Shown here piece by piece: positions 1 to 64,000 of a DNA stretch of 64,000 nucleotides (within the stretch, counting starts at the first letter, position 1; every line of letters begins with the position of its first letter). Under the pieces are notes generated by a model. The model did not search any database and had not been told where the DNA came from. It saw only the letters and a list, made by a program, of their open reading frames with translations. The position numbers and the translations under genes were made by a program. The stretch comes from Planctomycetota bacterium. Lineage in GTDB: Bacteria > Planctomycetota > UBA8742 > UBA2392. The stretch covers positions 138,997-202,996 of the forward strand of contig JADLFN010000046.1 of NCBI GenBank assembly GCA_020845475.1, given 5' to 3'.

Positions 1-1
1 T

Positions 2-388
2 TCCTCGCCAACCATCGCGCCAGACGGCACGATTTACGTCGGCTCCGCCGACAAGAAGCTGCACGCCGTCAATGCCGACGGCACGCCCAAATGGAGCTAC
101 CTGACGGGCGACGTGGTCTGGTCCAGCGTAACGATCACGACAGATGGCACGCTGTACTTCGGCTCCAACGACAAGCACCTCTACGCGCTGGATGCGGCGG
201 GCAACCTGCTGTGGAAGTCGATCACCGGCAACTGGGTGCGCTCTTCGCCGGCCATTGGCCAGGACGGCACGATTTACGTCGGCTCCCACGACAAATCGTT
301 CTACGCCTTCTATGGCGCTAACGGAACCCTCGCCAATTCGCCCTGGCCCAAGTTCAGGGCCAATGACGCCAACACCGGCCGCCGTTGA
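2..388 (+). CDS. PQQ-like beta-propeller protein, C-terminal part
   Basis: This is the 3' end of a gene that begins before the window. The frame opens at base 2 and ends at TGA 386-388. It encodes three repeats of about 40 residues built on DGTIYVGS-DK-LYA-[DN]A-G---W, the outer-strand pattern of PQQ-type (quinoprotein/BamB-like) beta-propellers. Such repeats usually lie in secreted or periplasmic proteins. No catalytic residues are visible in the piece present, so enzyme and scaffold roles cannot be separated. The end (FRANDANTGRR) lacks a membrane or sorting tail. The next gene converges on it with about 50 bases between. Confidence 0.8.
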   Translation, partial: SSPTIAPDGTIYVGSADKKLHAVNADGTPKWSYLTGDVVWSSVTITTDGTLYFGSNDKHLYALDAAGNLLWKSITGNWVRSSPAIGQDGTIYVGSHDKSFYAFYGANGTLANSPWPKFRANDANTGRR

Positions 389-438
389 ACGCTGGTGGCA
401 GACTCAACAGCCAGGCGCCGCAGACACAGCAAGCCGCA

Positions 439-2058
439 CTACTTCCCATCCGCCCCGCGAAGCTCCTTGAGCTTCGCGGTCAGCGTCTTGGCGTTCGGTG
501 CCGCGCTTTCCCATACCTTCTTGCCGTCTTTGTCGAGCACGATAACGCACGGCGCGCGGCTGCCGATGGCGTAACGCTTCTTCACATCTTTGGGCAGCGC
601 ATCGTCAAGCGCCACGCGCACGCAAGCGCAGGAGTCGAGTTGCTCGCAAACCGCCGCGTCTTCGAACACCTCGCGCTCAAGCTTCTCGCAGGCTTCGAGC
701 GCGGCTTTGTTCTTGGCGTCGCGCGAGTAAACGTAAATCACGACGAGCTTGCCCGCCGCCATGCCTTGTTGAGCCGCGTCGATGATTTTCTCTCCGTTTT
801 CTTCGATGATGGCGCCTTCCTGCCAGCGGATTTTTTCGAGGCCGACACGGCGAAACGCTGCAACCGCGTGCACGGAGCCGAATTTTTTCTCGATGATCTC
901 GAGCAGCTCGGCCTGGCGTTTGGCGTGAATCTCGGGCGTGACGATCTCGTTTTTCTCGGCAACAACGCCTTTGTCGGCCTTGAGATCAAACGTGTACGCG
1001 TAGTTGCCTTTGACCGTATTGCCCTTCACCGGCCCCACATTCTTGGTGCCAAGCTGAACCCAGGGGCGAAGTTTCGTTTCCGTCCATTGCGTGTAGCACA
1101 CGTTGTTGAGGATTGAGCAATCCTGCGCATCGGACAGCGTCACGCCGTGCCAGTGGCTGGTGTTGATGACATTGCCTTCGACCGTGAAATTGATCAGCGG
1201 GCCATCGAAGAAGCCAATGCCCTGCATCGTGGCCTGCCACTTCTGGGCTTCGCTTTCGCGCATCACAATCAAGTTCTCGCGCACCGTCACGTTGCGCACC
1301 GTGCCCGTGCCCTTGTTGAACAGAAAACACTGAATCGCGTCATCGTGGTTTTTGTCGCCGTCTTCGTCGCTCACGTAGATGTTGCGGATCACGTTGTGCT
1401 GCACGACCTGCCCGTCGCGTGTGACGCGGATGCCGTCAGCCGAGAAGTGCGAAACCACGTTGCCCTCGCACAGCGAGTCTTCGCTGCAAAGCGCAATGCC
1501 AAAGCGCGTGTTGAACACGTAATTGTTGCGAAACACGTGGCCCTTGCCGTTGCGGCCCATGAACATGCCGGAGTTGGCGCCCATCCATTCCTTGGCCGTC
1601 CACTTGGAAGTGTCGAGCGCGGTGTAAACGAAGCAGTCCTCGACGATGATCTCGCCCGAGGGCCCGCCGTCAGCCACTTTCACCATCACGTCGTCGTAGG
1701 GTTTTTCCGCGAACGAAGCGCTGATCGTCAGGCCTTTGATGCGCCATTTGGTGCCCGCCGTGATTTCGAGATAACTCAGTTGCGGCTTGCAGCCTTTGTC
1801 CGCGGCGATCGTGATGAACTCGGCGTTATCGCCGGAAAACACCGCGCGCCCATGTTTGCCGCCGCGCAGCAACAGCGTGTCGCCACCCTTCAACTTCGCC
1901 AGCGCACCGCTGGACACAACTTCCTCCAACGTACCCCAGGGCGCCGCCTTGCTGCCGGGATTCCCCGCTTTGCCATTCACGGGGTCGGCGTAGTAAGTCT
2001 CGGCACATGCCGCCGAGCAACACAGGGCAAGCACAGTAATCGCGAGCTTCAGGCGCAT
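439..2058 (-). CDS. Secreted right-handed beta-helix protein with C-terminal thioredoxin-like domain
   Basis: 539 residues. Residues 1-19 form a signal peptide (hydrophobic core, CSAACA then ETYY). Residues about 25-370 show parallel beta-helix repeats (pectate-lyase-like superfamily): ADPVNGKAGNPGS-APWGTLEE at the start, then many short turns rich in GN, NN and VV such as NVVSHFSADGIRV. This fold usually binds or cleaves polysaccharides, but no specific lyase active site is recognised. Residues about 430-530 (KLVVIYVYS, then IGSRAPCVIVLDKDGKKVWE) look like a thioredoxin-fold domain without CxxC. Several Cys occur in it (EACEKLE, AVCEQLDSCACV). The combination is unusual; substrate unknown. 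TAG stop at 439-441. Confidence 0.75.
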   Translation of the reverse strand: MRLKLAITVLALCCSAACAETYYADPVNGKAGNPGSKAAPWGTLEEVVSSGALAKLKGGDTLLLRGGKHGRAVFSGDNAEFITIAADKGCKPQLSYLEITAGTKWRIKGLTISASFAEKPYDDVMVKVADGGPSGEIIVEDCFVYTALDTSKWTAKEWMGANSGMFMGRNGKGHVFRNNYVFNTRFGIALCSEDSLCEGNVVSHFSADGIRVTRDGQVVQHNVIRNIYVSDEDGDKNHDDAIQCFLFNKGTGTVRNVTVRENLIVMRESEAQKWQATMQGIGFFDGPLINFTVEGNVINTSHWHGVTLSDAQDCSILNNVCYTQWTETKLRPWVQLGTKNVGPVKGNTVKGNYAYTFDLKADKGVVAEKNEIVTPEIHAKRQAELLEIIEKKFGSVHAVAAFRRVGLEKIRWQEGAIIEENGEKIIDAAQQGMAAGKLVVIYVYSRDAKNKAALEACEKLEREVFEDAAVCEQLDSCACVRVALDDALPKDVKKRYAIGSRAPCVIVLDKDGKKVWESAAPNAKTLTAKLKELRGADGK

Positions 2059-2147
2059 GGGAACTCCCTGGGCGAAGACACCAATCTATTCCGCTCGGCA
2101 AACCACTCAAGCGTTGCACCGCGCCATAGCCGCGCGATACTGCTCGC

Positions 2148-2852
2148 ATGGACATACAACGATGGGAAACCATGCTGCGCCAGACTGCCGATGACGCCAA
2201 CCTTTCCGGCGGTGAGCGCGCGGCTTTGCGCGAGCATTTGAAGGAAGCCGCGCTCAATGAGCAGGCGCGCGGCGTGTTGCGGCACAAGGCCTTCGAGATC
2301 GCGCTCGATCGCAGTTATGCGCATCCGCCGCAAGCCGTGCTGGCGTGGCTGGAGGACGTGAACAAGCTCCTGCTGCCCCCCACAGGCAACGCGGGCGAGC
2401 ATTTTACGGAAGCGTTTTTCAGCCCGGGCGAGGCTTGCGTGGCGCGCATCATCAACGCGTTGCATGGTGCGCGCAATTCCGCCGACATCTGCGTGTTCAC
2501 GATCACCGACGACCGCATCACCAGCGCGATCATCGCGGCGCACAAGCGTGGCATCGAAGTGCGCGTGATGACCGATAACGAGAAAGCGTTCGATGAAGGC
2601 AGCGACGTGCGGCAACTGGCGCGCGCCGGCATTGAAGTGCGCGTGGACACCTCAACAAATCACATGCACCACAAGTTCGCAGTCTTCGACAGGGGCCTGC
2701 TGTTGACCGGCAGCTACAACTGGACGCTGAGCGCCTCGCGCCACAACCAGGAGAACATGATCAGCAGCAACGACGCCAAACTCCTGCGCGCATTTTCGCA
2801 GGAGTTTGAGCGCCTGTGGAAGCAATTCGCGCACAGCCCACTGCAGGGCTGA
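2148..2852 (+). CDS. PLD-like (HKD) phosphodiesterase/nuclease domain protein
   Basis: 234 residues. The second half carries the phospholipase D signature: HMHHKFAVFD followed by GSYNWT and ENM, the HxK(x4)D-(x6)-GSxN pattern. There is a single HKD motif, so the family norm is homodimerisation to build one active site, as in Nuc-type endonucleases and MitoPLD. Residues 1-80 are a helical N-terminal region with no motif I recognise; no signal peptide or membrane segment is seen, so a cytoplasmic location is likely. ATG 2148 is about 90 bp from the divergent beta-helix gene. It could act on DNA/RNA or phospholipid; the sequence alone does not decide. Confidence 0.82.
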   Translation: MDIQRWETMLRQTADDANLSGGERAALREHLKEAALNEQARGVLRHKAFEIALDRSYAHPPQAVLAWLEDVNKLLLPPTGNAGEHFTEAFFSPGEACVARIINALHGARNSADICVFTITDDRITSAIIAAHKRGIEVRVMTDNEKAFDEGSDVRQLARAGIEVRVDTSTNHMHHKFAVFDRGLLLTGSYNWTLSASRHNQENMISSNDAKLLRAFSQEFERLWKQFAHSPLQG

Positions 2853-2885
2853 CGCTAGGCCATCAGCCCGATAACATCTTTCCCG

Positions 2886-4518
2886 TGAACGCTGAAACCG
2901 CCTACCTTTTTCGGCACGCCTTGCTCCGCGATGCCGCGTATCAGCTGCAGCTTCCCGGCGACCGCGCACGGTTGCATGCACTGGCGCTCGACGTCATCGA
3001 GTCCGTGTTGGAGTGCCGAGCGCCGGAGGCGAACGGCGGGCCGGATCCTGAAACACACGTTGTTGACCCGTTCGCAATGGAACTGGCCGAGCATGCAGCG
3101 ATAAGCGCAAAAGAAGGCTCGACGTCGCATTCCATACGTGAACTTGACTACCTGCTTCGTGCCGCGAAATGGGCTAGACGGCAATCTGAACTCGCGTTAG
3201 CAGCAGAGTTGTACTCCAGAACGGCTTCGCACCAATGTGCGCAGAGCGCGTTGAGGTTGAAGGCTGGCCTCGCTGAGTTGCAGGTTCTGGTAGATGCAGG
3301 CACGCCTCAATCTGGAGTCGGAAAGGCCGTCTCCTGCACCGTTCTTGCACGCGAACTTGGTGACGCTCAAAGCGAGGCTCGCTCATGCCTGTTGCACGGC
3401 CTGCTGCTGCAGCAACTCGCGCGCTTCGATGAAGCAATGGCCGAGTTTGGACTCGCCAGGAACATCGCAGTGAATGCGAAGTCGCCCAGCCTGGAAGGTT
3501 CCGCACTGATGAACATGGCAAACGCGTTCGCACAGACGGGAGTTATGGATCGCGCCAAACAGTTCGCGCAAATGGCATGGATCGCTTCGAAGCAGCCTCG
3601 GACCAGGAAGGCCTCGCGCGAGGCCGTGCGACGATTGCATCGCTGCAACTTGAAACCGGCGAATTGGATCTCGCTGAAGCGGGCATATTACAGTCGATCG
3701 AGTACTGCCGCGCCGCCGGTGATTTGCGGCGGCTTTCCCACTCAATAGGAAACCTGGCGATCCTGCGTGACGTGCAGGGAAAGTACGACGAGGCGGCGCG
3801 AGTTTTCAGCGAGGCAATCCAGTTGTTTCAAGAACTTGGCGACAAAATGGGCGAAGCTATCGCGCGCGCCAACTTCTCTGGACTGCTCAGCGGGCTAGCG
3901 CGATATGACGACGCACGCGCCGAACTGCTGCGTGCGCTGGCGACGCACCGCGAAACAGGCAATCGCTTTTCGGAAGGCATTGTGGTGGGCATGCTTGGCT
4001 TTCTGGCCTATGAGCAAAAAGACCTCGCGGCCGCAGAGCGTCATCATCGACTTGCCATCGAGATCGCCGAATCGGTGAACAACTTGCCGTCGCTGGGGCG
4101 AGAGCTGGGAAACCTGGCCAACGTGTACGCGGATCTATCCCGGTTTGACGAGGCCGAGCAATGCTATGAAAAGTCCTTGGCCATCCATAGGCGCACTGGC
4201 CACCGTCGATCAGAAGCTGTGACCATCGGCGGCCTGGCGTCTCTTCAGTTACAACGAGGCAATCTGAAAGAGGCTCAGCAGCTGTTGCGCACAGCGCTGG
4301 AGATCGATGAAGCGACGCAGAATCGCCGTCCGGAAGGTTTCCACCGCTGCGAACTCGCCGTGTGTTTACTGAAGCACTGTGACCAAGCCGGTGCACGCGA
4401 AAGCTGGCGCAAGGGTATTGCCATCCTGCGTGAAATGGGCGAAGTGCTCGCGGCGCAAGAGAAATTGAAAGAGATGAGCGCCGCCTGCTGCGAAGCGGGC
4501 ATCACGCCATTTGAGTGA
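2886..4518 (+). pseudogene. Decayed AAA-ATPase/TPR regulator, 5'-truncated and frameshifted
   Basis: The recognisable part begins abruptly with YLFRHALLRDAAYQL, a motif normally found at the C-terminal edge of the STAND/AAA ATPase domain in large signalling proteins (LAL- and adenylate-cyclase-type regulators) that continue into TPRs. No ATPase domain lies upstream; the PLD gene ends 34 bases before. TPR-like helices run on, but the frame breaks near 3570-3577: one frame reads to QFAQM and the downstream homologous frame resumes with DRFEAASDQEGLARGRA, consistent with loss of one base. The second segment (to TGA 4518) holds about seven TPR-type repeats (GNLANVYADLSRFDEAEQCY). Missing N-terminus plus frameshift argue for a relic. 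Confidence 0.7.
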
Positions 4519-4550
4519 GGGCAAAAAGCTTAGAGCCGCAGGTGAACCTG

Positions 4551-4582
4551 GAGGTGGCGACGCCGCGACGCGCCGCCACCTC
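4551..4582. terminator. Inverted repeat between convergent genes
   Basis: GAGGTGGCG (4551-4559) pairs with CGCCACCTC (4574-4582) around a 14-nt loop, between the TPR relic and sodB, which converge here. It is placed as a two-way terminator but has no strong T-run. Confidence 0.45.
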
Positions 4583-4595
4583 AGAACATCAGAAC

Positions 4596-5189
4596 CTATT
4601 TCCCGCCGGCCTTTTCGTAGTTCTTGGCCGCGAAATCCCAGTTCGCCAATGAAGCCAGGAACGTATCGAGGAACTTGGCGCGCGCGTTGCGATAGTCGAT
4701 GTAGTACGCGTGCTCCCATACGTCGCAGCACAGCAGCGGCGTCGCGCCACCCTTGAGCGGGCATTCGGCGTTAGGCGTCTTGGTGATTTCCAGCTTGCCG
4801 CCCTTGAGCGACAGCCACGCCCAGCCGGAACCAAACTGCGTCATGCCGGCCTCATGGAACTTTTTCTTGAAGTCGTCGAAGCTGCCGAAGTCGCGCTTGA
4901 TCGCTTCTCCGATCGCGCCCGTCGGTGCACCGCCGCCGCCCGCCTTGAGGCAATTCCAGTAGAACGTGTGGTTCCACACCTGCGCGGCCTGATTGAAGAG
5001 CGGGCCTTCAGCCGTTTTGATCAGTTCTTCGAGGCTCTTGCTGCCCTCGGGCTTGCCGGCCGTGATCTCATTCAGCTTGTCCACGTAAGCTTTAAGGTGC
5101 TTGCCCCAGTGGTAATCGAAATGCTCAGCGGAAAGGTGCGGCACGAGCGCGTCCTTGGCGTAAGGAAGCGGCGAGTGTTCAAAAGGCAT
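4596..5189 (-). CDS. sodB: Superoxide dismutase, Fe/Mn family
   Basis: 197 residues, the normal size. It converts superoxide to oxygen and hydrogen peroxide. Family landmarks are all present: LPYAKDALVPHLSAEH with the first ligand His in YHWGKH, AAQVWNHTFYWN (second His), FGSGWAWL, and DVWEHAYYIDY (ligand Asp and His). The QVWNHTFYWN wording is closer to the iron-type enzyme, though metal choice cannot be fixed from sequence. There is no signal peptide, so it is cytoplasmic. It is single-gene, with its own candidate promoter upstream (5241-5269) and divergent from the selenoprotein cluster. Start ATG 5189 is preceded by a GGAG-type ribosome site (CTGGAGGAATCC). Confidence 0.95.
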   Translation of the reverse strand: MPFEHSPLPYAKDALVPHLSAEHFDYHWGKHLKAYVDKLNEITAGKPEGSKSLEELIKTAEGPLFNQAAQVWNHTFYWNCLKAGGGGAPTGAIGEAIKRDFGSFDDFKKKFHEAGMTQFGSGWAWLSLKGGKLEITKTPNAECPLKGGATPLLCCDVWEHAYYIDYRNARAKFLDTFLASLANWDFAAKNYEKAGGK

Positions 5190-5240
5190 GGATTCCTCCA
5201 GTAAGTTTGAGAAAGAAAGTCAAAGCCAGGCACCGGCATA

Positions 5241-5269
5241 TATATATAGATAATTCTTTCTAAATGCAA
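5241..5269 (-). promoter_or_regulatory. Candidate sigma-70 promoter of sodB
   Basis: Read on the minus strand: TTGCAT (5269-5264), 17-nt spacer, TATATA (5246-5241), about 50 nt before the sodB start. This matches the -35/-10 consensus with ideal spacing. Confidence 0.6.
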
Positions 5270-5400
5270 GTTTCTAAAAATAGTTCCGGTTCGAATGAAC
5301 TTGTTCGTCACACTAACGTTGAATGTGTTGTTGCGGGAAGGCAAAGGATAGCCCTCCGGGGCCGCGCTTCACGATTTCGATAAATTATCGCGCGGCGTGT

Positions 5401-5428
5401 TTGACGTCCTTGGCTTGTGGTGTAGTAT
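5401..5428 (+). promoter_or_regulatory. Candidate sigma-70 promoter of the selenoprotein cluster
   Basis: TTGACG (5401-5406), 16-nt spacer, TAGTAT (5423-5428), about 75 nt upstream of the ATG at 5504. The three selenoprotein genes all lie downstream on the same strand, though a terminator at 6378 separates the first from the others. Confidence 0.6.
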
Positions 5429-5503
5429 TAGTGTGGAAATCGGCTGGGCACTGTATCGCGATCCCATGGGGGAGCGCGTTCTTGGAACTTAAAGGAGCAA
5501 TCG

Positions 5504-6361
5504 ATGCGAACGCTTTCTTCAACGGTATTGACGCTGGCCATTGTGAGCCTGGCGTTTGTTACCGCGCAGAAGCTGCAGGCCGGCTGATGACCGAAGGGCG
5601 GACAAGGTGCGTCCCGTGTGGACAAGCCGCAAACGAAGCGAGTTGGAACCCCAGCCCAGCCTGCGACTCCCATTGCGTGGGAGAAGCCGGACAGCTCAGC
5701 GCTTGAGAATGCCCAGAATGGCGACAAGCCGGTGGTCATTTTCTTCCCCGGCGAGGCCGCTGACCAGAATTCGGACAGCTATCTCTCCGACCCGGCCGTG
5801 AAGGCTCTGGTGAACGACAAAGCCATTTTTGTCCGTGTTGCCTACACCAGCGACCGTGAGAAGGCCCCTTCGGCTTCGCCGGTTCCGACGTGCAAGCTGA
5901 CGGGTGACAACCCCACGCGCGATTACGGCGTGCGGACTTACCCGACGTTCATCATTGCGGACAAGTTCGGCAACGAATGCAACCGCATTGAGTCCAAGAA
6001 GCCGACGGCCAAAGAGTTTGAAGCGTTCTTCGAGAAAGTGTCTTCCAAGATGGAAGACAACAGCAAGAAGCTTCAGAAGAATCTGGACGCTGCGAACAAG
6101 GCTTGGACTGGCAAGGATCGCAAGAACGCCCTGGCCAGCGTAATGCGTAGTTTCAAGGAAGGCCTCGTCGGGTACGATCCTGTTGAACCGACTGTGCGCC
6201 TTTACAACGAGCTGCTCGAAGATGCCCGCGGCGAAATCAGCCGCCTCGCTGAAGCCAACGATGTCAAGGGCCTGAAGGCGCTCAAGGCCCAGCTCAAGGG
6301 CACCGACGCCGAAAAGGATGTTGACGAGGCCATCGCTGGCCCCTCCAACACCAGCAAGTAA
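5504..6361 (+). CDS. Secreted thioredoxin-fold selenoprotein A, tandem Sec (UU) at mature N-terminus
   Basis: 285 residues if UGA at 5585-5587 and 5588-5590 is read as Sec (U28, U29). Start ATG 5504 has a strong site (AAAGGAG at 5491-5497). Residues 1-27 are a signal peptide ending LQAG; cleavage after LQA would leave G-U-U. Then comes a Gly/Pro-rich linker with RVDKPQTKRVG, shared with the next gene (RVDKPQQAKKRVVG), which argues for translation across the UGAs. Residues about 60-165 resemble a thioredoxin fold (KPVVIFFPGE, RDYGVRTYPTFIIAD) with PGE where CxxC normally sits. One Cys remains at VPTCKL. The rest is helical. A strict reading starting after the UGAs would lose the signal peptide. 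Function unknown; likely a periplasmic or extracellular redox or metal-binding role. Confidence 0.88.
5596..5615 (+). promoter_or_regulatory. Possible SECIS hairpin of selenoprotein A
   Basis: Downstream of the double UGA, GGGCG (5596-5600) can pair with CG-t-CCC (5610-5615, T5612 bulged) around loop GACAAGGTG. The alternative is GGAC/GTCC around AAGGTGC (loop at 5604, 16 nt after the first UGA). Both expose GGU in the loop. This is the weakest of the six hairpins in the window. Confidence 0.45.
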
Positions 6362-6377
6362 GCTGTACGAATCGAAG

Positions 6378-6405
6378 AGCGCGGCTTAGGCCGCGCTTTT
6401 CTTTT
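6378..6405 (+). terminator. Rho-independent terminator after selenoprotein A
   Basis: AGCGCGGC (6378-6385) pairs with GCCGCGCT (6390-6397), loop TTAG, followed by TTTCTTTTT. It is a textbook intrinsic terminator 17 nt after the stop codon. Confidence 0.9.
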
Positions 6406-6821
6406 TGATTGGATCGAAATAGCGTCGTTGGGACGTAGAGATCCTGAAGGCAAAGGCACACAGATTTGACCCTGCGCCTTGGATGCTGTACTCTTGCACT
6501 GGCAACCAGCGTGATTGTGGTAGGTTTGCATCCGATTTTGGTACTTGGTATCCAATGGCAACTGCGTTGCCATTCATTACTGGACGACCATACTGTTCTC
6601 GGATTCTAGGGGCGACGATAGCCGGTCATCGTAACAGGTTTGCCGCAAAGGATTTGTGTTTCGCCATTTATTCTTCCACTGCCGCGGATTTTCTGAACCC
6701 ATTAGCGCTGAGTACGTTCTTACACCAACATCGCAAATCGTTTTAGGCTCGTAATTTGCTATGGACGGTCGGGATGTTCTTCTTCCGCAGTCAGGGTACT
6801 GGGCCCTAATCGGAGAAACGC
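6406..6821. other. Spacer between selenoprotein A and B genes
   Basis: About 415 bp of lower GC content than its surroundings with no convincing gene. A stop-free 87-codon stretch at 6483-6746 has no ribosome site and no recognisable domain. Because a terminator precedes it and a selenoprotein gene follows, it probably holds the promoter and leader of selenoprotein B, but I cannot place a promoter with confidence. Confidence 0.5.
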
Positions 6822-7727
6822 ATGACAGGTATGATCAGGACAGTCGGGCTCGCTGTGGCGTCCTTTGCGATGCTCGGCATTTCGGCTCAAGCTCTCAACG
6901 CCGGCTGATGCCCCGCCCCAGGCGGCGGTGGATCCGCTGGCACAGGTGGTACGGGCGCTCCAAGCGGTGGCAGCGCTGAACGTGTTGACAAGCCTCAGCA
7001 GGCCAAGAAGCGCGTAGTGGGCGCTCCGGCACCGGTCGAATCTCCCACGTTCCAGCGTCCGGGATCGGACGTCCTGGAGAACGCGGCAAACGGTCAACAG
7101 CCGATTTTCATCTTCTTCCCCGGCGAAAAGGACGACCCCAACACCTACTTCGGCGGGGCCGACTACAAAGCGCTGGAGGGCAAGGCCCAGTTCGTGACGG
7201 TGCCTTACAACTCCGACCGCGAGCCTTCGCCCGCGACCGAGGAATCCCTGGTTCCGACGTGCAAGCTCCTTTCGGATAACCCCTCGCGCGACTACGGCAT
7301 CAAGATGTACCCTGCCTTCATCATCGCCGACAGCTACGGCAACTCGATCCTGCTGCTCAGCGGCAAGAAGCCTGCGGCCAAGGACTTGGAGTCAGCCTTT
7401 GAAAAGGTTGGCGCCAAAATGGAGGACAACTCCAAGAAGCTGCAGAAGCGCCTCGACACCGCCAAGAAGTCTTGGGAAGCCAAGGACTCCACCAAGGCGA
7501 TGAACGAGATCCGCGGCAACTTCAAGGACGGCCTCGTGGGCTACGACGCCCAGAACGAAACCATCCGCGTTTACCACGAAGTCATCGAAGCCTCACGCGC
7601 TCAGGTTGAAAGCCTGAAAGCCGACGGCTCGGCGGAGGCGATGAAGTCGCTTAAGGCGATGAAGAACACGTTCAAGGGCACAGAGCTCGAAAAGTCAATC
7701 AACGAAGCCCTCAAGGGCTCGAAGTAA
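6822..7727 (+). CDS. Secreted thioredoxin-fold selenoprotein B, Sec-Cys (UC) at mature N-terminus
   Basis: 301 residues if UGA 6906-6908 is Sec (U29). ATG 6822 follows GGAGA (6812-6816); ATG 6831 in the same frame is a weaker alternative. The signal peptide ends ALNAG; cleavage after LNA would give G-U-C. U29-C30 aligns with U28-U29 of selenoprotein A, so Cys stands where A has its second Sec. A Gly/Ser/Pro linker follows, then the shared RVDKPQ element. Residues about 80-190 resemble a thioredoxin fold (QPIFIFFPGE, RDYGIKMYPAFIIAD) with no CxxC; a Cys occurs at VPTCKL. The C-terminal about 110 residues are charged helices. Role unknown; the U-C pair could form a selenenylsulfide. Confidence 0.88.
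6918..6940 (+). promoter_or_regulatory. SECIS-like hairpin of selenoprotein B
   Basis: CCA-g-GCGG (6918-6925) pairs with CCGC-TGG (6934-6940): seven pairs with one bulged G. Apical loop CGGTGGAT begins 17 nt after UGA 6906-6908 and has G at its second position. Size and spacing fit known bacterial SECIS elements. Confidence 0.65.
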
Positions 7728-7732
7728 TCCAC

Positions 7733-7766
7733 CCGTCCATGGGGCCACTTCCGGCCCCATGGACGG
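7733..7766 (+). terminator. Strong 14-bp hairpin between selenoprotein B and C genes
   Basis: CCGTCCATGGGGCC (7733-7746) pairs perfectly with GGCCCCATGGACGG (7753-7766) around ACTTCC, six bases after the stop codon. There is no T-run, so it may be an mRNA-stabilising or partial-termination structure. The ATG of selenoprotein C follows 24 nt later. Confidence 0.6.
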
Positions 7767-7790
7767 ACTCCATTAACTAGGAGTCTTTCC

Positions 7791-8681
7791 ATGTCAAAGT
7801 TCAACATCGTGCTCGTCGCGCTGGTGACAATTCTGATGTCCAGCGCGGCTTGGGGCCAGTGAGGCGGCGGTGGCGGCTGAGGTGGCGGCGGCGGCGCCGG
7901 TGGCGCCGGAGTGGGTGCGGGTGGCGGTGCGGGGCCAGTTGGGCCCGGTGGTGGTGGTGGCGGTCGGGGAGCCTTGAAAGCCGACGGCATTATCGGCTGG
8001 GAGCCCTCGACGCCCAAGACGCTCGAGAAGGCGGCAACAGACAGCAAGCCAATCTTGATTTACTTCCCGGGCGAGGGACCTGAGTACAACTACGATGGCT
8101 ACTTCTACGGCAAGGATCTGAAGGACCTTGCGGACAAGAAGGCCGTGTTCATTCGCGTGGCCTACACAAGCGACCGCGCACCGGTTCCGTACTCGGAACA
8201 GAGCCCGATTCCATTGAACAAGATCGCCGGCGACAACCCGTCGCGCGACTACGGGATCAAGAATTACCCGACGTTCATTATTGCTGACCAGAACGGCAAC
8301 CCGTACTTCCGTGTTGAGGGCAAGAAGCCGACGGCCAAGGATCTCGAAGCCTACTTTGACAAGGTTCCTGAAGCCGCGACCAAGGCCAACGAGAAGCTTC
8401 AGAAGAACCTCGACGAAGCCAAGAAACTCTGGGAGAAGAAGGACAGCAAGGGCGCCGTGGCCATGTTGATCAAGAATTTCAAGGATGGCGCGGTTGGCCT
8501 CGCGGCCGCCGAGGGCGGCATCAAGCTGTACCGCGAGTTGCTTGAAGATGCCAGGGCCAAGCTCAAAGATATTGGCGACAAGAGCAAGGCCGACAACGTC
8601 AAGAAGCTCAAGGCCATGCAGCGCGAGTGGGGCAAGGGCACCGAGATCTACTACGAGATTGAGGACATCCTGAAGTCCTAG
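7791..8681 (+). CDS. Secreted thioredoxin-fold selenoprotein C, U-GGGGG-U Gly-rich N-terminal tail
   Basis: 296 residues with UGA 7860-7862 and 7878-7880 read as Sec (U24, U30). ATG 7791 is preceded by a TAGGAG site (7778-7783). Residues 1-21 are a signal peptide (IVLVALVTILMSSAA). The predicted mature start is Q-U, then five Gly, a second U and a roughly 40-residue tail almost purely Gly, Ala, Val and Pro, ending at GRGALKADG. Residues about 75-185 are the thioredoxin-like domain of the two upstream paralogues (SKPILIYFPGE, RDYGIKNYPTFIIAD), again without CxxC and here without the VPTC cysteine (IPLNK instead). After the Secs the protein has no Cys, so any redox or metal chemistry must use the selenols. 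Function unknown. Confidence 0.86.
7892..7908 (+). promoter_or_regulatory. SECIS-like hairpin of selenoprotein C
   Basis: CGGCGCC (7892-7898) pairs perfectly with GGCGCCG (7902-7908) around a GGT loop. The loop is 18 nt after the second UGA (7878-7880) and 36 nt after the first (7860-7862), so one hairpin could in principle serve both. Confidence 0.72.
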
Positions 8682-8697
8682 TTGAAGCGTCAAACCG

Positions 8698-8727
8698 AAC
8701 GGTCGGCCTTGCGCCGGCCGTTTTCAT
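8698..8727 (+). terminator. Terminator after selenoprotein C, shared with convergent gtrA-like gene
   Basis: AACGGTCGGC (8698-8707) pairs with GCCGGCCGTT (8713-8722, one G-T wobble), loop CTTGC, then TTCATTTT. It lies 17 nt after the stop and overlaps the end of the gene on the other strand. Confidence 0.85.
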
Positions 8728-9176
8728 TTTGCTGCCAGCTGTTTGAGCGAACTTCTGAAGACCCACTTCCAGAGCGGGTAGCTGAAACCCGCGAACACAA
8801 CGAACGTACCCAACGGCCGCGCCAGCCAATAGGGCGCCTGCGCCAGCGTCACCAACAGGTGAAACGCGACACCATTGAGCGCCAACGTAGCAAGCTCAAC
8901 AACCGCAAATCCGGCCAGTTGACGGCCAAGATGGCCGCGCGCCGCCTGGAACACAAGGTGCCGGCAGCCGAGAAACTGCACGACAGCCCCCACGCAAAGC
9001 GCAGGCACGTTAGCGGTGGTTTCCCGCAGGTGGGCAACTTCCACGAGAAGCGCCAGTGCCGCGAAGTCGGCCACCGTTGCCACGCCCCCCACCAAAAGGC
9101 TCTTGGCGAAACGCCACAGACGTTCGGTCCACGTTGAAGGTTCTGCCGGCTTTTGAACGATGATTTCGTCGGCCAT
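8724..9176 (-). CDS. GtrA-family membrane protein
   Basis: 150 residues with four predicted membrane segments. Family features: FAKSLLVGGVATVADFAALALL at the first helix, the polar CVGAVVQFLGCRHLVF loop (normally about NF--N--WVF), and a last helix ending FSYPLWKWVFRSS. GtrA proteins are thought to flip or present lipid-linked sugars for glycosylation of surface polymers. A family-2 glycosyltransferase of the dolichyl-phosphate-mannose-synthase type lies 1.5 kb away (10634-11314), the usual GtrA partner. It converges on the selenoprotein genes and shares their terminator. Divergent from selA with 60 bp between. Confidence 0.8.
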   Translation of the reverse strand: MADEIIVQKPAEPSTWTERLWRFAKSLLVGGVATVADFAALALLVEVAHLRETTANVPALCVGAVVQFLGCRHLVFQAARGHLGRQLAGFAVVELATLALNGVAFHLLVTLAQAPYWLARPLGTFVVFAGFSYPLWKWVFRSSLKQLAAK

Positions 9177-9236
9177 AGGTCAGATTCAAGCGGCGTTACA
9201 GGTTCATGCCCGAGAATTCCGATGTAAACTCCTGTC

Positions 9237-10637
9237 GTGCCTGAAAAAACTACATCTCCGTCGTTGCGCGACCTGCCAAAGGTCGATGCACTGCTTTTGA
9301 CCACCGACTTCGAGGCGTTGGCCCAGCGCTACGGCCGCACTCCCGTGGCGCAAGAAACCCGCGCCGCGCTGGATTCATTGCGCCAGCGCCTGCGCGCCAA
9401 CAATGGCGTGAACACTACAGAGATTTCGCCTCACGGCCTCGCCTTGCGCGTGCGCGAATCACTGGAAAAACTCTTCGCGCCGCGCCAATGCCGCGTCATC
9501 AACGCCACAGGCGTGATCCTGCATACCTCGCTGGGCCGCGCGCCGCTTGCTCCGGCCGCCGTCGAGCAGGCCGTGCGCGAGGCTTCGGGCTACTCGCTGC
9601 TCGAACTCGACCGCGAAAGCGGCAAGCGCAGCGACCGCGACAAACTGGTAAACGATCTGATCTGCCGCGTGACGGGCGCGCAGGCCGCGACGGTCGTGAA
9701 CAATAACGCCGCGGCCACGATGATCATTCTGAACTCGCTTGCCGAGGGCCGCGAAGTCATCTGTTCACGCGCGCACATGGTGGAAATCGGCGGCAGCTAC
9801 CGCATGCCCGACGTCATGCGCAAGGCAGGCTGCAAGCTCGTCGAAATCGGCTGCACCAACAAGACGCACCCTCGCGATTACGAAGACGCCGTCACGCCGC
9901 AAACGGCGCTGCTGCTCAAGGTGCACACCAGCAATTACGCCGTCGTCGGCTTCACAGAAGAAGTCTCGCTGCCTGACCTGATGGCGATTGGCAAAAAACG
10001 TGAAGTGCCCGTTTTCTATGACCTCGGCTCCGGCTCATTGGTTGATCTCGCGAAGTACGGCATCTCGCGCGAGCCCAGCGTGCCCGAATTGCTCAAGCAT
10101 GAACTGGATGTGCTCTGCATCTCCGGCGACAAGCTGCTGGGCGGCCCGCAGGCGGGCATCATCATCGGCAAGCCGGAGATCGTGCAGCGCGTGAAAAAGA
10201 ATGCGCTCTTCCGCATGGTGCGCTGCGACAAATTCACGCTCTCGCTGCTCGAAGCCACGCTCAAGCTTTATCTCGATGAAGATTCGGCTCTCAAGCGCGT
10301 GCCAACACTCGCGGCAATCACGCGCGACGCTGGCGAGGTCAAGCTGAGCGCCGAACGCATCTGCGCTTCGCTCAAGAAAGCCGGTCTTGACGTGTCAACG
10401 GCCAGCGCCACAAGCCAGGTCGGTGGCGGCAGCACGCCCGGCGAGTTTCTGCCCACCACGGTCATCGTCTGGCGCGGCCCCTTCAAATCGGTCGATGACA
10501 TCGCGCGCCGCCTGCGCCTTGGCACGCCCTGCGTGTTTGCGCGCATCGAGGACAACGCCCTGCTCTTTGACCCCCGTTCGCTGCTGCCCGGCCAGGACGA
10601 CGAACTGGCCGCGGCCATTCTCGCGGTCAAGGCGTGA
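9237..10637 (+). CDS. selA: L-seryl-tRNA(Sec) selenium transferase
   Basis: 466 residues, full length. SelA is a PLP enzyme that converts Ser-tRNA(Sec) to Sec-tRNA(Sec) using selenophosphate. The N-terminal tRNA-binding domain starts LPKVDALL, then VINATGVILHTSLGRAPL, the standard SelA opening of the catalytic domain. The PLP lysine is in SGDKLLGGPQAG (about K299). GTG 9237 is the first good start. The gene sits 550 bp downstream of three selenoprotein genes and 730 bp upstream of tRNA-Sec, with a glycosyltransferase gene overlapping its stop (GTGA). It ends in TGA, showing that UGA also works as a stop here. selB and selD are not nearby. Confidence 0.97.
   Translation: MPEKTTSPSLRDLPKVDALLLTTDFEALAQRYGRTPVAQETRAALDSLRQRLRANNGVNTTEISPHGLALRVRESLEKLFAPRQCRVINATGVILHTSLGRAPLAPAAVEQAVREASGYSLLELDRESGKRSDRDKLVNDLICRVTGAQAATVVNNNAAATMIILNSLAEGREVICSRAHMVEIGGSYRMPDVMRKAGCKLVEIGCTNKTHPRDYEDAVTPQTALLLKVHTSNYAVVGFTEEVSLPDLMAIGKKREVPVFYDLGSGSLVDLAKYGISREPSVPELLKHELDVLCISGDKLLGGPQAGIIIGKPEIVQRVKKNALFRMVRCDKFTLSLLEATLKLYLDEDSALKRVPTLAAITRDAGEVKLSAERICASLKKAGLDVSTASATSQVGGGSTPGEFLPTTVIVWRGPFKSVDDIARRLRLGTPCVFARIEDNALLFDPRSLLPGQDDELAAAILAVKA
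10387..10398. repeat. TTGACNNGTCAA palindrome inside selA
   Basis: TTGACGTGTCAA, one of six copies of this palindrome in the window. Here it encodes part of GLDVSTAS near the C-terminal end of SelA. Confidence 0.6.
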
Positions 10638-11314
10638 GCGAAAGCCTCACCATCCTGCTATTGACGAAAAACGAGGCCGGCAATATCGGCCCGCTGATTG
10701 CTTCATTGCAGGGCGCGCTGACCGAGGCCGCGCCAACGTTCCTGGTCATTGATGCCAGCAGCGATGCCACGCCCGAGCAAGCCAGGTCCGCCGGCGCAAC
10801 CGTCATCGCTGACAAATCACCCTACGGCGTGGCCCTGACGCGCGGCCTGCGCGAAGCAGCAAGCGAATGGGTTTTGGTGCTCGATGCCGACGGCAGTCAC
10901 CTGGCTGGTGACGCGCGCAAACTCTGGGATGCACGCGAAAACGCCGACCTCGTGGTGGGTTCGCGCTTTGCGGCGGGTGCCGGCAGGAGTGCACAAGGCG
11001 CCTTTCGAGCCTGGCTCTCGCGCCGCCTCGCAGGCCTGTTTGCGGCCTTCGCGCGCCTGCCCGCACGCGACGTGAGTTCAGGCTTCAGGCTCTATCGAAG
11101 AGCGATGTTTGCCGAAGCAAAGCCCGCCGCCCAGTTCTTCAACGTGCAGCCCGAGCTGCTCGCCCACGCGGCAAACAAAGGCGCGCGCGTCAAGGAAATC
11201 GGCATCACCTATGCGCCAAGGGGCCAGGGCCAAAGCAAGGCCCGCGTGTTGAAGTATGGTTGGGCTTTTCTGAAGAGCACGTGGCGGATAAGACGGATGC
11301 TGCGCCGCAGGTAG
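10634..11314 (+). CDS. Family-2 glycosyltransferase
   Basis: 226 residues. GT-A fold of the dolichyl-phosphate mannose/glucose synthase type: LTILLLTKNEAGNIGPLI, VIDASSDATPE, and DADGSH as the metal-binding D-x-D, followed by VVGSRFAAG and the SSGFRLYRR acceptor loop. These enzymes move a sugar from a nucleotide donor to a lipid phosphate or surface glycan at the cytoplasmic membrane face. There is no C-terminal membrane pair. GTG 10634 overlaps the selA stop (GTGA), so it is translationally coupled to selA. A GtrA-like gene lies on the other side of selA. The TAG stop lies within a perfect palindrome. Confidence 0.85.
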   Translation: MSESLTILLLTKNEAGNIGPLIASLQGALTEAAPTFLVIDASSDATPEQARSAGATVIADKSPYGVALTRGLREAASEWVLVLDADGSHLAGDARKLWDARENADLVVGSRFAAGAGRSAQGAFRAWLSRRLAGLFAAFARLPARDVSSGFRLYRRAMFAEAKPAAQFFNVQPELLAHAANKGARVKEIGITYAPRGQGQSKARVLKYGWAFLKSTWRIRRMLRRR

Positions 11315-11338
11315 GGGCGACATATATGTCGCCCCTAC
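11311..11338. repeat. Perfect 28-bp palindrome, TAGGGGCGA family
   Basis: GTAGGGGCGACATA and its exact reverse complement abut. It overlaps the TAG of the glycosyltransferase gene and precedes tRNA-Sec by 26 bp. A related copy lies upstream of atpE (23478-23502). It may also end transcription. Confidence 0.75.
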
Positions 11339-11364
11339 GCGCAATCATCCGTATATTACGCTGT

Positions 11365-11457
11365 GGGAGCGGATGCATTCCTGGTGGATGCCCTGGTCTT
11401 CAAAACCATGGTGGGGCGCGAGTCCCAGGTCGGTTCGATTCCGATGCGCTCCCGCCA
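11365..11457 (+). tRNA. selC: tRNA-Sec (anticodon UCA)
   Basis: 93 nt including encoded CCA (11455-11457). The anticodon TCA is at 11400-11402 in loop CTTCAAA. It has the features that set tRNA-Sec apart: long acceptor (GGGAGCG pairs with CGCTCCC), a 6-bp D stem (GCATTC/GGATGC) with a short loop, a long variable arm (about TGGGGCGCGAGTCCCA), and T arm GTCGG-TTCGATT-CCGAT with discriminator G. The eighth acceptor pair would be G-G, a small departure from E. coli selC. It is charged with serine and converted by SelA, whose gene lies just upstream. Confidence 0.95.
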
Positions 11458-11486
11458 CTTCATTTGTCTGCACAGCGGAGCAAATG

Positions 11487-11813
11487 ATGGCACGAGACCA
11501 GCACCAGTCGCCTCTCGACGTGTTTCGCTCAACTCAAGAAGCGCGTCGCCAGATGCCTCCACCAAACGAGGAATTGCTGGCGGAGCGCTATGCCAGCGAA
11601 GCAACTCAAGCTGCTGTGTTGGCTGTAGTGCTTGCCTTCATCCCACTCGTGCCGGCCCTCATTTGCGCGTATGCAGGCGCAAAGTCAATTCGACACGCGC
11701 AGAGCTTTGACCAAAGAATCAAAGGGCATGTCGCGGAACTCGTGGCACTTCTTGTACTCTTGGGCCAGGTTGCTTTGCCTATGTTCTTCGTGTCGGCAGC
11801 GCATTGGCGCTGA
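11487..11813 (+). CDS. Small membrane protein, DUF4190-like
   Basis: 108 residues from ATG 11487, which follows GGAG at 11477-11480. The first 40 residues are polar (DQHQSPLDVFRSTQEARRQMPPP). Two hydrophobic helices follow: AAVLAVVLAFIPLVPALICAYAGAKS and ELVALLVLLGQVALPMFFVSA, separated by a basic loop (IRHAQSFDQRIKGH). This two-helix plan resembles DUF4190-type proteins, whose function is unknown. It starts 30 bp after tRNA-Sec. No link to Sec use is visible. Confidence 0.6.
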   Translation: MARDQHQSPLDVFRSTQEARRQMPPPNEELLAERYASEATQAAVLAVVLAFIPLVPALICAYAGAKSIRHAQSFDQRIKGHVAELVALLVLLGQVALPMFFVSAAHWR

Positions 11814-11840
11814 CCAGTGCAAACGCAGGAAGTCCAGAGG

Positions 11841-14291
11841 CTAACGCGCGATCACTATTCTGCGTCGAATCAAGAACAGTACCAGTCCAACCATGAGAAC
11901 CACTACCCACCCACCACGTTCCGAAGTGCTACAGCCCGATTCATCCTCGTCGCCATTCACTCGAAGCACGAATTCGCGCAGCGCATAGGCTCCGTTCGTG
12001 TCCGTCATCCGCACCTTGAACTTGAAGGTGCCCGATTGCGAAGGTTTGCCGCTCAGCATGCCGGCCGCAGAAAGCGTCACTCCGCTCGGAAGCACACCCG
12101 CGTCCAAAGACCAAACATAAGGTGCCGTGCCGCTGCCGCCGCTCAGCGCTTGCGAATAGCTCTTGCCTGATTGGCCCAACAGCAGCGCACTCGTCGTAAT
12201 CAACGGCGCGGCTGGCCCGCTTACGTTGATCGTGACGCTCGCGCGTGCCATCGAGCCTTCGTCGTCGGTCACATCCAGCCGCACGTCGTAGATTCCGGGC
12301 GTGACGAAGTGGTGCGTCGGTGCGCTTGCCGTTGACACGTTGGCGCCACTGATCGGGTCGTCGAAGCGCCAGAACAAGAACACGCTGCCGCCGTCGGGAT
12401 CGGCGCTGCCAATCGAACCAAACGTGATGTCCTGCCCCGGTAGAATGTTCAACGCACTGGCCGAAATCACCGCCGTGGGTGCCTGGCCCTGCGTGTGCAC
12501 CCGCACCCAATGCCGCGCTACCGCCTGCGCGCCAAGATTGTCAGTCACGGTCAACGTGACTGCGTAAACGCCTGCCGCAAACGTGTGTGAGGCGGTTACG
12601 GTGTTCGCGGTCGCGCCATCGCCGAAATCCCAGAGCCAAGAGGCAATGGTCCCGTCGGGGTCGCTTGAAGCCGCGCCACTGAAATTGGCCGTACCCGGCG
12701 CGTTGAGCGTATCGAGGTCAATTTCAAGATTCGCAGCCGGCGGCAGATTCGCCCCCGGTGCGGCCAGCGCGAACGTTAGCCGCGAGTTGGCAGCCAGCGT
12801 GTTAGGTGCAGCCGCGCGGTCGCGCACGTTGTTCACGGTTAACGTGTAGGCCGTGTTTGTCGTAAGCGCGCTGGTGCTCAAAAGAACAGTGCGTGCGTCG
12901 CTTTGCAGCGTGGCGGCGCTTATTGTGGCGCCGCCACTGAGCGCATAGTTCGCAGGATTCTCCGCACCGTTGGCACTGCTGCCTGCTTGCACTGGCTCAG
13001 AGAAAGTCACACGCACCAGTGCCGTCGAGAGCGCGTCGGCGCCCGTCAGCGTCGGCGGCGCGGCATCAACAGCCTTGCGCAGGTTGAACAGGTCCAGCCG
13101 CGCACCGTTGCTTTGCACGAAATAGCCGCGGCACTCGTCGAAGTTCACGTCGATGACGGTGTTGCCCGCGATGCTGCCCTGGGCGTAGGCCATGAGCGGA
13201 TGGTTCAGCGCGCCGCTGCCCGTTTCGCCGCCGCAACCCGTCACGATATAGATCGTGCCGTCCTGCGTCGCGATCTTGGTGTAATCGTTTAGACTGGATT
13301 GCAGCGCGGCATGGTTCTTCAACAGGTAGCTGCGCTCGTAAACGTGGCTGTGACCCGTCAGCACAAAATCCACGCCGCGGGCTTCCATGATCGGGTTCAG
13401 GTTGTTGCGCATCCACACCAGTTGCGCCTCGGCGTCGGAATCGTGCGTGCCCTTGCTGTAGGGCGGGTGGTGAAAGAACACGAATTTCCAGCGCGCGCCG
13501 TTGGCATTGGCAGCGTCGAGATCGGACGTGAGCCAGGCCAGCATCGCGTTGCGCTCGGCACTGCCCGCAAAATACGTAACCTGCGAATCTAGGCAGACGA
13601 AATGCGCGCTGCCGTAATCAAACGAGTAATACAACTCCGTCCCGCTGGCGGCGGGCAACACAAACGCATCGCGATAGGGCTTGCCATTTTGCGCAGCCGC
13701 GTCGTGATTGCCCATAGCGGGCCAGATCACCATGTTGCGCAGGAGCGGCGCGTAGGGCGTGAAGAATCGCGGGTCATAGTTCGCGGCCTCACCGTTTGGG
13801 TAAATCAGGTCGCCGATGCCAAGACCAAGCGCGGGCCGCGGCGCAAGCGCGTTCATCTGCGCCGCGACCGCGCCCTGGTAGGCGTCGCCCGTGCCGGAGT
13901 CGCCCCACGCGAGAAACGAAAACGCCTTTCTGCTGTTGATCGGCGGATAGGTGTCGAAGTAGCAGTCGCCGCCCGTGGCGACTACGGCGCCGTCGGCCTC
14001 GACTTCATAGAAGTAGCGCGTGTCAGGCCTGAGCGCAGTGAGCTCAACCACATGAACGCGCGAGGCTCCAAGCGATTGCACGTTCTCCCAATTCGGGCCG
14101 GGAAGCGTCCCCCACCGCAGCACGCAGGTTGCGCTGACGTCGAGATTCCACACCAGCGTCATCGTGCTCTGGCCCGCGGCCTGCAGGTAAGGGCCGCGCG
14201 TAAGCGAGGCGCTGCCCGCAGCCGAAAAGCGCGGCACAAATGCCACCAAAGCCAACAAGAGAAGCGGAACACACCGCAGGCCGTGCTTCAT
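11841..14291 (-). CDS. Secreted metallophosphatase with PKD domains and C-terminal membrane anchor
   Basis: 816 residues. Signal peptide 1-25. Residues about 28-120 look like the fibronectin-type domain of purple acid phosphatases. Residues about 125-400 are a calcineurin-like phosphoesterase: GDSGTGD, GIGDLIYP, MGNHDAA, FFHHPPYS and TGHSHVYERS supply the dimetal ligands. Next come a bacterial Ig-like segment (VRVTFSEPV), two PKD domains (SSDPDGTIASWLWDFGDGA and a second copy) and a putative Ig domain. The tail GCSTSERGG + hydrophobic helix + RRR resembles CTERM-type surface-sorting signals. Likely an exported phosphatase kept at the cell surface. It converges with the small membrane protein gene. 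Confidence 0.85.
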   Translation of the reverse strand: MKHGLRCVPLLLLALVAFVPRFSAAGSASLTRGPYLQAAGQSTMTLVWNLDVSATCVLRWGTLPGPNWENVQSLGASRVHVVELTALRPDTRYFYEVEADGAVVATGGDCYFDTYPPINSRKAFSFLAWGDSGTGDAYQGAVAAQMNALAPRPALGLGIGDLIYPNGEAANYDPRFFTPYAPLLRNMVIWPAMGNHDAAAQNGKPYRDAFVLPAASGTELYYSFDYGSAHFVCLDSQVTYFAGSAERNAMLAWLTSDLDAANANGARWKFVFFHHPPYSKGTHDSDAEAQLVWMRNNLNPIMEARGVDFVLTGHSHVYERSYLLKNHAALQSSLNDYTKIATQDGTIYIVTGCGGETGSGALNHPLMAYAQGSIAGNTVIDVNFDECRGYFVQSNGARLDLFNLRKAVDAAPPTLTGADALSTALVRVTFSEPVQAGSSANGAENPANYALSGGATISAATLQSDARTVLLSTSALTTNTAYTLTVNNVRDRAAAPNTLAANSRLTFALAAPGANLPPAANLEIDLDTLNAPGTANFSGAASSDPDGTIASWLWDFGDGATANTVTASHTFAAGVYAVTLTVTDNLGAQAVARHWVRVHTQGQAPTAVISASALNILPGQDITFGSIGSADPDGGSVFLFWRFDDPISGANVSTASAPTHHFVTPGIYDVRLDVTDDEGSMARASVTINVSGPAAPLITTSALLLGQSGKSYSQALSGGSGTAPYVWSLDAGVLPSGVTLSAAGMLSGKPSQSGTFKFKVRMTDTNGAYALREFVLRVNGDEDESGCSTSERGGWVVVLMVGLVLFLIRRRIVIAR

Positions 14292-14309
14292 GATGCTCTA
14301 TTCTAGCAG

Positions 14310-16520
14310 TCAGGTCGTTACGCGGCTGATTTTCAGCAGACGAGAGAGGCGGTCGATCACGACTGTAAGCGCGATGATGACAACCAGGTTCGTGGCCGCT
14401 TTGTGGTACTGGAAGTGCTCGAAATTGAAGGAAAACACAAAGCCGAGGCCCGCACTGCCGATGATGCCCAGCACCACACCCGCGCGCACGTTGCTCTCGA
14501 ACTGGAAGAACGAATATGTCATCCAGTCGCGCCAAGACAGCGGCACCGCGGCATAGCTGTAGGTCGCCAGCCTCGAACCGCCGAACGACTGTTCAAAGCG
14601 CCTGTATGGAATGTTGTCCACGGTTTCGCTGAATACGCGCGCCAGCAGCCCCAGCGTGTGCAGCGCCATGGCCGCCGCGCCAGCCACCACGCCCATGCCG
14701 AAAAACGCCACAAAGAACATCGCCCACATGACCTCGGGGATGCCGCGCGCCACAAGCGCAACAAAGCGCGAGAGTACGACAGAAAGCCAGCGCATGGCGC
14801 GCGCGATTAATGTGGGCGACTCGCCCGTGAAGTGCTGCGGCTCAATCTGGAAAGCCACCGAGTGCAGGAACGCCAGCCCCATGGCCAACAGCACGCCAAC
14901 AATCGTGCCAACCAGCGCCATGGCCACGGGGATGGTCGCACTCTTGAGGCTGATCGGCAGCGAGCCCTGCTCGATCTTGGTCGCGCGATAAAAGGGCGTC
15001 GTGTGCGCGAAATCGACGACGGTGTTGCGCCGTTTGCGATAGGGTGCCGTCTCAGGCCATTTGCGCGACTCGGCGTAAGAACCCCACTCAATCGCGCCGA
15101 TATCGGCCTCGCCTTTGGCAATCAGCAGAATCGTCTCCTTGTCACTGGAGGACACGATGACTTTGCTGAAAACCTCGTCGATGGGCTTGCCTGCGAGCTG
15201 TTCAAGGTAGCTGCGCGGCCCCTCGTGGGCGGGCTCGCGCCCGGCCGGCCCGAGCACCAGGCGCTTGCCGCGAATGCCCTCAAGGAACTTCGCGGCGTCC
15301 TCTTCGCGCGAGGGCCAGTCAGCGGCCTTGGCCATGAAATGAGTCTGCACCAGCGCGCCTTCGCGCTCGATGGTCCAGCCCAGTTCAGGCTCAAGCAGCT
15401 CTTTGAAATAGGCCATGTGCTGCCAGCCCTCGGGCTTGAACAGACCCGACAGGCGCTGCAGTTGCGGCTCGTTGACCGTCAGCGGGTGCGGCTGGAGCTG
15501 ATACCAGGCCGACCAGCCTACGAGCGCCAGCACGGTGCCCGCCGCGGCCCACTTGCCCGCAATCTGCGACGCGAGTGATTGGTTGCGAATCGCGCGCGGG
15601 TGATTGGGGTCCGTGCGCAGTTGCCGGCGGATGAAATTGGCCAGCAGGTCCACGGCCAGCGTGAGCGCAAGAGTGAAAATCACCATGGTAGCGACGCGGT
15701 CGTATTCGTCGTAGCCCAGGCGCAGCATGATTTCAGCGCCCACGCCGCCGCCGCCCACGGCGCCAATCACGGCCGCGTTGCGCACCGCGCATTCCGCGCG
15801 CATCAGCGTGTATGAAAGCATGCTGCGCGAAGCCAGCGGCCTGATGCCGTACATGAACGTGTGAATGCGCGAGCCGCCGGCGGCGCGGACGTTTTCGTAC
15901 TTCTGCGGGTCAATGCTGTCCCAGATCTCGCTGTAGATCTTGCCCAGGATGCCCGTGACCGAGATGGCCAGTGCGATCATGCCCGTCATGGGCCCAATGC
16001 CCAGCAGCGGCACGAGCATCACCGCCCACGCAAAATCCGGCACCGCGCGCAATACGTCGAGCACCAGGCGGCATACCGAGCACACCATTGCTGCCGGGCT
16101 GCGCAGCGGAAGCCAGCGCAGCCATGGGCCGGCGCGCTCTTCACCCACACACACCGAACGCGCGGCTCCCAGCGCCAAGAGGTAACCAAGCACGACGCCG
16201 ATGGCCGTGCCTAGAATTGCCGTTGATAACGTCTGCCAGACCAACTCCCAGGCGCGGGCAATGAACTCCGCGCTTGAATCAGGATTGCCAAAGGCGGCGA
16301 GGAACTGGCTCAAGCGCTCCATGCCGCGCTCGAATCTTGCGGGGTCCGTGAAGCTCGAGACATCCCAGACGCGGGAGTCGAAGGTCCAGAGGCTGCCCTC
16401 GTCCAGATCAACGGAGAAAAACGCGATGTAAAGCGAAAGCAGCACGCCAACCCACGCCAGGTAACTCCAAAGCGGGCGGCGCTGGGCGTATTTGGCGAGT
16501 TCAGGCGAAGGGCGGCTCAT
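14310..16520 (-). CDS. phnE: Phosphonate-type ABC permease, two fused PhnE-like modules with a periplasmic insert
   Basis: 736 residues. It joins two BPD-type permease domains. Module 1 spans residues about 85-315 (WQTLSTAILGTAIGVVLGY, conserved EAA-like loop AGGSRIHTFMYGI). Module 2 has its first membrane helix near 335 and its core at about 515-735 (EAA-like SFGGSRLATYSYAAVPL). In module 2 about 150 residues are inserted between the first and second helices. Part of the insert (IRGKRLVLGPAG, then KETILLIAKGEADIGAIEWGSY) resembles lobe 2 of phosphonate-binding proteins. ATG overlaps the phnC stop (ATGA). With phnC and phnD it forms an importer for phosphonate, phosphite or a similar anion. 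Confidence 0.82.
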   Translation of the reverse strand: MSRPSPELAKYAQRRPLWSYLAWVGVLLSLYIAFFSVDLDEGSLWTFDSRVWDVSSFTDPARFERGMERLSQFLAAFGNPDSSAEFIARAWELVWQTLSTAILGTAIGVVLGYLLALGAARSVCVGEERAGPWLRWLPLRSPAAMVCSVCRLVLDVLRAVPDFAWAVMLVPLLGIGPMTGMIALAISVTGILGKIYSEIWDSIDPQKYENVRAAGGSRIHTFMYGIRPLASRSMLSYTLMRAECAVRNAAVIGAVGGGGVGAEIMLRLGYDEYDRVATMVIFTLALTLAVDLLANFIRRQLRTDPNHPRAIRNQSLASQIAGKWAAAGTVLALVGWSAWYQLQPHPLTVNEPQLQRLSGLFKPEGWQHMAYFKELLEPELGWTIEREGALVQTHFMAKAADWPSREEDAAKFLEGIRGKRLVLGPAGREPAHEGPRSYLEQLAGKPIDEVFSKVIVSSSDKETILLIAKGEADIGAIEWGSYAESRKWPETAPYRKRRNTVVDFAHTTPFYRATKIEQGSLPISLKSATIPVAMALVGTIVGVLLAMGLAFLHSVAFQIEPQHFTGESPTLIARAMRWLSVVLSRFVALVARGIPEVMWAMFFVAFFGMGVVAGAAAMALHTLGLLARVFSETVDNIPYRRFEQSFGGSRLATYSYAAVPLSWRDWMTYSFFQFESNVRAGVVLGIIGSAGLGFVFSFNFEHFQYHKAATNLVVIIALTVVIDRLSRLLKISRVTT

Positions 16521-17359
16521 GGCGCCCCTTCCAGTTCAAGCTGATCGAGGTGTAATGCGCGGTACTCGGCGCCGTAAAGCTCCGCGAGCATCTGCCGACT
16601 CAGGCCTGCGGGCGGGCCGTCGTAGAACACGCGGCCCTCGCGCAGGGCGATCACGCGTTCGAAGTTGCCTTGCAACAGATCCAGCGTGTGCAAATTGACC
16701 AGCAACGTGGAGTGGCGCTGCCGCGCGAAACGCGTCAGCAGTTCAATCACTTCGCGGCCAAGGCGCAGATCAAGCTGGCTCACGGGCTCGTCGGCAAGCA
16801 CCACGCTCGGCTTCTGCACCAGCAGGCGGGCTATCGCCACGCGCTGCTGCTGTCCGCCCGAGAGTTCGCCGGGCATAGCCCAGAGCTTCTCTTCGATTTC
16901 AACCTCGCGCAAAGCCGCGCGCGCGCCTTCTAACTGCTGTGGCCAGAACAAACTGAGTAGCGCGCGGCCCAGCCACCAGTGGCCCAGCTTGCCCATCAGC
17001 ACATTGTGGACGACGCGCAGGCTGGGGATGAGATTGTCCGTCTGGTAAATCACGCCGATTTCGCGGCGCAACTCGCGCAGCCGCTTGCCGCGCAGGCCGC
17101 GCGTATCCTGACCGAGGCTGACAACAGTGCCGGATGTCGGCATCAAGAATGCCGAAAGCAGCCGGAACAGCGTTGTCTTGCCTGAGCCGGACGGCCCGAT
17201 CACCGCAACGTGCTCGCCACGCGCGATCTTGAGGTTGAGCCCCTTGAGCACCTCGTTGCGACCGTAGTTGAGCACGACATTTTCCAGAACAAAGGCCGGC
17301 TTGACCGGCTTTGCCGGCGGTGCCACGGCGCTAGAGATGTTCTCCGTCTGCGTCAGCAT
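16517..17359 (-). CDS. phnC: Phosphonate-type ABC transporter ATP-binding protein
   Basis: 280 residues. Walker A GPSGSGKTT (about residues 56-64), Q-loop in VIYQTDNLIPSLRVVHNVLMGKLG, signature LSGGQQQRVAIARLL, Walker B VVLADEP and switch-region His in LLVNLHTLDLL. The wording N-L-I--L-V--NVL-G-LG is typical of PhnC. It powers uptake through the fused permease encoded next (4-nt overlap). The first 25 residues (TENISSAVAPPAKPVKP) are a variable extension. A hairpin (17367-17393) separates it from the binding-protein gene upstream. Confidence 0.9.
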   Translation of the reverse strand: MLTQTENISSAVAPPAKPVKPAFVLENVVLNYGRNEVLKGLNLKIARGEHVAVIGPSGSGKTTLFRLLSAFLMPTSGTVVSLGQDTRGLRGKRLRELRREIGVIYQTDNLIPSLRVVHNVLMGKLGHWWLGRALLSLFWPQQLEGARAALREVEIEEKLWAMPGELSGGQQQRVAIARLLVQKPSVVLADEPVSQLDLRLGREVIELLTRFARQRHSTLLVNLHTLDLLQGNFERVIALREGRVFYDGPPAGLSRQMLAELYGAEYRALHLDQLELEGAP

Positions 17360-17366
17360 AGTTGTT

Positions 17367-17393
17367 GCGGGCGGGGCATCGCGCCCCGCCCGC
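17367..17393. repeat. 11-bp palindrome between phnD and phnC
   Basis: GCGGGCGGGGC (17367-17377) pairs with GCCCCGCCCGC (17383-17393) around ATCGC. Hairpins here often make the binding-protein message more abundant than the downstream genes; it may also be one of the palindromic repeats spread over the window. Confidence 0.65.
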
Positions 17394-17408
17394 TTGTCTT
17401 CCTACGGG

Positions 17409-18371
17409 TTAGCCAACGTCAACACCTGATTCCAACACCTTGCGGATGCCATCCCATTCCTTCTTTTCGCAGGCCACAAACTTGCTGCCCTTGGCGCCCC
17501 AGGCCGCGAGAATCTTGTTGTCGGCCTCCTTAGTGTGATCGAGCGCGAGGAACGCATCTTTGATCTTCTTGATGTTCTCCTCGCCAATGCCCGTGCGAGC
17601 GGCCCACACGTAGTCCACGTAGAAGGGCGTCGTATAAATCAATTCGCACTTCTCCTTGGCCTTCGCAAGCTCCTCCTTGGCGTTGTCCCAGTTCTTGAAG
17701 TTCAGCGCGCCCACCTGGGCCGTGCCTGCAGCTACGTTGCGCAGCGTGGCATCGTGGCTGCCGGAGTAGGCCACGTTGTCCTTGCCGAACACGTCTTCGG
17801 GCTTCTCGCCCGTCTGGTCCTGGAAGTAGTGGCGCGGCATGACGTGGCCCGAGGTGCTGCTCTTGGCGCCAAACGTGAACTTCATGCCTTCGGCCTTGGC
17901 GGCAAGGTCCTTGAGGTCCTTGACGGTGCCAATCTTGGCTTCTTTGTTAGCGATGAAATAGCTCTTGTATTGCTTGTCGGATTCGCGGCAGGCCACGAAC
18001 ACGCACTTGTCGCCCATTTTCTGGTCGGCCTGCACGCCCGTCACACCGCCAAACCACACCAGGTCAAGCTGGTCGGTTGCGAGACCCGTAACACACGCCG
18101 CATAGTTCTGTTGTGGCATGAACTTCACGGGAATACCCAACGCCTTGTTCAGCATCTCGCACACCAGGTTGCACTTCTCCTCGATGGCCTTGGCGTCGGA
18201 ATCCGGAATCGCGCTGATGCGCAGTTCTTTGATATCGCCATCGGCGATGGCCTGGTCGAGCGATTTTGTGCCGCGCCATTCTGATTTTCCGGCTGAAACC
18301 GGCAGACTGAAAACGACAAGCGCGGCTATCGCGCACAGCACTTTCATTGCGAGCAACGTACGGTTCAACAT
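17409..18371 (-). CDS. phnD: Phosphonate-type ABC transporter substrate-binding protein
   Basis: 320 residues from ATG 18371 (MKVLC at 18347 is an inner alternative). Signal peptide to about LPVSAGKS. It is a type II periplasmic binding fold of the PhnD family: LRISAIPDSDAKAIEE, LGIPVKFMPQQNYAACVTGLATDQLDLVWFGG, KSSTSGHVMPRHYF and VAYSGSHDATLRNVAAGTAQVGAL. In this family the SST-SG loop and GSHDA contact the phosphonate group. It is the first gene of a phnD-C-E cluster with no C-P lyase genes alongside, so the cluster is a stand-alone importer. Ligand (phosphonate, phosphite or phosphate) is not decided by the sequence. Confidence 0.88.
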   Translation of the reverse strand: MLNRTLLAMKVLCAIAALVVFSLPVSAGKSEWRGTKSLDQAIADGDIKELRISAIPDSDAKAIEEKCNLVCEMLNKALGIPVKFMPQQNYAACVTGLATDQLDLVWFGGVTGVQADQKMGDKCVFVACRESDKQYKSYFIANKEAKIGTVKDLKDLAAKAEGMKFTFGAKSSTSGHVMPRHYFQDQTGEKPEDVFGKDNVAYSGSHDATLRNVAAGTAQVGALNFKNWDNAKEELAKAKEKCELIYTTPFYVDYVWAARTGIGEENIKKIKDAFLALDHTKEADNKILAAWGAKGSKFVACEKKEWDGIRKVLESGVDVG

Positions 18372-18653
18372 GGATGGAATCCTGTTCAGTGCGGCCTGCA
18401 AAGCAGGAACGCGTTGGCCCCAGATTGAAAAAGAAATTGGCAGAGCGCGGAACTCGGGCTCATGCCGACCGGCATGGGTTACAGGACTCAGCCAAAGCCC
18501 GAAATCAGCGCGCGGCGCTGAAGGCTTTGAAGAACACACAGGTTGTTGAACCTGGCCATAGGTGCAGTTTATCGGCCGGCTTGCGGGCCGCAACGCTGAT
18601 TGCCGATAATTCATTCACTTTCGAACAAGTGACGGATTTGTGGCAGCGCCATG

Positions 18654-19109
18654 TCAATCGAAACGGCCGGGGCGAATCTCGGCGCGCACATAGTTCTCGG
18701 TCGCGACGGGCGAGCCCGCCAGGCGGCGCAAAAGCGCAATCTGGCCGACGTGCGTCATGCAATCGCACAACGGCCCTTGAAACAAGTGTTCCAGCGTCAT
18801 GGGCTTGCCGTTGAGCACACCCTTGAGCGGAAGCTCAAGCAGCGCGTGGTCCAGATCGCACAGTTGCTGCTTGAACACGTTCAACTCATCGACCCAGGTG
18901 CCCTTGGCAATGATCTGCGTGGCCTGCGCGCGGAAACGCCCATTGGCAAAGCGCAGCATGTCGTTGATGTGGTGCAGAACTTCCACGGGCGCGCGCGCTT
19001 CGCCCTGCTTGAACGCGCCGAAATTCTCGGGCGCGCCCGCAGCCGCTTTCGTCAGCCTGTAACTGAGCGTTGCAATGAAATGCCGGATCAACTCGCGTTG
19101 GTCGTCCAT
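18654..19109 (-). CDS. DinB-like four-helix-bundle protein
   Basis: 151 residues. It matches the DinB/YfiT bundle: a first metal His in LHHINDMLRFANG, then EHLFQGPLCDCMTHVGQIALLRRLAG holding the paired histidines of the last helix. Members bind a divalent metal; some are bacillithiol- or mycothiol-dependent transferases, most are uncharacterised. No partner is evident. It lies between phnD and a VOC protein on the same strand, 55 bp from the latter, and may be co-transcribed with it. Confidence 0.75.
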   Translation of the reverse strand: MDDQRELIRHFIATLSYRLTKAAAGAPENFGAFKQGEARAPVEVLHHINDMLRFANGRFRAQATQIIAKGTWVDELNVFKQQLCDLDHALLELPLKGVLNGKPMTLEHLFQGPLCDCMTHVGQIALLRRLAGSPVATENYVRAEIRPGRFD

Positions 19110-19163
19110 GACTTGCCCCTGTGTGCCCGGTGCAATGTTAGCACAGTCACGACGCGAAGGTGG

Positions 19164-19544
19164 TCAGCCGTTAACTACGAAAAACGTGAGGCAAACGCCT
19201 GCGGGGTCGAGTACCGCGAACTCGCGCGTGCCCCAGGGTTTGGCGGCGAGCTTTCCATTGGGGTGAATGACGCCTTGGTGTTTGCTGAACTCCTTGTAGA
19301 GCGCTTCTACATCTTCTACCAGAAAGCGGCACATGGTCTGGATGGCCACCAGCTTCGCGGTTTTCTCGGGCGTGACCTCGACCAGGTGAAGCATGACACC
19401 ATCACGCTCGATGCCGACGTACTTGGGCGCCTTGTCGTTGTCCCGGAACTTCTCGGAGAAGCCGAGCTTCTTGGTGTAAAACGCCAGCGCCGTGGCCATG
19501 TCATCGGCGGGCAGCACGGGGATGGCGGCTTCGAGTTTGGGCAT
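19164..19544 (-). CDS. VOC (glyoxalase/bleomycin-resistance) family protein
   Basis: 126 residues, one complete VOC module pair: PVLPADDMATALAFYTKKLGF at the N-terminus, then GVMLHLVEV, and the second half MCRFLVEDVEALYKEFSKHQ and EFAVLDPAGVCLTFF. The FRDNDKAPKYVGIERDGVMLHL pattern is typical of bleomycin-resistance-like proteins, but most such genes do other things. The metal-site residues are only partly recognisable. It sits just downstream of atpA on the same strand after a strong hairpin. Confidence 0.75.
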   Translation of the reverse strand: MPKLEAAIPVLPADDMATALAFYTKKLGFSEKFRDNDKAPKYVGIERDGVMLHLVEVTPEKTAKLVAIQTMCRFLVEDVEALYKEFSKHQGVIHPNGKLAAKPWGTREFAVLDPAGVCLTFFVVNG

Positions 19545-19558
19545 TGTTCACCTCATGA

Positions 19559-19586
19559 AATCGCGCCGGCAAATGCCGGCGCGATT
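19559..19586. terminator. 12-bp hairpin downstream of atpA
   Basis: AATCGCGCCGGC (19559-19570) pairs perfectly with GCCGGCGCGATT (19575-19586), loop AAAT. It lies 23 bp after the atpA stop on the minus strand and before the VOC gene. It probably ends the ATP synthase transcript. Confidence 0.65.
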
Positions 19587-19609
19587 GTGTTTGCGACTCT
19601 TCGCGCGAA

Positions 19610-21283
19610 CTACTTCGCCATGCGATCAAGAATGATCTTGGTGGCGTCGCGGAAGGCCTGCTCGGCTTCGGGCGAAGTCTCCTTCTTGGTGCGGATGCCT
19701 TCCATGATCGCGGCTTTGTTCGTGGTCATGTACTCGAGGAACTCTTTTTCGAATTTGCGGCACTGGTCCACGGCCAAGCCGTCAATCAAGCCGTTTGTGG
19801 CCACCCAGATGATTGCAACCTGGTTCTCGACGGGGAATGCGTCGTGCAATCCCTGCTTGAGAATCTCAACGAGGCGCGCACCGCGCGCAAGCTGAGCCTG
19901 GGTGGATTTATCCAGATCGGAGCCGAACTGGGCAAACGCTTCCAGTTCGCGGAATTGGGCCAGGTCAAGTTTCAAGCGACCGGCCACCTTCTTCATGGCC
20001 TTGATCTGCGCGTTGCCGCCTACGCGGCTGACTGAAATACCCACGTTCACGGCGGGGCGCACGTTGGCGTAGAACAAGTCGGGCTCGAGGTAGATCTGGC
20101 CGTCGGTAATCGAGATCACGTTCGTCGGAATGTAAGCCGACACGTCGCCGGCCTGCGTTTCAATAACCGGCAGCGCCGTGAGCGAGCCGCCCGTCTGCGG
20201 GTGCATACGCAGTTCGTGGCCCTCGCCCGCGGCCTTGAGCGCTTCCTTGGCGTGGTGCTGTTCTTCTTCCGTGATCATCCAATAGCGCTTGCCGTCGATG
20301 CCGTTGACGGTGTCCCAGGGCGCGTCCTTCTTGACGATGATGAACTCTTCGCGCAGTTTACTGGCGCGCTCGAGCAGGCGTGAGTGGCAGTAGAACACGT
20401 CGCCGGGATAAGCCTCGCGGCCCGGAGGGCGGCGCAGCAGCAGCGAAAGCTGGCGATAGGCCACGGCCTGCTTGGACAAGTCGTCATAGATGCACAGCGT
20501 GTCGCGGATCTTCTGCGGGCCCTTCTCGGCATACATGAAGTACTCGGCCAGCGCGGTGCCCGAGTAGGGCGCGAGATACTGCATGGGGGCCGGGTCCTGC
20601 GCGTTGGCGCTGACGATAATCGTGTAATCCATGGCGCCGTATTTCTCGAGCGTTGCCGCCACCTGGCGCACCGTCGAAGCCTTCTGGCCCACGGCAACGT
20701 ACACGCAAATCACGCCTTTGCCGGCCTGATTGATGATCGTGTCCACGGCGATCGTGGTCTTGCCCACTTCGCGGTCCCCGATGATCAGTTCGCGCTGGCC
20801 GCGCCCCACGGGAATCATGGAGTCAATGGCCTTGATGCCGGTCTGCAACGGAACTTTCACGGGCTGGCGCGCGGCAATGCCGGGCGCGGGGCTCTCAACG
20901 AGCCTGAAGCCGTCATTCTGGATCGGGCCCTTGCCGTCAATGGGCTGGGCGAGCGCGTTGACTACGCGGCCCAGGAACGCCGGGCCCACGGGCACAGACA
21001 AAATGCGGCCGGTGCGCTTGACCTGCTGGCCTTCTTTGATGGCGAGATAATCGCCCATGATCACGACGCCGACGCTGTCTTCTTCAAGGTTGAAGGCCAG
21101 CCCGAACACGCCGTTCTCAAACTCCACCATTTCGTTGGCCTGCACTTTTTCCAGGCCGTAGATGCGCGCGATACCGTCGCCGACTTCAAGCACGGTGCCG
21201 ACTTCTTCCATGCCAAGGTCAATGCCGAAGGTTTCAATCTGCTTGCGGATGACGGAAGTGATTTCGTCAGAACGGATGTCCAT
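19610..21283 (-). CDS. atpA: ATP synthase F1 subunit alpha
   Basis: 557 residues, slightly longer than usual (about 505-515). The P-loop is [11 protein letters not shown] (usual GDRQTGKT). Other landmarks: [40 protein letters not shown] and [15 protein letters not shown]-type [17 protein letters not shown]. It forms the alpha3beta3 hexamer of the F-type ATP synthase and binds nucleotide without catalysis. In most bacteria gamma, beta and epsilon genes follow alpha; here the next genes are a VOC and a DinB protein, so those subunits must be encoded elsewhere. A lipoprotein gene separates it from atpH. Confidence 0.97.
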
Positions 21284-21388
21284 GGTTGCTTGCCTTTATT
21301 GTTCGCCTGCTCTTGGAATTCTGCCTTCCAGTTTCTGAATGGAACCGAGCCCTCGCCCTTTGCCCATTCAGAACTCGGTACTCAGCTC

Positions 21389-21790
21389 TTATTGCGAAGC
21401 CACTTTGCTCCACTCGTCACGGGCCGCCTTGACGCGCGGGTCTTCGGCGGGCCCTGTGGTCTTTTTCCAGTCCATGAACAGCGTGCCGAACTCGCTCAGC
21501 CTTGGAAAGCCAGTCAGGTTGCCATTCTCGCGCTCGTGCATCACCTTGAACTTCTGGGCGCCGTAAATGCGCACGCCGGTCTCGATGTAATCGGCGTCGG
21601 ATTTCGATGCGCTATATTTGTCCCATGCAGCAAACGCGGCTTTCATTTCGCGCTCGTAATCGGCCTGGTAGCTCTTCTTGGGCGCGGCCTTGTTGGCGGC
21701 CGGCTGCGCATTGTTGGCCTTCTGCGCCGGACGCGAGCAACCCGCGCACAGCGCAATGACCGCAACACAGATGAGCGCCCAATTATGCAT
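21389..21790 (-). CDS. Small predicted lipoprotein inside the ATP synthase cluster
   Basis: 133 residues from ATG 21790. The N-terminus MHNWALICVAVIALCAGCSR is a lipoprotein signal with lipobox CAGC, then an Ala/Asn/Lys-rich spacer and a helical domain (YQADYEREMKAAFAAWDKYS, YIETGVRIYGAQKFK, VKAARDEWSKVASQ). No family is recognised. It starts 8 bp after the atpH stop and precedes atpA by about 105 bp, so it is almost certainly co-transcribed. A membrane-anchored protein in this position is not part of the standard atp operon; it may be a lineage-specific passenger or accessory. Confidence 0.75.
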   Translation of the reverse strand: MHNWALICVAVIALCAGCSRPAQKANNAQPAANKAAPKKSYQADYEREMKAAFAAWDKYSASKSDADYIETGVRIYGAQKFKVMHERENGNLTGFPRLSEFGTLFMDWKKTTGPAEDPRVKAARDEWSKVASQ

Positions 21791-21797
21791 GGTCGTC

Positions 21798-22340
21798 CTA
21801 GCCCACCTGCCGCGCCAGATTGGCCAGCCGGCGCTTGAGCGTCGTATCCACCAGCAAGTCGCCCATACGCACACGCGCGCCGCCAAGAAGCTCGGGCTTT
21901 TCCTCGTAATGCAGAACGATGTCCTTGCCGCCCGAGGCCTGGCGAAGTGCCTGCTTGAGCGCCTCTTTTTCGGCTTCGTCAAAGGGCGATCCGGCCTCGA
22001 CGAATGCGTGCGCGCGGCCCTCCGCTTCGTCTCGGTACTTCTCGAACTGGTTGACGATGTTGTCGAACACCGGCTCGCGGCGCTTCTTGATCAGCAGCAG
22101 CACGAAGTTCAGGAACTCCGGCACGACTTTGTCGCGCAGCACATCCACCAGCGCTTTGGCCTTCTGGTCCTTGTTCATGCGCGGGCTGGTGAAGAAGTCG
22201 CGAAACGAGGCATCGTTCCAGGCGCCACGCAAAAGCTGCAGCCCCTCGTGAATCTTGCCCACGCTGCCTTTCTCACGCCCGATCTCCAGCAGCGCGGCTG
22301 CGTACATGCGTGCAACAGGTTCAGATACGTTGGTCGCCAT
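21798..22340 (-). CDS. atpH: ATP synthase F1 subunit delta
   Basis: 180 residues from ATG 22340 (MATNVSEPVARMYAAALLEIG). The delta/OSCP fold is visible: RMYAAALLEIGREKG at the N-terminus, FRDFFTSPRMNKDQKAKALVDVLRDKVVPEFLNFVLLLIKKRR in the middle, and a C-terminal beta region with DLLVDTTLKRRLANLARQVG. It joins F1 to the b-subunit stalk. An in-frame upstream stretch reads through the ATTCAAAATT repeat and is not taken as coding. The downstream lipoprotein gene follows within 8 bp. Confidence 0.92.
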   Translation of the reverse strand: MATNVSEPVARMYAAALLEIGREKGSVGKIHEGLQLLRGAWNDASFRDFFTSPRMNKDQKAKALVDVLRDKVVPEFLNFVLLLIKKRREPVFDNIVNQFEKYRDEAEGRAHAFVEAGSPFDEAEKEALKQALRQASGGKDIVLHYEEKPELLGGARVRMGDLLVDTTLKRRLANLARQVG

Positions 22341-22359
22341 AACGCTCGCTTTGCGAGCG

Positions 22360-22391
22360 AATTCAAAATTCAAAATTCAAAATTCAAAATG
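22360..22391. repeat. ATTCAAA tandem word repeat
   Basis: Four copies of the 8-mer ATTCAAAA lie between atpF and atpH. The same word in reverse lies at 62093-62121, at the start of the phosphatase-like gene. Confidence 0.7.
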
Positions 22392-22438
22392 GCGCGTAAT
22401 CCATCTTGCATTTTTCATTCTGCATTTTGCGTTCGCGT

Positions 22439-23086
22439 TTAGTTCCTCATTGCCCCTGCGCGCTCGATGCTTTCGCGCGCGAGCTTGCGGTGGTCATCGC
22501 CGGTCAGTGAACGGCCAAGTACTTTGCCGGCAGCTTCGAGCGCGAGATCCACGGCCTTTTCACGCAGCTCGGCTTCGGCCTTGCGCGTGAGCAATTCGAC
22601 TTCTTTCTCGGCACGTGCCTTGATTTCACCCGCGGCCTGAGCCGCCGCCTGCTCAATGCGCTCGCGCGCCTGTTTGCCCGCCACCACCGCTTCGTCGGTG
22701 ATCTTCTTGGCGTCGTCGTTGGCGCGGCGCATCAGGTCTTCGTGCTTTTTCAAGAGCACTTCGGCCTCGGCGCGCACCTGGTCGGCTTTATCGAGCGCGT
22801 CTTTGATCGAGCTCTGGCGCTTGTCGAGCTGCTTAAACAGCTTGGGAAACACGCCCACGCCCAGAATGATCAGCACCAGGCCGAACGTGACGTACTCCCA
22901 GAACATCAGCGAGCCCATCAGGTCAAGCACGCTGGTCTGGCCGGTGGCGGCGTGGTGATCGCCAGGCTCACCGGCGGCGGGGCCGTGGCCGTGGGCATCG
23001 GCGGCAAACGCGACTTGCGCGAACAGCGCGCTGCACACAATGGCCAAAGCCGCGAACTGCAAGCGTTGAATCAAACGAGAGTTCAT
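22439..23086 (-). CDS. atpF: ATP synthase F0 subunit b with N-terminal signal-like extension
   Basis: 215 residues from ATG 23086. The usual b-subunit part is clear: membrane helix LMFWEYVTFGLVLIILGVGVFPKLF, then a long charged coiled coil (KRQSSIKDALDKADQVRAEAEVLLKKHED) and a delta-binding C-terminus. It differs from E. coli b in having about 55 extra N-terminal residues: a signal-peptide-like helix (FAALAIVCSALFAQVAFA) and a His/Gly-rich stretch (DAHGHGPAAGEPGDHHAATG) that would be periplasmic. Similar His-rich elements are in the a subunit. A hairpin (23116-23154) separates it from atpE. Confidence 0.92.
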   Translation of the reverse strand: MNSRLIQRLQFAALAIVCSALFAQVAFAADAHGHGPAAGEPGDHHAATGQTSVLDLMGSLMFWEYVTFGLVLIILGVGVFPKLFKQLDKRQSSIKDALDKADQVRAEAEVLLKKHEDLMRRANDDAKKITDEAVVAGKQARERIEQAAAQAAGEIKARAEKEVELLTRKAEAELREKAVDLALEAAGKVLGRSLTGDDHRKLARESIERAGAMRN

Positions 23087-23115
23087 GCGTGATTCCTGAA
23101 GTCGTAAAACCGGCA

Positions 23116-23154
23116 CCTGCCGGCGGCGGGCTTTCCGTCCCGCCGCCGGGCAGG
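23116..23154. repeat. 15-bp hairpin between atpE and atpF
   Basis: CCTGCCGGCGGCGGG (23116-23130) pairs with CCCGCCGCCGGgCAGG (23139-23154, one bulge). In atp operons a structure after atpE could help raise c-subunit output; it may equally be a mobile palindrome. Confidence 0.6.
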
Positions 23155-23161
23155 ATCATGG

Positions 23162-23461
23162 TTACTTCTTGTACTGCGCCTCAGCGGCAGCCTTGCCCGC
23201 GTTTTCCGCAGCTTCCGTAAGCTTGCCCGCGAAAATCGGGATCAGCAAGCACACCACGACCGCGAAGAGACACACGCCTTCAATGAAGGCCGAGGTCACG
23301 ATGGTCACGCCGCGGATGTCGCCCGCAGCCTGCGGCTGGCGAGCAATGCTCTCCGTGGCTGAACCGGCGATACGGCCGATGCCCAGGCCCGCGCCAATGG
23401 CGGCAATACCGGCGCCAATGCCGGCACCGAGATACGCCCAACCGAATGCTCCAATGTCCAT
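23162..23461 (-). CDS. atpE: ATP synthase F0 subunit c
   Basis: 99 residues from ATG 23461, which follows GGAAAG; longer upstream readings are ignored. Two helices: the Gly-rich GAGIGAGIAAIGAGLGIG, the polar loop ARQP, and TIVTSAFIEGVCLFAVVVCLLI with the ion-binding Glu in AFIEGV. The residue after Glu is Gly, not the Ser-Thr type seen in many sodium-binding rings, so a proton ring is more likely. A C-terminal extension (AGKLTEAAENAGKAAAEAQYKK) of about 20 residues is longer than usual. Confidence 0.95.
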   Translation of the reverse strand: MDIGAFGWAYLGAGIGAGIAAIGAGLGIGRIAGSATESIARQPQAAGDIRGVTIVTSAFIEGVCLFAVVVCLLIPIFAGKLTEAAENAGKAAAEAQYKK

Positions 23462-23477
23462 GTTTCTTTCCTTTTCA

Positions 23478-23502
23478 TAGGGCAAGGCATGCCTCGCCCC
23501 TA
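23478..23502. repeat. TAGGGGCGA-family palindrome upstream of atpE
   Basis: TAGGGCAAGGCAT / GCCTCGCCCCTA, an imperfect palindrome of the same family as 11311-11338. It lies 17 bp before the atpE start. Confidence 0.6.
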
Positions 23503-23606
23503 CATTCGTCATCCACTCGTCCCCTGCCCGTGAGCGCCCTCTCGGCATAACCCCCGCTCTGCGAGGGCGAGCGCTCCGCAAGCTGCAAGCAGCTTGCGCA
23601 CGCAGG

Positions 23607-24608
23607 TCAATGTTCCGGTACGAGATAGCTGCCGATAAAAATCGCCGAGAGATACGTAAAAATGTAGGCCTGAAGGATGGCCACAAAGATTTCGAGGCCG
23701 TAAATCGCGCAGCTCATGAGCACCGTGGGCACGCCCGTGCCAATGCGCCACACCGCGGCGCTGTCCGGAATCAGGGTGTTAATGAACAGCAGGCTCAAAA
23801 TGATGCAGTGGCCCGCCGTCATGTTCGCAAACAAACGCACCGTCAAGGCAAAGGGCTTGGCAAATAAGCCCACGACTTCAATGAACAAGAGCAGGCACCA
23901 GATGCCGAGATCCATGGGCTTGGTGCTGAAGTGGTAGGGCACCAGGTTCAAGACCCACGCCTTGGGGCCCTGCATCACGATTGCGCCGACCAGGTACGTC
24001 AGCAGCGTTAATGTTGCCAGACCAAGTGTTACGGTAATCGCGCTGGTGGCCGTCGTGCTGCCGGGAATCAGCCCCAGCAGGTTGTTCACCGCAATAAAGA
24101 AGAAGGCGCAGCAAAGAAACGGCGCAAACTTGTCAGCCAGCGAGTGCGGGTTGTTCTTGGGCGGCAGATCATGGCCGTCACCGTGGCCATGCCCGTCGCC
24201 GTGAAGCTCGGCTTTCGTGCCCACGCTGGTTTCCGCGACGATATCTTTGACCCCGTGCTCGTGGTCGTGGGTGTCATGGCCGTGCCCGTGGCCATGCGCG
24301 CCATGCGGGTTCTTGATATTCGGGCGCGCGATTTCGTTGCGCACGAACAGCGCGATGGGTTCAATGAAGTTGCGCAAGCCGCGCGGAATGCGCGAATTGC
24401 GGGCGTAGGTAACGTAGCTTACGGCGAGAATGCAGATCGCCGCGGATGCTATCATCATGATGGCGTGCTGAGAAAGCTTCATGAAGCCGGGCATGGTGGA
24501 GTTCCACTTCTCAATGAACTCCGCACCGTGCACGCCCCACAGGCTGACCCAGGCCGAGAAGCGGTCGTAAAGGTGTTCTACAGGATTGAAGGCTTCAGCG
24601 AGAAACAC
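23607..24608 (-). CDS. atpB: ATP synthase F0 subunit a with His-rich insert
   Basis: 333 residues from GTG 24608, preceded by GGAG at good spacing; GTG 24638 would add ten residues overlapping the upstream gene. The proton-channel core is conserved: PFALTVRLFANMTAGH carries the essential Arg, and the last helices read AILQAYIFTYLSAIFIGSYL. Unusual is an insert of about 55 residues after the first helix, rich in His, Gly and Asp (HGHGHGHDTHDHEHG and HGDGHGHGDGHD). It would lie outside the membrane and could bind metal. Order atpB-E-F-H is standard. Confidence 0.93.
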   Translation of the reverse strand: MFLAEAFNPVEHLYDRFSAWVSLWGVHGAEFIEKWNSTMPGFMKLSQHAIMMIASAAICILAVSYVTYARNSRIPRGLRNFIEPIALFVRNEIARPNIKNPHGAHGHGHGHDTHDHEHGVKDIVAETSVGTKAELHGDGHGHGDGHDLPPKNNPHSLADKFAPFLCCAFFFIAVNNLLGLIPGSTTATSAITVTLGLATLTLLTYLVGAIVMQGPKAWVLNLVPYHFSTKPMDLGIWCLLLFIEVVGLFAKPFALTVRLFANMTAGHCIILSLLFINTLIPDSAAVWRIGTGVPTVLMSCAIYGLEIFVAILQAYIFTYLSAIFIGSYLVPEH

Positions 24609-24618
24609 GGTTGCTCCA

Positions 24619-25023
24619 TTACTGCGGGCTGGCTTCACCCGGCGATTTCTTCAGTCGTAACGATGCGTCCACCCAATAAACCTGCACACCAAGGAACAGC
24701 AGAACCGCCGCAACGAACGTCAGGGCAAAGCCAATCGGATTTGCGTAACCGGTCTTGACCAGGGCAAACACCCCCACCGTCAAGATCACCAGCCGCAGCA
24801 AAAACCCGCCAAACACGTGGCCCAACGCCGCCGACTTGCTCTCTTCTTTCAGCGCGCGCTTCATGCCGGCCAGCGAAAGCAGCATCAACATCAGACCCAT
24901 GCCGCCGCCCAGCACACAGCCCAGCACCATCTTTTCATCCCAGCCCGTGAACTGGGCTGCAAACGCCAGCGTGCCGATCACCAGCACCGCCAGGGCCACA
25001 AGCGCATAGGGCTGCCACGTCAT
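24619..25023 (-). CDS. AtpI-like small membrane protein of the ATP synthase cluster
   Basis: 134 residues from ATG 25023, overlapping the upstream stop (ATGA). Four hydrophobic segments: ALVALAVLVIGTLAFAAQ, LGCVLGGGMGLMLMLLSLAGM, GFLLRLVILTVGVFAL and IGFALTFVAAVLLFLGVQVYWV. Position just before atpB and this topology match the AtpI/ATP synthase subunit I group, thought to assist c-ring assembly or magnesium uptake. Sequence similarity is weak, so the name rests mainly on context. Confidence 0.7.
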   Translation of the reverse strand: MTWQPYALVALAVLVIGTLAFAAQFTGWDEKMVLGCVLGGGMGLMLMLLSLAGMKRALKEESKSAALGHVFGGFLLRLVILTVGVFALVKTGYANPIGFALTFVAAVLLFLGVQVYWVDASLRLKKSPGEASPQ

Positions 25024-25382
25024 GAGCGCCCCTTGCCTTTGCCGTACTCGTCCGGGGCCTCCATGCGCAGCACGGTGCGCACGACAAACACCATGGCCGC
25101 CACAATTCCCAGCACCGCTCCTGCCGCCATCAGCCACGGGCGCGTGCCAACCAGCCCGTCAATCCACCAGCCCAGCGCCATGGGCATACCCATCATCACC
25201 ACAAACTGCATGCCCATGCCGGTGTAGCGCATGTACTTGTTCATCTCGCCCATCGACTGCGCGCGAGATTGCTGCGCCTTGCTCTCACCGCCCAGCTGCC
25301 TCAAATGCTCCGCTTCCCTGCGCAGTTTTTCGTACTCGTCAGGAGGCGGCAAACGCGGCTTGGAATCGCCGTTTTCGGGCAT
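25020..25382 (-). CDS. AtpZ/AtpI-type F0F1 accessory protein
   Basis: 120 residues from ATG 25382. A charged N-terminal half (PPPDEYEKLRREAEHLRQLGG) precedes two membrane helices: YTGMGMQFVVMMGMPMALGWWIDGLVGTRPW and LMAAGAVLGIVAAMVFVVRTVLR. The GW-[ILV]D---GT-PW--- motif is the mark of the AtpZ/putative F0F1-ATPase subunit family. It opens the cluster atpZ-atpI-atpB-E-F-H-lipoprotein-atpA. Transcription likely starts just upstream, divergent from a small plus-strand gene 110 bp away. Confidence 0.82.
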   Translation of the reverse strand: MPENGDSKPRLPPPDEYEKLRREAEHLRQLGGESKAQQSRAQSMGEMNKYMRYTGMGMQFVVMMGMPMALGWWIDGLVGTRPWLMAAGAVLGIVAAMVFVVRTVLRMEAPDEYGKGKGRS

Positions 25383-25491
25383 TCCAAAACCCTTTCTGGC
25401 ACGCTTTTCCCGGCGGGCGCGGAACGTTAACAGCGCGAACATGGGTATGCAACTGCTATGTGCGCGCCTTGCGCGCCGCTACAATGCGGCC

Positions 25492-25785
25492 ATGGACGAT
25501 GTGCTTGAATACCTTGCAAACGTGGACTGGCTGGCAGCGCTGATGACGCTGGTTTTGGTCACAGTTGCGCTGATCCTGGGCGTGTGGCTGCCGGGCAAGT
25601 ACATCGAGCGCCACACCAACCAGCCCGCGGCGCGCTACGTGTGGTACGGCGTGGGCACGTTCGTGCTGGTGATGGTGTACGTCGCGGCTTACGGCTACGG
25701 CCTGTTCTGGAACAACCTGGGCGAAAGCGAAAAGAAAGACCCCTACGTGTTTGAAGGCAAGAACCGGACTACTCATAGGCATTAG
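25492..25785 (+). CDS. Two-helix membrane protein of unknown function
   Basis: 97 residues from ATG 25492. Two hydrophobic helices, WLAALMTLVLVTVALILGVWL and YGVGTFVLVMVYVAAYGYGLFW, flank a short basic loop (GKYIERHTNQPAARYV). The C-terminus is charged (ESEKKDPYVFEGKNRT). No family is recognised. It is divergent from the atp cluster and stands alone, followed by word-like repeats. It is too short and plain to guess a role. Confidence 0.6.
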   Translation: MDDVLEYLANVDWLAALMTLVLVTVALILGVWLPGKYIERHTNQPAARYVWYGVGTFVLVMVYVAAYGYGLFWNNLGESEKKDPYVFEGKNRTTHRH

Positions 25786-25857
25786 CTGCCGATGCCTAGA
25801 AGCGAGGGCGCGAAGTTCGCGAAGACGTGCAACTTCAAGGCAGAAGCAAGAACGGAA

Positions 25858-25924
25858 ATCCACAGATAGCGCAGATGAATACAGATGAAAGCCAACAGAT
25901 CGTCATCTGTGAAATCTGTGGATA
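25858..25924. repeat. ACAGATGAA word repeat with inverted ends
   Basis: ATCCACAGATAG at the left is mirrored by ATCTGTGGAT at the right; CAGATGAATACAGATGAA and CATCTGTGAAATCTG lie between. A relative of this word lies before the Mrr gene (CACAGATGAACACGGATGG at 54920-54938). No coding potential. Confidence 0.7.
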
Positions 25925-25975
25925 GCTGTTTCTGTCGCTTCTTTCGCCGTTCCTTGCACCCTGCGCTTCACCTTT

Positions 25976-26974
25976 TTAGCTGATCATCGCTGAGCGCAGT
26001 TCCGGTGAAAGACGCTTTCCCAGATCCGCATACCTGTCCGGGGCGCCTTTGGGGCGGCCTTTGAAGCGCTTGTGCATCCAGAAGTACTGTTCAGGGTGTT
26101 CACGGATGCGCGCCTCGAGCCACTGGCGGTAAACCTCCATGATCTGCTCGGGCGCTGCTTCCGGGCCGAATTCATGCATCTCCGGCTCGTGAAAATCAAA
26201 CTCGAAGCGGTCGCCGCGCCTCACCGCATAGCCAAAGCCGACGCGGCCATCGGCTCGGGGCACCAGCCTTGAGAACTCGGTTTGCCAGCGCGCGGGCACA
26301 CCAAAGAACGGCATCACCGGCGCAAAGTCGCCGCCGTTCTGGTCGGCCAGCAGCGCCACGGGCTTGTTCTGGCGAATGCGATGCAGCAGCGCCTTGAGTG
26401 CGCCTTCCTTCTCAATCAACTCGCAACCCGCGAAGTTGCGGTAACGCTCAAGCCACCGGGCGACCAGCGGCAAGTTGGGCGGCCGCACAATGACGGAATA
26501 GCCCAGGCCGTGCTTGCCCGTGACGCCCAGCAGCAGCTCCCAATTGCCCAGGTGCGCGCTCATATTGAAAGAACTCTTCGGCTGCTTGAGCCACGCGAAA
26601 AACCTTTCGCAGTCCCCCACCATGTGCACGTAGTTGCGCCAGCGCTCGCCGCCGAAATAGCGCGGCACTAACAACAGATCGAGAAACGTGTAGACATTGT
26701 GCTTCAAACTCTCGCGGCCGATGCGCGTGCGCTCAGCTTCGCTCACTTCCGGCAGGCACAAATCGAGATTGCGCAGAATCACGCCGCGCACGCGCGGAAG
26801 CAGAGCCCAGCCGACGCGCGCCATCACGCGCGCCCAGAAATAGGCCCAGCGCGGCCCGGGCAGCGTCATGAACGTCGCCACACTCCAGACCCAGAGTTCA
26901 ATGAGCACGCGCGACGGCCACCATGTCAGAAGGCGCCGCCCCACCTTTTGCTTTTTCTTGCGTGTTGAACCCAT
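25976..26974 (-). CDS. LpxL/HtrB-family lipid A acyltransferase
   Basis: 332 residues. The acyltransferase motif HLGNWE (HX4E) is in FNMSAHLGNWELLLG; later blocks are VIVRPPNLPLVARWLERYR, ADQNGGDFAPVMPFFG and EQYFWMHKRFK, all standard for late lipid A acyltransferases. There is a membrane-anchoring stretch near residues 20-45. It transfers a secondary acyl chain from acyl-ACP to a lipid A precursor at the inner membrane. A second paralogue is at 44636-45574 next to lpxK; the two probably add different chains. The N-terminus GSTRKKKQKVGRR is basic. Confidence 0.87.
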   Translation of the reverse strand: MGSTRKKKQKVGRRLLTWWPSRVLIELWVWSVATFMTLPGPRWAYFWARVMARVGWALLPRVRGVILRNLDLCLPEVSEAERTRIGRESLKHNVYTFLDLLLVPRYFGGERWRNYVHMVGDCERFFAWLKQPKSSFNMSAHLGNWELLLGVTGKHGLGYSVIVRPPNLPLVARWLERYRNFAGCELIEKEGALKALLHRIRQNKPVALLADQNGGDFAPVMPFFGVPARWQTEFSRLVPRADGRVGFGYAVRRGDRFEFDFHEPEMHEFGPEAAPEQIMEVYRQWLEARIREHPEQYFWMHKRFKGRPKGAPDRYADLGKRLSPELRSAMIS

Positions 26975-27024
26975 CGCGAACGGAGTTTAGCAAGTGCTGC
27001 AGGCGCATTGGCGCGTTCACATGA

Positions 27025-28017
27025 TCAGCGTGTCACGCCATGCCACGCGAGTTCGCGCACGATCGCGGCTTCGAGGTCTGTTGCCGGTTCGTAGCCGAGT
27101 TCTTTGCGGGCTTTCTCGCACGAGTAATGCTGGCCGTAATGCAGGTGATAGAACGCGGTCAGTGAAACTGCGCCGGGGCCGCCTGTCAGCAGGCCCCAGT
27201 ACTCCGCACCGAGCGCGCCTAGATACATGAGTGCTCGCGGCAGGATTATCGGCCTGTGCCGGCCTGCGAGCTTGCAGATTTTCTCCGCCATCTCGCGCAG
27301 CGTGGTGTTCCAGCCGCTGAGGATGTAGCGCTCGCCGGGTTTGCCCCTTTGCAATGCAAGCACATGGCCTTTGGCGACGTCGCGCGTATCCACAAAATTC
27401 ATGGTCGCGTCCACCATGAACGCAGTGAGCCCCTGATAAAACACGCACACCGCGCTCAGAGCCGGGTTGCGGCTGCCCTCGCCCACGAGTCCTGTTGGGT
27501 TCACCAGCACCGTGGGCACGCCTTTGGCCGTTTCTTCGAGCACGGCGGCCTCCATGGCGGCCTTGACGGCGTAATAGTTGCCGCCGCTGGTGCGGCGCGG
27601 GTCGTAGGCGCATGTTTCGTCAGCGGGCGTGCCGCGCGGCGCAAGGCCGATGGTGGCCAGGCTGCTCGTGAACACCGCGCGTTCGATGCCGGCTTCTTTG
27701 GCCAGCGCGAAGTGGCGGCGCAGTTGCGGAATCCACTCACTCATCATGCGCTTTTGGCGCAGGTGCAGGCCGCTCCAGGGAAACGGCGCCGCCGAGTGCA
27801 CGAAGTATTTGCAATCCTTGAGCGCGCCCGCCAAAGCCGCGTCATCGTTCATGTCGCCAATGACGATTTCGGCGCCGCGATCAGCAGGCGCGGCCAGGTT
27901 GCGATGACCGCGCGAGCGCGAAAGGCAGCGCAGCGTGTAGCCGGCATCCAGCAGCGCAAGCGCGACTTGCGAGCCAACTGTTCCGGCGGCGCCGAGCAGT
28001 AACACACGATCAGCCAT
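27025..28017 (-). CDS. NAD-dependent epimerase/dehydratase (extended SDR)
   Basis: 330 residues. Rossmann motif LLGAAGTVGSQVA (GxxGxxG), then Asp at IGDMND, HSAAPF, and the active-site YxxxK as YAVKAAME. An SDR of the epimerase/reductase group acting on a nucleotide sugar, sterol-like or flavonoid-like substrate; the sequence does not choose. The Ser of the triad is in FTSSLATIG. Same strand as a second SDR (28121-29113) 100 bp upstream, suggesting a joint pathway. Confidence 0.82.
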   Translation of the reverse strand: MADRVLLLGAAGTVGSQVALALLDAGYTLRCLSRSRGHRNLAAPADRGAEIVIGDMNDDAALAGALKDCKYFVHSAAPFPWSGLHLRQKRMMSEWIPQLRRHFALAKEAGIERAVFTSSLATIGLAPRGTPADETCAYDPRRTSGGNYYAVKAAMEAAVLEETAKGVPTVLVNPTGLVGEGSRNPALSAVCVFYQGLTAFMVDATMNFVDTRDVAKGHVLALQRGKPGERYILSGWNTTLREMAEKICKLAGRHRPIILPRALMYLGALGAEYWGLLTGGPGAVSLTAFYHLHYGQHYSCEKARKELGYEPATDLEAAIVRELAWHGVTR

Positions 28018-28061
28018 GGTGGCGTTGTAATGGAAGCGCGGGTTTGGCGCTAGACATGTGG

Positions 28062-28118
28062 CTGGGCGCGCCTGCGCCCAGCGTGCTGGCGACAGGCGTT
28101 GCCAGCCACTGAATCAGC
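28062..28118. repeat. Nested hairpins between two SDR genes
   Basis: CTGGGCGC/GCGCCCAG and GTGCTGGC/GCCAGCCAC pair in the 100-bp spacer. They could attenuate transcription between the two SDR genes. Confidence 0.45.
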
Positions 28119-28120
28119 AC

Positions 28121-29113
28121 CTACCGCACCTTGATCCAGCCTTCTTTGATGTAGAACTCGGCCGTCTGTTTCAGGCCTTCTATGAACGGGATTTTCGTTT
28201 CGAAGCCGAACGTGGCCTTGGCCTTTTCCGGGCTGCACACCCAGTAGAGCGGCAGCAGTTCGCGCATTTTGTCGCTGTTGGGCAGCAGCGGCTTGCGCGT
28301 AATCCATTGCACGAAGTCGATCAGGCGCGCGTAACTCTTCGCCAGCCAGATCGGCGTCTTGAGCGTGCGGTTTTTGCTGGGCTTCAATATTTCGCGCAGC
28401 GCCGCCATGGTGTAACTCATCGGGTAGGGCTCTTTGTCCGCGAGGAAGAATGCCTCGCCAACAGTGCTCTCATGCAGCGCGGCCTCGACGATGCCGCGCG
28501 AGAGATCAAGGCCGTGGATCATCGAAAACACGTGCTCCTCGTTGCCCAACTGAATTGCCCAGCCCTTCGACATCCACTGGAAGAACTCCAGGATGCCGGT
28601 GTCGCGCGGGCCGTAAACGGCTGGCGGGCGCACGATGGTCAAGGGCATGTCGTAAAGCTTCGCGAACTTTTCGCCCAATAGTTTGCTGCGGCCATAGAAC
28701 GTTTGCGGGTGGGGGATGTCGTCCTCTTTGACGACGTGGCGTGAATCCTCGGCGGGGCCAATGGCTGCGAGCGAACTGACCAGTAGAAAGCGGAACACCT
28801 GCTGCTTGTTGAGTTTGATTGCCTCGCACAGGTTTTTTGTGCCGTAGGCGTTGACGCGGTCGAACTCTTTCTGCGTGCGGCCCTTGATCAATCCGGCCAC
28901 GTGAAAGATGTAGTCGCAGCCCTCGACGGCCTTTTGCAGCTTGTCAACGCTCGACGTGACGTCGCCTTTGACGATCTCGTAGCCCTGACGCAGCTCCGGG
29001 AACAGGCGCTTTTCGTCGCGCACCAGCAGGCGCACGTCATGGCCGCGCGCCTTGAGAATCTCGGCGACGTGCGAGCCAATAAAGCCAGTGGAGCCTGTAA
29101 CGAGCGATTTCAT
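28121..29113 (-). CDS. NAD-dependent epimerase/dehydratase (extended SDR)
   Basis: 330 residues from ATG 29113 (MKSLVTGSTGFIGSHVAEILKARGHDVRLLVR). Cofactor motif GSTGFIGSHV, IFHVAGL, SSLAAIGP for the catalytic Ser, and YGRSKLLGE (YxxxK). DIPHPQTFYGRSKLLGEKFA and IVRPPAVYGPRDTG are common in NDP-sugar epimerases and 3-beta-hydroxysteroid-dehydrogenase-like proteins. It lies between PBP2 and another SDR, all on the minus strand. Exact substrate unknown. Confidence 0.83.
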   Translation of the reverse strand: MKSLVTGSTGFIGSHVAEILKARGHDVRLLVRDEKRLFPELRQGYEIVKGDVTSSVDKLQKAVEGCDYIFHVAGLIKGRTQKEFDRVNAYGTKNLCEAIKLNKQQVFRFLLVSSLAAIGPAEDSRHVVKEDDIPHPQTFYGRSKLLGEKFAKLYDMPLTIVRPPAVYGPRDTGILEFFQWMSKGWAIQLGNEEHVFSMIHGLDLSRGIVEAALHESTVGEAFFLADKEPYPMSYTMAALREILKPSKNRTLKTPIWLAKSYARLIDFVQWITRKPLLPNSDKMRELLPLYWVCSPEKAKATFGFETKIPFIEGLKQTAEFYIKEGWIKVR

Positions 29114-29162
29114 GGCGCGAAACCTAGAACGAGCCGCGCGCGTAAGCAAGCGGTCCGGGGTT

Positions 29163-31826
29163 TCACTTGCGGCCGCGTTTGACTTCGCCATCAGGCGGCA
29201 GCACACCTTTGCGCTGCAAGTACCGCTTGATGCACTCGCCGATCACCGGGCTGATGTCGGCGCCGTAGAGATCGCTGTACTCGCCCAGAATCACGAACGC
29301 GACTTCCGGCTTGTCGCAGGGCGCATAGCCTGCAAACCAGGCGTGGTCGGGCACGCCCTTGCCGTTTTCCGCGGTGCCGGTCTTGCCCGCGCAGCGGATA
29401 TCGCGCAGTACCGGCGAGCCGATCTGCGATTGCCGCGCCGTTCCGTGCGCGCCGAAAACCACTTGCTTGAGCCCCGCGTGCAGCGTATCCCACGTTGACT
29501 CGCGGATCTCGACCTGCTGCGAAAAGTCCGTGGCATCATCGGTCAGGTGCGGCGAACTCAGTTTGCCGCGCGTGGCGATGCAGGCGTACAGCCGCGCCAG
29601 CTCCAGCGGCGTAACGAGGATCTTGCCCTGGCCAATGGCCATCGTGGAAATTTCCGCCTGGCCCACTGAGTTGATATCGGCCAGGTTGGCGCGGCGCGTG
29701 CCGGGCAGTTCAAAGCCGCTTTCCTGGCCGAATCCGAGGTTCTCGGCCCAATAGCGCATCGTATCCCAGTCCTGGGCGGCGCCTTCAGAATGCAGGTGGG
29801 GCGCGAAGAAATAGAAGAAACCATTCGAGCTCACTTCGAGCGCATCAGCAACGTTGATCGATCGTCCACTTACGTGGCCCGTGCGCAGCTTCACCGGGCC
29901 AATCTGCACCACGGCCTGATTGTCGTTGTAGCGCTCGTCGGGCGAGAGCCCCTCTTCGAGCAGCGCAATGCTCGTAACCGCCTTCCACGTTGAGCCGGGG
30001 TGATAGAGCGTGCCGCTGGCCCGATTCAACTGGCGCGTGCGCCGCGCCCAGTAGGGCAGCTTCGCGTCTTCCTCGGCTTCCTGCTTGAGCTGCCGCCGAT
30101 AGACGCGGTCATCGTCGCTGGCACCCGCCATGCGCCCGGGATCAAACGTGGGAAAACTGACCAGGGCAAGCACCGCGCCGGTGTTGACGTCGAGCACGAC
30201 AGCGGCGCCGCGGAAGCTCCAGCGATAACGCGCCCAGCGATCATTGGGAATCGCGCCCTTGAGCGCATCGCTGCTCGATTTCATGCGCGCCTTGGCCGCA
30301 AGCCTGGGCTCCCAGCGCGCCATGGTCTCAAGGATGTCGCGCTGTAACTCCAGATCAAGCGTGAGCGACAGCGGCTGCGGATTCACCGGCGCCTGCTCAA
30401 ACTCGATGCTGCGAATGCGGCCGCGCGCATCGTGCATGGAAACGCGCGCGCCGTATTCGCCCGATAGCCGCGCGTCGTAGGCGCGCTCGATGCCGAACAC
30501 GCCCACGACCTGCTGCGCAACCACGCCATCGGCAAAGCGATTGAATGCCTCGCGGTCGCCCTCGAACCAGTCCACGATGAAGCCCTCGAGGTTCTCGGCA
30601 AAATTCGGGCGCGACATGATTTCGTCCAGCCGCTCCGCGTCCGGCAGGCCCACGCCTCCGAGCACCGGCGCCAGCAATTCCGCATGCGCATAGGTGCGGC
30701 TTGCGCGCAGGCTGCACTCCAGGCCGGGCAGCAGGTCGGCATTGAGTTTGAGCAGTTCAACCACGTCGCGCGGAGCTTCGCGCATGAGCAAAAGCGGGTT
30801 TTGCTCGAAGCCGTAAGTGCTCCAGCGCTCTTTCCAGTCAGCCGCGTATTTCTCAATCGTGTCGCGTTTGAGCCGCAATGCGCGTTCCTCGAGGCCCGCA
30901 ATGCGCTGCGCAAGCGCGGCATGCGCTTTCACCAGCACTGCGCGGCCCTGATGCACGGTCGCGCTACAGGCTTCGTACAAGCGGCGCCAGGCTGCGTATT
31001 CTTCGCGCTTGGCGGCATCGAGCAGGGCTACAGCCTCGTCCGATCCGGCGATCTCGCGCGATTTCGCGTCGCAGTTGCGCGCGGCGCTGCCGCAAAGGTC
31101 GCGGACCGCGCGATCATCGCGAGCGCGCTCAAGCAGAATTGCGAGAAACTCCTGCTCGCGCCGGTTCCACGCTCCGCGCGCTTCGAGCACGGGCAGGAAC
31201 GCCACCGACTTGGGGTAACGCCGCACACGGTTCCAGTATTCAGGGTCGGTCAATGCCGGCTTGATGCGCAGCCAAGCGGCGTTGACCTGCGCGGCTTTGG
31301 CCGTGGCGGGGTCGAGGTCGCCCAGGATCGCGTCCACTTCGCGCGCCACGAGTTCAAAGCGCGCGGCTATCTCTTCACGCGGCACGCGGCTGAGCAGGCT
31401 GAGTTGCTCGATGGAGGCGGCGAGGTCGCGTTGGCTTTCTTCGCTCGCGCGCGCCTTCCAGTTGAGCAGGAAACGGCGGCGCGAAGCCGGCGCGGGCAGT
31501 GCGGGGTCTGGCTCCATTCTGCCGTCTTGTGGCAAAATGGTGCCTGACCCCTTTTGCTCGCGCATCGCTCGTGTTGCCGGCGCCGCAAACTCGTTCCAGT
31601 CAATAAACACATCCCACACGGTTTCCGTCTGCGCCACGAGCACGCCATCAGCCGTGTAAATGCGCGCGCGTGCAGGGCCAAGCAACTCCACGCGGCGACG
31701 CACCGCCTCGGCCTGTGCCTCGTGCTCGTCGTAATTCACGACCTGCATGTAGAAAAAGCGCCCCAGCAGGATCAGGAACGCCAAGGCAAAGCCGCACACG
31801 AGATAATTGAGCTTCGCATTGAACAA
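29163..31826 (-). CDS. mrdA: Penicillin-binding protein 2 (class B transpeptidase), enlarged
   Basis: 887 residues against about 630 in E. coli. One N-terminal membrane helix (LVCGFALAFLILLGRFFYMQVV). Transpeptidase motifs: STWK (Ser near residue 610), SSN (near 668) and KTGT (near 814), with the PBP2-like context YHPGSTWK and AGKTGTAENG. It cross-links peptidoglycan for cell elongation. The extra length is a helical region at about 120-450 between the pedestal and the catalytic domain. Residues about 90-108 (KGSGTI through EPDP) are encoded by a palindromic repeat that also occurs outside genes. No rodA follows here. Confidence 0.9.
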   Translation of the reverse strand: MFNAKLNYLVCGFALAFLILLGRFFYMQVVNYDEHEAQAEAVRRRVELLGPARARIYTADGVLVAQTETVWDVFIDWNEFAAPATRAMREQKGSGTILPQDGRMEPDPALPAPASRRRFLLNWKARASEESQRDLAASIEQLSLLSRVPREEIAARFELVAREVDAILGDLDPATAKAAQVNAAWLRIKPALTDPEYWNRVRRYPKSVAFLPVLEARGAWNRREQEFLAILLERARDDRAVRDLCGSAARNCDAKSREIAGSDEAVALLDAAKREEYAAWRRLYEACSATVHQGRAVLVKAHAALAQRIAGLEERALRLKRDTIEKYAADWKERWSTYGFEQNPLLLMREAPRDVVELLKLNADLLPGLECSLRASRTYAHAELLAPVLGGVGLPDAERLDEIMSRPNFAENLEGFIVDWFEGDREAFNRFADGVVAQQVVGVFGIERAYDARLSGEYGARVSMHDARGRIRSIEFEQAPVNPQPLSLTLDLELQRDILETMARWEPRLAAKARMKSSSDALKGAIPNDRWARYRWSFRGAAVVLDVNTGAVLALVSFPTFDPGRMAGASDDDRVYRRQLKQEAEEDAKLPYWARRTRQLNRASGTLYHPGSTWKAVTSIALLEEGLSPDERYNDNQAVVQIGPVKLRTGHVSGRSINVADALEVSSNGFFYFFAPHLHSEGAAQDWDTMRYWAENLGFGQESGFELPGTRRANLADINSVGQAEISTMAIGQGKILVTPLELARLYACIATRGKLSSPHLTDDATDFSQQVEIRESTWDTLHAGLKQVVFGAHGTARQSQIGSPVLRDIRCAGKTGTAENGKGVPDHAWFAGYAPCDKPEVAFVILGEYSDLYGADISPVIGECIKRYLQRKGVLPPDGEVKRGRK
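31503..31551. repeat. Palindromic repeat inserted in-frame in the PBP2 gene
   Basis: GGGGTCTGGCTCCATTCTGCC (31503-31523) and its near reverse complement (31531-31551). The same unit lies between genes at 59672-59718, with the same two asymmetric A/T positions. On the minus strand it encodes KGSGTILPQDGRMEPDP. Confidence 0.85.
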
Positions 31827-31857
31827 GGCGGCAATCTCGATTGCGGCAAAAGGCCGG

Positions 31858-31945
31858 ATTGCCGGGCAAAGCCCGTCAATCCGCCGGCCCGTGCAGCCGC
31901 GCGGGCCGGGCAGGCTGCCACGGGGCAGCCTGTCATCTGATATCG
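31858..31945. repeat. Palindromes in the leader of the PBP2 gene
   Basis: GGCCGGATTGCCGGGC pairs with GCCCGTCAATCCGCCGGCC, followed by GCCGCGCGGGCCGGG and GGCTGCCACGGGGCAGCC. They fill the spacer between the PBP2 start and the cytochrome-like gene. Confidence 0.55.
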
Positions 31946-31987
31946 GCAGATTGACGTCATTTCATGGAGCTTTTGTGGCCCAAACCG

Positions 31988-32860
31988 CTAGTCAAAAGGC
32001 ATGGGGTTGAGCACGGCCCTGGGCGGAGTCTTGGGATCTATGAAGGCTGCGTGCACCTGATGGCACTGGTGGCAGTGGGAGACCATTTCCTGGTAGGCCT
32101 GCCTCAGCTTCTCGCGCTCTTTGTTTGCCGCCAGTCTGGCCAGGGCGTCAGCCGCGATTTGCAAGTCGCGCCAGCGTTTGCCGCGCTTGGCTGCAATGTC
32201 CATGATGGCTTGAACGTGCGCGATAGCCGCGCTTGCGTCCTTGGCGATGATGGCGGCCTCGGTTTTGTCGTGGTGCACGAGCATGGCCTGCATGACGGCG
32301 CGGTTTTCCACGGCGGGCGGCGGCTCGCCTTCATTGAGCATGGAATCGTGCGCGCTGGGGATTTCGTTGCGCAGCCATTTGCCGATGATTTCTTTGGTGG
32401 CGTGCTGGTAGATCGGCGACCAGGTTTCGAGGTGGCAGCTATCGCAGGCCTTGCCGAAGGTTTCGTTCTCGGCGTTGGCGGATAGCCAGTCTTTGTCAGC
32501 AAGCGCCTCGACGACCGCTTTGCCCGGCGCGGCAAAGGCCTCCCAGCGCATGGCCAATCGATCGGCGCGGCTTGAGATGTCTTTGGCGTAGGCTTCAACG
32601 AGCGCGTAATCGGGAGCACCCTGGCCGCGGCTCATGGTCACGATCTTGGCGCAATCAAGCCAAAGCGTGCGCATGGTGGTTTTGTACTGGTTGCGATAGA
32701 TCCAGTTGTGATCCAGCTGGTCATCCCAGAACGGCGGAGCCTGTTTGGGTGCAGGTGGGCTGTTGTTGCCCGAACTGTTGCCCGTGCAGGCCGCCACGAA
32801 CAACGTCATCGAAGCGGTTGCGCACATCAGCGCAAAACACACAGCCGCGCGCCTGTTCAT
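31988..32860 (-). CDS. Predicted dihaem c-type cytochrome lipoprotein
   Basis: 290 residues from ATG 32860, which follows GGAG at proper spacing. Lipoprotein signal with lipobox VAAC (SMTLFVAACTGNSS). Two CxxCH haem sites: CDSCH in the middle and CHQCH near the C-terminus, the latter followed by VHAAFIDP. Between them are amphipathic helices (HHDKTEAAIIAKDASAAIAHVQAI). It resembles the four-helix cytochrome c' fold in part, repeated. An exported electron carrier is likely; partner unknown. It is transcribed just after selenoprotein D (72 bp apart, same strand), so the two may form a transcript. Confidence 0.75.
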   Translation of the reverse strand: MNRRAAVCFALMCATASMTLFVAACTGNSSGNNSPPAPKQAPPFWDDQLDHNWIYRNQYKTTMRTLWLDCAKIVTMSRGQGAPDYALVEAYAKDISSRADRLAMRWEAFAAPGKAVVEALADKDWLSANAENETFGKACDSCHLETWSPIYQHATKEIIGKWLRNEIPSAHDSMLNEGEPPPAVENRAVMQAMLVHHDKTEAAIIAKDASAAIAHVQAIMDIAAKRGKRWRDLQIAADALARLAANKEREKLRQAYQEMVSHCHQCHQVHAAFIDPKTPPRAVLNPMPFD

Positions 32861-32931
32861 CGTTGAACTCCGGTACCCAAAAGAAAGCGTGTGGCCGGCC
32901 TCAGCCTGCCACACGCGTCTGCTTGATGCGC

Positions 32932-33765
32932 CTACTTGCTGCCGGCCTTCGCCGCCAGCGCCTTGATGGCACTTTCGATTTCGGCGCTCACATCGGTGCC
33001 GGCATAGGTTGCCTGCAACTGCTTGAGTTTTGCGTCGTCCTCAAGGGCCGAAGCGAGCAGTTCGCGGGCGCGTGTCATGATGCTGTTGTAAAGCTTCGCG
33101 GCTTTCGTGGCTTCTTCCCAGTGGGTCAGCTTCAACTTGAAGCCTTCGAGCAACTGCTTGACCGCGGCGGCGTCATCGCTCGCGTCAACGTGCGATTGGG
33201 CCTGATCCACGAACTCGGCCAATTGGGCGCGCGCCGCCTTGATGGTCTTGCGCAGCGAGCTGACGGTTTTTTCGAGCTTCTTTTCCGTGGTGCGCGCAAA
33301 TTCGTTGCCGTATTCGTCGCACACTATGAACGTGCCGGCCTCGGGATTGTCGTAGGCCGCCCACAGGCTCGTGTTCGCAAGACGGCTCTGGGGCACGATA
33401 CTGGCCTTTGGCGCAACTGGGGCTTCGCCCTCTTTAGGGGCGCTCACGATTACGCAGGACACCAGAGCTTTCTTCTGCAAATCGCCAAGGTCAACATCGG
33501 CCGTCCACTTGGCGTCTTTGGACTTGTCCTCAAAGTAGAAGACAAGCGCCTTGCCGTTGCTGCGCGCATCCTGAAACACGTCTTTGCTGGCTGAAATCCA
33601 TGTTGTGGCCACCTGGCCACCGGCTTTCTGCCCTCACGTCTTGGTTCCACCGGAACCTTCGCCAGGCGCTCACGACGCTCAGGCAAAGGCGTCAAAGGGC
33701 GAAAGCAGGCCCGTTCCCAGTGTCAGGAACGAGGCCGCGGCAAATGTCAGCAGAGTCTTTTTCAT
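32932..33765 (-). CDS. Secreted thioredoxin-fold selenoprotein D with UASU plus a third Sec
   Basis: 277 residues if UGA at 33681-33679, 33672-33670 and 33636-33634 is Sec (U29, U32, U44). ATG 33765 follows AGAAGGG. Residues 1-28 are a signal peptide ending DAFA; cleavage after AFA makes Sec the first mature residue. The tail is U-A-S-U (CxxC with both Cys as Sec), then APGEGSGGTKT-U-GQ. The domain (KALVFYFEDKS, then GTFIVCDEYGNEFA) and helical C-terminus are related to selenoproteins A-C. Two hairpins follow the UGAs (listed). Starting at GTG 33612 would remove the signal peptide and all Secs. The dihaem gene follows on the same strand. Function unknown. Confidence 0.87.
33605..33620 (-). 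promoter_or_regulatory. SECIS-like hairpin after the third UGA of selenoprotein D
   Basis: On the minus strand GTGGCC (33620-33615) pairs with GGCCAC (33610-33605) around AGGT. The loop starts 19 nt after UGA 33636-33634 and has G at position two. Confidence 0.7.
33643..33657 (-). promoter_or_regulatory. SECIS-like hairpin after UASU of selenoprotein D
   Basis: On the minus strand GGTTCC (33657-33652) pairs with GGAACC (33648-33643) around GGT. The loop lies 18 nt after the second UGA and 27 nt after the first. Confidence 0.75.
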
Positions 33766-33946
33766 GTAATCCCTTCTTTGGGTTGCAGCTACCAACGGCA
33801 TAGCCGCCAAAAGGTGCGCGGCTAACACGGGCCATGATACGCACATCACGGCTACTTTCTTCCAAGAAAACGGGCCTGCTTGGTCTGCCACGGCGGCGCG
33901 GCTGGCCGCTACTGGACAAAATCAGTCCGCAATGCACCCTTCGCGC

Positions 33947-35011
33947 ATGGCAATCACTCGCGAAGCGATTCTGGCGGCGTTGAAGGGTGTGCAGGACCCG
34001 GACCTGCACAAAGACCTCGTTGACCTGGGCATGATCAAGGAGCCCAAGGCCGACGGCGTGAACATCGAACTTACGGTGGAACTGACCACGCCAGCTTGCC
34101 CGCTCAAGGATCAAATCGGCAACGAGATCACGGCGGCGCTCAAGAGCAAGCTGGGCGCGCAGGCCGTCAAACTCAACTGGACTTCGAACACCGCCGCCAC
34201 GAACGTGACCGCCAAAGACCTCATCCCCGGCGTGCGTAACGTAATCATGGTGGCCGCAGGCAAAGGCGGCGTGGGCAAGAGCACCGTGGCCGCGAATCTC
34301 GCCAACGCGCTGGCGCAACACGGCGCCGAAGTGGGCCTGCTCGACGCCGACATCTACGGGCCAAGCATGCCCACGATGTTCGGCATTCATGAGCAGCCGA
34401 TCGCGACCGAAGACCAGCGCATCATCCCGCACGTGAAATTCGGCGTCAAAGTGATGTCGATGGGGTTTCTGCTCGCCGAAGGCCAGGCCGTAGTCTGGCG
34501 CGGCCCCATGCTCGATAGCGCGATTCGCCAATTCCTGGGGCAAGTGGAGTGGGGCAACCTCGATTATCTCGTGGTGGACATGCCCCCCGGCACGGGCGAC
34601 GTGCAGCTATCGCTAACGCGCATGGTGCCGACGGCGCAGGCGGTGATCGTGACCACGCCGCAGGATGTCGCGCTGGCCGACGTGAAGCGCGCCATCGGCA
34701 TGTTCAACACAGTGAAAGTGAACGTGCTGGGCGTGGTCGAAAACATGTCCGGCTTTGTGTGCTCGCACTGCCAGAAGAAGACCGACATCTTCGGCAAGGG
34801 CGCTGGCAAACGCTGCGCCGACAAGTACGGCATCGCGTACTTCGGAGAAATACCGCTGACAGAAGAAGTCGTGAAATCCGGCGACAACGGCAAGCCGATC
34901 TTAGTGAGCCACCCGCAAGACCCCGCCAGCCTCGCGCTCAAAGATTTCGCCATGCGCGTAGCCCAGCAAGTCGCGATCACCGCCAACAAAGGTCAGCCGG
35001 TGACGGCTTAG
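33947..35011 (+). CDS. mrp: Mrp/ApbC-family iron-sulfur cluster carrier ATPase
   Basis: 354 residues from ATG 33947. Residues 1-85 are a MIP18/DUF59 domain (AILAALKGVQDPDLHKDLVDLGMIK, TTPACPLKDQ). The P-loop ATPase has the deviant Walker A GKGGVGKST (about 103-111), LLDADIYGPSMPTMFG, and the CxxC cluster site in FVCSHCQKK. Mrp proteins carry 4Fe-4S clusters to target enzymes. A decayed copy of its 3' end lies at 35825-35948, on the far side of a two-gene cassette. Confidence 0.95.
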   Translation: MAITREAILAALKGVQDPDLHKDLVDLGMIKEPKADGVNIELTVELTTPACPLKDQIGNEITAALKSKLGAQAVKLNWTSNTAATNVTAKDLIPGVRNVIMVAAGKGGVGKSTVAANLANALAQHGAEVGLLDADIYGPSMPTMFGIHEQPIATEDQRIIPHVKFGVKVMSMGFLLAEGQAVVWRGPMLDSAIRQFLGQVEWGNLDYLVVDMPPGTGDVQLSLTRMVPTAQAVIVTTPQDVALADVKRAIGMFNTVKVNVLGVVENMSGFVCSHCQKKTDIFGKGAGKRCADKYGIAYFGEIPLTEEVVKSGDNGKPILVSHPQDPASLALKDFAMRVAQQVAITANKGQPVTA

Positions 35012-35028
35012 CTTGGTAGAATTACCCC

Positions 35029-35298
35029 ATGGCCATACTCAGCAACTGGGACGCGGTTCGTGCCGTTGAGTCGAAGGAACTTCGTTCAATGACTCCAAGC
35101 GCTCGCCTGAAGACACTCAACCAGCTCATGAACTGGGCGCGGGAGATGGGCTGGGAGACGAAGATTCGCAAAAGCAATCGCGACAAGTGGGAAGCCTGGG
35201 CCGCGCTCAAGAGAAAACTCGATGCCACCAAGAAAACTCCCGCCCGCGGCAGTTCAGCTTCAAGCCACACTCAAAAGAGTCGTCGGGTGGCTGCGTGA
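35029..35298 (+). CDS. Small basic protein upstream of a nucleotidyltransferase
   Basis: 89 residues, unrecognised. Mostly helical and basic: LKTLNQLMNWAREMGWETKIRKSNRDKWEAWAALKRKLD. It starts 17 bp after the mrp stop and overlaps the following nucleotidyltransferase gene by 77 bp. Overlap and position suggest a two-gene toxin-antitoxin-like cassette in which this could be the partner or antitoxin. It belongs to the segment bounded by the intact mrp and the mrp remnant. Confidence 0.6.
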   Translation: MAILSNWDAVRAVESKELRSMTPSARLKTLNQLMNWAREMGWETKIRKSNRDKWEAWAALKRKLDATKKTPARGSSASSHTQKSRRVAA

Positions 35299-35824
35299 AG
35301 CCAAAGCCCCGATGGCCATCATCGGTGGTGTGGCGGTGGCATTCCATGGCAATCCTCGATTGACCAACGACGTTGATGCGGTCGTGTTCGTCGATGAGTC
35401 GAAACTCGTCGAGTTCCTGAAGCTGGCTTCGAAACACGGGATCATTCCGCGCATCGCGGGTGCGCTGGATTTTGCGCAAATCAACAGAGTGCTGCTCTTG
35501 AAAGACAAGGCCACGGGCACTGGCATCGACGTGGCTCTCGGTGCCCTCGCCTTTGAGCAGAGAATGCTGAAACGCGCCCGTCCTGTTCGTGCAGGCGGGT
35601 TGAACCTGCCGGTGGCCTGCGCTGAAGACATTACGGTCATGAAGGCCTTTGCCAATCGAGCCAAGGATCTGGCTGACATTGAGAGCATGCTCGGAGCGAA
35701 TCCGAAGCTCGACCTTAATTTGGTGCGCAGAGAACTGACCGAACTCGCCGAGCTGCGCGAGGCGCCCGAGATACTGGCGGCGTTCGAAACATTGCTGGCG
35801 AAATGGCGTAAGCGGGCCGGGTAG
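35222..35824 (+). CDS. Nucleotidyltransferase-fold protein (AbiEii/MNT-like)
   Basis: 200 residues. Motif I is IIGGVAVAFHGNPRLTNDVDAVVF: GG plus R-T-D-D-x-V, the Pol-beta-type nucleotidyltransferase signature with its Asp pair. TGIDVALGALAFEQRML supplies the third acidic position, and the C-terminal half (RAKDLADIESML, ELREAPEILAAFETLLAKW) fits the helical part of the nucleotidyltransferase AbiEii/DUF6036 group. Members act as toxins or tRNA/protein modifying enzymes. It forms a cassette with the overlapping upstream gene, inserted next to mrp. Confidence 0.72.
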   Translation: MPPRKLPPAAVQLQATLKRVVGWLREAKAPMAIIGGVAVAFHGNPRLTNDVDAVVFVDESKLVEFLKLASKHGIIPRIAGALDFAQINRVLLLKDKATGTGIDVALGALAFEQRMLKRARPVRAGGLNLPVACAEDITVMKAFANRAKDLADIESMLGANPKLDLNLVRRELTELAELREAPEILAAFETLLAKWRKRAG

Positions 35825-35948
35825 TGGCGAAACAGCAACTTGGCCGCACGCCGATAATCGTCAGCCATCCGAATGACCCTGCGAGCTAAGCGCGTGCCAG
35901 CAGCAAGTCGCAATCATGGCCAATAAGGGCCAACTAGTGACTGCGTAG
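35825..35948 (+). pseudogene. Decayed 3' fragment of mrp
   Basis: About 125 bp aligns with the last part of the mrp gene: ATAATCGTCAGCCATCCGAA matches ATCTTAGTGAGCCACCCGCA, and CAGCAAGTCGCAATCA matches CAGCAAGTCGCGATCA, ending in TAG like mrp. It has an internal deletion, in-frame stops and many third-position changes. It follows the nucleotidyltransferase stop directly, so the cassette lies exactly between intact mrp and this remnant. Confidence 0.85.
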
Positions 35949-37472
35949 TTACTCAAGCGTTGAGAGAACGGTGTCGATCTTGCCGCTGTCCACCACCGCC
36001 TGCACCTTTTCGAAGTCTTCGTACAGAGCGCGGTCGCGTTCGAGTGGCTCAGTTACTCTAGCCAGCGCGTCGTAGATGCCTTTGACGCCTTTGCCCGGTT
36101 TGAGCGGCTTGTGGTATTCGAGTGCCAACCTTGAGGCGAGCAGCTCGATGCTGAGGATGTTCTTGATGTTCTTCAGCACGTGGTCGGCTTTGAGCGCGGC
36201 CGTGACTCCCATGCTGACGTGGTCTTCTTTGTTCGCGCTTGTGGGAATGCTGTCCACGCTGGCCGGGTGGGCGTGGATTTTGTTTTCGCTGGCCAGCGCC
36301 GCGGCTACGACCTGGGCGATCATCAGGCCGCTGTTGAGGCCGCTGTCCTTGACGAGAAATGGGGGCAGATTGCTGAGGTCGGGATTCACCATCTGCTCCG
36401 TGCGGCGCTCGGAGATCGCGCCGATTTCGCTGAGCAAGATCGCGAGATAATCCAGCGCCTGCGCCAGCGGCTGGCCGTGGAAATTGCCCGCCGAAATCAC
36501 TTCGCCGTCCTCAGGGAACAGAATCGGGTTGTCCGTCACGGCGTTCAGCTCGCGCTCGAACACCTGTTCGATATGCGTGAACGCGTCGCGCGCCGCGCCG
36601 TGAACTTGCGGCACGCAGCGCAGGCTGTAGGCATCCTGCACGCGCGGGTCGTTGTCGCGGTGGCTCTCGCGAATCTCGCTCTTCTCCAGCATCTTGAGCA
36701 TGTTGCGCGCCACCAGCGCGTGGCCGGGGTGCGGCCGAATTTTCGCGACGCGCGGATCAAAGGGTGAATCGCTGCCGCGCAACGCTTCGAGCGAGCAGGC
36801 CGCAGCCGCATCGGCAACTTTGAGCCAGCGGCGCGATTGCACAATCGTGCGCAGGCCAATGGCCTGAATAATCTGCGTGCCGTTGACGAGAGCCAAGCCT
36901 TCTTTGGCTTGCAGCACAACGGGCTTGAGACCCGCCAGTTTCAGCGCCTCGCCACCGGCCATCAGCTTGCCCTTGAAATAGGCTTTGCCCTCGCCGAGCA
37001 GCACGAGCGCGATATGGCTCAAGGGCGCGAGATCGCCCGAAGCGCCCACGCTGCCCTTTCGAGGCACCCACGGAACCACGGGCGAATTCAGCAGCGCCAG
37101 CAGCGCGTCGATGACTTCCTCGCGCACCCCTGAATTGCCATGCACCAGCGAGTTGATCCGCAGCAGCATCGCAAGCCGCGTCGTGTTTTCGGGCAGGGGC
37201 TCGGCCACGCCGCAGGAGTGCGAGCGAATCAGGTTGAGCTGCAACTCGCCCAGCTTGTCGGCGCCAATGCGCACGTTGGCCATTTTGCCAAAACCCGTGT
37301 TCACGCCGTAAACGGGCTTGTCGGACTTGAGCAGCTGTTCAACGAAAGCGCGGCCTTTGCGGATGGCAACGCGGGCTTCTTTGCTCACGTTGACGGGCGC
37401 GTACTCGCCGTCGAGAAATTTCGCGATGGAATCAATGGTGAGGCAATCACCGGTCAGGGTCAGTTTGGGCAT
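35949..37472 (-). CDS. hutH: Histidine ammonia-lyase family (MIO) enzyme
   Basis: 507 residues from ATG 37472, the normal size. The MIO cofactor triad is in GSVGASGDLAPLSHIAL (ASG near residue 143). Other landmarks: VYGVNTGFGKMANVRI, LIRSHSCGVAEPL, QDAYSLRCVPQVHGAARD, NPILFPEDGEVISAGNFHGQP and SVDSIPTSANKEDHVSMG. These fit histidine ammonia-lyase, which deaminates L-His to urocanate as the first step of histidine breakdown. No hutU, hutI or hutG is near, so a related aromatic ammonia-lyase or aminomutase role is not excluded. Confidence 0.9.
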   Translation of the reverse strand: MPKLTLTGDCLTIDSIAKFLDGEYAPVNVSKEARVAIRKGRAFVEQLLKSDKPVYGVNTGFGKMANVRIGADKLGELQLNLIRSHSCGVAEPLPENTTRLAMLLRINSLVHGNSGVREEVIDALLALLNSPVVPWVPRKGSVGASGDLAPLSHIALVLLGEGKAYFKGKLMAGGEALKLAGLKPVVLQAKEGLALVNGTQIIQAIGLRTIVQSRRWLKVADAAAACSLEALRGSDSPFDPRVAKIRPHPGHALVARNMLKMLEKSEIRESHRDNDPRVQDAYSLRCVPQVHGAARDAFTHIEQVFERELNAVTDNPILFPEDGEVISAGNFHGQPLAQALDYLAILLSEIGAISERRTEQMVNPDLSNLPPFLVKDSGLNSGLMIAQVVAAALASENKIHAHPASVDSIPTSANKEDHVSMGVTAALKADHVLKNIKNILSIELLASRLALEYHKPLKPGKGVKGIYDALARVTEPLERDRALYEDFEKVQAVVDSGKIDTVLSTLE

Positions 37473-37537
37473 GGGCGGGAGAATAGAAACATCCGGCGAT
37501 GGCGCTATAATGGCGCGCCCCTGTACGACGCCCTGGG

Positions 37538-38875
37538 ATGCACGTGGTTTCACTTTTTCGCGATGACGGCACGGCCAACCCGGCCTATCTCAAGCTCGAC
37601 CTTTACTGCAAAGGCCTGCGCATCGATGCCTCGTGCGACCTGGGCGAGGACGCGCGCGACATCATTAGAAACCGCGCCGGCCTGGGTTCCGGCCTTGAAG
37701 TGATCATCGGCGACGACATGTTCACCAACGTGCCCGTGGTCGAGTGGTGGGTCAGCGTTTCGCCCTACGTGCTGGTGAAGAACGGTGCGAAATACGAGAT
37801 CTGGCAGGAAGGTGGCGCAGGCGCCCCGCCTGCGGGCTTGCAGGCGTCACGCCTGCAAGAACTGAAGAAAGACCCGCAATTCGCGCTCAAGCGCGGTCCG
37901 TTCAGCACCACTCTTGACAAGTCAAGAGCGCGGCTCGTTGATGCCGTCAAAATCCCGCCCGAGCCTGCCTGGTACAAGCAGAAAACCAGCAGCGGCAAGC
38001 TGATGCAGCGCATCGGCTGCCTGCAGGGCACCTATCTGGGCATTTATTGGGGGCCGCGCTGCCAGAACTGGGGCCCGCGCGGCGAAAACGAATTCTGCAA
38101 GTTCTGCACCGAGGGCCAGAACCTCGGCCGCGAAGAGGAAGCCGACAAGAGCATTCAAGACGTGATCGAGACGGTCAAAGCCGCGCGCGCCGAGAGCGGG
38201 ATCACGTTCGTGCACTTCAACACTGGCTTCATTGACAGCAACGATTACTGGGGCCTGTTCAAGGATGTCGTGGCCGCCGTGAAAAAGGAAACGGGCCTAT
38301 TGGTGGGCGTGCAGGCGCCGCCCGATGCGAACTTCTCGAACTACGTGAAGTTCAAGAGTCTCGGCGTGAACAACATTTCATTCTGCTTCGAGGTACTCGA
38401 CGAGGCGCTGTTCAAAGAAATCGGCCCCGGCAAAGCGCGGCGCTCAGGACTGAAGCGCTATCTCGATGCGATCGACTTCTGCGCCAACGAGGTGGGCTTC
38501 GACACGGTCAACGGCGAAATCATCGCGGGCCTTGAGCCCACGGAATCAAGCATGCGCGCCATCGACTGGATCTGCGAGCACAACGCCATTCCCACGGTAT
38601 GCGTGTTCCGCCCCGTATTCGGCGCGGCTTACGCCAAGAACGACCCGCCGGCAATCGAGGAGATGCTGCCGGTGTTTGCGCATTTCTACGAGCGCGTAAT
38701 GCAAAGCGGCCTGCCAATTGGCATCGCACCAAACGTCAAGGTCAGCCTCATCATGCTGCCGGAGGAATGCAGGGAGCTGACCGAGAACCCCAACGCCTAC
38801 AAGATCAACCGCACCAAGCTCTGGGTCATGAAAAAAGCCTTCGGCGCCTGGTTCAACGCGACGGTCAAGGCCTAG
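37538..38875 (+). CDS. Radical SAM protein with unusual CX11CX2C motif
   Basis: 445 residues. The likely cluster site is RCQNWGPRGENEFCKFCTEG: C-x11-C-x2-C rather than the canonical CX3CX2C. TIM-barrel features follow: ITFVHFNTGFIDSNDYWG, VGVQAPPDANFSNYVKFKSLGVNNISFCFEVLD and NGEIIAGLEPTESSMRAIDWI. About 160 residues precede the motif. A linker near residues 92-131 is encoded by two palindromic repeats (37817-37859 and 37911-37928). It is divergent from hutH by 65 bp. No substrate clue is visible. Confidence 0.75.
   Translation: MHVVSLFRDDGTANPAYLKLDLYCKGLRIDASCDLGEDARDIIRNRAGLGSGLEVIIGDDMFTNVPVVEWWVSVSPYVLVKNGAKYEIWQEGGAGAPPAGLQASRLQELKKDPQFALKRGPFSTTLDKSRARLVDAVKIPPEPAWYKQKTSSGKLMQRIGCLQGTYLGIYWGPRCQNWGPRGENEFCKFCTEGQNLGREEEADKSIQDVIETVKAARAESGITFVHFNTGFIDSNDYWGLFKDVVAAVKKETGLLVGVQAPPDANFSNYVKFKSLGVNNISFCFEVLDEALFKEIGPGKARRSGLKRYLDAIDFCANEVGFDTVNGEIIAGLEPTESSMRAIDWICEHNAIPTVCVFRPVFGAAYAKNDPPAIEEMLPVFAHFYERVMQSGLPIGIAPNVKVSLIMLPEECRELTENPNAYKINRTKLWVMKKAFGAWFNATVKA
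37817..37859. repeat. Double palindrome inside the radical SAM gene
   Basis: GCAGGCG-ccc-CGCCTGC (37817-37833), then CTTGCAGGCGT-c-ACGCCTGCAAG (37837-37859). It is read in-frame as part of a low-complexity linker (GAGAPPAGLQASRLQ). Confidence 0.75.
37911..37928. repeat. CTCTTGACNNGTCAAGAG palindrome inside the radical SAM gene
   Basis: CTCTTGACAAGTCAAGAG, a full 18-bp copy of the palindrome found six times in the window. It encodes part of TTLDKSRAR. Confidence 0.8.
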
Positions 38876-38909
38876 GGTGCGACTTGTCGATACAGTCACG
38901 GATGGAGTT

Positions 38910-39356
38910 ATGGCTTCAACACATGTCAACCTCGTTCGTGGCTCGCTCAACGCAATGCTCGCGTTGTTCCTCGTAGTCTCTTCACTTTTGTTTACATTCG
39001 CCTGGTGGATGCGCGAGCCAAGCACATCGTCGAATCCTTGGAATCCGGAATTTGCACAGGCCGTGCTGGACGAACACGGCGACGAGCTGAACAGGCTTGC
39101 AAGTTCGGCGAGGTCGCGCGAGAACATTGGTGACTGGGTTCACGCTGAAATCGAAACAGATAGTGAACCTCGCAAGTTCTCCGCCTGCGCCGACAAGAAC
39201 GGAAACGTTTTCGTCTTGATGGATTACAACGTGTTCGCGGAGTGCGGCATGCTCTTGAGGAATGGGCAAACACAGTTGCACTACGTGGGTTCACAACCGC
39301 GACTTACTCGGATCATCACAGTTCGGGGCGACTGGTGCTGGTTCAAGGCAAGTTAG
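38910..39356 (+). CDS. Single-pass membrane protein of unknown function
   Basis: 148 residues from ATG 38910, which has GGAG at 38904. One membrane helix near the N-terminus (LNAMLALFLVVSSLLFTFAWWM), then about 110 residues outside with two conserved-looking cysteines (FSACADKNGNVFVLMDYNVFAECGMLL). No family recognised. It follows the radical SAM gene by 34 bp on the same strand and could be in its transcript. Base composition is lower in GC than its neighbours, a hint of later arrival. Confidence 0.6.
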   Translation: MASTHVNLVRGSLNAMLALFLVVSSLLFTFAWWMREPSTSSNPWNPEFAQAVLDEHGDELNRLASSARSRENIGDWVHAEIETDSEPRKFSACADKNGNVFVLMDYNVFAECGMLLRNGQTQLHYVGSQPRLTRIITVRGDWCWFKAS

Positions 39357-39479
39357 CGTTCAAGGTGATATGGCAAGCAGTATTGTGCGACAGCCAGCTC
39401 GCGCTCACGGGCATTTGCGACCGAAATGACAGCGCACCGCGTCTGCCCTTGCCCGCAGTTGCGAATGGGTTTGGGCGAG

Positions 39480-39824
39480 TCAATGTATCTGCGGAATCTC
39501 AAGAACCGCGTCCGATTTGTGGTCCAGAAACTGTTCGATGGCCACAGCATTGTTGCGCAGCGACCTGGCGATTTCCGAGGTAGTCGCATCGCCAAGCCGA
39601 AGCCAAATTACCTTGGGTGGTGCGCCGTTTACGAAAGCCAGGTTGTTGAAGTCGCTGTCGTTCGAGACGATGCAATAGTCGTGCTCGCGCGCAAATCGCC
39701 AGACTTCGATGTCCGGCATGCCAAGCAAATTGAACTGAGTTACGTGAGCAATTCCTTGAAAAATGGAGCCCAATGTTGCGACAAGGGCTGGCGAGAGATT
39801 TTCATCTAGCAGAAGCGGTGTCAT
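39480..39824 (-). CDS. DUF5615 PIN-like toxin
   Basis: 114 residues. DUF5615 (Mut7-C/PIN-like) landmarks: LLLDENLSPALVATLG at the start, DIEVWRFAREHDYCIVSNDSDFNNLAF with the acidic cluster, and PPKVIWLRLGDATTSEIARSLRNN. The acidic residues would bind metal in an RNase active site. It is the second gene of a pair with the DUF433 gene (4-nt overlap ATGA), a well-known toxin-antitoxin arrangement. Confidence 0.85.
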   Translation of the reverse strand: MTPLLLDENLSPALVATLGSIFQGIAHVTQFNLLGMPDIEVWRFAREHDYCIVSNDSDFNNLAFVNGAPPKVIWLRLGDATTSEIARSLRNNAVAIEQFLDHKSDAVLEIPQIH

Positions 39825-40039
39825 GCGACGGCCAGTTTGCGCTCACGATCGGCGGCAAACGCTAGACAGGCGCGTACATCTTCAGTTTTGAGCGTTGGGA
39901 AATCAGCGACGACTTGCTCGACGCTCATGCCCGCCGCGAGATAGCCCAGCACATCATAAACGGTTATCCGCGTGCCTTTGACGCAGGGCTTTCCGCTGCG
40001 AATGGCCGGGTCGATGACGATGTGCTTGCGATAGTCCAT
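39821..40039 (-). CDS. DUF433 antitoxin
   Basis: 72 residues. The family pattern is complete: IVIDPAIRSGKPCVKGTRITVYDVLGYLAAGMSVEQVVADFPTL, then TEDVRACLAFAADRE. DUF433 proteins have a helix-turn-helix-like fold, repress their own operon and neutralise the paired DUF5615 toxin encoded downstream. The pair sits between a membrane-protein gene and the MshEN-type gene with no other partner. Confidence 0.87.
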   Translation of the reverse strand: MDYRKHIVIDPAIRSGKPCVKGTRITVYDVLGYLAAGMSVEQVVADFPTLKTEDVRACLAFAADRERKLAVA

Positions 40040-40265
40040 GCTCTACCTCACGTTCATTGTAGCCGGCGGATAGGCGCTGTAAATCGTGGCGCAGTTCGTT
40101 CAGCGTCTGCCCGCCCGAATTACGCGTTTGGAAAATACTGTTCGGCACCCGACAGGAACGGCTGCTAGACTGCTGCACCCAAAAGAACAGCGCAAAAGGC
40201 AATTTTACACTTTTTATTGTTTGCGTTCGCGCTAGGATGTGGCAGAAGCGAGTTGGAAACCACCG

Positions 40266-40955
40266 ATGACCACCACCAAGATCGAAGTGCTGTTCGGAAA
40301 AATCGCCGTCAGTTGCGGCTTCATTAATGAAGCGCAGCTGGCAAAGGCCGTTGAGGCGCAGGAGAAAGCGGCCAACGGTACGCACCTCGGCAAGATCATG
40401 GTGGAGCAGGGCTACCTCAATGAAGAAGAATTGATGACGGTGCTGGCCATCCAGCGCGAGAACCGTTCGCGCCTGGAGATGTCGCCTGCCGTGCGCAAGA
40501 TGGGCATGACGCTGGGGCGCCTGGCCATCGAGAAAGATTACTGCAACGAGCAGCAGGTGCACGAGTGCATCCGTGAGCAGGCCAAGCTCGAGCGTTTTAA
40601 TCTCTTCTTCCGTTTGGGCGAGGTCATGGTCTCGCGCGGCGTGCTGCGGCCTGAGCAGGTGCATGAGCTGCTGCAATCGCAGAACATCACGATCCTTGGC
40701 TGCCCTTCTTGCTTCAGCAAGTTCAACGTGCTGAACTTCAAGGAAGGCATGAGCATCGCCTGCCCCAAGTGCGGCCACCCGACGCTCGAGAAGCCCTCGA
40801 GCATGCCCGCACTCAAGGTCGATGGCGCCATCGACGAAGGTGCGCCGCAGAGCGAGCAAAAGGGCGCCGAGCCCAAGGTCACGCAGGAAAACGACCTGCC
40901 CGAGTCGCTCAAGGGCCTCTCTGAACCCGACTTCAAGCCGCCCGCCAAGGGTTGA
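40266..40955 (+). CDS. MshEN/GspE-N-like protein with zinc ribbon
   Basis: 229 residues from ATG 40266. Two helical repeats of the kind found at the N-terminus of GspE/PilB ATPases (LFGKIAVSCGFINEAQLAKAVEAQ ... LGKIMVEQGYLNEEELMTVLAIQ, then LGRLAIEKDYCNEQQVHECIREQ ... LGEVMVSRGVLRPEQVHELLQ). A zinc ribbon follows (CPSCFSKFNVLNF ... IACPKCGHP). The C-terminal 50 residues are acidic and Pro-rich. MshEN modules bind cyclic di-GMP in some proteins; the binding residues are not clear here. It precedes two pseudopilin genes, so a regulator of pilus or secretion assembly is plausible. Confidence 0.7.
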   Translation: MTTTKIEVLFGKIAVSCGFINEAQLAKAVEAQEKAANGTHLGKIMVEQGYLNEEELMTVLAIQRENRSRLEMSPAVRKMGMTLGRLAIEKDYCNEQQVHECIREQAKLERFNLFFRLGEVMVSRGVLRPEQVHELLQSQNITILGCPSCFSKFNVLNFKEGMSIACPKCGHPTLEKPSSMPALKVDGAIDEGAPQSEQKGAEPKVTQENDLPESLKGLSEPDFKPPAKG

Positions 40956-41038
40956 CAATCGCGCCGCCCCGCATAGCATGGGCTCTTGTCGGAACTTCCA
41001 AATCCTGCGCGCCATTCGTTCTTCAACGAGGGGAAGAA

Positions 41039-41689
41039 ATGTTTGTGAACAAGAATCGTGGCTTTACGCTCGTCGAGCTCATGGTGGTTATCGGCATTCT
41101 CGGCCTGCTCGTGGGCATTCTTGCCGTGGCGGTGCTGCCTAAGCTGATGTCGGCCAAGTCTGAACTCGAAAAGAAGCAGATGGGCGAGTTGAGGCAGGCG
41201 CTGGAGCTGGCCGGCAACGAAGGCAAGAACAAAGAGAAAATCAGGAACATGAAGGAAAAGGCCGGCCGCGCTTTCTGGAGCGACTGCTTCAAGCTGGGCG
41301 TGCTGGAAAAGGAAATGATCAAGAAGGTGGTCTGCCTGGGCTCGGAAGCGGGCGACTCGCCGGCCGACAGCTCCGTGTTTGAAGAAGGCGGCAAGGGCCT
41401 CGCGGAAAGCAACTGCTCCTACACTTCGCCCAAGGGCGGTGAACTGGGCGCGGTGATGAACCTCAAGGGCAGCAAGAAGGTCGTCATCTTCACCTTCGAC
41501 AGCCGCAACTGGAGCTCCTACAAGGACAAGGGCGTGCTGTGCGCGTGGTCCGAAGGCGACACCGATTACATGGACCAGCCCGGCGCCGAACAGCAATACA
41601 GGATCGACAAGGCCTCCTGGGATAAGCCTGAAAGCCAGATCTTCGGCTCCAAGAAGCCCTTTGACCGCACCTGGGAAGAGAAGAAGTAA
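41039..41689 (+). CDS. Type IV pilin/GspG-like pseudopilin 1
   Basis: 216 residues from ATG 41039. Short basic leader MFVNKNRG cleaved before FTLVELMVVIGILGLLVGILAVAVLP, the class III prepilin signal with Glu at +5. The C-terminal domain has the shared block NCSYTSPKGGELGAVMNLKGSKKVVIFTFDSRNW. It is a close paralogue of the next gene. Pseudopilins of this kind build type II secretion pseudopili or pili after cleavage by PilD, which is not in the window. It ends in a strong terminator. Confidence 0.87.
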   Translation: MFVNKNRGFTLVELMVVIGILGLLVGILAVAVLPKLMSAKSELEKKQMGELRQALELAGNEGKNKEKIRNMKEKAGRAFWSDCFKLGVLEKEMIKKVVCLGSEAGDSPADSSVFEEGGKGLAESNCSYTSPKGGELGAVMNLKGSKKVVIFTFDSRNWSSYKDKGVLCAWSEGDTDYMDQPGAEQQYRIDKASWDKPESQIFGSKKPFDRTWEEKK

Positions 41690-41707
41690 CCCGCAGGAAA
41701 CTCAAAG

Positions 41708-41731
41708 ACAGCCCCGGGAAACCGGGGCTGT
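41708..41731 (+). terminator. Rho-independent terminator between the pseudopilin genes
   Basis: ACAGCCCCGG (41708-41717) pairs with CCGGGGCTGT (41722-41731), loop GAAA, followed by TTCATTT. Confidence 0.88.
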
Positions 41732-41768
41732 TTCATTTCCAGGGTCTGCCATTACCCCGTGAACGCAC

Positions 41769-41780
41769 TTGACCTGTCAA
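41769..41780. repeat. TTGACNNGTCAA palindrome between the pseudopilin genes
   Basis: TTGACCTGTCAA. It is the only one of the six copies outside a gene. It lies about 140 bp before the second pseudopilin start. Confidence 0.6.
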
Positions 41781-41921
41781 CACCCGTGGCGCCCGATTTG
41801 GCCCGCCAGTTGCTTCCGCTTTGCGTCGGTTACCTTCACGGGGTGCGGGCCCCGCTGATTTCCCACAAGCGCGCCAATTTTGACCGGTCGCAGCCACGCT
41901 GCCCGGCCATGGAGCGCACGC

Positions 41922-42575
41922 ATGTTCACTCAAAACTGCCGCAGACGCGGCTTCACGCTGGTGGAGTTGATGGTGGTCATCGGGATTCTCGGTTTGCTCG
42001 TGGGCATTCTGGCCGTGGCCGTGCTGCCAAGGCTCAAAGAGGCGCGCCGGAATTCCGAGGTCATCAACCTGGGCAAAGTAACGCAAGTGCTGGAGCTGAA
42101 CGCCAACAGCGGCAAGAACAAGTCAAAGATCCGCAACCTCGGAGACGCAAGCGGTCGGGCCTTCTGGAACGGAATGTTCAGGATGGGCGTGCTTGAACAT
42201 GAGTACCTCGACAAAATCGTTTCGCTCGACTCCAAGGAAGACTCCGCCGTAGATTCCTCGGCCTTTGAGAACAACGGTCCGGGCCTGACCTCGACGAACT
42301 GCTCATACACTTCCCCCAAGGCGGGCGCCTATGCCGAGGTCGCGAACATGAAGGGCAGCAAGCGCACCGTCATGTTCACCTACGACACACGAAACTGGCA
42401 GAACTACGGCGACAAAGGCGTGATCGTCCAGTTCTCGGGAGCGGGAACGCCCGAGTTCCTCGACCTCGCCACGGCTGAAACCGAATTCGGAATTGCTGCC
42501 GGCGACTGGTCAAGGCCGGCTGGGCTTCTCGGCATCAAGAAGCCATTCGATCACACGTTCGAAGAGAAGAAGTAG
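41922..42575 (+). CDS. Type IV pilin/GspG-like pseudopilin 2
   Basis: 217 residues from ATG 41922, after GGAG at 41911. Leader MFTQNCRRRG, then FTLVELMVVIGILGLLVGILAVAVLPRL. It shares with pseudopilin 1 the blocks GKNKSKIRNLGDASGRAFWN, NCSYTSPKAGAYAEVANMKGSKRTVMFTYDTRNWQNYGDKGV and the ending KKPFDHTFEEKK, so the two arose by tandem duplication. Each gene has its own ribosome site and the first has a terminator, so they can be expressed separately. Confidence 0.87.
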   Translation: MFTQNCRRRGFTLVELMVVIGILGLLVGILAVAVLPRLKEARRNSEVINLGKVTQVLELNANSGKNKSKIRNLGDASGRAFWNGMFRMGVLEHEYLDKIVSLDSKEDSAVDSSAFENNGPGLTSTNCSYTSPKAGAYAEVANMKGSKRTVMFTYDTRNWQNYGDKGVIVQFSGAGTPEFLDLATAETEFGIAAGDWSRPAGLLGIKKPFDHTFEEKK

Positions 42576-42610
42576 CGGCGTCCGGCGGCACACCCTCGTA
42601 ACGCCGGCGC

Positions 42611-42642
42611 GGGGACGGTTTTCACTTGCGGGAACCGTCCCC
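42611..42642. repeat. GGGGACGGTT palindrome over the end of the TPR gene
   Basis: GGGGACGGTT (42611-42620) and AACCGTCCCC (42633-42642) flank a 12-nt loop holding the TPR gene stop codon (42622-42624). The last codons of that gene (GDGSRK) come from the repeat. Confidence 0.75.
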
Positions 42643-43368
42643 ACCGCCGCCGAACAATTCGCGCACGCGCTCATTTTCGTCCAGCACATGGAGCGGCGAG
42701 CCGGGCTCCGAAAGTTCCAGTTCCAGCATGGCCATCGCGCGCCCGGGATGCTCGTTGAGCAGCTTCTCGATGTCCTCAACCGCTTCATCGACGCGGCCAT
42801 CGAGGCACAGCGCCTTGATCAGCCAGATGCCGGCCGAGGCGCGCCCGGCGTCAAAGGCAAATGCCAGGTCTTCAACTGAAAGCTCGGCGTCGCCCGTTTG
42901 ATAAAGCACGCGGCCGCGCAGTTCGCGCAGCGCCGGATCCTGTGCGTTGCGGGTCAGCGCCTCCCCCACTGCATCCAGCGCGCCCTGGTACTCGCCCAGG
43001 GCCAGCGCCGCCGAAGCCAGGTTCTGCAAGACGGCCGGATTTTCCGGCGCGGCTTCGCGCGCGAGATGGAGCAGCGGGCGGGCCTGCTCAAATCGCGCCT
43101 CGCGCATGTGTTCCACGGCAAGCGCATTGAGCGCATCGGCGAAGTGCGTTGCCTCTGCTTGCACGAGGCCGCGCTTGCGTTCACGGAGCTGCCACAGGTC
43201 AGCCAGGGGTGCTGCCAAGCCGCGCTCGGCGAATGCCTGCGAAAGCTGGAGCATCGTTGCGGAGTCGCAATGCTCGGCCAGCTCGCGCGCGAGCTGGCGC
43301 GCGTGCGGCGTGTGGCCGGCATCGAGCGCGCGAATCACGGCGGCGGCGGGATTCTCGAAATCAGGCAT
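42622..43368 (-). CDS. TPR-repeat protein
   Basis: 248 residues from ATG 43368, which overlaps the nifS-type stop by 8 bp; longer readings run inside that gene and are rejected. It is all-helical with TPR-like units such as ALNALAVEHMREARFEQARPLLHLAREAAPENPAVLQNLASAALALGEYQGALDAVGEAL. No other domain. The overlap implies coupling to the desulfurase. TPRs serve as protein-binding scaffolds; partner unknown. The extreme C-terminus is encoded by a palindromic repeat. Confidence 0.75.
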   Translation of the reverse strand: MPDFENPAAAVIRALDAGHTPHARQLARELAEHCDSATMLQLSQAFAERGLAAPLADLWQLRERKRGLVQAEATHFADALNALAVEHMREARFEQARPLLHLAREAAPENPAVLQNLASAALALGEYQGALDAVGEALTRNAQDPALRELRGRVLYQTGDAELSVEDLAFAFDAGRASAGIWLIKALCLDGRVDEAVEDIEKLLNEHPGRAMAMLELELSEPGSPLHVLDENERVRELFGGGGDGSRK

Positions 43369-44581
43369 TGGCGAAATAGCGCTTGTGCTCGTCAAGATCG
43401 GCTTGAGTCGGCGCCTTGGACGGGCTGCCCTTGAACGGGCTGAGTTCGCGCAGGCGTTTGACCACTTTTGCCGTGCGCTCAATCAGCTCCAGCACTTCGG
43501 GCTCTGTTGAATAACGCGAAAGCGAAAACCGAATGCTGCCGCGAATCGCGCTCAGCGGCACCCCCATGGCCTTGAGCACGTGGCTGGGTTCGAGGCTGCC
43601 CGATTCGCAGGCGCTGCCCGCGCTGGCCGCGACGCCCGCGGCATCAAGCATCAGCAGCACGGCCTCGGCCTCCACGTAATCAAAGCCCACATTGAGCGTG
43701 TTGGGCACGCGCGGCTCGGCGCCATTGACGATCACGCCTTCAAGCTTGGCGCTCAGGCCCAGTTGCAGCGTGTCGCGCAGATGGGCCTCGCGCTTGATAT
43801 CGAGTTCCAGGCCCTTGTTCACCAGTTCGGCGGCCGCACCCATGCTGACGATACCGGGCACGTTTTCCGTGCCGGCGCGCTTGCCGCGCTCCTGCGGGCC
43901 GCCCAGAATCATTGGTTTGTACGGCGCACCCTTGCGCACGAACAACGCGCCAATGCCGGGCAGCGCGTGGAATTTGTGGCCGGAAATCGCGAGATAATCA
44001 ATGGCCGCCATCGCCTTCATATCGAGCTTGAGTTTGCCCGGGCACTGCACGGCATCCACTACGAACATCGCGCCCGCGCGCTTGGCGGCATCGCCGATTT
44101 CGGAGATCGGCGCGATCACGCCCGTTTCATTGTTGGCCCAGAGAGTGGCCACGAGTGCCGTTTCGGGGCCAATCTCATGGTTCAACTCGGCAAGATCAAT
44201 CCGGCCGTCCTTATCAACGCCGATCTCGCTCACGCGGTAGCCGCGCTTGAGCAGCGCGCGCACGGGCGCAGAAATCGCGCTGTGTTCGACGCGCGAGACA
44301 ATCACGTGCTTGCGCTGGGGCAGGGCCTCAAGCGCGCAGGCAATGGCGGTGTTCAAACCCTCGGTGCCGCCGGAGTTGAACGAGATCTCCGTGGGCGCGC
44401 CATTGAGCATGGCGGCCACGTGCTCGCGCGCTTTCTCGACCGCGTGCTGGATCTGCCCGCCGGCGCTGTGCGTGGAGCTGGGGTTGCCGACCAGCGTGCC
44501 CATAAAGGGCTCGATGGCGGCGCGGGCTTCGGGCGCGAGTTGCGTCGTTGCGTTGTTGTCAAAGTAGAGTGCTGTGGGCAT
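43361..44581 (-). CDS. Cysteine desulfurase, NifS/IscS family
   Basis: 406 residues. PLP lysine in DYLAISGHKFHALPGIGALF (near K203), active-site Cys in ASAGSACESGSLEPSHVL (near C324), plus YFDNNATTQLAPEA and NNETGVIAPI. It takes sulfur from cysteine to a Cys persulfide for Fe-S clusters or thiolation. NifS-like enzymes can also release selenium from selenocysteine, so in this organism it might feed selenophosphate synthesis, but nothing in the sequence shows that. No iscU/sufU neighbour; it overlaps a TPR gene and follows lpxL. Confidence 0.92.
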   Translation of the reverse strand: MPTALYFDNNATTQLAPEARAAIEPFMGTLVGNPSSTHSAGGQIQHAVEKAREHVAAMLNGAPTEISFNSGGTEGLNTAIACALEALPQRKHVIVSRVEHSAISAPVRALLKRGYRVSEIGVDKDGRIDLAELNHEIGPETALVATLWANNETGVIAPISEIGDAAKRAGAMFVVDAVQCPGKLKLDMKAMAAIDYLAISGHKFHALPGIGALFVRKGAPYKPMILGGPQERGKRAGTENVPGIVSMGAAAELVNKGLELDIKREAHLRDTLQLGLSAKLEGVIVNGAEPRVPNTLNVGFDYVEAEAVLLMLDAAGVAASAGSACESGSLEPSHVLKAMGVPLSAIRGSIRFSLSRYSTEPEVLELIERTAKVVKRLRELSPFKGSPSKAPTQADLDEHKRYFANA

Positions 44582-44635
44582 GGCGTGATTGTCGGAACTG
44601 TGAACGAGTTGTCGATTGGGTAGGCACCGCGGCCG

Positions 44636-45574
44636 TTACGCCACCAGCGCCTCGCGCTCCTGCGCGTTGACGCGCTTGCCGCCGTCCTTGTAGCGATCCT
44701 TGGCGCCCTTGCGCCTGTCTTTGAAACGCCGGTGCAGCCAGAAATATTGCTCGGGGTGATCGCGGATGATTTTCTCGATCGCGTCGGCGTAGAATTTCAC
44801 GACCTCTCCAAGCTCCGTGCCCTCGGGAAACTCCTTGATCGCCACGAGTGAATAGCGGAACTTGAACGAGTCGCCCTCGCGCACGGTTTTGCACACACAC
44901 ATTTTCATGCCGCGGCGCAAAAACACCTTGAACAGGTCGGCCTGCCAGCGCGTGGGAATACCGAAGAACGGGTACTCGTAGCCGGTGTCGCCGCCGTATT
45001 GGTCAAAGAGCCCGAGCACGGGCATGCCATCTTTCACGCAGCGCAGCATCTCGCGCAGGCCGCCCTCTTTCTCAATCGTGTGCACATTCGAAAACTTGCG
45101 CAACGCGCGCATCCAGCGATCCACAATCGGCAAATCGCCGGGCCGGATCAGCGCGGCTTGCTTGACGCCGCTCATGCCATTGACGTGCACGCCCATTTCC
45201 CAGCTTCCGTGGTGGGCCGCGGCCGTGAGCGGCGCCTTGCCCTGCTTCACGAAATCAAAGTACGGCGCCATGCTTTCATCGAGCGTGCACACCTGTTTCC
45301 ACTTGTCGCCGCCGAGATTCTTGGGAATCAGCACGAACTCGAAGAACACGTAGGCCACGTGGTCAAAACTCTTGCGCGCAATGCGCGTGCGCTCTTCCTG
45401 CGGCAGATCGGGCAGGCACATGTCCACGTTGCGCAGCGCCGTGTTGCGCAGCCGCGGCATGAACGTCCAGACGAACCAGCCCGCGCGCCGCGCACACCAA
45501 TAGCCCCAGCGCGTGCCGAACGAAAACATCACCAGCGAAGCCAGCCACATGTGCAGCTCAATGAAAACGCGCAC
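44636..45574 (-). CDS. LpxL/HtrB-family lipid A acyltransferase
   Basis: 312 residues. Motif HHGSWE (HX4E) in LTAAAHHGSWEMGVHVNG, then ALIRPGDLPIVDRWMRALRKF, LFDQYGGDTGYEYPFFGIPTRWQADL and HPEQYFWLHRRFKDRRKG. One N-terminal membrane stretch (WLASLVMFSFGTRWGYWCARRAGWF). It adds a secondary acyl chain to lipid A. It is downstream of lpxK on the same strand and is a paralogue of the gene at 25976-26974. Confidence 0.88.
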   Translation of the reverse strand: MRVFIELHMWLASLVMFSFGTRWGYWCARRAGWFVWTFMPRLRNTALRNVDMCLPDLPQEERTRIARKSFDHVAYVFFEFVLIPKNLGGDKWKQVCTLDESMAPYFDFVKQGKAPLTAAAHHGSWEMGVHVNGMSGVKQAALIRPGDLPIVDRWMRALRKFSNVHTIEKEGGLREMLRCVKDGMPVLGLFDQYGGDTGYEYPFFGIPTRWQADLFKVFLRRGMKMCVCKTVREGDSFKFRYSLVAIKEFPEGTELGEVVKFYADAIEKIIRDHPEQYFWLHRRFKDRRKGAKDRYKDGGKRVNAQEREALVA

Positions 45575-45681
45575 CGGCCAGAAGTGGAAAATCCGCTTGC
45601 CCAGCGTGCGCTTCTTCTTCTTTTTTGTGGTGACGTCGCTCGTGCTCGCTCCTGATCTACGGCGTTGCCCGCGCCGAGGGG

Positions 45682-46734
45682 TCAGAGCAGGGCCTTCATT
45701 TTATCGCGAAGTTCTTCTTCGCCGCGCAGAAATCTGAACTCAACACGCAATTCAAAGCACGGCAGGCCCGGACAAATGTCGCTTCCGCGCAGCTTCACGG
45801 CGTCCTTCTGTGTGCACACGGCCATTTGCGCGCCCTGCTCATGCCCGGCCTTCAGGAACGGTTGCACCTCGCGCGTGATCTCGCGCGAGTCCATGGCCGC
45901 GTGATCGGGCAGCGGCAGCGTGCCCAGCGGCGTGAAGCGCGCGCCCAGCTTTTCCAGCGTGCGTTCAAAGCCGCGCGGATTGCCAATGCCGCAGAATGCG
46001 ACGACGCACTGGTCTTTGAGTGAATCCAGCGGCGCCTCCGCACCCGTGGCGAGGTTGACCAGCTTCACGGGCACGTGCGCGGCGTGCAGCACGGGGCCGA
46101 TGAAGCCGTAGCAGCGCACGACATCTTCCACCTCGAGCAGCCGCGCGTCACTTGCCACGTCGGCGCGCGTGATCACGACTGCGCCTGCGCGCCGCACGCT
46201 GGAAAGCGGCTCGCGCATCAAGCCGCGCGGCAACATGCGCCCAAACCCAAATGGATTGAGCGCATCGAGCAAAAGCACGTCGAGATTGCGCCACAGCCGC
46301 AAATGCGAGAAACCGTCGTCGAGCACGATCGCCGTGGCGCCGGCCTGTATGGCCGTGCGCGCGCCCGCCACGCGGTCGGGGTTCTGCACATGGCGCACGC
46401 CGGGGCAGAGTTCCTCGAGCACTTTCATTTCATCGTTGCCGGCCTCGCCGCCGCGATAGCCGCGGCTGACAATCGCGGGCGTCGCGCCCAGATTGCGCAG
46501 CATCGAGGTTACGGCGGCGACGGCGGGCGTTTTGCCTGTGCCGCCGGTGGTGATGTTGCCCACGCAGATCACGGGCTTGTCCACGCGCCTGCGCGGCAGC
46601 ACGCGGTATGCGGCCAGTCGCAGCACGATTGCCAGCCAGTACCAGAACGAGGCCAGCCGCAGCATCAGGCGCAACGCGGCGGCAAACAGCCCCTGCCGCT
46701 TGCCGGAGATGATCTCGAGAAAGAAGCGTTCCAC
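45682..46734 (-). CDS. lpxK: Tetraacyldisaccharide 4'-kinase
   Basis: 350 residues. P-loop in VGNITTGGTGKTPAVAAV, followed by IVSRGYRGGEAGNDEMKVLEE, VLDDGFSHLRLWRNLDVLLLDALNPFGFGRMLPRG and FCGIGNPRGFERTLEKLGA, the full LpxK pattern. It phosphorylates the lipid A disaccharide precursor at the 4' position on the inner membrane. The N-terminus has the expected membrane stretch (LRLMLRLASFWYWLAIVLRLA). First gene of lpxK-lpxL-nifS-TPR on the minus strand. It indicates a true LPS outer membrane. Confidence 0.95.
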   Translation of the reverse strand: MERFFLEIISGKRQGLFAAALRLMLRLASFWYWLAIVLRLAAYRVLPRRRVDKPVICVGNITTGGTGKTPAVAAVTSMLRNLGATPAIVSRGYRGGEAGNDEMKVLEELCPGVRHVQNPDRVAGARTAIQAGATAIVLDDGFSHLRLWRNLDVLLLDALNPFGFGRMLPRGLMREPLSSVRRAGAVVITRADVASDARLLEVEDVVRCYGFIGPVLHAAHVPVKLVNLATGAEAPLDSLKDQCVVAFCGIGNPRGFERTLEKLGARFTPLGTLPLPDHAAMDSREITREVQPFLKAGHEQGAQMAVCTQKDAVKLRGSDICPGLPCFELRVEFRFLRGEEELRDKMKALL

Positions 46735-46797
46735 GACGAGGTTCTATCACAGTCGGAGTGATTTTGCGCCCGGCCCTCTTTGCAACGAAGGGATACA

Positions 46798-46977
46798 GTT
46801 TTGGGGAAGAATCGGGGAAAAGCGGGTGCTGGGTTTCAGGTTTTGGGAACTGCAAGACCTGCGTTGTGACACCCTGTTTGGCGAAATTCGGCAGCCGTTG
46901 CCTTTCCTAGAACCCACAACCCAAAACCCGGCACCTGTTTTTCCAGAATCTCCCCGCTCAACCTGTATCCCGTTGTT
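46798..46977. repeat. Long degenerate inverted repeat upstream of lpxK
   Basis: A roughly 50-nt left arm (about GGGGAAGAATCGGGGAAAA then GGTGCTGGGTTTCAGGTTT) matches the reverse complement of the right arm (GGTGCCGGGTTTTGGGTT). The 290-bp spacer 46735-47025 otherwise holds no gene. Confidence 0.7.
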
Positions 46978-47025
46978 GCAGGCATTGAGGGGGCGCATTT
47001 CGCGCCCTCACCCGTGGGTACAACC

Positions 47026-47577
47026 ATGACCTCTACTCAATACCGCGCCGAGCCGGCGCAACCCCAGCCTCAAGAGCAGACCCTGCCCTTTGATTCCGCC
47101 CAGGCTCAGCGCCGCCGTGAAATCGGCGTCGTGATCCAGCAATCCGCGCACGAGTATTACCGCCGGTTCGGCGGCGCCGAGATCGATAACGCCATTGCCC
47201 TGCTCAACGCCTTCGCGATCGATGGCGCGGCTTACGTCAAGAAAGTCATGAGCGATCAGGTCAGCGAAATCGACGCGCGCGCCCAGGAGCGCCAGCAGCC
47301 GCAGAAGCCCGAAGCCGAAAAGCTTCCCGAGGGCAGCGAAGCGCGCAAGCTGGTGAGCAAAGCCGCGCGCGCCAAACCGATCATCGACGCCGCCGCAGCC
47401 ACGCGCCTGAGCAAATTGTTGATGGAACTGGTCAACCTGCGGCGCACGGTTTACAAAACGGCGATCGAGAGCGTGACCGACCTGATGATGTATGCCAGCG
47501 ATGGCCAGGGATTCGACACGGCGCTTTCCGTGAACGAACTTGCGCGCCGCCTCAAAGCCGCGCTCGAAATGGTTTAG
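47026..47577 (+). CDS. Hypothetical cytoplasmic helical protein
   Basis: 183 residues from ATG 47026 (GTG 47014 possible). N-terminal Gln/Pro-rich tail (EPAQPQPQEQTLPFD), then helices: IGVVIQQSAHEYYRRFGGAEIDNAIALLNAFAIDG, and LSKLLMELVNLRRTVYKTAIESVTDLMMYASDGQG. No signal peptide, no membrane segment and no motif I recognise. Its stop overlaps the end of the convergent gene by 4 bp. Possibly a phage-terminase-small-subunit-like or structural protein, but the evidence is too thin to name. Confidence 0.6.
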   Translation: MTSTQYRAEPAQPQPQEQTLPFDSAQAQRRREIGVVIQQSAHEYYRRFGGAEIDNAIALLNAFAIDGAAYVKKVMSDQVSEIDARAQERQQPQKPEAEKLPEGSEARKLVSKAARAKPIIDAAAATRLSKLLMELVNLRRTVYKTAIESVTDLMMYASDGQGFDTALSVNELARRLKAALEMV

Positions 47578-48620
47578 CGCCCGACCTTGTTGAACCATTC
47601 CTCGAGCATTTTGCGCTCGCGGCTGGTGAGTTTCATGCGCGGGATGACGTCTTCGGCCTTTTCCTTCCAGTTGGGGCCGCTGCCTTCAACGCCCGGCTTG
47701 CGCTCGCCGTCGGGGTCGTACACGTGCTTGCTGGTTTCGCGGCTGCGGCGCTCGCCTTCGCCGGCTTCGGGCGTGATCGGGCGCTCGGCGGACTCCGGCG
47801 TTTTCTCGGGCTGCTCAGCTTCCGGCGGCTTGGGACCCTTGTTGTCGCCGATGCCGCGCTCTTTGCTGCTGCCTTCGGCGGGCGTGGGTTTGACGTCGCT
47901 GGGCGGCGCTTCGCCGGGTTTGTCGGAGGCGCGGCCCGAGGGCGCGGGCTGCGAGGCCCTGGTCTCACCGGGGTCGGCGGTGGCGCTTTCTCCGCCGTTG
48001 CCCTGGCTGCCGCTCTTTTTGGCCTTGCCGCCGCCGGCATCGCCTTTAGCGGGGGCGCCGGATGGCTGCACATCACGCCGCTGAGCGTTCTCGGGTGCGA
48101 CATTCGCAACCGCGTCGTCCTGCGGCGCGCGCGGCTGCGGCGACCAAAGCGCCAGCGGCATGAGCGCAAGCAGCAGGGCGATGACGAGCGCGCCCCAGTG
48201 CTTGCGGGGTGCGGCTTTGCGCGCCTTCGCTTCATCAAAGCCGCTCGCCACGCGGGCTTGCACGGCTTTGGCAAAGGGGCCGGCGCCGTCGAGCAACGTG
48301 ACGAGCGCGTCGTTGAGGCCAAGTTCGCGGTCGAGTTGCAGCGACCAGTCCGGCGCGCCAACACGGCGCGGGCGCGCAAAGGCTTGACGTGTCAAGAGCA
48401 GCGCCGCCGCCACGCCGCAAAGGCCCAGCGCGCTGAGCACGGCCAGCAGCACAAAGTCGCGCCAGCCGGCCAGCGCAAAGGCCAGCGCGGCGCCGAGCAC
48501 GGCCAGCGCCGGCAGCGCCGCCCAGCGCGAGCCGGCATTGATCATGGCCGCGTTGAGCCAGCGCTTGCGCGCGCGTTCAAGGGCGGGCTGAAGTGACAGT
48601 TTTTCGGCACTCTGGGTCAT
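47574..48620 (-). CDS. Membrane protein with long disordered charged region
   Basis: 348 residues. Two membrane helices near the N-terminus (WAALPALAVLGAALAFALAGWRDFVLLAVLSALGLCGVAAALLLT) and one at about 147-165 (WGALVIALLLALMPLALW). Then about 140 residues of Pro/Glu/Lys/Gly-rich low complexity and a short conserved-looking end (DVIPRMKLTSRERKMLEEWFNKVGR). The first third (LDRELGLNDALVTLLDG) recalls DUF4175-like proteins seen beside MoxR/VWA clusters; a MoxR gene is 1.2 kb away. Function unknown. Confidence 0.6.
   Translation of the reverse strand: MTQSAEKLSLQPALERARKRWLNAAMINAGSRWAALPALAVLGAALAFALAGWRDFVLLAVLSALGLCGVAAALLLTRQAFARPRRVGAPDWSLQLDRELGLNDALVTLLDGAGPFAKAVQARVASGFDEAKARKAAPRKHWGALVIALLLALMPLALWSPQPRAPQDDAVANVAPENAQRRDVQPSGAPAKGDAGGGKAKKSGSQGNGGESATADPGETRASQPAPSGRASDKPGEAPPSDVKPTPAEGSSKERGIGDNKGPKPPEAEQPEKTPESAERPITPEAGEGERRSRETSKHVYDPDGERKPGVEGSGPNWKEKAEDVIPRMKLTSRERKMLEEWFNKVGR
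48384..48395. repeat. TTGACNNGTCAA palindrome inside the disordered membrane protein gene
   Basis: TTGACGTGTCAA, extended to CTTGACGTGTCAAG (48383-48396). Confidence 0.65.
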
Positions 48621-48687
48621 TGGTGCTTCATTCCGATGCCATACAATATACGAAGCGCGCTGTGTGGTCGTTACAGGGCATCGCTGA

Positions 48688-48696
48688 TGTTATGAT
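48688..48696 (+). promoter_or_regulatory. Candidate extended -10 promoter of the thioredoxin selenoprotein
   Basis: TGTTATGAT (TGn-TATGAT) 25 bp before the ATG at 48721. A TTACAG at 48671 is too close (14 nt) for an ideal -35. Confidence 0.4.
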
Positions 48697-48720
48697 AACC
48701 CGCCTCACACGGAGACCGCC

Positions 48721-49749
48721 ATGCTCAAGTATGCCGCCCTGTTGCTGCTCCTGGCCGCGCCGCTTTGCGCGCAGGACCAAAAGCCCCTGCGCACGGGCGA
48801 TGTCGCGCCGGAACTTCGCATCACGTATTGGCTGGAAACGCCCGAGAAAACCACGCTGGCGGAAATGGCCGGCGACGTGGTCTTCATCAAGGCCTGGGGC
48901 ATGGGGTGAGGCCCGAGCATGGGGCAGTTGCCCCACATGAACGAGCTCTATGAGAAGTATTCGGCCAAGGGTTTGCACATCATCGGCCTGTACTCGCAGG
49001 GCGAGGCCATTGACGAAATTGCCAAGGTGGTGAAGGAAAAGAACATCAAGTATCCGCAGGCGCTTTCCTGGCTCGATGAAGACAATGCCTGGGACAACTC
49101 CTCGGTGCCGCGCGTGTGGATCGTGGGCGTGGACGGCAAGATCAAGTTTTCCGGCGTCAAGGGCTACGAGAAGATCCTTGAGTCGGAACTTGCCAAGGTG
49201 AAGCACCCCGGCCTGGGCGACATTGAAGTTGCGGCCGAACTCAAGGAAGCCGCGGCCGCCTTTGGCGCGCGCGAATACGGCAAGGCTTGGAAGCTGGCCG
49301 ACGCCGTGGCATCCAACAGCGAGGCCAGCGACGCCGCCCAGGACTCCGCCGCCAAGATCAAGGCCTGCGTGGACGAGCGCTTCCGCGTGCTGCGCAACAA
49401 AGCCGAAGTAGCCGAAGTCGAGAACGACTGGCGCCTCGTCGTCACCACCTGGCGGGCTATCGCCGAGCGCTTCACGGGCTACGAAGACGCGGCTGAAGCC
49501 CTGGAGAAGTGCGAGAAGCTGAAAGCGGACAAGAAGGTGCAGTTGGAGCTGGAAGCGGCCACGGCGATTCGCGTGATCGACCGCGAATTGAATGACAAGG
49601 GCGCAGGCCTTGAGGAGTGGATCAAGCGCTACAAGGAGTTCGCCACGAAGTACAAAGAGACGAGCTGGAACGAAAAGGTCAACGCGGCCATCGAGCGCAT
49701 GCAGCAGGAGTTGAAGGACGCCGAAGAAGCCGGCAAAGGCGGCAAGTAA
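48721..49749 (+). CDS. TlpA/AhpC-type thioredoxin selenoprotein with UGPS active site
   Basis: 342 residues with UGA 48907-48909 read as Sec (U63). ATG 48721 follows GGAG. Signal peptide MLKYAALLLLLAAPLCAQ. Residues about 20-165 are a TlpA/ResA-like thioredoxin domain: LRTGDVAPELRITYWLE, VVFIKAWGMG-U-GPS, MNELYEKYSAKGLHIIGLY, VPRVWIVGVDGKIKFSG with cis-Pro context. The site normally WCGPC is G-U-G-P-S: Sec for the first Cys, Ser for the second. After it come about 175 helical residues. Only one Cys remains, far away (KACVDERF). It probably works as a periplasmic selenol peroxidase or reductase. The frame is unbroken on both sides of the UGA. Confidence 0.93.
48920..48935 (+). promoter_or_regulatory. 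SECIS-like hairpin of the thioredoxin selenoprotein
   Basis: TGGGGC (48920-48925) pairs with GCCCCA (48930-48935) around AGTT. The loop starts 16 nt after UGA and has G at its second position. Confidence 0.72.
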
Positions 49750-49768
49750 CCAAGGCCAATCATCAGAG

Positions 49769-49788
49769 CCCCCTCGGTAACGAGGGGG
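49769..49788 (+). terminator. Terminator between the thioredoxin selenoprotein and MoxR genes
   Basis: CCCCCTCG (49769-49776) pairs with CGAGGGGG (49781-49788), loop GTAA, followed by ATTTA. It can serve both convergent genes. Confidence 0.8.
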
Positions 49789-49797
49789 ATTTACTCG

Positions 49798-51291
49798 CTA
49801 CCCCTCATACAGCGCGCCCAGCATGTCGCAGTAAAGGATGCCGCGGTCGAGGTCTTCTTTGGCGAGCAGGCTGGACTGGTGCAGTCCCTCGAGCACGAAC
49901 TCCATGGCGACGGCCAACTCATCGCCGCGCGTTTCCTTCAAGTGCGACTGCGCCAGTTCGCGCAGGCCGGGCACGGATTCAAGGCGGGCCGCGAAGTCCC
50001 TGTCGCTGAGATCGTCCGTGAGTTCGAGTTTGCGGCCCACGGCGAAGTAGTCGATGATCGGCTTGTAGGCGCCATCGCCCTTGGCGGCCGGTTTCTCGGC
50101 CTTCTGCGGCCGCTTTTGCGCGGGGTTCTTACCGCCAGCGTAAACGCCCGGGAACAGGCGTTCGAAGGTCTTGCGCACGGCGCTGCCCACCAGGTTCGTG
50201 CTGACCTTTTGCAGGCCTTCCTGCTCGCCTTCGTACACCAGTTCCAGCTTGCCGCTCATCGAGGGCACGGCGCTCTGCAAGTCGAGCACTCTCGCCGTGG
50301 TGTGCTCTTGACCTGTCAAGAGACAGCGCCGCTCGGCGTTGCTGATCACGTTCTCATAGATCGCAATCGTCATGCGCGCCGAAACGCCCGAGCCCTGGTC
50401 CACGAACTCGCTCTTGCGCGCCTCGAAGGCAATCTGCTCGATCGCGTCGCGGATGAACTGCGGTATGGCCACCTTCGGCCCGCCGCGTTTAGTCCAGCTT
50501 TCCTGATCCGTGATCGCCTTCGCGTCATCCAGCGAGATCGGGTAATGCGTCAACACCTGGCTCTCGATGCGGTCTTTCAGCGGCGTGATGATCGAGCCAC
50601 GATTCGTGTAATCCTCCGGGTTGGCGCTGAAGCACAGCATGATGTCGAGCGGAATGCGCACCGGAAAGCCGCGGATCTGGATGTCCTTCTCTTCAAGTAT
50701 GTTCAAAAGGCCCACCTGGATGCGCGGCTGCAAATCGGGCAGCTCATTGATCGCAAAGATGCCCCGGTTCGTGCGCGGGATGATGCCGAAGTGGATGACT
50801 TCTTCGTCGGCAAACGTCAGCTTGCGCGAGGCCGCCTTGATCGGGTCCACGTCGCCGATCAGGTCGGCAATGCTCACGTCGGGCGTGGCCAGCTTTTCGT
50901 TGTAGCGCGCATCGCGGGCAAGCCACTCAATGGGCGTGGCATCGCCCTTGCTTACGACCAACGCGCGCGCGTGCTTCGAGATCGGCGCAAAGGGGTCATC
51001 GTTGATTTCGCTGCCCGCCACCACGGGAATGAACTCATCGAGCAGCCCCACCATCGCGCGCAGGATGCGCGTCTTGGCCTGGCCGCGCAAGCCCAGCAGG
51101 ATGATGTTGTGCCGCGACAAAATGGCGTTGATCACCTGCGGCAGCACCGTGGCGTCATAGCCCACAATGCCCTCGAACACGGGCTGCTTGGCGCGTAGCC
51201 GCGCCATGAGATTGTCGCGCAGCTCATCCTTCACCAGACGCGGCTTGTAGCCGGCCTTGCGCAGTTCACCAAGCGTGGAGGGTCGTGCCAT
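49798..51291 (-). CDS. MoxR/Mg-chelatase-type AAA+ ATPase
   Basis: 497 residues. Walker A GLRGQAKT in LLGLRGQAKTRILRAM (about 66-73), Walker B region GIFAINELPDLQPRIQVGLLNILEEKDIQIRG, sensor FSANPEDYTNRGSIITPLKDRIES. This is the MoxR/ChlI clade, longer than usual, with a C-terminal helical region (DLSDRDFAARLESVPGLRELAQSHLKETRGDEL). Such ATPases act as chaperones, often with VWA-domain partners to insert metals or mature complexes. No VWA gene is adjacent in the window; a molybdenum hydroxylase operon lies 150 bp away, divergent, whose maturation is a possible job. Confidence 0.85.
   Translation of the reverse strand: MARPSTLGELRKAGYKPRLVKDELRDNLMARLRAKQPVFEGIVGYDATVLPQVINAILSRHNIILLGLRGQAKTRILRAMVGLLDEFIPVVAGSEINDDPFAPISKHARALVVSKGDATPIEWLARDARYNEKLATPDVSIADLIGDVDPIKAASRKLTFADEEVIHFGIIPRTNRGIFAINELPDLQPRIQVGLLNILEEKDIQIRGFPVRIPLDIMLCFSANPEDYTNRGSIITPLKDRIESQVLTHYPISLDDAKAITDQESWTKRGGPKVAIPQFIRDAIEQIAFEARKSEFVDQGSGVSARMTIAIYENVISNAERRCLLTGQEHTTARVLDLQSAVPSMSGKLELVYEGEQEGLQKVSTNLVGSAVRKTFERLFPGVYAGGKNPAQKRPQKAEKPAAKGDGAYKPIIDYFAVGRKLELTDDLSDRDFAARLESVPGLRELAQSHLKETRGDELAVAMEFVLEGLHQSSLLAKEDLDRGILYCDMLGALYEG
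50305..50322. repeat. CTCTTGACNNGTCAAGAG palindrome inside the MoxR gene
   Basis: CTCTTGACCTGTCAAGAG, a full 18-bp copy. It encodes part of LLTGQEHT. Confidence 0.8.
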
Positions 51292-51317
51292 GGGAGAAGA
51301 TTAGCGCGAGCCTCTTG

Positions 51318-51404
51318 AGGCGCTAGGCACTAGGCGTCAGGCGCTAGGAACAGTCCATTGTCGAATGCCTTTACTAACGCCTAGCGCCTAGTAACTAGCG
51401 CCTA
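51318..51404. repeat. GGCGCTAGG word repeat, inverted
   Basis: Left arm AGGCGCTAGGCACTAGGCG and right arm with reverse complement TAGGCGCTAGTTACTAGGCG, about 25 bp apart. It fills the spacer between the MoxR and Mo-hydroxylase genes. Confidence 0.75.
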
Positions 51405-51443
51405 CCCCGCGCCCAAATGTACACTTCCGCCTCGGGAGGAAAC

Positions 51444-51950
51444 GTGTCCAAAAAGCTATTGAAATTAACTGTCAACGGCCGCGCCGTCGAGATCGCCTGC
51501 GCACCTAATCAAACGCTCGCCAACGCGCTGCGCGATGAGCTCAACCTCACGGGCACCAAGATCGGCTGCGACATGGGCACCTGCGGCTGCTGCACCGTCG
51601 AGGTCAATGGCAAAGCCAAGCTGAGCTGCCTCACGCTGGCCCACGAGTGCGAGGGCGCGAGCATCACCACCATTGAGGGCCTGAACCAGTACCAGATGCA
51701 CCCGCTGCAGAAGGCCTTCGCCGAATGCGGAGGCTCCCAGTGCGGCTACTGCACGGCGGGCTTCGTGATGAAATCGCACGCGCTGCTGGCCGAGTGCCCC
51801 AATCCCACGCGCGAGCAGCTCAAAGAGGAACTCGCCGGCAACCTGTGCCGCTGCACCGGCTTCATCAAGATCTACGACGCCGTCGAGCGCGCCGCGAGCG
51901 AACTTCGCGAGAAAGCACCCGTGGAACCCGCACCGGCCACGGCGCGCTAA
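51444..51950 (+). CDS. Molybdenum hydroxylase 2Fe-2S subunit
   Basis: 168 residues from GTG 51444, chosen because GGGAGGA lies at 51434-51440. N-terminal plant-type ferredoxin domain: CDMGTCGCC ... LSCLTLA binds the first 2Fe-2S cluster. The helical second domain holds CGYCTAGF ... LCRCTGF for the cluster near the Mo cofactor. It is the small subunit (XdhC/CoxS/HcrC type) that relays electrons from Mo to FAD. The large and FAD subunits lie downstream, separated by inserted genes. The tail EKAPVEPAPATAR is variable. Confidence 0.93.
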   Translation: MSKKLLKLTVNGRAVEIACAPNQTLANALRDELNLTGTKIGCDMGTCGCCTVEVNGKAKLSCLTLAHECEGASITTIEGLNQYQMHPLQKAFAECGGSQCGYCTAGFVMKSHALLAECPNPTREQLKEELAGNLCRCTGFIKIYDAVERAASELREKAPVEPAPATAR

Positions 51951-51956
51951 CAGGAT

Positions 51957-52420
51957 TTACCGCCAAGGACGCCAAGTGCGCCAAGAACAACACACAAAGG
52001 AACCGGACGCCGAACTGGATCAACTTGCCCGTGAGGTCATCGGTGCGGCAATTGCCGTGCACAAGGAACTGGGCCCCGGCTTCCCAGAAAGCGTCTACGC
52101 GAAAGCGCTTGAAGTCGAACTTCGACAACGACGGATTTCGTTTGAGCGAGAGTACCCGGTCAGCGTGGTTTATCAGGGCCAGCTGGTAGGTGAAGGCAGA
52201 GCGGACTTCTTTATCGGAGGCCGGCTCGTTGTGGAATTGAAGGCAGTCGAGAAGGTTCTCAACATTCATCTGGGTCAGGTCATCGCGTACCTGAAGATGG
52301 TCCGCCAACCCTTGGGATTGCTGCTGAATTTTCACGTGTCCATGATGAAGGAAGGCATTCATAGGGTTGTGTATTCGCCGCAGTAGCTCTTGGCGATCTT
52401 GGCGTCCTTGGCGGTAGAGG
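51957..52420. mobile_element. GxxExxY element with inverted-repeat ends
   Basis: Ends are 31-nt inverted repeats (51958-51988 and 52386-52416), 28 of 31 identical, each built from CGCCAAGGA-type words: TACCGCCAAGGACGCCAAG then CGCCAAGA. They enclose only the GxxExxY gene. The unit sits between the 2Fe-2S and Mo subunit genes without damaging either. It has no transposase, so it would need outside help or another route. Confidence 0.75.
51976..52386 (+). CDS. GxxExxY protein (PD-(D/E)XK-like)
   Basis: 136 residues. The naming motif is GPGFPESVY; then VEYPVSVVYQG-type EREYPVSVVYQGQLVGEGRADFFIGGRLVVELKAVEKV, where D, E-K are the likely PD-(D/E)XK catalytic residues. The end VSMMKEGIHRVV is also typical. 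Function is unknown; the fold suggests a nuclease. The first codons (GTG 51976) lie within the left inverted repeat and the stop touches the right one, so gene and repeats form one unit. Confidence 0.85.
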   Translation: MRQEQHTKEPDAELDQLAREVIGAAIAVHKELGPGFPESVYAKALEVELRQRRISFEREYPVSVVYQGQLVGEGRADFFIGGRLVVELKAVEKVLNIHLGQVIAYLKMVRQPLGLLLNFHVSMMKEGIHRVVYSPQ

Positions 52421-52442
52421 TTTTCGAATCATCGGAGAAGCA

Positions 52443-54869
52443 ATGCCCATCGTCCGCACCAAAGGCAGCACCCGCAACGACCACCAGCTCAACAAGGGCA
52501 TCTGGGCCGACGGCGAAAGCCGCGCTGCCAATCCGCTGGCTCACACTGATGGCAACGAGCCCGGCTTCAACGTCGTCGGCAAGCGCATGCCGCTCAAGGA
52601 CGCCTACAAGAAAGTTACGGGCGAGGGCGTCTATGCCGACGACATGCGCCTGCCCGGCATGCTCTTTGCCCGCGTGCTGCACGCCACCAGGCCCCACGCG
52701 AAGATCAAGCGCCTTGACACGTCAAGGGCTGAAGCGCTGCCCGGCGTGCGCGCCGTGACGATCGGCGCCGATGCGCCCATCCGCTTTGGCGTGCTGCCCG
52801 TGAGCCAGGACGAAACGGCCATGGCCGTCGATAAGGTCATATTTGCCGGCGAGGCCGTGGCCGCCGTGGCCGCCGACAGCGAGGAGATCGCCGCCACGGC
52901 CTGCAACCTGATCGAGGTCGAATACGAAGAGATGCCCGCCTTCCTCAAGCCCCACGATTCACTCAAGAAAGTCGCGAGCCCCGAACACCAGATCCACGAC
53001 AAAGTGGACAAGAACTTCCCCGGCACCAACATCCACAAAGCCGTGGACCAGGAGTTCGGCGACGTCACGGCCGCCTTCAAAGCCGCGCGTTCAACGCCCA
53101 GTGGCACATTCATGTTCGAAGGTGTGAGCCACGGCTTCACCGAGCCGCACTCCGTGCTCGCGCACTGGGACGCCGACGACCGGCTGTTTTTGTACACGCC
53201 GCAGCAGGTGCCGCACTACACGCACCTGGCGCTGGCCAAAGTTCTTGAGATGGACCTGCACCGCATCAACGTGGTGCGCACCATGGTGGGCGGCGGGTTT
53301 GGCGGCAAGTCTGATCCGTTCCCGCACGAAGTTATCGCCTGTCTGCTGGCCAAGAAGACGCGCCGGCCCGTGAAGCTGACCATGGACCGCGAGGAGTGCT
53401 TTCTGGTCAATCGCGCGCGCCACCCCAGCGAAATCAAGATGGCGCTGGCCTTTGACCCGCAGGGCAAGCTGATCGGCATGGACTCTGACGCCCTGATCGA
53501 CGGCGGCGCCGCAGGCAGCTTTGGCGTGGTGAGCACCTACTACAACGGCGTGCTTTCCAACGGCCCCTATTACCTGCCCGCGTTCCGCTACAAAGGCCGC
53601 CGCGTTTACTCCAACCGCCCCGCCAGCGGCGCCATGCGCGGCCACGGCAGCGTGAACCCGCGCCATGCGATGGAAGTGCTCGTGGACATGGCGGCCGTCG
53701 AGCTTGGCCTGGATCCCTGCGAGCTGCGCCTGCGCAACTTTTTGCCTGAGCAATGCCTCACGCCTTTTCACAAGTTTCGCATCACGTCCAACGGCATCCG
53801 CGAGGGCCTTGAAGAAGTCATGCGCCTGAGCGACTGGAAGAACAAGTGGGGCAAGCTGCCCTACGGGCGCGGCATCGGCGTGGCGTGCAGCTTCTTCATC
53901 TCGGGCAGTGCGCTGCCGATTCACTGGAACAAGCTGCCGCAAAGCACGGTGCACCTGAAGATTGACATGGACGGCGGCATCGCCGTGCATTCGCTCGCCG
54001 CTGAAATCGGCCAGGGTTCTGACACCGTGCTCGCCCAGATGGTCGCCGAAGTGCTGGGCGTGAACATGGATCGCATCCATGTGCGCTCACAGGAAACCGA
54101 TCTGGCCCCAATCGACTTGGGCAGCTATAGCTCCCGCGTCACGTTCATGGCCGGCAACGCTGCGCGCGAAGCCGCCGAGAAGATCCGCGCCGACCTCGCG
54201 GCCGCCGCAGCGCGGCTTACGGGCCAGCCCGCGCAGTACTTTGATTTCGCGGGCGAAAAGCTCATCTGCCGCAGCAAGCCCAACATCGCGGTCACGTTCA
54301 TGGAGGCGCTGCACGAGGCACAGGTTGATCGCGGCGCGTTGTGCGCCAGCGGCTGCTACGTCAGCCCGCCGCTGGGCACGGAGTTCAAGGGCAGCAACGC
54401 GGGCCTTTCGCCGAGTTACAGCTTCAGCGCCTACATCTGCGAAGTGGACGTGGACCCCGAAACAGGCTTCGTGCAGCCCGTCCACGTGTGGGCCGCGCAC
54501 GACTGCGGTCGAGCACTCAACCCGCTCGCGGTCGAAGGCCAGATCGAGGGCAGCGTGCACATGGGCCTGGGCCAGGCGCTGACGGAAACCATGCGCTACA
54601 GAAACGGGCAACTGCTCAACGCCAACTTCCTCGACTACAAGATTCCCACGCCCTACGAAACGCCCGAAATGGACATCGTGATCGTCGAAAGCATCGACCC
54701 CGAAGGCCCCTTCGGCGCCAAAGAATGCGGCGAAGGCGGGCTCGCGCCGATCATCCCGGCCGTAGGCAACGCGATCTACGACGCCGTAGGCGTGCGCCTG
54801 TTCGAAGTGCCCATGACCCCCGACCGAGTCCTGCGCGCGATTGAAGAAAAGAAGCGAGCAGCCAAATAG
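52443..54869 (+). CDS. Molybdenum hydroxylase large (Mo-binding) subunit
   Basis: 808 residues. Xanthine-oxidase-family large subunit: KDAYKKVTGEGVYADDM, MVGGGFGGKSDPFPHEV (cofactor contact), SNRPASGAMRGHGSVNPRHAMEVL, and the catalytic Glu in GAKECGEGGLAPIIPAVGNA. It binds molybdopterin-cytosine dinucleotide or a close relative and hydroxylates (or reductively dehydroxylates) a substrate. Together with a FAD subunit bearing an extra Cys set (56809-57867) it looks closest to the 4-hydroxybenzoyl-CoA reductase/aldehyde-oxidase side of the family. A CCTTGACACGTCAAGG palindrome lies within. GGAG ribosome site before ATG 52443. Confidence 0.9.
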   Translation: MPIVRTKGSTRNDHQLNKGIWADGESRAANPLAHTDGNEPGFNVVGKRMPLKDAYKKVTGEGVYADDMRLPGMLFARVLHATRPHAKIKRLDTSRAEALPGVRAVTIGADAPIRFGVLPVSQDETAMAVDKVIFAGEAVAAVAADSEEIAATACNLIEVEYEEMPAFLKPHDSLKKVASPEHQIHDKVDKNFPGTNIHKAVDQEFGDVTAAFKAARSTPSGTFMFEGVSHGFTEPHSVLAHWDADDRLFLYTPQQVPHYTHLALAKVLEMDLHRINVVRTMVGGGFGGKSDPFPHEVIACLLAKKTRRPVKLTMDREECFLVNRARHPSEIKMALAFDPQGKLIGMDSDALIDGGAAGSFGVVSTYYNGVLSNGPYYLPAFRYKGRRVYSNRPASGAMRGHGSVNPRHAMEVLVDMAAVELGLDPCELRLRNFLPEQCLTPFHKFRITSNGIREGLEEVMRLSDWKNKWGKLPYGRGIGVACSFFISGSALPIHWNKLPQSTVHLKIDMDGGIAVHSLAAEIGQGSDTVLAQMVAEVLGVNMDRIHVRSQETDLAPIDLGSYSSRVTFMAGNAAREAAEKIRADLAAAAARLTGQPAQYFDFAGEKLICRSKPNIAVTFMEALHEAQVDRGALCASGCYVSPPLGTEFKGSNAGLSPSYSFSAYICEVDVDPETGFVQPVHVWAAHDCGRALNPLAVEGQIEGSVHMGLGQALTETMRYRNGQLLNANFLDYKIPTPYETPEMDIVIVESIDPEGPFGAKECGEGGLAPIIPAVGNAIYDAVGVRLFEVPMTPDRVLRAIEEKKRAAK
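52712..52727. repeat. CCTTGACACGTCAAGG palindrome inside the Mo subunit gene
   Basis: 16-bp palindrome of the TTGACNNGTCAA family; encodes part of RLDTSRAEA. Confidence 0.7.
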
Positions 54870-54946
54870 CATCAGAGCCCCGAGCGTAAGCGAGCGGGTC
54901 CGCCGTTACGGTTTGGAACCACAGATGAACACGGATGGACACGGAT

Positions 54947-55861
54947 ATGGCAATTCCTGATTTCCAGACGTTGATGCTACCCATCCTCCAGTTCTTTGGT
55001 GACGAGAAGGTTCATTCAAACGACGAAGTGAACGTCGCTCTTGTGAAGAAATATTCGCTCAGTGAGGCGGAAACAGACGAGCTGATTCCGAGCGGGCGAG
55101 CAAAACGCTTTCGAAACCGAGTGGCTTGGGCGCTCACATATCTCACCACGGCACGCTTGCTAGAGTCCGTGTCGCGTGGCCAAAGACAAATCACGGCGCG
55201 CGGCAAGGATGTACTCAAGTCCGCTCCTGCACGAATAGACCTGAAGTTCCTCAACCAGTTCGCAGAAATTCGGGAGCTGCGCAAGCCCAAAGAAGCTACG
55301 GAGGACGAAGATCCGCAGACGGCTTCGATTGCGGCTGAAACTCCAGATGAGATGCTCGCAACAGCATTTGAAGTCGCCCAAGGGCCGAAGCGATCGGAGA
55401 TTCTCAACGCGATCCTTGCTAAGCCTCCTGAGTTTTTTGAACAGCTAGTCCTCGACGTGATGACTGCGGCTGGGTACGGCGGTCGTATTGAGAACGGCGC
55501 TGAACATCTTGGCAAGTCCGGCGACGGCGGCGTGGATGGAGTTATCAAGGAGGACGCGCTCGGGCTTGAACTGATTTACGTTCAAGCAAAGCGATACGGT
55601 CTAGATCATGCGATCGGTCGCCAAGATGTTCAGCAGTTCGCTGGAAGTCTGGAGGGCTTTCGCGCACGCAAGGGTGTCTTCATAACGACCAGCTACTTCG
55701 CGGAAACCGCTAAGAAATACGCTCAACAGATTGAGAAGAAGATCGCGCTCATCGATGGACCCATGCTGGTCGACCTGATGCTCAAGTACAACGTCGGAGT
55801 CAGGACCATAAGGAAGTTCGAACTAAAGGATGTTGACCAAGACTATTTCAATAACGATTGA
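54947..55861 (+). CDS. mrr: Mrr-type restriction endonuclease
   Basis: 304 residues from ATG 54947. N-terminal winged-helix domain (DFQTLMLPILQFFGDEKVHSNDEVN) and a C-terminal Mrr catalytic domain: LVLDVMTAAGYGG, GKSGDGGVDGVIKEDALGLELIYVQAKRY (D and Q-x-K of the PD-(D/E)XK site), and FAGSLEGFRARKGVFITTSYF. Mrr cuts methylated foreign DNA. It interrupts the Mo-hydroxylase operon and has visibly lower GC than its neighbours. Repeats of the ACAGATGAACACGGATGG kind run into its start. No methylase or specificity subunit is present. Confidence 0.9.
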   Translation: MAIPDFQTLMLPILQFFGDEKVHSNDEVNVALVKKYSLSEAETDELIPSGRAKRFRNRVAWALTYLTTARLLESVSRGQRQITARGKDVLKSAPARIDLKFLNQFAEIRELRKPKEATEDEDPQTASIAAETPDEMLATAFEVAQGPKRSEILNAILAKPPEFFEQLVLDVMTAAGYGGRIENGAEHLGKSGDGGVDGVIKEDALGLELIYVQAKRYGLDHAIGRQDVQQFAGSLEGFRARKGVFITTSYFAETAKKYAQQIEKKIALIDGPMLVDLMLKYNVGVRTIRKFELKDVDQDYFNND

Positions 55862-55926
55862 ACCGTATGCTTCTCGTTGTGTTCGACCTCGTTGCCAGAT
55901 GTAGTCAACCGTAGGGCAGACAAACC

Positions 55927-56043
55927 ATGACCATGCTTCTCCCGCAGTTTGAATTGCACAAGCCTTCTACCCTAAAGGAAGCCGCGTCTTTGGCGGCCAA
56001 ATTCGGTGAGGATTTTGATTACCTCTCCGGCGGCGCAATCTGA
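55927..56043 (+). pseudogene. Decayed 5' fragment of the FAD-subunit gene
   Basis: 38 codons that match the start of the intact gene at 56809: MTMLLPQFELHKP is identical, and 29 of 38 residues agree up to FDYLSGG, where it stops with TGA. Base identity is lower, mostly third-position changes, so the two copies have diverged. The toxin-antitoxin pair lies exactly between this fragment and the intact gene. Confidence 0.88.
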
Positions 56044-56070
56044 AGCTAGAATGCTTGCAGAGGTGTAGCC

Positions 56071-56331
56071 ATGACCCATGAACTGACCATTGAGTACGGA
56101 GACGACCTGTTGCTTTCTCTTAACTTGTCAGCCAAGGAGTTTGACAAAGAAGCCCGCTTCGTGCTCTTTGCGAAACTCTATGAGATGGGCAAGATTTCTT
56201 CGGGCAAAGCTGCGCATTACTGCGGCATGGGGCGCGTAGACTTTCTGCTCTCTCTGGCGCGCATCGGCGTTCCGATGTCCAACCTTACTGCTGAAGACCT
56301 AGAAGAAGACCTGAAATTCGCCCGTGGCTGA
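56071..56331 (+). CDS. UPF0175-family antitoxin
   Basis: 86 residues. UPF0175 pattern: LNLSAKEFDKEARFVLFAKLYEMGKISSGKAAHYCGMGRVDFLLSLARIGVPM followed by DLEEDLKFA. The family has a ribbon/helix-type DNA-binding N-terminus and is the usual partner of DUF3368 PIN-like toxins, as here. It overlaps the toxin gene by 8 bp. Confidence 0.87.
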   Translation: MTHELTIEYGDDLLLSLNLSAKEFDKEARFVLFAKLYEMGKISSGKAAHYCGMGRVDFLLSLARIGVPMSNLTAEDLEEDLKFARG

Positions 56332-56812
56332 ACGAATCGTCATCAACACCGGTCCGCTGATCGCGCTGAACATGGGCGGCGTTCTGGGTGCCTGCCTCAA
56401 GCTTCCTTTTGAGTTTCATACAACCGCCGAAGTGCGAGCAGAACTCGAACGGGGAACTCTCCTCGGCAAGCCTTCGCCTGACCTTGGCCTGATTCGCATC
56501 ACTGCTTTCCCTCCGCCTATCAGCCCACTACTTCAAGCCGCGCTTGACCTTGGCGAGGCTTCTGTTATCCAACTTGCCGTGCAGATTAAGGCCGAGTGGG
56601 TTTGCATTGACGAATCGCTTGGACGCAGATATTCAAGAGCACTGGGCATGCGTCTGACTGGCTCAACTGGCTTGCTGGTCATGGCAAAGAAGCACAAGCT
56701 GATCTCCGAAATTCGCCCGACCCTCAAGATCATGCTGGCTGCAGGAGTTCATTTGTCCGATGACTTGATTGTGTCGATCTTGAAAGAGGCAGACGAAGGA
56801 AGCCAGCTATGA
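56324..56812 (+). CDS. DUF3368 PIN-like toxin
   Basis: 162 residues from GTG 56324. IVINTGPLIALNMGGV (usual NTSPLI), LDLGEASVIQLAVQ and VCIDESLGRRYSRALGMRLTGSTGLLVMAKKHKLI match the DUF3368 PIN fold, a predicted metal-dependent RNase. The first acidic residue is changed (NTG rather than NTS/DTS), so activity is uncertain. Its stop overlaps the ATG of the FAD-subunit gene (ATGA), which places the pair in the operon. Confidence 0.85.
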   Translation: MAERIVINTGPLIALNMGGVLGACLKLPFEFHTTAEVRAELERGTLLGKPSPDLGLIRITAFPPPISPLLQAALDLGEASVIQLAVQIKAEWVCIDESLGRRYSRALGMRLTGSTGLLVMAKKHKLISEIRPTLKIMLAAGVHLSDDLIVSILKEADEGSQL

Positions 56813-57867
56813 CGATGCTTCTTCCGCAGTTTGAGTTGCACAAGCCGACTTCTCTCAAAGAGGCGCTCGATCTGGCGCGCGGCTTTGGCGACGACTTTGA
56901 TTACCTCTCCGGCGGCACGGACCTTTTGCCCAATTACAAGTGCGGGCTCAATGCCAGCGCCAACGTGATCTCACTGGCGCACATTGCCGAACTCAAGGCC
57001 ATCACCCCTACCGAGATCGGCGCGGGGGTTTGCCTTCGTGACCTAGAACGCAGCAAAGAAATCCCCGCGAGTGTGGCCTATGCCGCGTCGCAGATTGCAT
57101 CGCCTTTGATCCGCGAATCCGCCACGCTGGGCGGCAACCTGATGCTCGACACGCGCTGCCACTTCTTCAACCAGAGCTATTTCTGGCGCCGCACGCTGGG
57201 GTATTGCCTCAAGGCCGATGGCGACGTGTGCCACGTCATTCCCAAGATCATGAAGGACGGCAAGAGCGTCACGAACTCCTTCACCTGCGTCGCTACTCAC
57301 TCCAGCGACCTTGCGCCACTGCTCGTGGCACTGGGCGCAACCTGCACGCTGGCGGGCCCCGCCGGCACGCGCACCCTCAAACTCAGCGAGTTTTATAGGG
57401 GCGACGGCATCGCACGCTTTGATTTGCAACGTGGCGAGATTTTCACGAAAGTGACGCTGCCCAAAGACGCGGCTTCACTCCGCAGCGGCTACAAGAAACT
57501 CGCGCCGCGCCGCAGCATTGATTTTCCCGTGCTTGGCGTCGCCGCCGCTCTTGGCCTTGGCAAAGATGGCCGCGTCGAGAGCCTGCGTATTGGCCTGGGC
57601 GCCTGCGAGACCATTCCGGTGCTCTACGATTTCTCGGGTAAAGACAAGCAAGCCGAGCGCGGCAACGCGATTTTCACGGAGCCCACCAAGGGCATGCCCG
57701 AGGTGATTGGCAAGAAGCTCGACGACGCGCTGATTCAAACGATCGCCGATCACGTCACGCGCACCGCCCAGCCCAAGCTCAACGTGCCCATGGAGCCCGC
57801 GTACCGCAAGAAGATGGCGGGCGTGCTCGCGCGCCGTTTGTTGACGGAACTGCGTACAACGAATTGA
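56809..57867 (+). CDS. Molybdenum hydroxylase FAD subunit with 4-Cys insert
   Basis: 352 residues. FAD-binding PCMH domain: DYLSGGTDLLPNYKCG (dinucleotide loop), ASPLIRESATLGGNLMLDTRC, then DLAPLLVALGA, and a CO-dehydrogenase flavoprotein C-terminal domain (GYKKLAPRRSIDFPVLGVAAAL). Between the two FAD motifs an insert has Cys at TRC, GYC (+16), DVC (+24) and FTC (+43). The first three spacings match the 4Fe-4S insert of 4-hydroxybenzoyl-CoA reductase beta subunit as I recall it. It passes electrons between FAD and the 2Fe-2S subunit. A decayed copy of its 5' end is at 55927. Confidence 0.9.
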   Translation: MTMLLPQFELHKPTSLKEALDLARGFGDDFDYLSGGTDLLPNYKCGLNASANVISLAHIAELKAITPTEIGAGVCLRDLERSKEIPASVAYAASQIASPLIRESATLGGNLMLDTRCHFFNQSYFWRRTLGYCLKADGDVCHVIPKIMKDGKSVTNSFTCVATHSSDLAPLLVALGATCTLAGPAGTRTLKLSEFYRGDGIARFDLQRGEIFTKVTLPKDAASLRSGYKKLAPRRSIDFPVLGVAAALGLGKDGRVESLRIGLGACETIPVLYDFSGKDKQAERGNAIFTEPTKGMPEVIGKKLDDALIQTIADHVTRTAQPKLNVPMEPAYRKKMAGVLARRLLTELRTTN

Positions 57868-57869
57868 GA

Positions 57870-58000
57870 GAAGGCGAAGGCCGGAGAGATTGAGAGTTGG
57901 AGAGATAGAGAGATTGCAACTGCTGTTGGTTGGCTATCTCTCGAACGTTCAATCTCTCCAACACTCAGCAGTGGCTGGCCATCTCTCCATCTCTCAGCAG
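57870..58000. repeat. GAGAGATTGAGAG word repeat, inverted
   Basis: GGAGAGATTGAGAGTTGGAG on the left is mirrored by CAATCTCTCCAAC and CCATCTCTCCATCTCTCAG on the right. It fills the spacer between two convergent genes and overlaps the stop of the phosphoesterase gene. Confidence 0.75.
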
Positions 58001-58629
58001 TCGATCACCACCGGCGCGTGGGTGGCCTCATAAAACTCCGTGCAACTGCTGGCGTTGACAAACTTCGTGCCGTTGCGTGTGTACGTGCCATAGCCTTCGT
58101 GGATGTGACCGAACACGTGCACCTTTGGCCGCAGGCGATTCTCCAACGCGGCCGCAAGCTCTTCGCAGCCCACGTTCCTGCCATGCCTCGTCAAATCGAG
58201 GATGCCGTGGGGTGGGCCGTGCGTGATCAGCACCTGCGTATCGCTTGGCACGCGGACCCACTTGTTGGCGAGTGGCAAGCCGCGCTTGAGGTTGAAGGCC
58301 CAGTTGAGAAAGAGCGGCGTCCAGGGTGAGCCCCAGAACTTGACGCCCTCGATTTCGACGCCGCTGTCCTGCAAGTAGTGCGCTGACGGGCAATGCAGCC
58401 CCAGCAACGCGCGGGCCTGCTCGTTGTCGCGCTCGAAGAGCCAGTCGTGGTTGCCTGCAATCAGAATCTTGTGCTTGTGAGGTTGCGCGCCAAACCAGCG
58501 CGCAAAGGTCTCGACTTCCCAGGGCCTGCCGCTTCCGGTCAGGTCACCGGCATGAACGAGCACGTCGCCGTCCGGCAAGCGCAGGGCGTCATGGCGATTG
58601 TGGGTGTCGGAAATGCAGACGAGGCGCAT
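57994..58629 (-). CDS. Metallophosphoesterase (calcineurin-like)
   Basis: 211 residues. All dimetal motifs are present in order: CISDTHNRH (DxH), VHAGDLTGSG (GD), IAGNHDWLF (GNHD), LITHGPP and VFGHIHEGYG (GHxH). Plain cytoplasmic protein with no signal peptide. It resembles the MPPED/UPF0046-like phosphoesterases that hydrolyse cyclic nucleotides or phosphodiesters. A word repeat starts at its ATG and another at its stop. Stand-alone. Confidence 0.87.
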   Translation of the reverse strand: MRLVCISDTHNRHDALRLPDGDVLVHAGDLTGSGRPWEVETFARWFGAQPHKHKILIAGNHDWLFERDNEQARALLGLHCPSAHYLQDSGVEIEGVKFWGSPWTPLFLNWAFNLKRGLPLANKWVRVPSDTQVLITHGPPHGILDLTRHGRNVGCEELAAALENRLRPKVHVFGHIHEGYGTYTRNGTKFVNASSCTEFYEATHAPVVIDC

Positions 58630-58705
58630 ATGTCCAATGTCGAATGCTCAATGTCGAATTACGAATGAATGACCCATTCGACCTTCGCAATTCGACATTC
58701 GAAAT
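58627..58705. repeat. AATGTCGAAT word repeat, inverted
   Basis: ATGTCCAATGTCGAATGCTCAATGTCGAATTACGAATG on the left arm region is mirrored by CATTCGACCTTCGCAATTCGACATTCG. It lies between the phosphoesterase start and the zinc-ribbon protein gene. Confidence 0.7.
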
Positions 58706-58709
58706 TGTC

Positions 58710-59453
58710 TTAAGTTTTCAATTCCGGCACCGGCACAAGCAGGTGCTTCTTGCAGTGGCGGCAGCGCAGCATTTCGCCCGCCTTGGCCAACTCCACTTTG
58801 TAGCGCTTTCCGCACTGGCACGTGAAAGTGAGCTTGCCATCGCGCTGAAACAGCAGGCGCGAGGGCACGATTTCTCCCTGCGTTTCACCAAGCACGGCCT
58901 CGCGCGCTTTCTTGGAAGACGCGGCTTGCACGCCGGCTGCCTTCACCGATGCAGGTGCGGGTTTCTGCGGCGTCGAGCCACCGACCTTTGGTGCAGGCTT
59001 CTCGAATTCGTCTTCGTCGGGCTCGGTGTCGAGGTCGTCATTTTCCAGCGGCGTCACTTTGCCCGCGCTCGCCGTTGAAAAGGGCATGGCCGTGATGCTG
59101 GCCAGGGCTTCCTGCACGTCCTTGTCATCCTTGAAAGCTTCGGTTGTTTGCGCCGGCAACTCGCCCTGCTGCGGCGCGGGAGCGTCTTTCTCTTTGTCTG
59201 GCATGTAGATCAGCGCGATCACGCCAAACACGCTCAACAGGCCCAGTAAGCCAAGTTCTCGGCGATAGCCCTTGCCCAACGCGTAATACATGCAGCCGAC
59301 GACAAGCAAAGCCGCGCCGATGACGAAGCAGGCCAGAGTGAGGCCCCAGTTGAACTCACGAAAGAACACCACAGGCACCATGTAACCGCCGATCTGCAGC
59401 AGTAGTCCGGCGCCGAGGAACGGAGTCGCTTTCTTCTGGAGGCTGGCGATCAT
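58710..59453 (-). CDS. Membrane protein with C-terminal zinc ribbon
   Basis: 247 residues. Three or four membrane helices in the first 95 residues (FLGAGLLLQIGGYMVPVVFF, LACFVIGAALLVVGCMYYAL, LGLLGLLSVFGVIALIYM). Then about 110 residues of charged, Pro-rich linker. The last 40 residues form a zinc ribbon: FTCQCGKRY ... MLRCRHCKKHLLVPVPE (CxC and CxxC). Function unknown. A 163-bp element with terminal inverted repeats begins four bases upstream of its start. Confidence 0.65.
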   Translation of the reverse strand: MIASLQKKATPFLGAGLLLQIGGYMVPVVFFREFNWGLTLACFVIGAALLVVGCMYYALGKGYRRELGLLGLLSVFGVIALIYMPDKEKDAPAPQQGELPAQTTEAFKDDKDVQEALASITAMPFSTASAGKVTPLENDDLDTEPDEDEFEKPAPKVGGSTPQKPAPASVKAAGVQAASSKKAREAVLGETQGEIVPSRLLFQRDGKLTFTCQCGKRYKVELAKAGEMLRCRHCKKHLLVPVPELKT

Positions 59454-59456
59454 TTA

Positions 59457-59619
59457 AGGCTGTTCCATAACCCCGTTCGCGGCCGATTTCGGGCGGCGAG
59501 CTTCGCAGGACTTCGTTCGGCTCGCCGCATGTGGCCGCCTGCCACACCTCGGCTCGCCTGCCTCGTCCCGCTCGCTCGGCGCTCCGAACTCGGCTCGCTC
59601 AGAGGTTATGGAACAGCCT
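59457..59619. mobile_element. 163-bp element with 16-bp terminal inverted repeats
   Basis: AGGCTGTTCCATAACC (59457-59472) and its exact reverse complement (59604-59619). The inside is GC-rich with words such as CGGCTCGC and GGCGAGC and no ORF. Its form is that of a MITE-like non-autonomous element; no target duplication is evident. Confidence 0.75.
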
Positions 59620-59671
59620 CTGCGCCGCGGGGCGGTCAGGGAAGGGCATTATAGCGCAGTGCACTGGAAAA

Positions 59672-59718
59672 GGGTCAGGCACCATTTCGTCAAACTGCGC
59701 CGAAATGGAGCCAGACCC
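59672..59718. repeat. Palindromic repeat, same family as the one inside PBP2
   Basis: GGGTCAGGCACCATTTCG (59672-59689) and CGAAATGGAGCCAGACCC (59701-59718), two mismatches. It ends at the stop codon of the phosphatase-like gene. The PBP2 copy keeps the same two asymmetric positions. Confidence 0.85.
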
Positions 59719-62120
59719 TAACGCACCTCCCACGCGCGGCCGTCGAACTTGCGGCGCTCTTCGCTGGGCGGTACGCCGAAATATTTGAGCACGGTGTCGC
59801 CGACATCGACAAGCCGGAACTTGTCGGCCTTCAGGCCGCGATTGGAGAACAGCACGCCCGGCACGACGTCGGGCGCAAACGTGCAGTGGTCGCCCGACCA
59901 ATTGCGCAAGTTGGGCATGATCACGTTCTCGTGCGCACCGCCCAGTGTGGTCTGCCACGAAATGCGATAGCCGTTTTCAAAGAGCACGACGAGATCGCAG
60001 TCGTTCTCCAGCAGCGGGCCGTCCCAGACCTCTTTGTTCAGCTTCACCTCGCGAATGACGCGGCCACCGTTGGCGTCGCGCAAATCCAGCAGCTTGCGGC
60101 GGATTTCTTCGCGCAGGTCGGCGGCCTCTTTGCCCTCATGCACGATGCCCTTGGGCTCGCGGCCCGCAATGTTGAGGTAAATCTTGCCCAGGCCCAGGCA
60201 ATAGGCGCGCGTGTTGGCCCAGTCGTAGGTGCCGAAGTAGCGGCCCTTGCCCGTGAACAGGTCGTCCATGCTCACGTCTTTGGTGGGCTTGTTGAGCTTG
60301 AGATAGCCGTAGTCGAGCAGCCAGCGGTTGAGGTTGACGCTGGCGTAATAGGGCGCAAAGCCGTGGTCGCTGACCACAAACAGCACGCAATTCGCGGGCA
60401 GCTTGGTCATCACTTCGCCCAGCAATTTGTCGGCGCGGATGTAGCCGTTTTCGATGGCCTTTTTGTAGGCCTCGGGCGCGGTGGGGTCATGGGCGGGATG
60501 TTTGGCGTCCATGTGGCGCCACATCATGTGGCAGACGCGATCCATCTCGTAGAAGAAGCACACGAGCAAATCCCACTCGCCGCGCTCGATCAGCGGCAGC
60601 AAATGCGCGCGGCGTTCTTCAAAGGCGTGCTCGCAGGTTTCGAGAAACGTCTGGTCGTCAATGTTGCCGTCCTGCAAGGCGCTCGTGGCCTCCACCCAGC
60701 CCAGCGTGTCATACAAGCCGAACTCTTCGGCCAGGTCTTCGCCAAACTTGCTCGGCGCGCTGACGGCGAAAACGTCGGGGGTATCGAGCGGGTCGAACTG
60801 CACGGGCTGGGCGTAGAGCCGCACGTTGTTGCCGCCTTCGAGCAACTTGAAGCGCACGGTGCCGTGGAGTTTGGCGAGCCCGCCGAGGGTATAGACAACG
60901 CGTAGGTGAGGCGTCCATTCACCCACTTTGAGCGATACGTCCCCCACCAATGCCTGATTTCCAAACGCCAGCGTCACGCCTTCACCGCTGCGGCTCACTT
61001 CAAACCCAATCGACTCTCGCGGCATCTCCACCATCTCGCCGCGCTCCCAGCGCTTCCATGTGGCCACGTCAAAGCGCGCGGGCGGGCCGAGCAGCCGCGC
61101 TTTCGCCACTCCATCCTTGAATTCCAGGCGCTCGACGCGGCCGCCCATTTCCGTGATCTCGCCGGCCTGCGCGTGCGGCGGTTCCGTGTAGAGCGTGTAG
61201 GTATGATGCGTGCCCATGACGTCGGGCGTGGCCAGGCCCGTCGTGAGCGAGACGTTGTCTTTGTTGCGCGCGGGCCATTCCACGGGGCCGCCCAGCACTT
61301 TCGCGCGCAGGCCCTGCTTGCCCATGGTCGCCCAGAAGCTTTCGCCCGCGCGCGCTGACTCCGGGCGCGGCAGCGTTTCCGGCAGGCGCATCATGAACGC
61401 GAACACGGCCACGCTCAGCCCCAGCCACGGGAAAAGCCACGTGCGCAGCGGCAAGCGCATTCTCACAGTGCCATAGCCCCAGATGGTCGAAAGCACCAGA
61501 ATGCCTCCGAACACGCCAAACAACGCCGGCGGGGCCAGAATGTTCGTCAATGGGCTCAGCATCAACACGCCAATGCAGGCCGCCGCCGGAATCGTGCCAT
61601 GCAGTGCGGGCGCGCGGCCCAGCTTCGAGGCCACAAAGCGCAGCGCCATGCCCAGTGCAATCGACAGGCCCAGCAGCATCAGGCCCACGCATAGCGCCAC
61701 CACGGCGCGCGTGGGCCGTGTCCCGCCCATGAAGGCGCTTTCGTTGGCTTTGACCAGATCAAGCTCGGGGTCATAGCTGCCCGGCGCGCGGCTGACGAAA
61801 CCCGAAATGCCGGTGCGGCCGGGGTTAAGGCCCGTGACCATGGTGCTCCAGGCCGCGGGTGACATGGGCGGGTAGCTGGTCTCAAGCTTCGAGTAATGGC
61901 CCTGCTCGCGCAGCTTCTTGAAGTTCGGCAGTTTGCCCTCGGCCATGTATTTTTCCATGAGCACAGGGTCGAGCGCGTCATAACCAAGCACGACGGCCTT
62001 CTTGTCTTCGGCGTGCAGCGGCGCGGCGAACAGCAGCGCAACACTCAAAACGCAAAACGCAACAAAGCACGATGATCCGCCTCCGAGCCAATCTTGAATA
62101 TTGAATTTTGAATTTTGCAT
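59718..62120 (-). CDS. Alkaline-phosphatase-superfamily protein (phosphodiesterase/pyrophosphatase-like) with membrane helices
   Basis: 800 residues from ATG 62120. Signal helix FVAFCVLSVALLFAAPLHA. Family signs: VVLGYDALDPVLMEKYM (first metal Asp), YPPMSPAAWSTMVTGLNPGRTGI with the nucleophile Ser/Thr region, FYEMDRVCHMMWRHMD (D, H) and FVVSDHGFAPYYASVNLNRWL (DHG). About four membrane helices sit at 120-240 inside the catalytic fold. The C-terminus has a GDHCTFAPDVVPGVLFSNRGL block. Likely a type I phosphodiesterase/nucleotide pyrophosphatase or phosphotransferase at the membrane. The first residues MQNSKFNIQD are encoded by the ATTCAAAATT word repeat. Confidence 0.8.
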   Translation of the reverse strand: MQNSKFNIQDWLGGGSSCFVAFCVLSVALLFAAPLHAEDKKAVVLGYDALDPVLMEKYMAEGKLPNFKKLREQGHYSKLETSYPPMSPAAWSTMVTGLNPGRTGISGFVSRAPGSYDPELDLVKANESAFMGGTRPTRAVVALCVGLMLLGLSIALGMALRFVASKLGRAPALHGTIPAAACIGVLMLSPLTNILAPPALFGVFGGILVLSTIWGYGTVRMRLPLRTWLFPWLGLSVAVFAFMMRLPETLPRPESARAGESFWATMGKQGLRAKVLGGPVEWPARNKDNVSLTTGLATPDVMGTHHTYTLYTEPPHAQAGEITEMGGRVERLEFKDGVAKARLLGPPARFDVATWKRWERGEMVEMPRESIGFEVSRSGEGVTLAFGNQALVGDVSLKVGEWTPHLRVVYTLGGLAKLHGTVRFKLLEGGNNVRLYAQPVQFDPLDTPDVFAVSAPSKFGEDLAEEFGLYDTLGWVEATSALQDGNIDDQTFLETCEHAFEERRAHLLPLIERGEWDLLVCFFYEMDRVCHMMWRHMDAKHPAHDPTAPEAYKKAIENGYIRADKLLGEVMTKLPANCVLFVVSDHGFAPYYASVNLNRWLLDYGYLKLNKPTKDVSMDDLFTGKGRYFGTYDWANTRAYCLGLGKIYLNIAGREPKGIVHEGKEAADLREEIRRKLLDLRDANGGRVIREVKLNKEVWDGPLLENDCDLVVLFENGYRISWQTTLGGAHENVIMPNLRNWSGDHCTFAPDVVPGVLFSNRGLKADKFRLVDVGDTVLKYFGVPPSEERRKFDGRAWEVR

Positions 62121-62193
62121 TGCGGGCGGCGGCGCGGCTGGAATCTCGTGCAGGGAAACGCGAATCAAGACAAAGGGAAGGAGTCACGTTATC

Positions 62194-63213
62194 ATGCTGC
62201 CCGCGATGGAACAGCCAACGATTACCAGCGCCTACCGTAGCGTGGGCATCACCTTTGACTCGCTCGTGTTCAAGAGCGCGGTCATGCGTGAGTGTCTGCG
62301 TCTTGCGGCTTCCGCAGCGGCGCGCGACGTAGCCGTGCTGCTGCTGGGTGAAACGGGCACGGGCAAGAATCTGATAGCCCAGAGCATTCACAACGCCAGC
62401 CCGCGTGCGCGCGGCCCGTTTGTGAGCGTGAATTGCTCGGCCATTCCGGACACGCTTCTGGAAGCCGAGTTGTTTGGCGCCGAGAAAGGTGCCTATACGA
62501 GCAGTGACCGCCTGCGCAAAGGCAAGTTCGAACTGGCCGACAAGGGCACGCTGTTTCTGGACGAAATCGGCGATATGAGCCACGTCTCGCAGGCCAAGAT
62601 CCTGCGCGCTTTTGAATACAAAGAGTTCGAGCGCGTCGGCGGCGAAAGCACGCTGCACGCTGACGTGCGCATCATTGCCGCCACCAATCGCCCGCTCGAA
62701 GAGCTGTTGCAGAGCGGCAAGTTCCGCACGGACCTGTTTTATCGCCTCAACGAGTTCACGATTCACGTGCCACCGCTGCGCGCCCGCAAAGAAGAAATCA
62801 AGGCGCTGTGCGATCGCTTCATTGCCGAGTGCAACGAGCGATTCGGGACCAAGATCAAGAATCTCGATGCCGAGGCGCTGAGCAAACTCGAGGGCCACAA
62901 CTGGCCCGGCAACGTGCGCGAGCTGCGCGCCGTCATCAAACGCGCCTGCGTCAGCGCGCAGGGCGAGACTATTCGCGCCATCGACCTGCTGCTCACGGCC
63001 GGCGCTGACACCGGCAAGCTCAGCCCCGGCGCGACGCTGGCGGGCGACTTGTCGCTGGCCGCGCTTGAGAAGAAACACATCGAGCAGGTGCTGGCCCAGA
63101 CCCAGTGGAACAAGAAGGAATCCAGCAACCTGCTGGGCATCTCGCGCCCCACACTGGATCGCAAGATCCAGGATTACGGGCTGATCCGCCCCAACGGTGC
63201 GCGGGACGAGTAG
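62194..63213 (+). CDS. AAA+ enhancer-binding-type regulator lacking a canonical GAFTGA
   Basis: 339 residues from ATG 62194 (GGAAGGAG at 62175; ATG 62206 possible). NtrC-type AAA+ domain: LLGETGTGKNLIAQSIH (Walker A), FVSVNCSAIPDTLLEAELFGAEKGAYTSS, GTLFLDEIGDM (Walker B), ATNRPLEELLQSGKFRTDLFYRLNEFTIHVPPLR, WPGNVRELRAVIKRA. A Fis-type HTH ends it (SSNLLGISRPTLDRKIQDYGL). There is no receiver or other sensor domain. The sigma-54 contact loop GAFTGA is GAYTSS, so activation of sigma-54 RNA polymerase is doubtful. Confidence 0.87.
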   Translation: MLPAMEQPTITSAYRSVGITFDSLVFKSAVMRECLRLAASAAARDVAVLLLGETGTGKNLIAQSIHNASPRARGPFVSVNCSAIPDTLLEAELFGAEKGAYTSSDRLRKGKFELADKGTLFLDEIGDMSHVSQAKILRAFEYKEFERVGGESTLHADVRIIAATNRPLEELLQSGKFRTDLFYRLNEFTIHVPPLRARKEEIKALCDRFIAECNERFGTKIKNLDAEALSKLEGHNWPGNVRELRAVIKRACVSAQGETIRAIDLLLTAGADTGKLSPGATLAGDLSLAALEKKHIEQVLAQTQWNKKESSNLLGISRPTLDRKIQDYGLIRPNGARDE

Positions 63214-63274
63214 CAAGGCGGAATATCGCCGCAAATCCAACCGTTCATTAGTAAAGTAAGACCTTTACAAAGAA

Positions 63275-63294
63275 CACGGGCCGGGAGGCCCGTG
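63275..63294. repeat. Hairpin before the reductase gene
   Basis: CACGGGCC (63275-63282) pairs with GGCCCGTG (63287-63294), loop GGGA; a second small stem GTAAAG/CTTTAC (63251-63268) precedes it. Confidence 0.6.
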
Positions 63295-63298
63295 CTGC

Positions 63299-64000
63299 AT
63301 GACTGACTGGCAAACCATCTATCGATCCTGCACGGTCGTCGAAAACCGCGAAATCGCGCGCGGCTCGCGCTGGATCAAGCTGCATGCCGATGACGAACAC
63401 CCCGTGCCCTACGAGCCCGGCCACGTGCTCTCACTTCGCATGACGCAGGGCGAATGGCAGATGCGCCACGCTTACACGATCACATGGGCCGATGCCGACG
63501 AACGCACGTTCAACATCATCTATCGCGTGATTCCCAACGGGCGCATGACGCCGAAACTTGCGCTGCTTGAAGCGGGCGCGAAGCTGGAGTTTTCCGGCGT
63601 GCATCACAATCCCATTCGCCATGAGGTGAACGCGGGCGCGCGCCATTGTCGGCATCGCCACGGGCACGGGCGTTGGCCCGCTCTATGGCTACTTCCGCTA
63701 CGTGCTTGAGCGCGGCTTGGAGGCTCGCCCCTGTTCGCTCTACATTGGTTTTCGCGAAGAAGCTGACATCGGCCCGCGCCCGGAGCTGGACGCGCTTGCG
63801 GCGGCTTATCCGAATTTCAAATGGGCGCCGACGCTCACGCAACCCTCGCCGGCTTGGAACGGCTTGCGAGGCCGTGTCACGGAGAGCGTGCCGCCGCTGA
63901 TCGAGAAGCCGCGCGAGACGCATTTTCACCTTGTGGGCAACGGCGCGATGATTGTGGAGATGGAAGCCGCGCTGACGAAGGTGGGCGTGCCAAACGAGCA
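63299..64000 (+). pseudogene. Ferredoxin-NADP reductase-like gene with a frameshift, cut by the window edge
   Basis: FAD-binding half: YEPGHVLSLRM, RHAYTITWADA and the NPIRHEV segment. In the first frame translation then turns to nonsense (ARHCRHRHGHGRW), while the next frame continues the family pattern AIVGIATGTGVGPLYGYFRYVLERG (NAD-binding), SLYIGFREEADIG and FHLVGNGAMI. The break is near 63636-63642 in a GCGGGCGCGCGCC run and equals one extra base (or two lost). It may be a sequencing or assembly error rather than true decay. The 3' end is beyond 64000. Confidence 0.75.

Follow-up and report, generated by a model that had tools for sequence, protein, structure and literature searches.

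A predicted exported selenoprotein of Planctomycetota with three conserved selenocysteines near its N-terminus, encoded beside a dihaem cytochrome

We analysed 64,000 nucleotides of a Planctomycetota genome (the window) and found on the minus strand a gene, here called member D, with three in-frame UGA codons that are predicted to encode selenocysteine (Sec, U). Judged from its sequence, the genome encodes its own Sec machinery, and D is an exported selenoprotein with three Sec residues. The gene and its parts are as follows.

32932..33765, minus strand: three-Sec selenoprotein gene (member D), ATG at 33765, TAG stop at 32934-32932, 277 amino acids
33771..33778, minus strand: ribosome-binding-site-like sequence AAGAAGGG, 5 nt 5' of the member D ATG
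33682..33765, minus strand: predicted signal peptide, residues 1-28, ending AFA; the first Sec is preceded by A-x-A, A-x-G or V-x-G in 12 of 12 copies
33679..33681, minus strand: UGA for Sec29, predicted mature residue 1, kept in 12 of 12 copies
33670..33672, minus strand: UGA for Sec32, kept in 12 of 12 copies
33634..33636, minus strand: UGA for Sec44 (T-U-G-Q), kept in 12 of 12 copies

With TGA read as U, the minus strand from 33765 to 32932 translates as MKKTLLTFAAASFLTLGTGLLSPFDAFA-U29-AS-U32-APGEGSGGTKT-U44-GQ and onward to the TAG. The gene contains exactly three in-frame UGAs and no other internal stop. An earlier note on this DNA had placed a signal peptide, a UxxU motif, a third Sec and a family domain in one open frame, as the translation confirms.

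The family search covered 79 genomes of relatives, 16 of them from the same taxonomic family, and 392 genomes of the phylum. The protein family was present in all 16, with 3 to 9 matches each, and a D-type ortholog in 12; no three-UGA match was found outside these 16 in the 392 genomes searched. The named records comprise 12 loci from Planctomycetota MAGs (nine of D type and three paralogs). All 12 D copies share a common layout consisting of a signal peptide, U-[A/G]-S-U, a short Gly/Ala-rich stretch and T-U-G-Q, and the spacing between U32 and U44 is 11 codons in the window copy, 10 in some orthologs and 12 in genome G004. The invariant columns of an 11-row alignment of D are the three Secs, S31, G35, T43, G45 and Q46. 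The twelfth copy (genome G014, locus L051) has an N-terminus with the same three UGAs; it is frameshifted after about codon 70, through sequencing error or decay.

We compared substitutions in three independent close pairs of D genes. Codons 29 to U44 carry 7 synonymous changes over 33.4 sites against 1 non-synonymous change over 104.6, and codons 1-28 carry 21 synonymous changes over 70.7 sites against 15 non-synonymous over 181.3; in the two other frames of this 5' segment the synonymous to non-synonymous ratio is reversed in the same pairs. This pattern favours the proposed frame, and the segment before U44 is therefore translated in it. As these comparisons indicate, selection acts at the protein level in this frame. 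That all 12 D orthologs keep the three UGAs is likewise more than chance. The three Secs of D, proposed in the earlier note and borne out by UGAs conserved in every ortholog, are as well supported as sequence allows, and we hold them to be nearly certain.

Components for decoding these codons were located in the window and on another contig, selB lying on contig C56 of the same genome.

11365..11457, plus strand: tRNA-Sec (selC)
9237..10637, plus strand: selA (PF03841, E 3.4e-139)
33643..33657, minus strand: SECIS-like hairpin 1, GGUUCC-GGU-GGAACC, loop 18 nt after U32 and 27 nt after U29
33605..33620, minus strand: SECIS-like hairpin 2, GUGGCC-AGGU-GGCCAC, loop 19 nt after U44

Published limits place the bSECIS hairpin 16-37 nt after the UGA, with a G in the first two loop positions (PMC13188914). 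Under these limits, all 12 copies have a stem of at least 6 after U44, where synonymous shuffles lead one to expect 3.25. The corresponding counts are 8 of 12 for U32 (0.80 expected) and 9 of 12 for U29 (2.69 expected), which are not independent of each other because they mostly reflect one shared hairpin. Stems of at least 4 occur in all 12 copies for each UGA and do not discriminate, since shuffles give 8.4-10.3. Two further rules were set once the folds had been viewed. By the first, a hairpin whose loop is GG[U/C/A] starts 18-20 nt 3' of U44 in all 12 D copies; by the second, narrower and applied across the wider family, 39 of 63 UGA groups have a stem, against 9.87 expected, and the other 24 have none. 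These wider-family hairpins lie mostly at 18 nt and have a GGU loop, and their stem sequences differ between genes. The folding energy of 60-nt windows was not clearly below that of synonymous shuffles (z from -1.7 to +1.3), and an Rfam search returned no SECIS match. One hairpin thus appears to serve both U29 and U32, and a second to serve U44.

Another genetic code was considered and rejected, as selA itself terminates in TGA and the genome has a tRNA-Sec. We also weighed the reading that the UGAs terminate translation, or stand for something other than Sec, and that the functional protein begins at or after GTG 33612. Such a GTG does exist in frame, but it falls inside hairpin 2, and all 12 copies conserve the sequence upstream of it in this frame, non-synonymous changes being far fewer than synonymous ones. 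In addition, the genome contains Sec machinery, and the TGA at the end of selA shows that UGA is also a stop here. We find this reading scarcely credible; the earlier note had named a start at or after this GTG, without a signal peptide, as the outcome that would overturn its proposal, and the conserved upstream coding sequence speaks to the contrary.

Signal peptide features (an n-region, a hydrophobic core and small residues at -3/-1) were recognized by eye in all 12 copies, the -3/-1 residues before the first Sec being A/A, A/G or V/G. These residues support, as a prediction, the earlier proposal that Sec is the first residue of the mature protein: signal peptidase I would cut after residue 28, and mature D likely begins with Sec. 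The peptidase might instead cut two residues further on (A-U-A|S), but this would discard one invariant Sec. A lipoprotein reading, in which Sec takes the place of the lipobox Cys, was rejected by eye, as the paralogs often have Q at -1 or an unfit residue at -3 and D fits signal peptidase I instead.

Structure prediction divides the remainder of D into two parts.

33247..33618, minus strand: thioredoxin-like domain without CxxC, residues 50-173 (Z 10.0, rmsd 2.9 over 101 residues)
32935..33288, minus strand: all-helical C-terminal part, from residue 160 (AlphaFold model and structure matches)

The AlphaFold model (mean pLDDT 84.8) is mostly confident beyond residue 50, and residues 1-50 are disordered, mostly with pLDDT under 50. 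In this model the UxxU motif and the third Sec appear to sit on a flexible arm outside the fold, before the thioredoxin-like domain. The C-terminal part gave generic helical matches only (best Z 7.6). Neither CxxC nor UxxC is found at the thioredoxin-fold active site, where the 11-row alignment has no Cys. C104/105 is present in 9 of the 11 full-length D copies; because no Cys is common to all 11, the invariant chalcogen residues of D are limited to its Secs. Searches of Pfam and NCBIfam with D gave no match over cut-off. PF00578 was not among the best 25 of 29 families matched (E up to 1) by the 11 D members, nor among the 10 families listed for P0001, and none of NF041115, TIGR02605 and TsoB (NF045694) was among the 5 families listed for the 11 D members; a TsoB match for one of 5 members was weak (E 0.15). 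A PDB sequence search with D gave nothing convincing, and a plasmid search gave no match.

These observations bear on the reading of U-A-S-U as a CxxC in which both Cys have been replaced. Cys is absent from all three Sec positions in every one of the 12 D copies, and a replaced CxxC therefore cannot be read from the homologues; the motif, moreover, lies in a disordered tail. Cys forms do occur in paralogs and distant relatives, at those proteins' own N-terminal positions. This part of the earlier interpretation is thus not supported, whereas its Secs, signal peptide, family membership, neighbouring cytochrome and rarity of UxxU stand.

To the 3' side of D lies the gene that the earlier note had recognized as a dihaem cytochrome.

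31988..32860, minus strand: dihaem c-type cytochrome lipoprotein with CDSCH, CHQCH and a lipobox-like VAAC, conserved downstream of D

This gene immediately follows D in all 12 D loci, whereas neither PBP nor Mrp, the two further window neighbours that were looked for, turned up in them. The match of the cytochrome to PF01322 is borderline (26.6 against 26.5 bits), and the window copy and 8 named orthologs, those parsed out of 9, retain both CXXCH motifs. In the four family genomes without D, a cytochrome match is absent from two and distant in two (1.5e-22 and 1.9e-28), absences that are not proof because the MAGs are 80-87% complete. The constant gene neighbourhood shows that D and the cytochrome are partners; that redox chemistry and electron transfer would connect them we infer from this pairing and from the pattern of residues.

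On the other side of D, at window positions 34960-35950, there seem to be two copies of the 3' end of the Mrp/NUBPL-type gene, one at the gene itself (QQVAITANKGQPVTA) and one near 35948 (QQVAIMANKGQLVTA). A nucleotidyltransferase-like ORF, recognized by eye around 35222-35824, lies between them, so that an insertion may have taken place here and this 3' end may have been duplicated.

The mechanism that in our view best fits these sequences, and to which we give about an even chance, is that D serves as an envelope redox arm working with the neighbouring dihaem cytochrome. Mature D would carry U1-x-S-U4...T-U16-G-Q on a flexible arm, and the thioredoxin-like domain, which lacks CxxC, together with the helical C-terminal part would be the scaffold and docking surface. 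The arm selenols would cycle via a U1-U4 diselenide, with U16 as a resolving or third partner, and would pass electrons to or from the membrane-anchored cytochrome encoded directly downstream; the substrate would be of thiol, disulfide or peroxide type. The constant pairing with one dihaem cytochrome and the thioredoxin-like fold are also consistent with a dedicated thiol reductase for haem attachment, which would reduce the CXXCH cysteines of the neighbour in a CcmG/ResA-like role, and Foldseek placed 3f9u, an exported cytochrome c biogenesis-related domain, at rank 10. However, the fold of D lacks the CxxC, and a private reductase for a single cytochrome would be unusual; we regard this explanation as rather improbable.

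That D belongs to a larger family, as the earlier note had stated, is borne out by further members in the window and elsewhere in the genome.

5504..6361, plus strand: paralog A, ...QAG-UU-PKGG (translation)
6822..7727, plus strand: paralog B, ...NAG-UC-PAPGGGG (translation)
7791..8681, plus strand: paralog C, ...WGQ-U-GGGGG-U-GGGGG (translation)
L011:1492-2427, another contig of the same genome: paralog E, fifth member, GQ-UU-GGGGGGG

The commonest form across the family is UU or UC right after the signal peptide, and paralogs A and E have there two Sec codons in succession (UGA-UGA). The tandem paralog array adjoins selA in 15 of the 16 family genomes, the exception being G012, and this large selenoprotein family therefore travels with the Sec machinery. 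Beside the array in the window is an Fe/Mn superoxide dismutase gene (4596-5189, minus strand). Several exported Sec proteins per genome, in arrays beside selA, might suggest that D is a selenium store or carrier like selenoprotein P, with its Sec content as cargo. The proteins have only 1-3 Sec each, though, and the Secs of D and their neighbouring residues are invariant, as for an active centre, so that we think a storage role very improbable.

Elsewhere in the phylum, linkers rich in Gly or Pro come after AG-UCP or AG-UG (loci L031/L087, L034 and L090), and related proteins have Cys at that site in L088, L125 and L126 and neither Sec nor Cys in L061. Such sequences may reflect a phylum-wide N-terminal Sec/Cys arm module in exported proteins. 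A broader proposal, which we put forward tentatively and at less than even likelihood, is that Planctomycetota have an exported class of proteins whose catalytic element would be a mobile N-terminal Sec arm instead of part of the folded domain; mature D would begin with Sec, and its three Secs, the UxxU pair and one more, would form a diselenide relay for one cytochrome.

Some paralogs contain Cys only, with repeated Cys-Gly spacing such as CSGGGCSGGGCGSGG (L069:1690-2853, L076:1639-2649 and L077:1723-2694), and their arms are metallothionein-like. The main rival to the redox arm, which we judge unlikely, holds that the Sec arm is a ligand for a soft metal or haem iron (Cu(I), Hg(II) or similar), with the N-terminal amine, U1, U4 and U16 binding the ion and then handing it on. 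An arm of this kind could bind metal just as well. Cys-rich paralogs with metallothionein-like spacing are in line with a metal ligand, as is the presence among catalogued UxxU families of FmdB and the metal-binding NF041115 (putative mercuric reductase). Yet the constant neighbour is a cytochrome and not a metal-handling gene (cytochrome, PBP and Mrp having been tested for recurrence), and a match to PF13801 (Heavy-metal resistance) was weak, for one of 11 members at E 0.1.

Ordinary gene calling would truncate such genes at their UGAs or begin them downstream, and the family is therefore probably hidden in databases. The three Secs of D lie within 16 residues outside the fold, are retained by all orthologs found and are tied to one cytochrome, a pattern that points to a selenium-based chemistry of the cell envelope that is as yet undescribed. 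Two questions thereby become testable: how closely spaced UGAs are decoded in bacteria, where a single hairpin apparently serves two of the codons, and what function a UxxU that is fully selenated has at the envelope. An N-terminal Sec-arm relay, if true, would add a new type of architecture to the selenoenzymes.

A review catalogue lists 119 prokaryotic selenoprotein families, most with a single Sec; its UxxU entries are a Prx-like family, the metal-binding NF041115 family and FmdB, and these 3 of 119 agree with the rarity of UxxU asserted in the earlier note, while three Sec occur in one arsenite methyltransferase/AhpD fusion (PMC13188914). The layout of D is absent from this 119-family table, through which the families of Haft and Tolstoy 2025 were compared as listed there, and a term search of PMC12013277 gave no matches. 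Prx-like thiol:disulfide oxidoreductase selenoproteins (PF00578, UxxC/UxxU), as the catalogue describes them (PMC13188914), share with D a thioredoxin-like fold and, in some, UxxU; however, D has no PF00578 match, appears to carry its Secs on an N-terminal arm rather than at the active site of the fold, and has a third Sec. The UxxU pair is likewise found in the catalogued NF041115 and FmdB-type proteins, whereas D matches neither model and is a predicted exported thioredoxin-like protein. Thioredoxin_2, Thioredoxin_7 and DsbH/DUF255 have the same fold, but that of D is without CxxC and the sequence matches are weak. In E. coli YbbN and the PDI-related ERp29/Wind, which are among the first Foldseek matches, a thioredoxin-like domain is followed by helices as in D, but whole-chain TM-scores are low (about 0.26-0.29 by query) and these proteins have no Sec arm. 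Mammalian thioredoxin reductase has a mobile, Gly-containing C-terminal GCUG arm whose Sec carries electrons; in D, for which we claim no homology to that enzyme, the arm would lie at the opposite end of the chain.

Follow-up and report, generated by a model that had tools for sequence, protein, structure and literature searches.

A derived UGPS active site in a predicted TlpA/ResA-like selenoprotein of a Planctomycetota bacterium

How is a UGA codon read when it falls in the active site of a thioredoxin-like protein, and what could a selenol do there once the resolving cysteine has been replaced? Both questions are raised by a gene in the window (the whole stretch of DNA analyzed, 64,000 nucleotides of contig JADLFN010000046.1 from a Planctomycetota bacterium). 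Frame translation of positions 48721-49749 on the + strand gives a reading frame from ATG to TAA with a single in-frame TGA, at residue 63, behind which the frame runs uninterrupted for 279 codons. The active-site stretch reads KAWGMG-U-GPSMGQLPHMNEL, in agreement with the original prediction of a WGMG-UGA-GPS motif lying in one frame across the UGA. The gene stands alone on its own strand, between a divergent gene without a Pfam match (47574-48620) and a convergent AAA ATPase gene (49798-51291).

48721..49749, + strand: selenoprotein coding sequence, 342 amino acids including Sec63, composed of a TlpA/ResA-like domain and a helical half (frame translation, Pfam, AlphaFold2)
48711..48714, + strand: GGAG, 6 nt 5' of the ATG, likely the ribosome binding site (read from the sequence)
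48907..48909, + strand: in-frame UGA, read as Sec63 (frame and homolog alignment)
48916..48918, + strand: AGC, encoding Ser66 at the site of the resolving Cys; the relatives L009, L010 and L011 have TGC

The UGA at 48907 very probably encodes selenocysteine (Sec). Homologs with Cys or Asp read straight through the same point, which bears out that both flanks of the codon are coding, and the residue found at this site in the collected homologs is Sec, Cys, or one of Asp, Ser and Asn. A stop at this position followed by a separate downstream reading frame, named beforehand as the pattern that would speak against a selenoprotein, occurs in none of them. Moreover, the genome contains the full set of genes for Sec synthesis and insertion: selA and tRNA-Sec lie in the window, and outside it selB (contig G000:C56) scores above its curated cut-off, as does selD (contig C58).

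9237..10637, + strand: selA, L-seryl-tRNA(Sec) selenium transferase (TIGR00474, 535.6 bits, cut-off 267.9)
11365..11453, + strand: tRNA-Sec with UCA anticodon (ARAGORN; Rfam RF01852, 73.5 bits)

The selD gene (L211) has an in-frame TGA of its own, its product being itself a selenoprotein (GAG-U-GCK). Close to selA and tRNA-Sec there is also an ABC transporter of the phosphonate/selenate type (14310-18614, - strand), whose binding protein, with 244.2 bits, stays below the cut-off (250) of TIGR04553, a family of putative selenate-binding proteins; the transporter could be a selenium uptake system.

Sec insertion at this codon is also supported by a hairpin directly behind it.

48920..48935, + strand: SECIS-like hairpin following the UGA at 10 nt, UGGGGC-AGUU-GCCCCA (compensatory changes; fold z -2.0)

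The hairpin has a stem of six base pairs and an AGUU loop. Across 28 distinct family sequences of the same loop type the pairing holds in 97% of cells, with 21 two-sided stem changes compared to 4.5 in shuffled controls, and no slid version of the stem comes close. The mean stem score is 15.9 in Sec members, 9.8 in Cys members and 10.3 in Asp members, such that the structure is strong in TGA members only. By itself the window RNA folds modestly better than its shuffles (z -2.0). Both arms differ from those of the orthologs, insofar as CGG (Arg) has become GGG (Gly68) and the facing Pro codon CCG has become CCC; since these two changes match, the hairpin is still paired while the active-site loop has changed. 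The features by which a bacterial selenoprotein is recognized are thus found together at this locus, namely a UGA where homologs have Cys, a hairpin conserved in structure, and selA, selB, selD and tRNA-Sec in the genome.

The encoded protein consists of a putative signal peptide and two domains.

48721..48771, + strand: N-terminus resembling a signal peptide (residues 1-17, Cys16 among them) with a putative cleavage site behind LCA (sequence read)
48793..49200, + strand: thioredoxin-fold (ResA/TlpA-like) domain, residues 25-160 (Pfam, AlphaFold2, Foldseek, VIA)
49225..49686, + strand: C-terminal helical half with TPR-like hairpins; the match to the C-terminal half of NF041382 spans residues 169-322
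49366..49368, + strand: Cys216, specific to the window gene; Arg in 12/12 orthologs
49510..49512, + strand: Cys264, specific to the window gene; Leu in 12/12 orthologs

The hydrophobic N-terminus, MLKYAALLLLLAAPLCAQ, resembles a signal peptide, and within the orthogroup A17 is invariant and Q18 nearly so; the protein may be exported or membrane-anchored. Residues 25-148 match Pfam Redoxin (PF08534; Redoxin/AhpC-TSA) with an E-value of 2.1e-9 and 37.7 bits (cut-off 26.6), and an AlphaFold2 model built with 52 family sequences has a pLDDT of 92.9. The first domain of the model resembles ResA/TlpA/DsbE structures (Foldseek to 4nmu, E 5.6e-10; VIA Z 17.5 over 131-136 residues), as it does in a profile search of solved structures (6.7e-32). 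Pro130, by analogy the likely cis-Pro, is present here and in 46/52 members. The analysis upholds the proposed TlpA/ResA-type selenoprotein and the serine at the position of the resolving Cys. The fold is that of the TlpA/ResA family, and because the active site is UGPS, with neither a CxxC nor a UxxC pair, we treat the protein as a homolog of that family and do not file it as a dithiol oxidoreductase.

The helical half, modeled alone, gives eight helices with a pLDDT of 95.2. A search for solved structures with a confident match to it found none (the top Foldseek match has E 0.34, the top VIA match Z 7.8 and an rmsd of 9.5), and the predicted helical hairpins together with weak TPR matches point weakly to a TPR-like module. 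It had been described as lacking a clear relative, which proved wrong: it occurs throughout the paralog family and in the C-terminal half of NF041382, which matches the window protein at 1e-9 and a paralog at 7.8e-18. This match makes the helical module common to two selenoprotein families. Likewise, the statement that no other Cys is near the active site is true locally, but it overlooked Cys216 and Cys264, both in the helical half, which are the two cysteines of the mature protein.

Comparison with known systems places UGPS as a new variant within the catalogued TlpA/Redoxin-type UxxC selenoproteins. Table 1 of PMC13188914 lists UxxC selenoproteins of the thiol-disulfide isomerase-like (cd02966) and Redoxin (PF08534) families, which share with the window protein the TlpA/Redoxin-type thioredoxin fold and an attacking Sec; the window protein differs in its UGPS motif and its TPR-like helical half. 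In the same table UxxS appears under peroxiredoxin-like, rhodanese and arsenate reductase proteins and not in the TlpA/Redoxin rows. The peroxiredoxin-like UxxS proteins (cd02970), compared by description, are thioredoxin-fold selenoproteins with Ser at +3 as well, but belong to a different branch of the fold class. ResA, TlpA and DsbE (PDB 4nmu, 1st9) are alike in fold and in the signal-peptide-like N-terminus (52 bits to the NCBIfam ResA model), whereas the window protein lacks their CxxC dithiol, has Sec for the first Cys and carries an additional C-terminal half of ~175 amino acids. NF041382, the VPGUxxT family thioredoxin-like (seleno)protein type 1, corresponds to the window family in its C-terminal half only (profile ~173-349); neither its N-terminal domain nor its VPGUxxT motif finds a match, and the window protein, at 38.2 bits against a cut-off of 350, is not a member. 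Glutathione peroxidases (PF00255, UxxT) similarly hold a Sec without a second Cys at the same place of the thioredoxin fold, but the match is weak (residues 42-90, 19.4 bits versus a cut-off of 27) and does not amount to membership.

The homologs show how the serine came about. Our collection of unique members, drawn from this genome and other Planctomycetota genomes, comprised 119 at first and 180 in the end, and we define it here as a Planctomycetota TlpA-helical selenoprotein family; the window protein fits it in that both halves are homologous and Sec or Cys falls in one column. Before removal of duplicates, 184 TGA hits fell on HMM column 62 with one stray, a clustering well beyond chance. 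The 180 members divide into 127 with TGA, 32 with CxxC and 3 with CxxS, the remainder having Asp, Ser or Asn. Three TAG-bearing matches (G001:C14, G002:C15, G003:C22) were considered as UAG-Sec and rejected, the Sec column being Asp or Asn (GAT/AAC) and the TAG lying elsewhere. The most divergent Sec motifs are those of L203 and L204 (NFIGIH-U-GRC and VFMGVG-U-GRC).

The resolving Cys is kept (UxxC) in 126/127 Sec members, the window gene being the sole exception. Further UxxS members were sought among the 180 Planctomycetota homologs and none was found, and a general UxxS subfamily is accordingly rejected. In the tree the window gene groups with two same-genus UGPC orthologs (SH-aLRT 99), with conserved neighbors, and from this nested position it follows that UGPS is derived. 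What had been put forward as the mark of a new type is hence one lineage-specific change. The window gene alone breaks five columns that are otherwise invariant in its orthogroup of 13 (C66S, R68G, L129V, R216C, L264C), and three of its changes fall in the active-site loop (N62G, C66S, R68G). Gly62 before the nucleophile is unusual, as originally noted; the missing Trp is not, since N, T, R, W or D is usual at this place in the family.

Other members have taken different courses. Eighteen paralogs in three places of the tree are without Sec or Cys at the active-site position, one of them (L005, G000:C85) in this genome; L005 and the 16-member Asp clade of the tree make up a conserved group of thioredoxin-fold paralogs (DGTA, DIGS and similar) that is kept across the genome family. 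Tandem trios occur in other genomes of the same family (L050, L052, L055, L057, L059, L061, L062), in which a Sec copy, mostly UGPC, stands beside a CGPC copy and an Asp copy lacking Cys, which suggests a division of labor that includes a redox-dead member. In genus g2, tandem copies of the ortholog read CTTS or CTGS (L020 2589-3623, L021 321-1364, L022 2594-3649); here Cys stands at the Sec position and Ser at that of the resolving Cys, which was thus lost independently in this genus.

In TlpA and thioredoxin proteins the first active-site residue attacks a disulfide and the Cys at +3 releases the adduct. By extension, Sec would attack and the +3 Cys release in the UxxC relatives. Our preferred reading, to which we give a probability of roughly 0.6, is that the window gene encodes an exported TlpA/ResA-like selenoprotein with a TPR-like half, whose one-selenol adduct is released by a thiol in trans or by a Cys that was gained. 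SelB would decode the UGA at 48907 as Sec with the aid of the hairpin at 48920-48935; with the resolving Cys changed to Ser in this lineage, Sec63 would lack its usual intramolecular Sec-Cys bond and would most likely attack a substrate disulfide or an oxidized thiol. A second thiol would then release Sec63, and may come from a periplasmic dithiol donor such as a DsbD-like protein (the genome encodes a DsbD-type membrane protein), from a UxxC or CxxC paralog, or from Cys216/Cys264. Computation shows Sec coding and the hairpin, places the protein in the family and marks the loss of Cys66 as derived; we infer its export, the chemistry of a single selenol and which thiol resolves it. The one-selenol mechanism of the original prediction is possible and no more, because the helical half has a pair of cysteines and relaxed selection is measurable.

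The main rival is functional decay, or a shift away from redox catalysis, with Sec still inserted and UGPS a transitional state on the way to what is seen in the Asp/Ser/Asn paralogs. The 18 paralogs already without Sec or Cys, L005 among them, fit this, as do the three loop changes and the CTGS/CTTS copies of g2. The dN/dS of the window gene against its same-genus ortholog is 0.42, the highest of seven same-genus pairs (0.10-0.29 in five other Sec paralog pairs, 0.37 in a redox-dead pair), the ratios being rough with dS at 0.93-1.5; it stays below 1 on either side of the UGA (0.39 before, 0.42 after). The raised ratio speaks for decay; relaxed constraint would account for it, and so would a change of function. 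The stem pairing preserved by compensatory change speaks against simple decay; moreover, the frame has stayed open past the UGA, and Sec is retained even though a sense codon is one step away. Since UGPS occurs in the window gene alone, there is no second lineage showing that the motif is maintained. On this evidence decay is possible, if somewhat unlikely.

A more specific proposal is that the catalytic partner has moved, Sec63 being resolved by Cys216/Cys264 in a two-domain Sec-Cys relay that evolved inside a single genus, its ancestor being a UxxC enzyme. It is suggested by new cysteines in columns that are invariantly Arg and Leu in the 12 orthologs, appearing together with the loss of Cys66; this gain was noticed post hoc, and other orthologs have Cys elsewhere in the helical half. 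We regard the relay as doubtful. It is likewise improbable that the natural motif is UGPC and that Ser66 stems from faulty sequencing or assembly or represents a rare variant among strains. A single base (AGC versus TGC) sets the window gene apart from all near relatives, the metagenome bin that it comes from is only 76.8% complete, and a second genome of the species was not found. Nevertheless, a random hit at exactly this codon is improbable, and adjacent residues have changed as well, one with compensation in the hairpin, which argues that the whole loop evolved.

That the UGA at 48907 is a true stop, with a restart at ATG 48919 and two products, is very improbable and was rejected. GGGGTGAGG lies directly 5' of this ATG in the window gene and would suit a restart, but the split would cut the thioredoxin fold at the catalytic helix, the Met of the ATG is V, L, I or another residue in many relatives, Cys homologs are continuous here, and the hairpin is strong only where there is a TGA. 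Genome-wide reassignment of UGA to a standard amino acid, to which several genes with in-frame TGA might point, is likewise dismissed, since TGA is the ordinary stop of 7/14 window genes examined, the family TGAs sit at the catalytic position only, and tRNA-Sec, selA, selB and selD are all there.

The family is widespread in the phylum. Named homologs from a search with the orthogroup alignment are all Planctomycetota metagenome bins, and the family profile at E 1e-25 matches 249/392 Planctomycetota genomes, some in the thioredoxin domain only. About seven Sec copies were collected in this genome (~77% complete), and 16 genomes of its family have a mean of 4.4 (range 2 to 7) as collected, which is not exhaustive. 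A 2016 survey (PMC5029168) named Deltaproteobacteria, Clostridia and Synergistetes as selenoprotein-rich, and the text of a 2026 review (PMC13188914) does not mention Planctomycetes; a literature search on Planctomycetota and selenocysteine found only general or red-alga-associated genomes.

Our results point to a large, paralog-rich family of thioredoxin-like selenoproteins in the phylum Planctomycetota, whose genes would be split at the UGA by ordinary gene calling. Within it, the UGPC relatives of the same genus and the UGPS gene form a natural matched pair for the role of a selenol in a TlpA-type fold without a resolving Cys.
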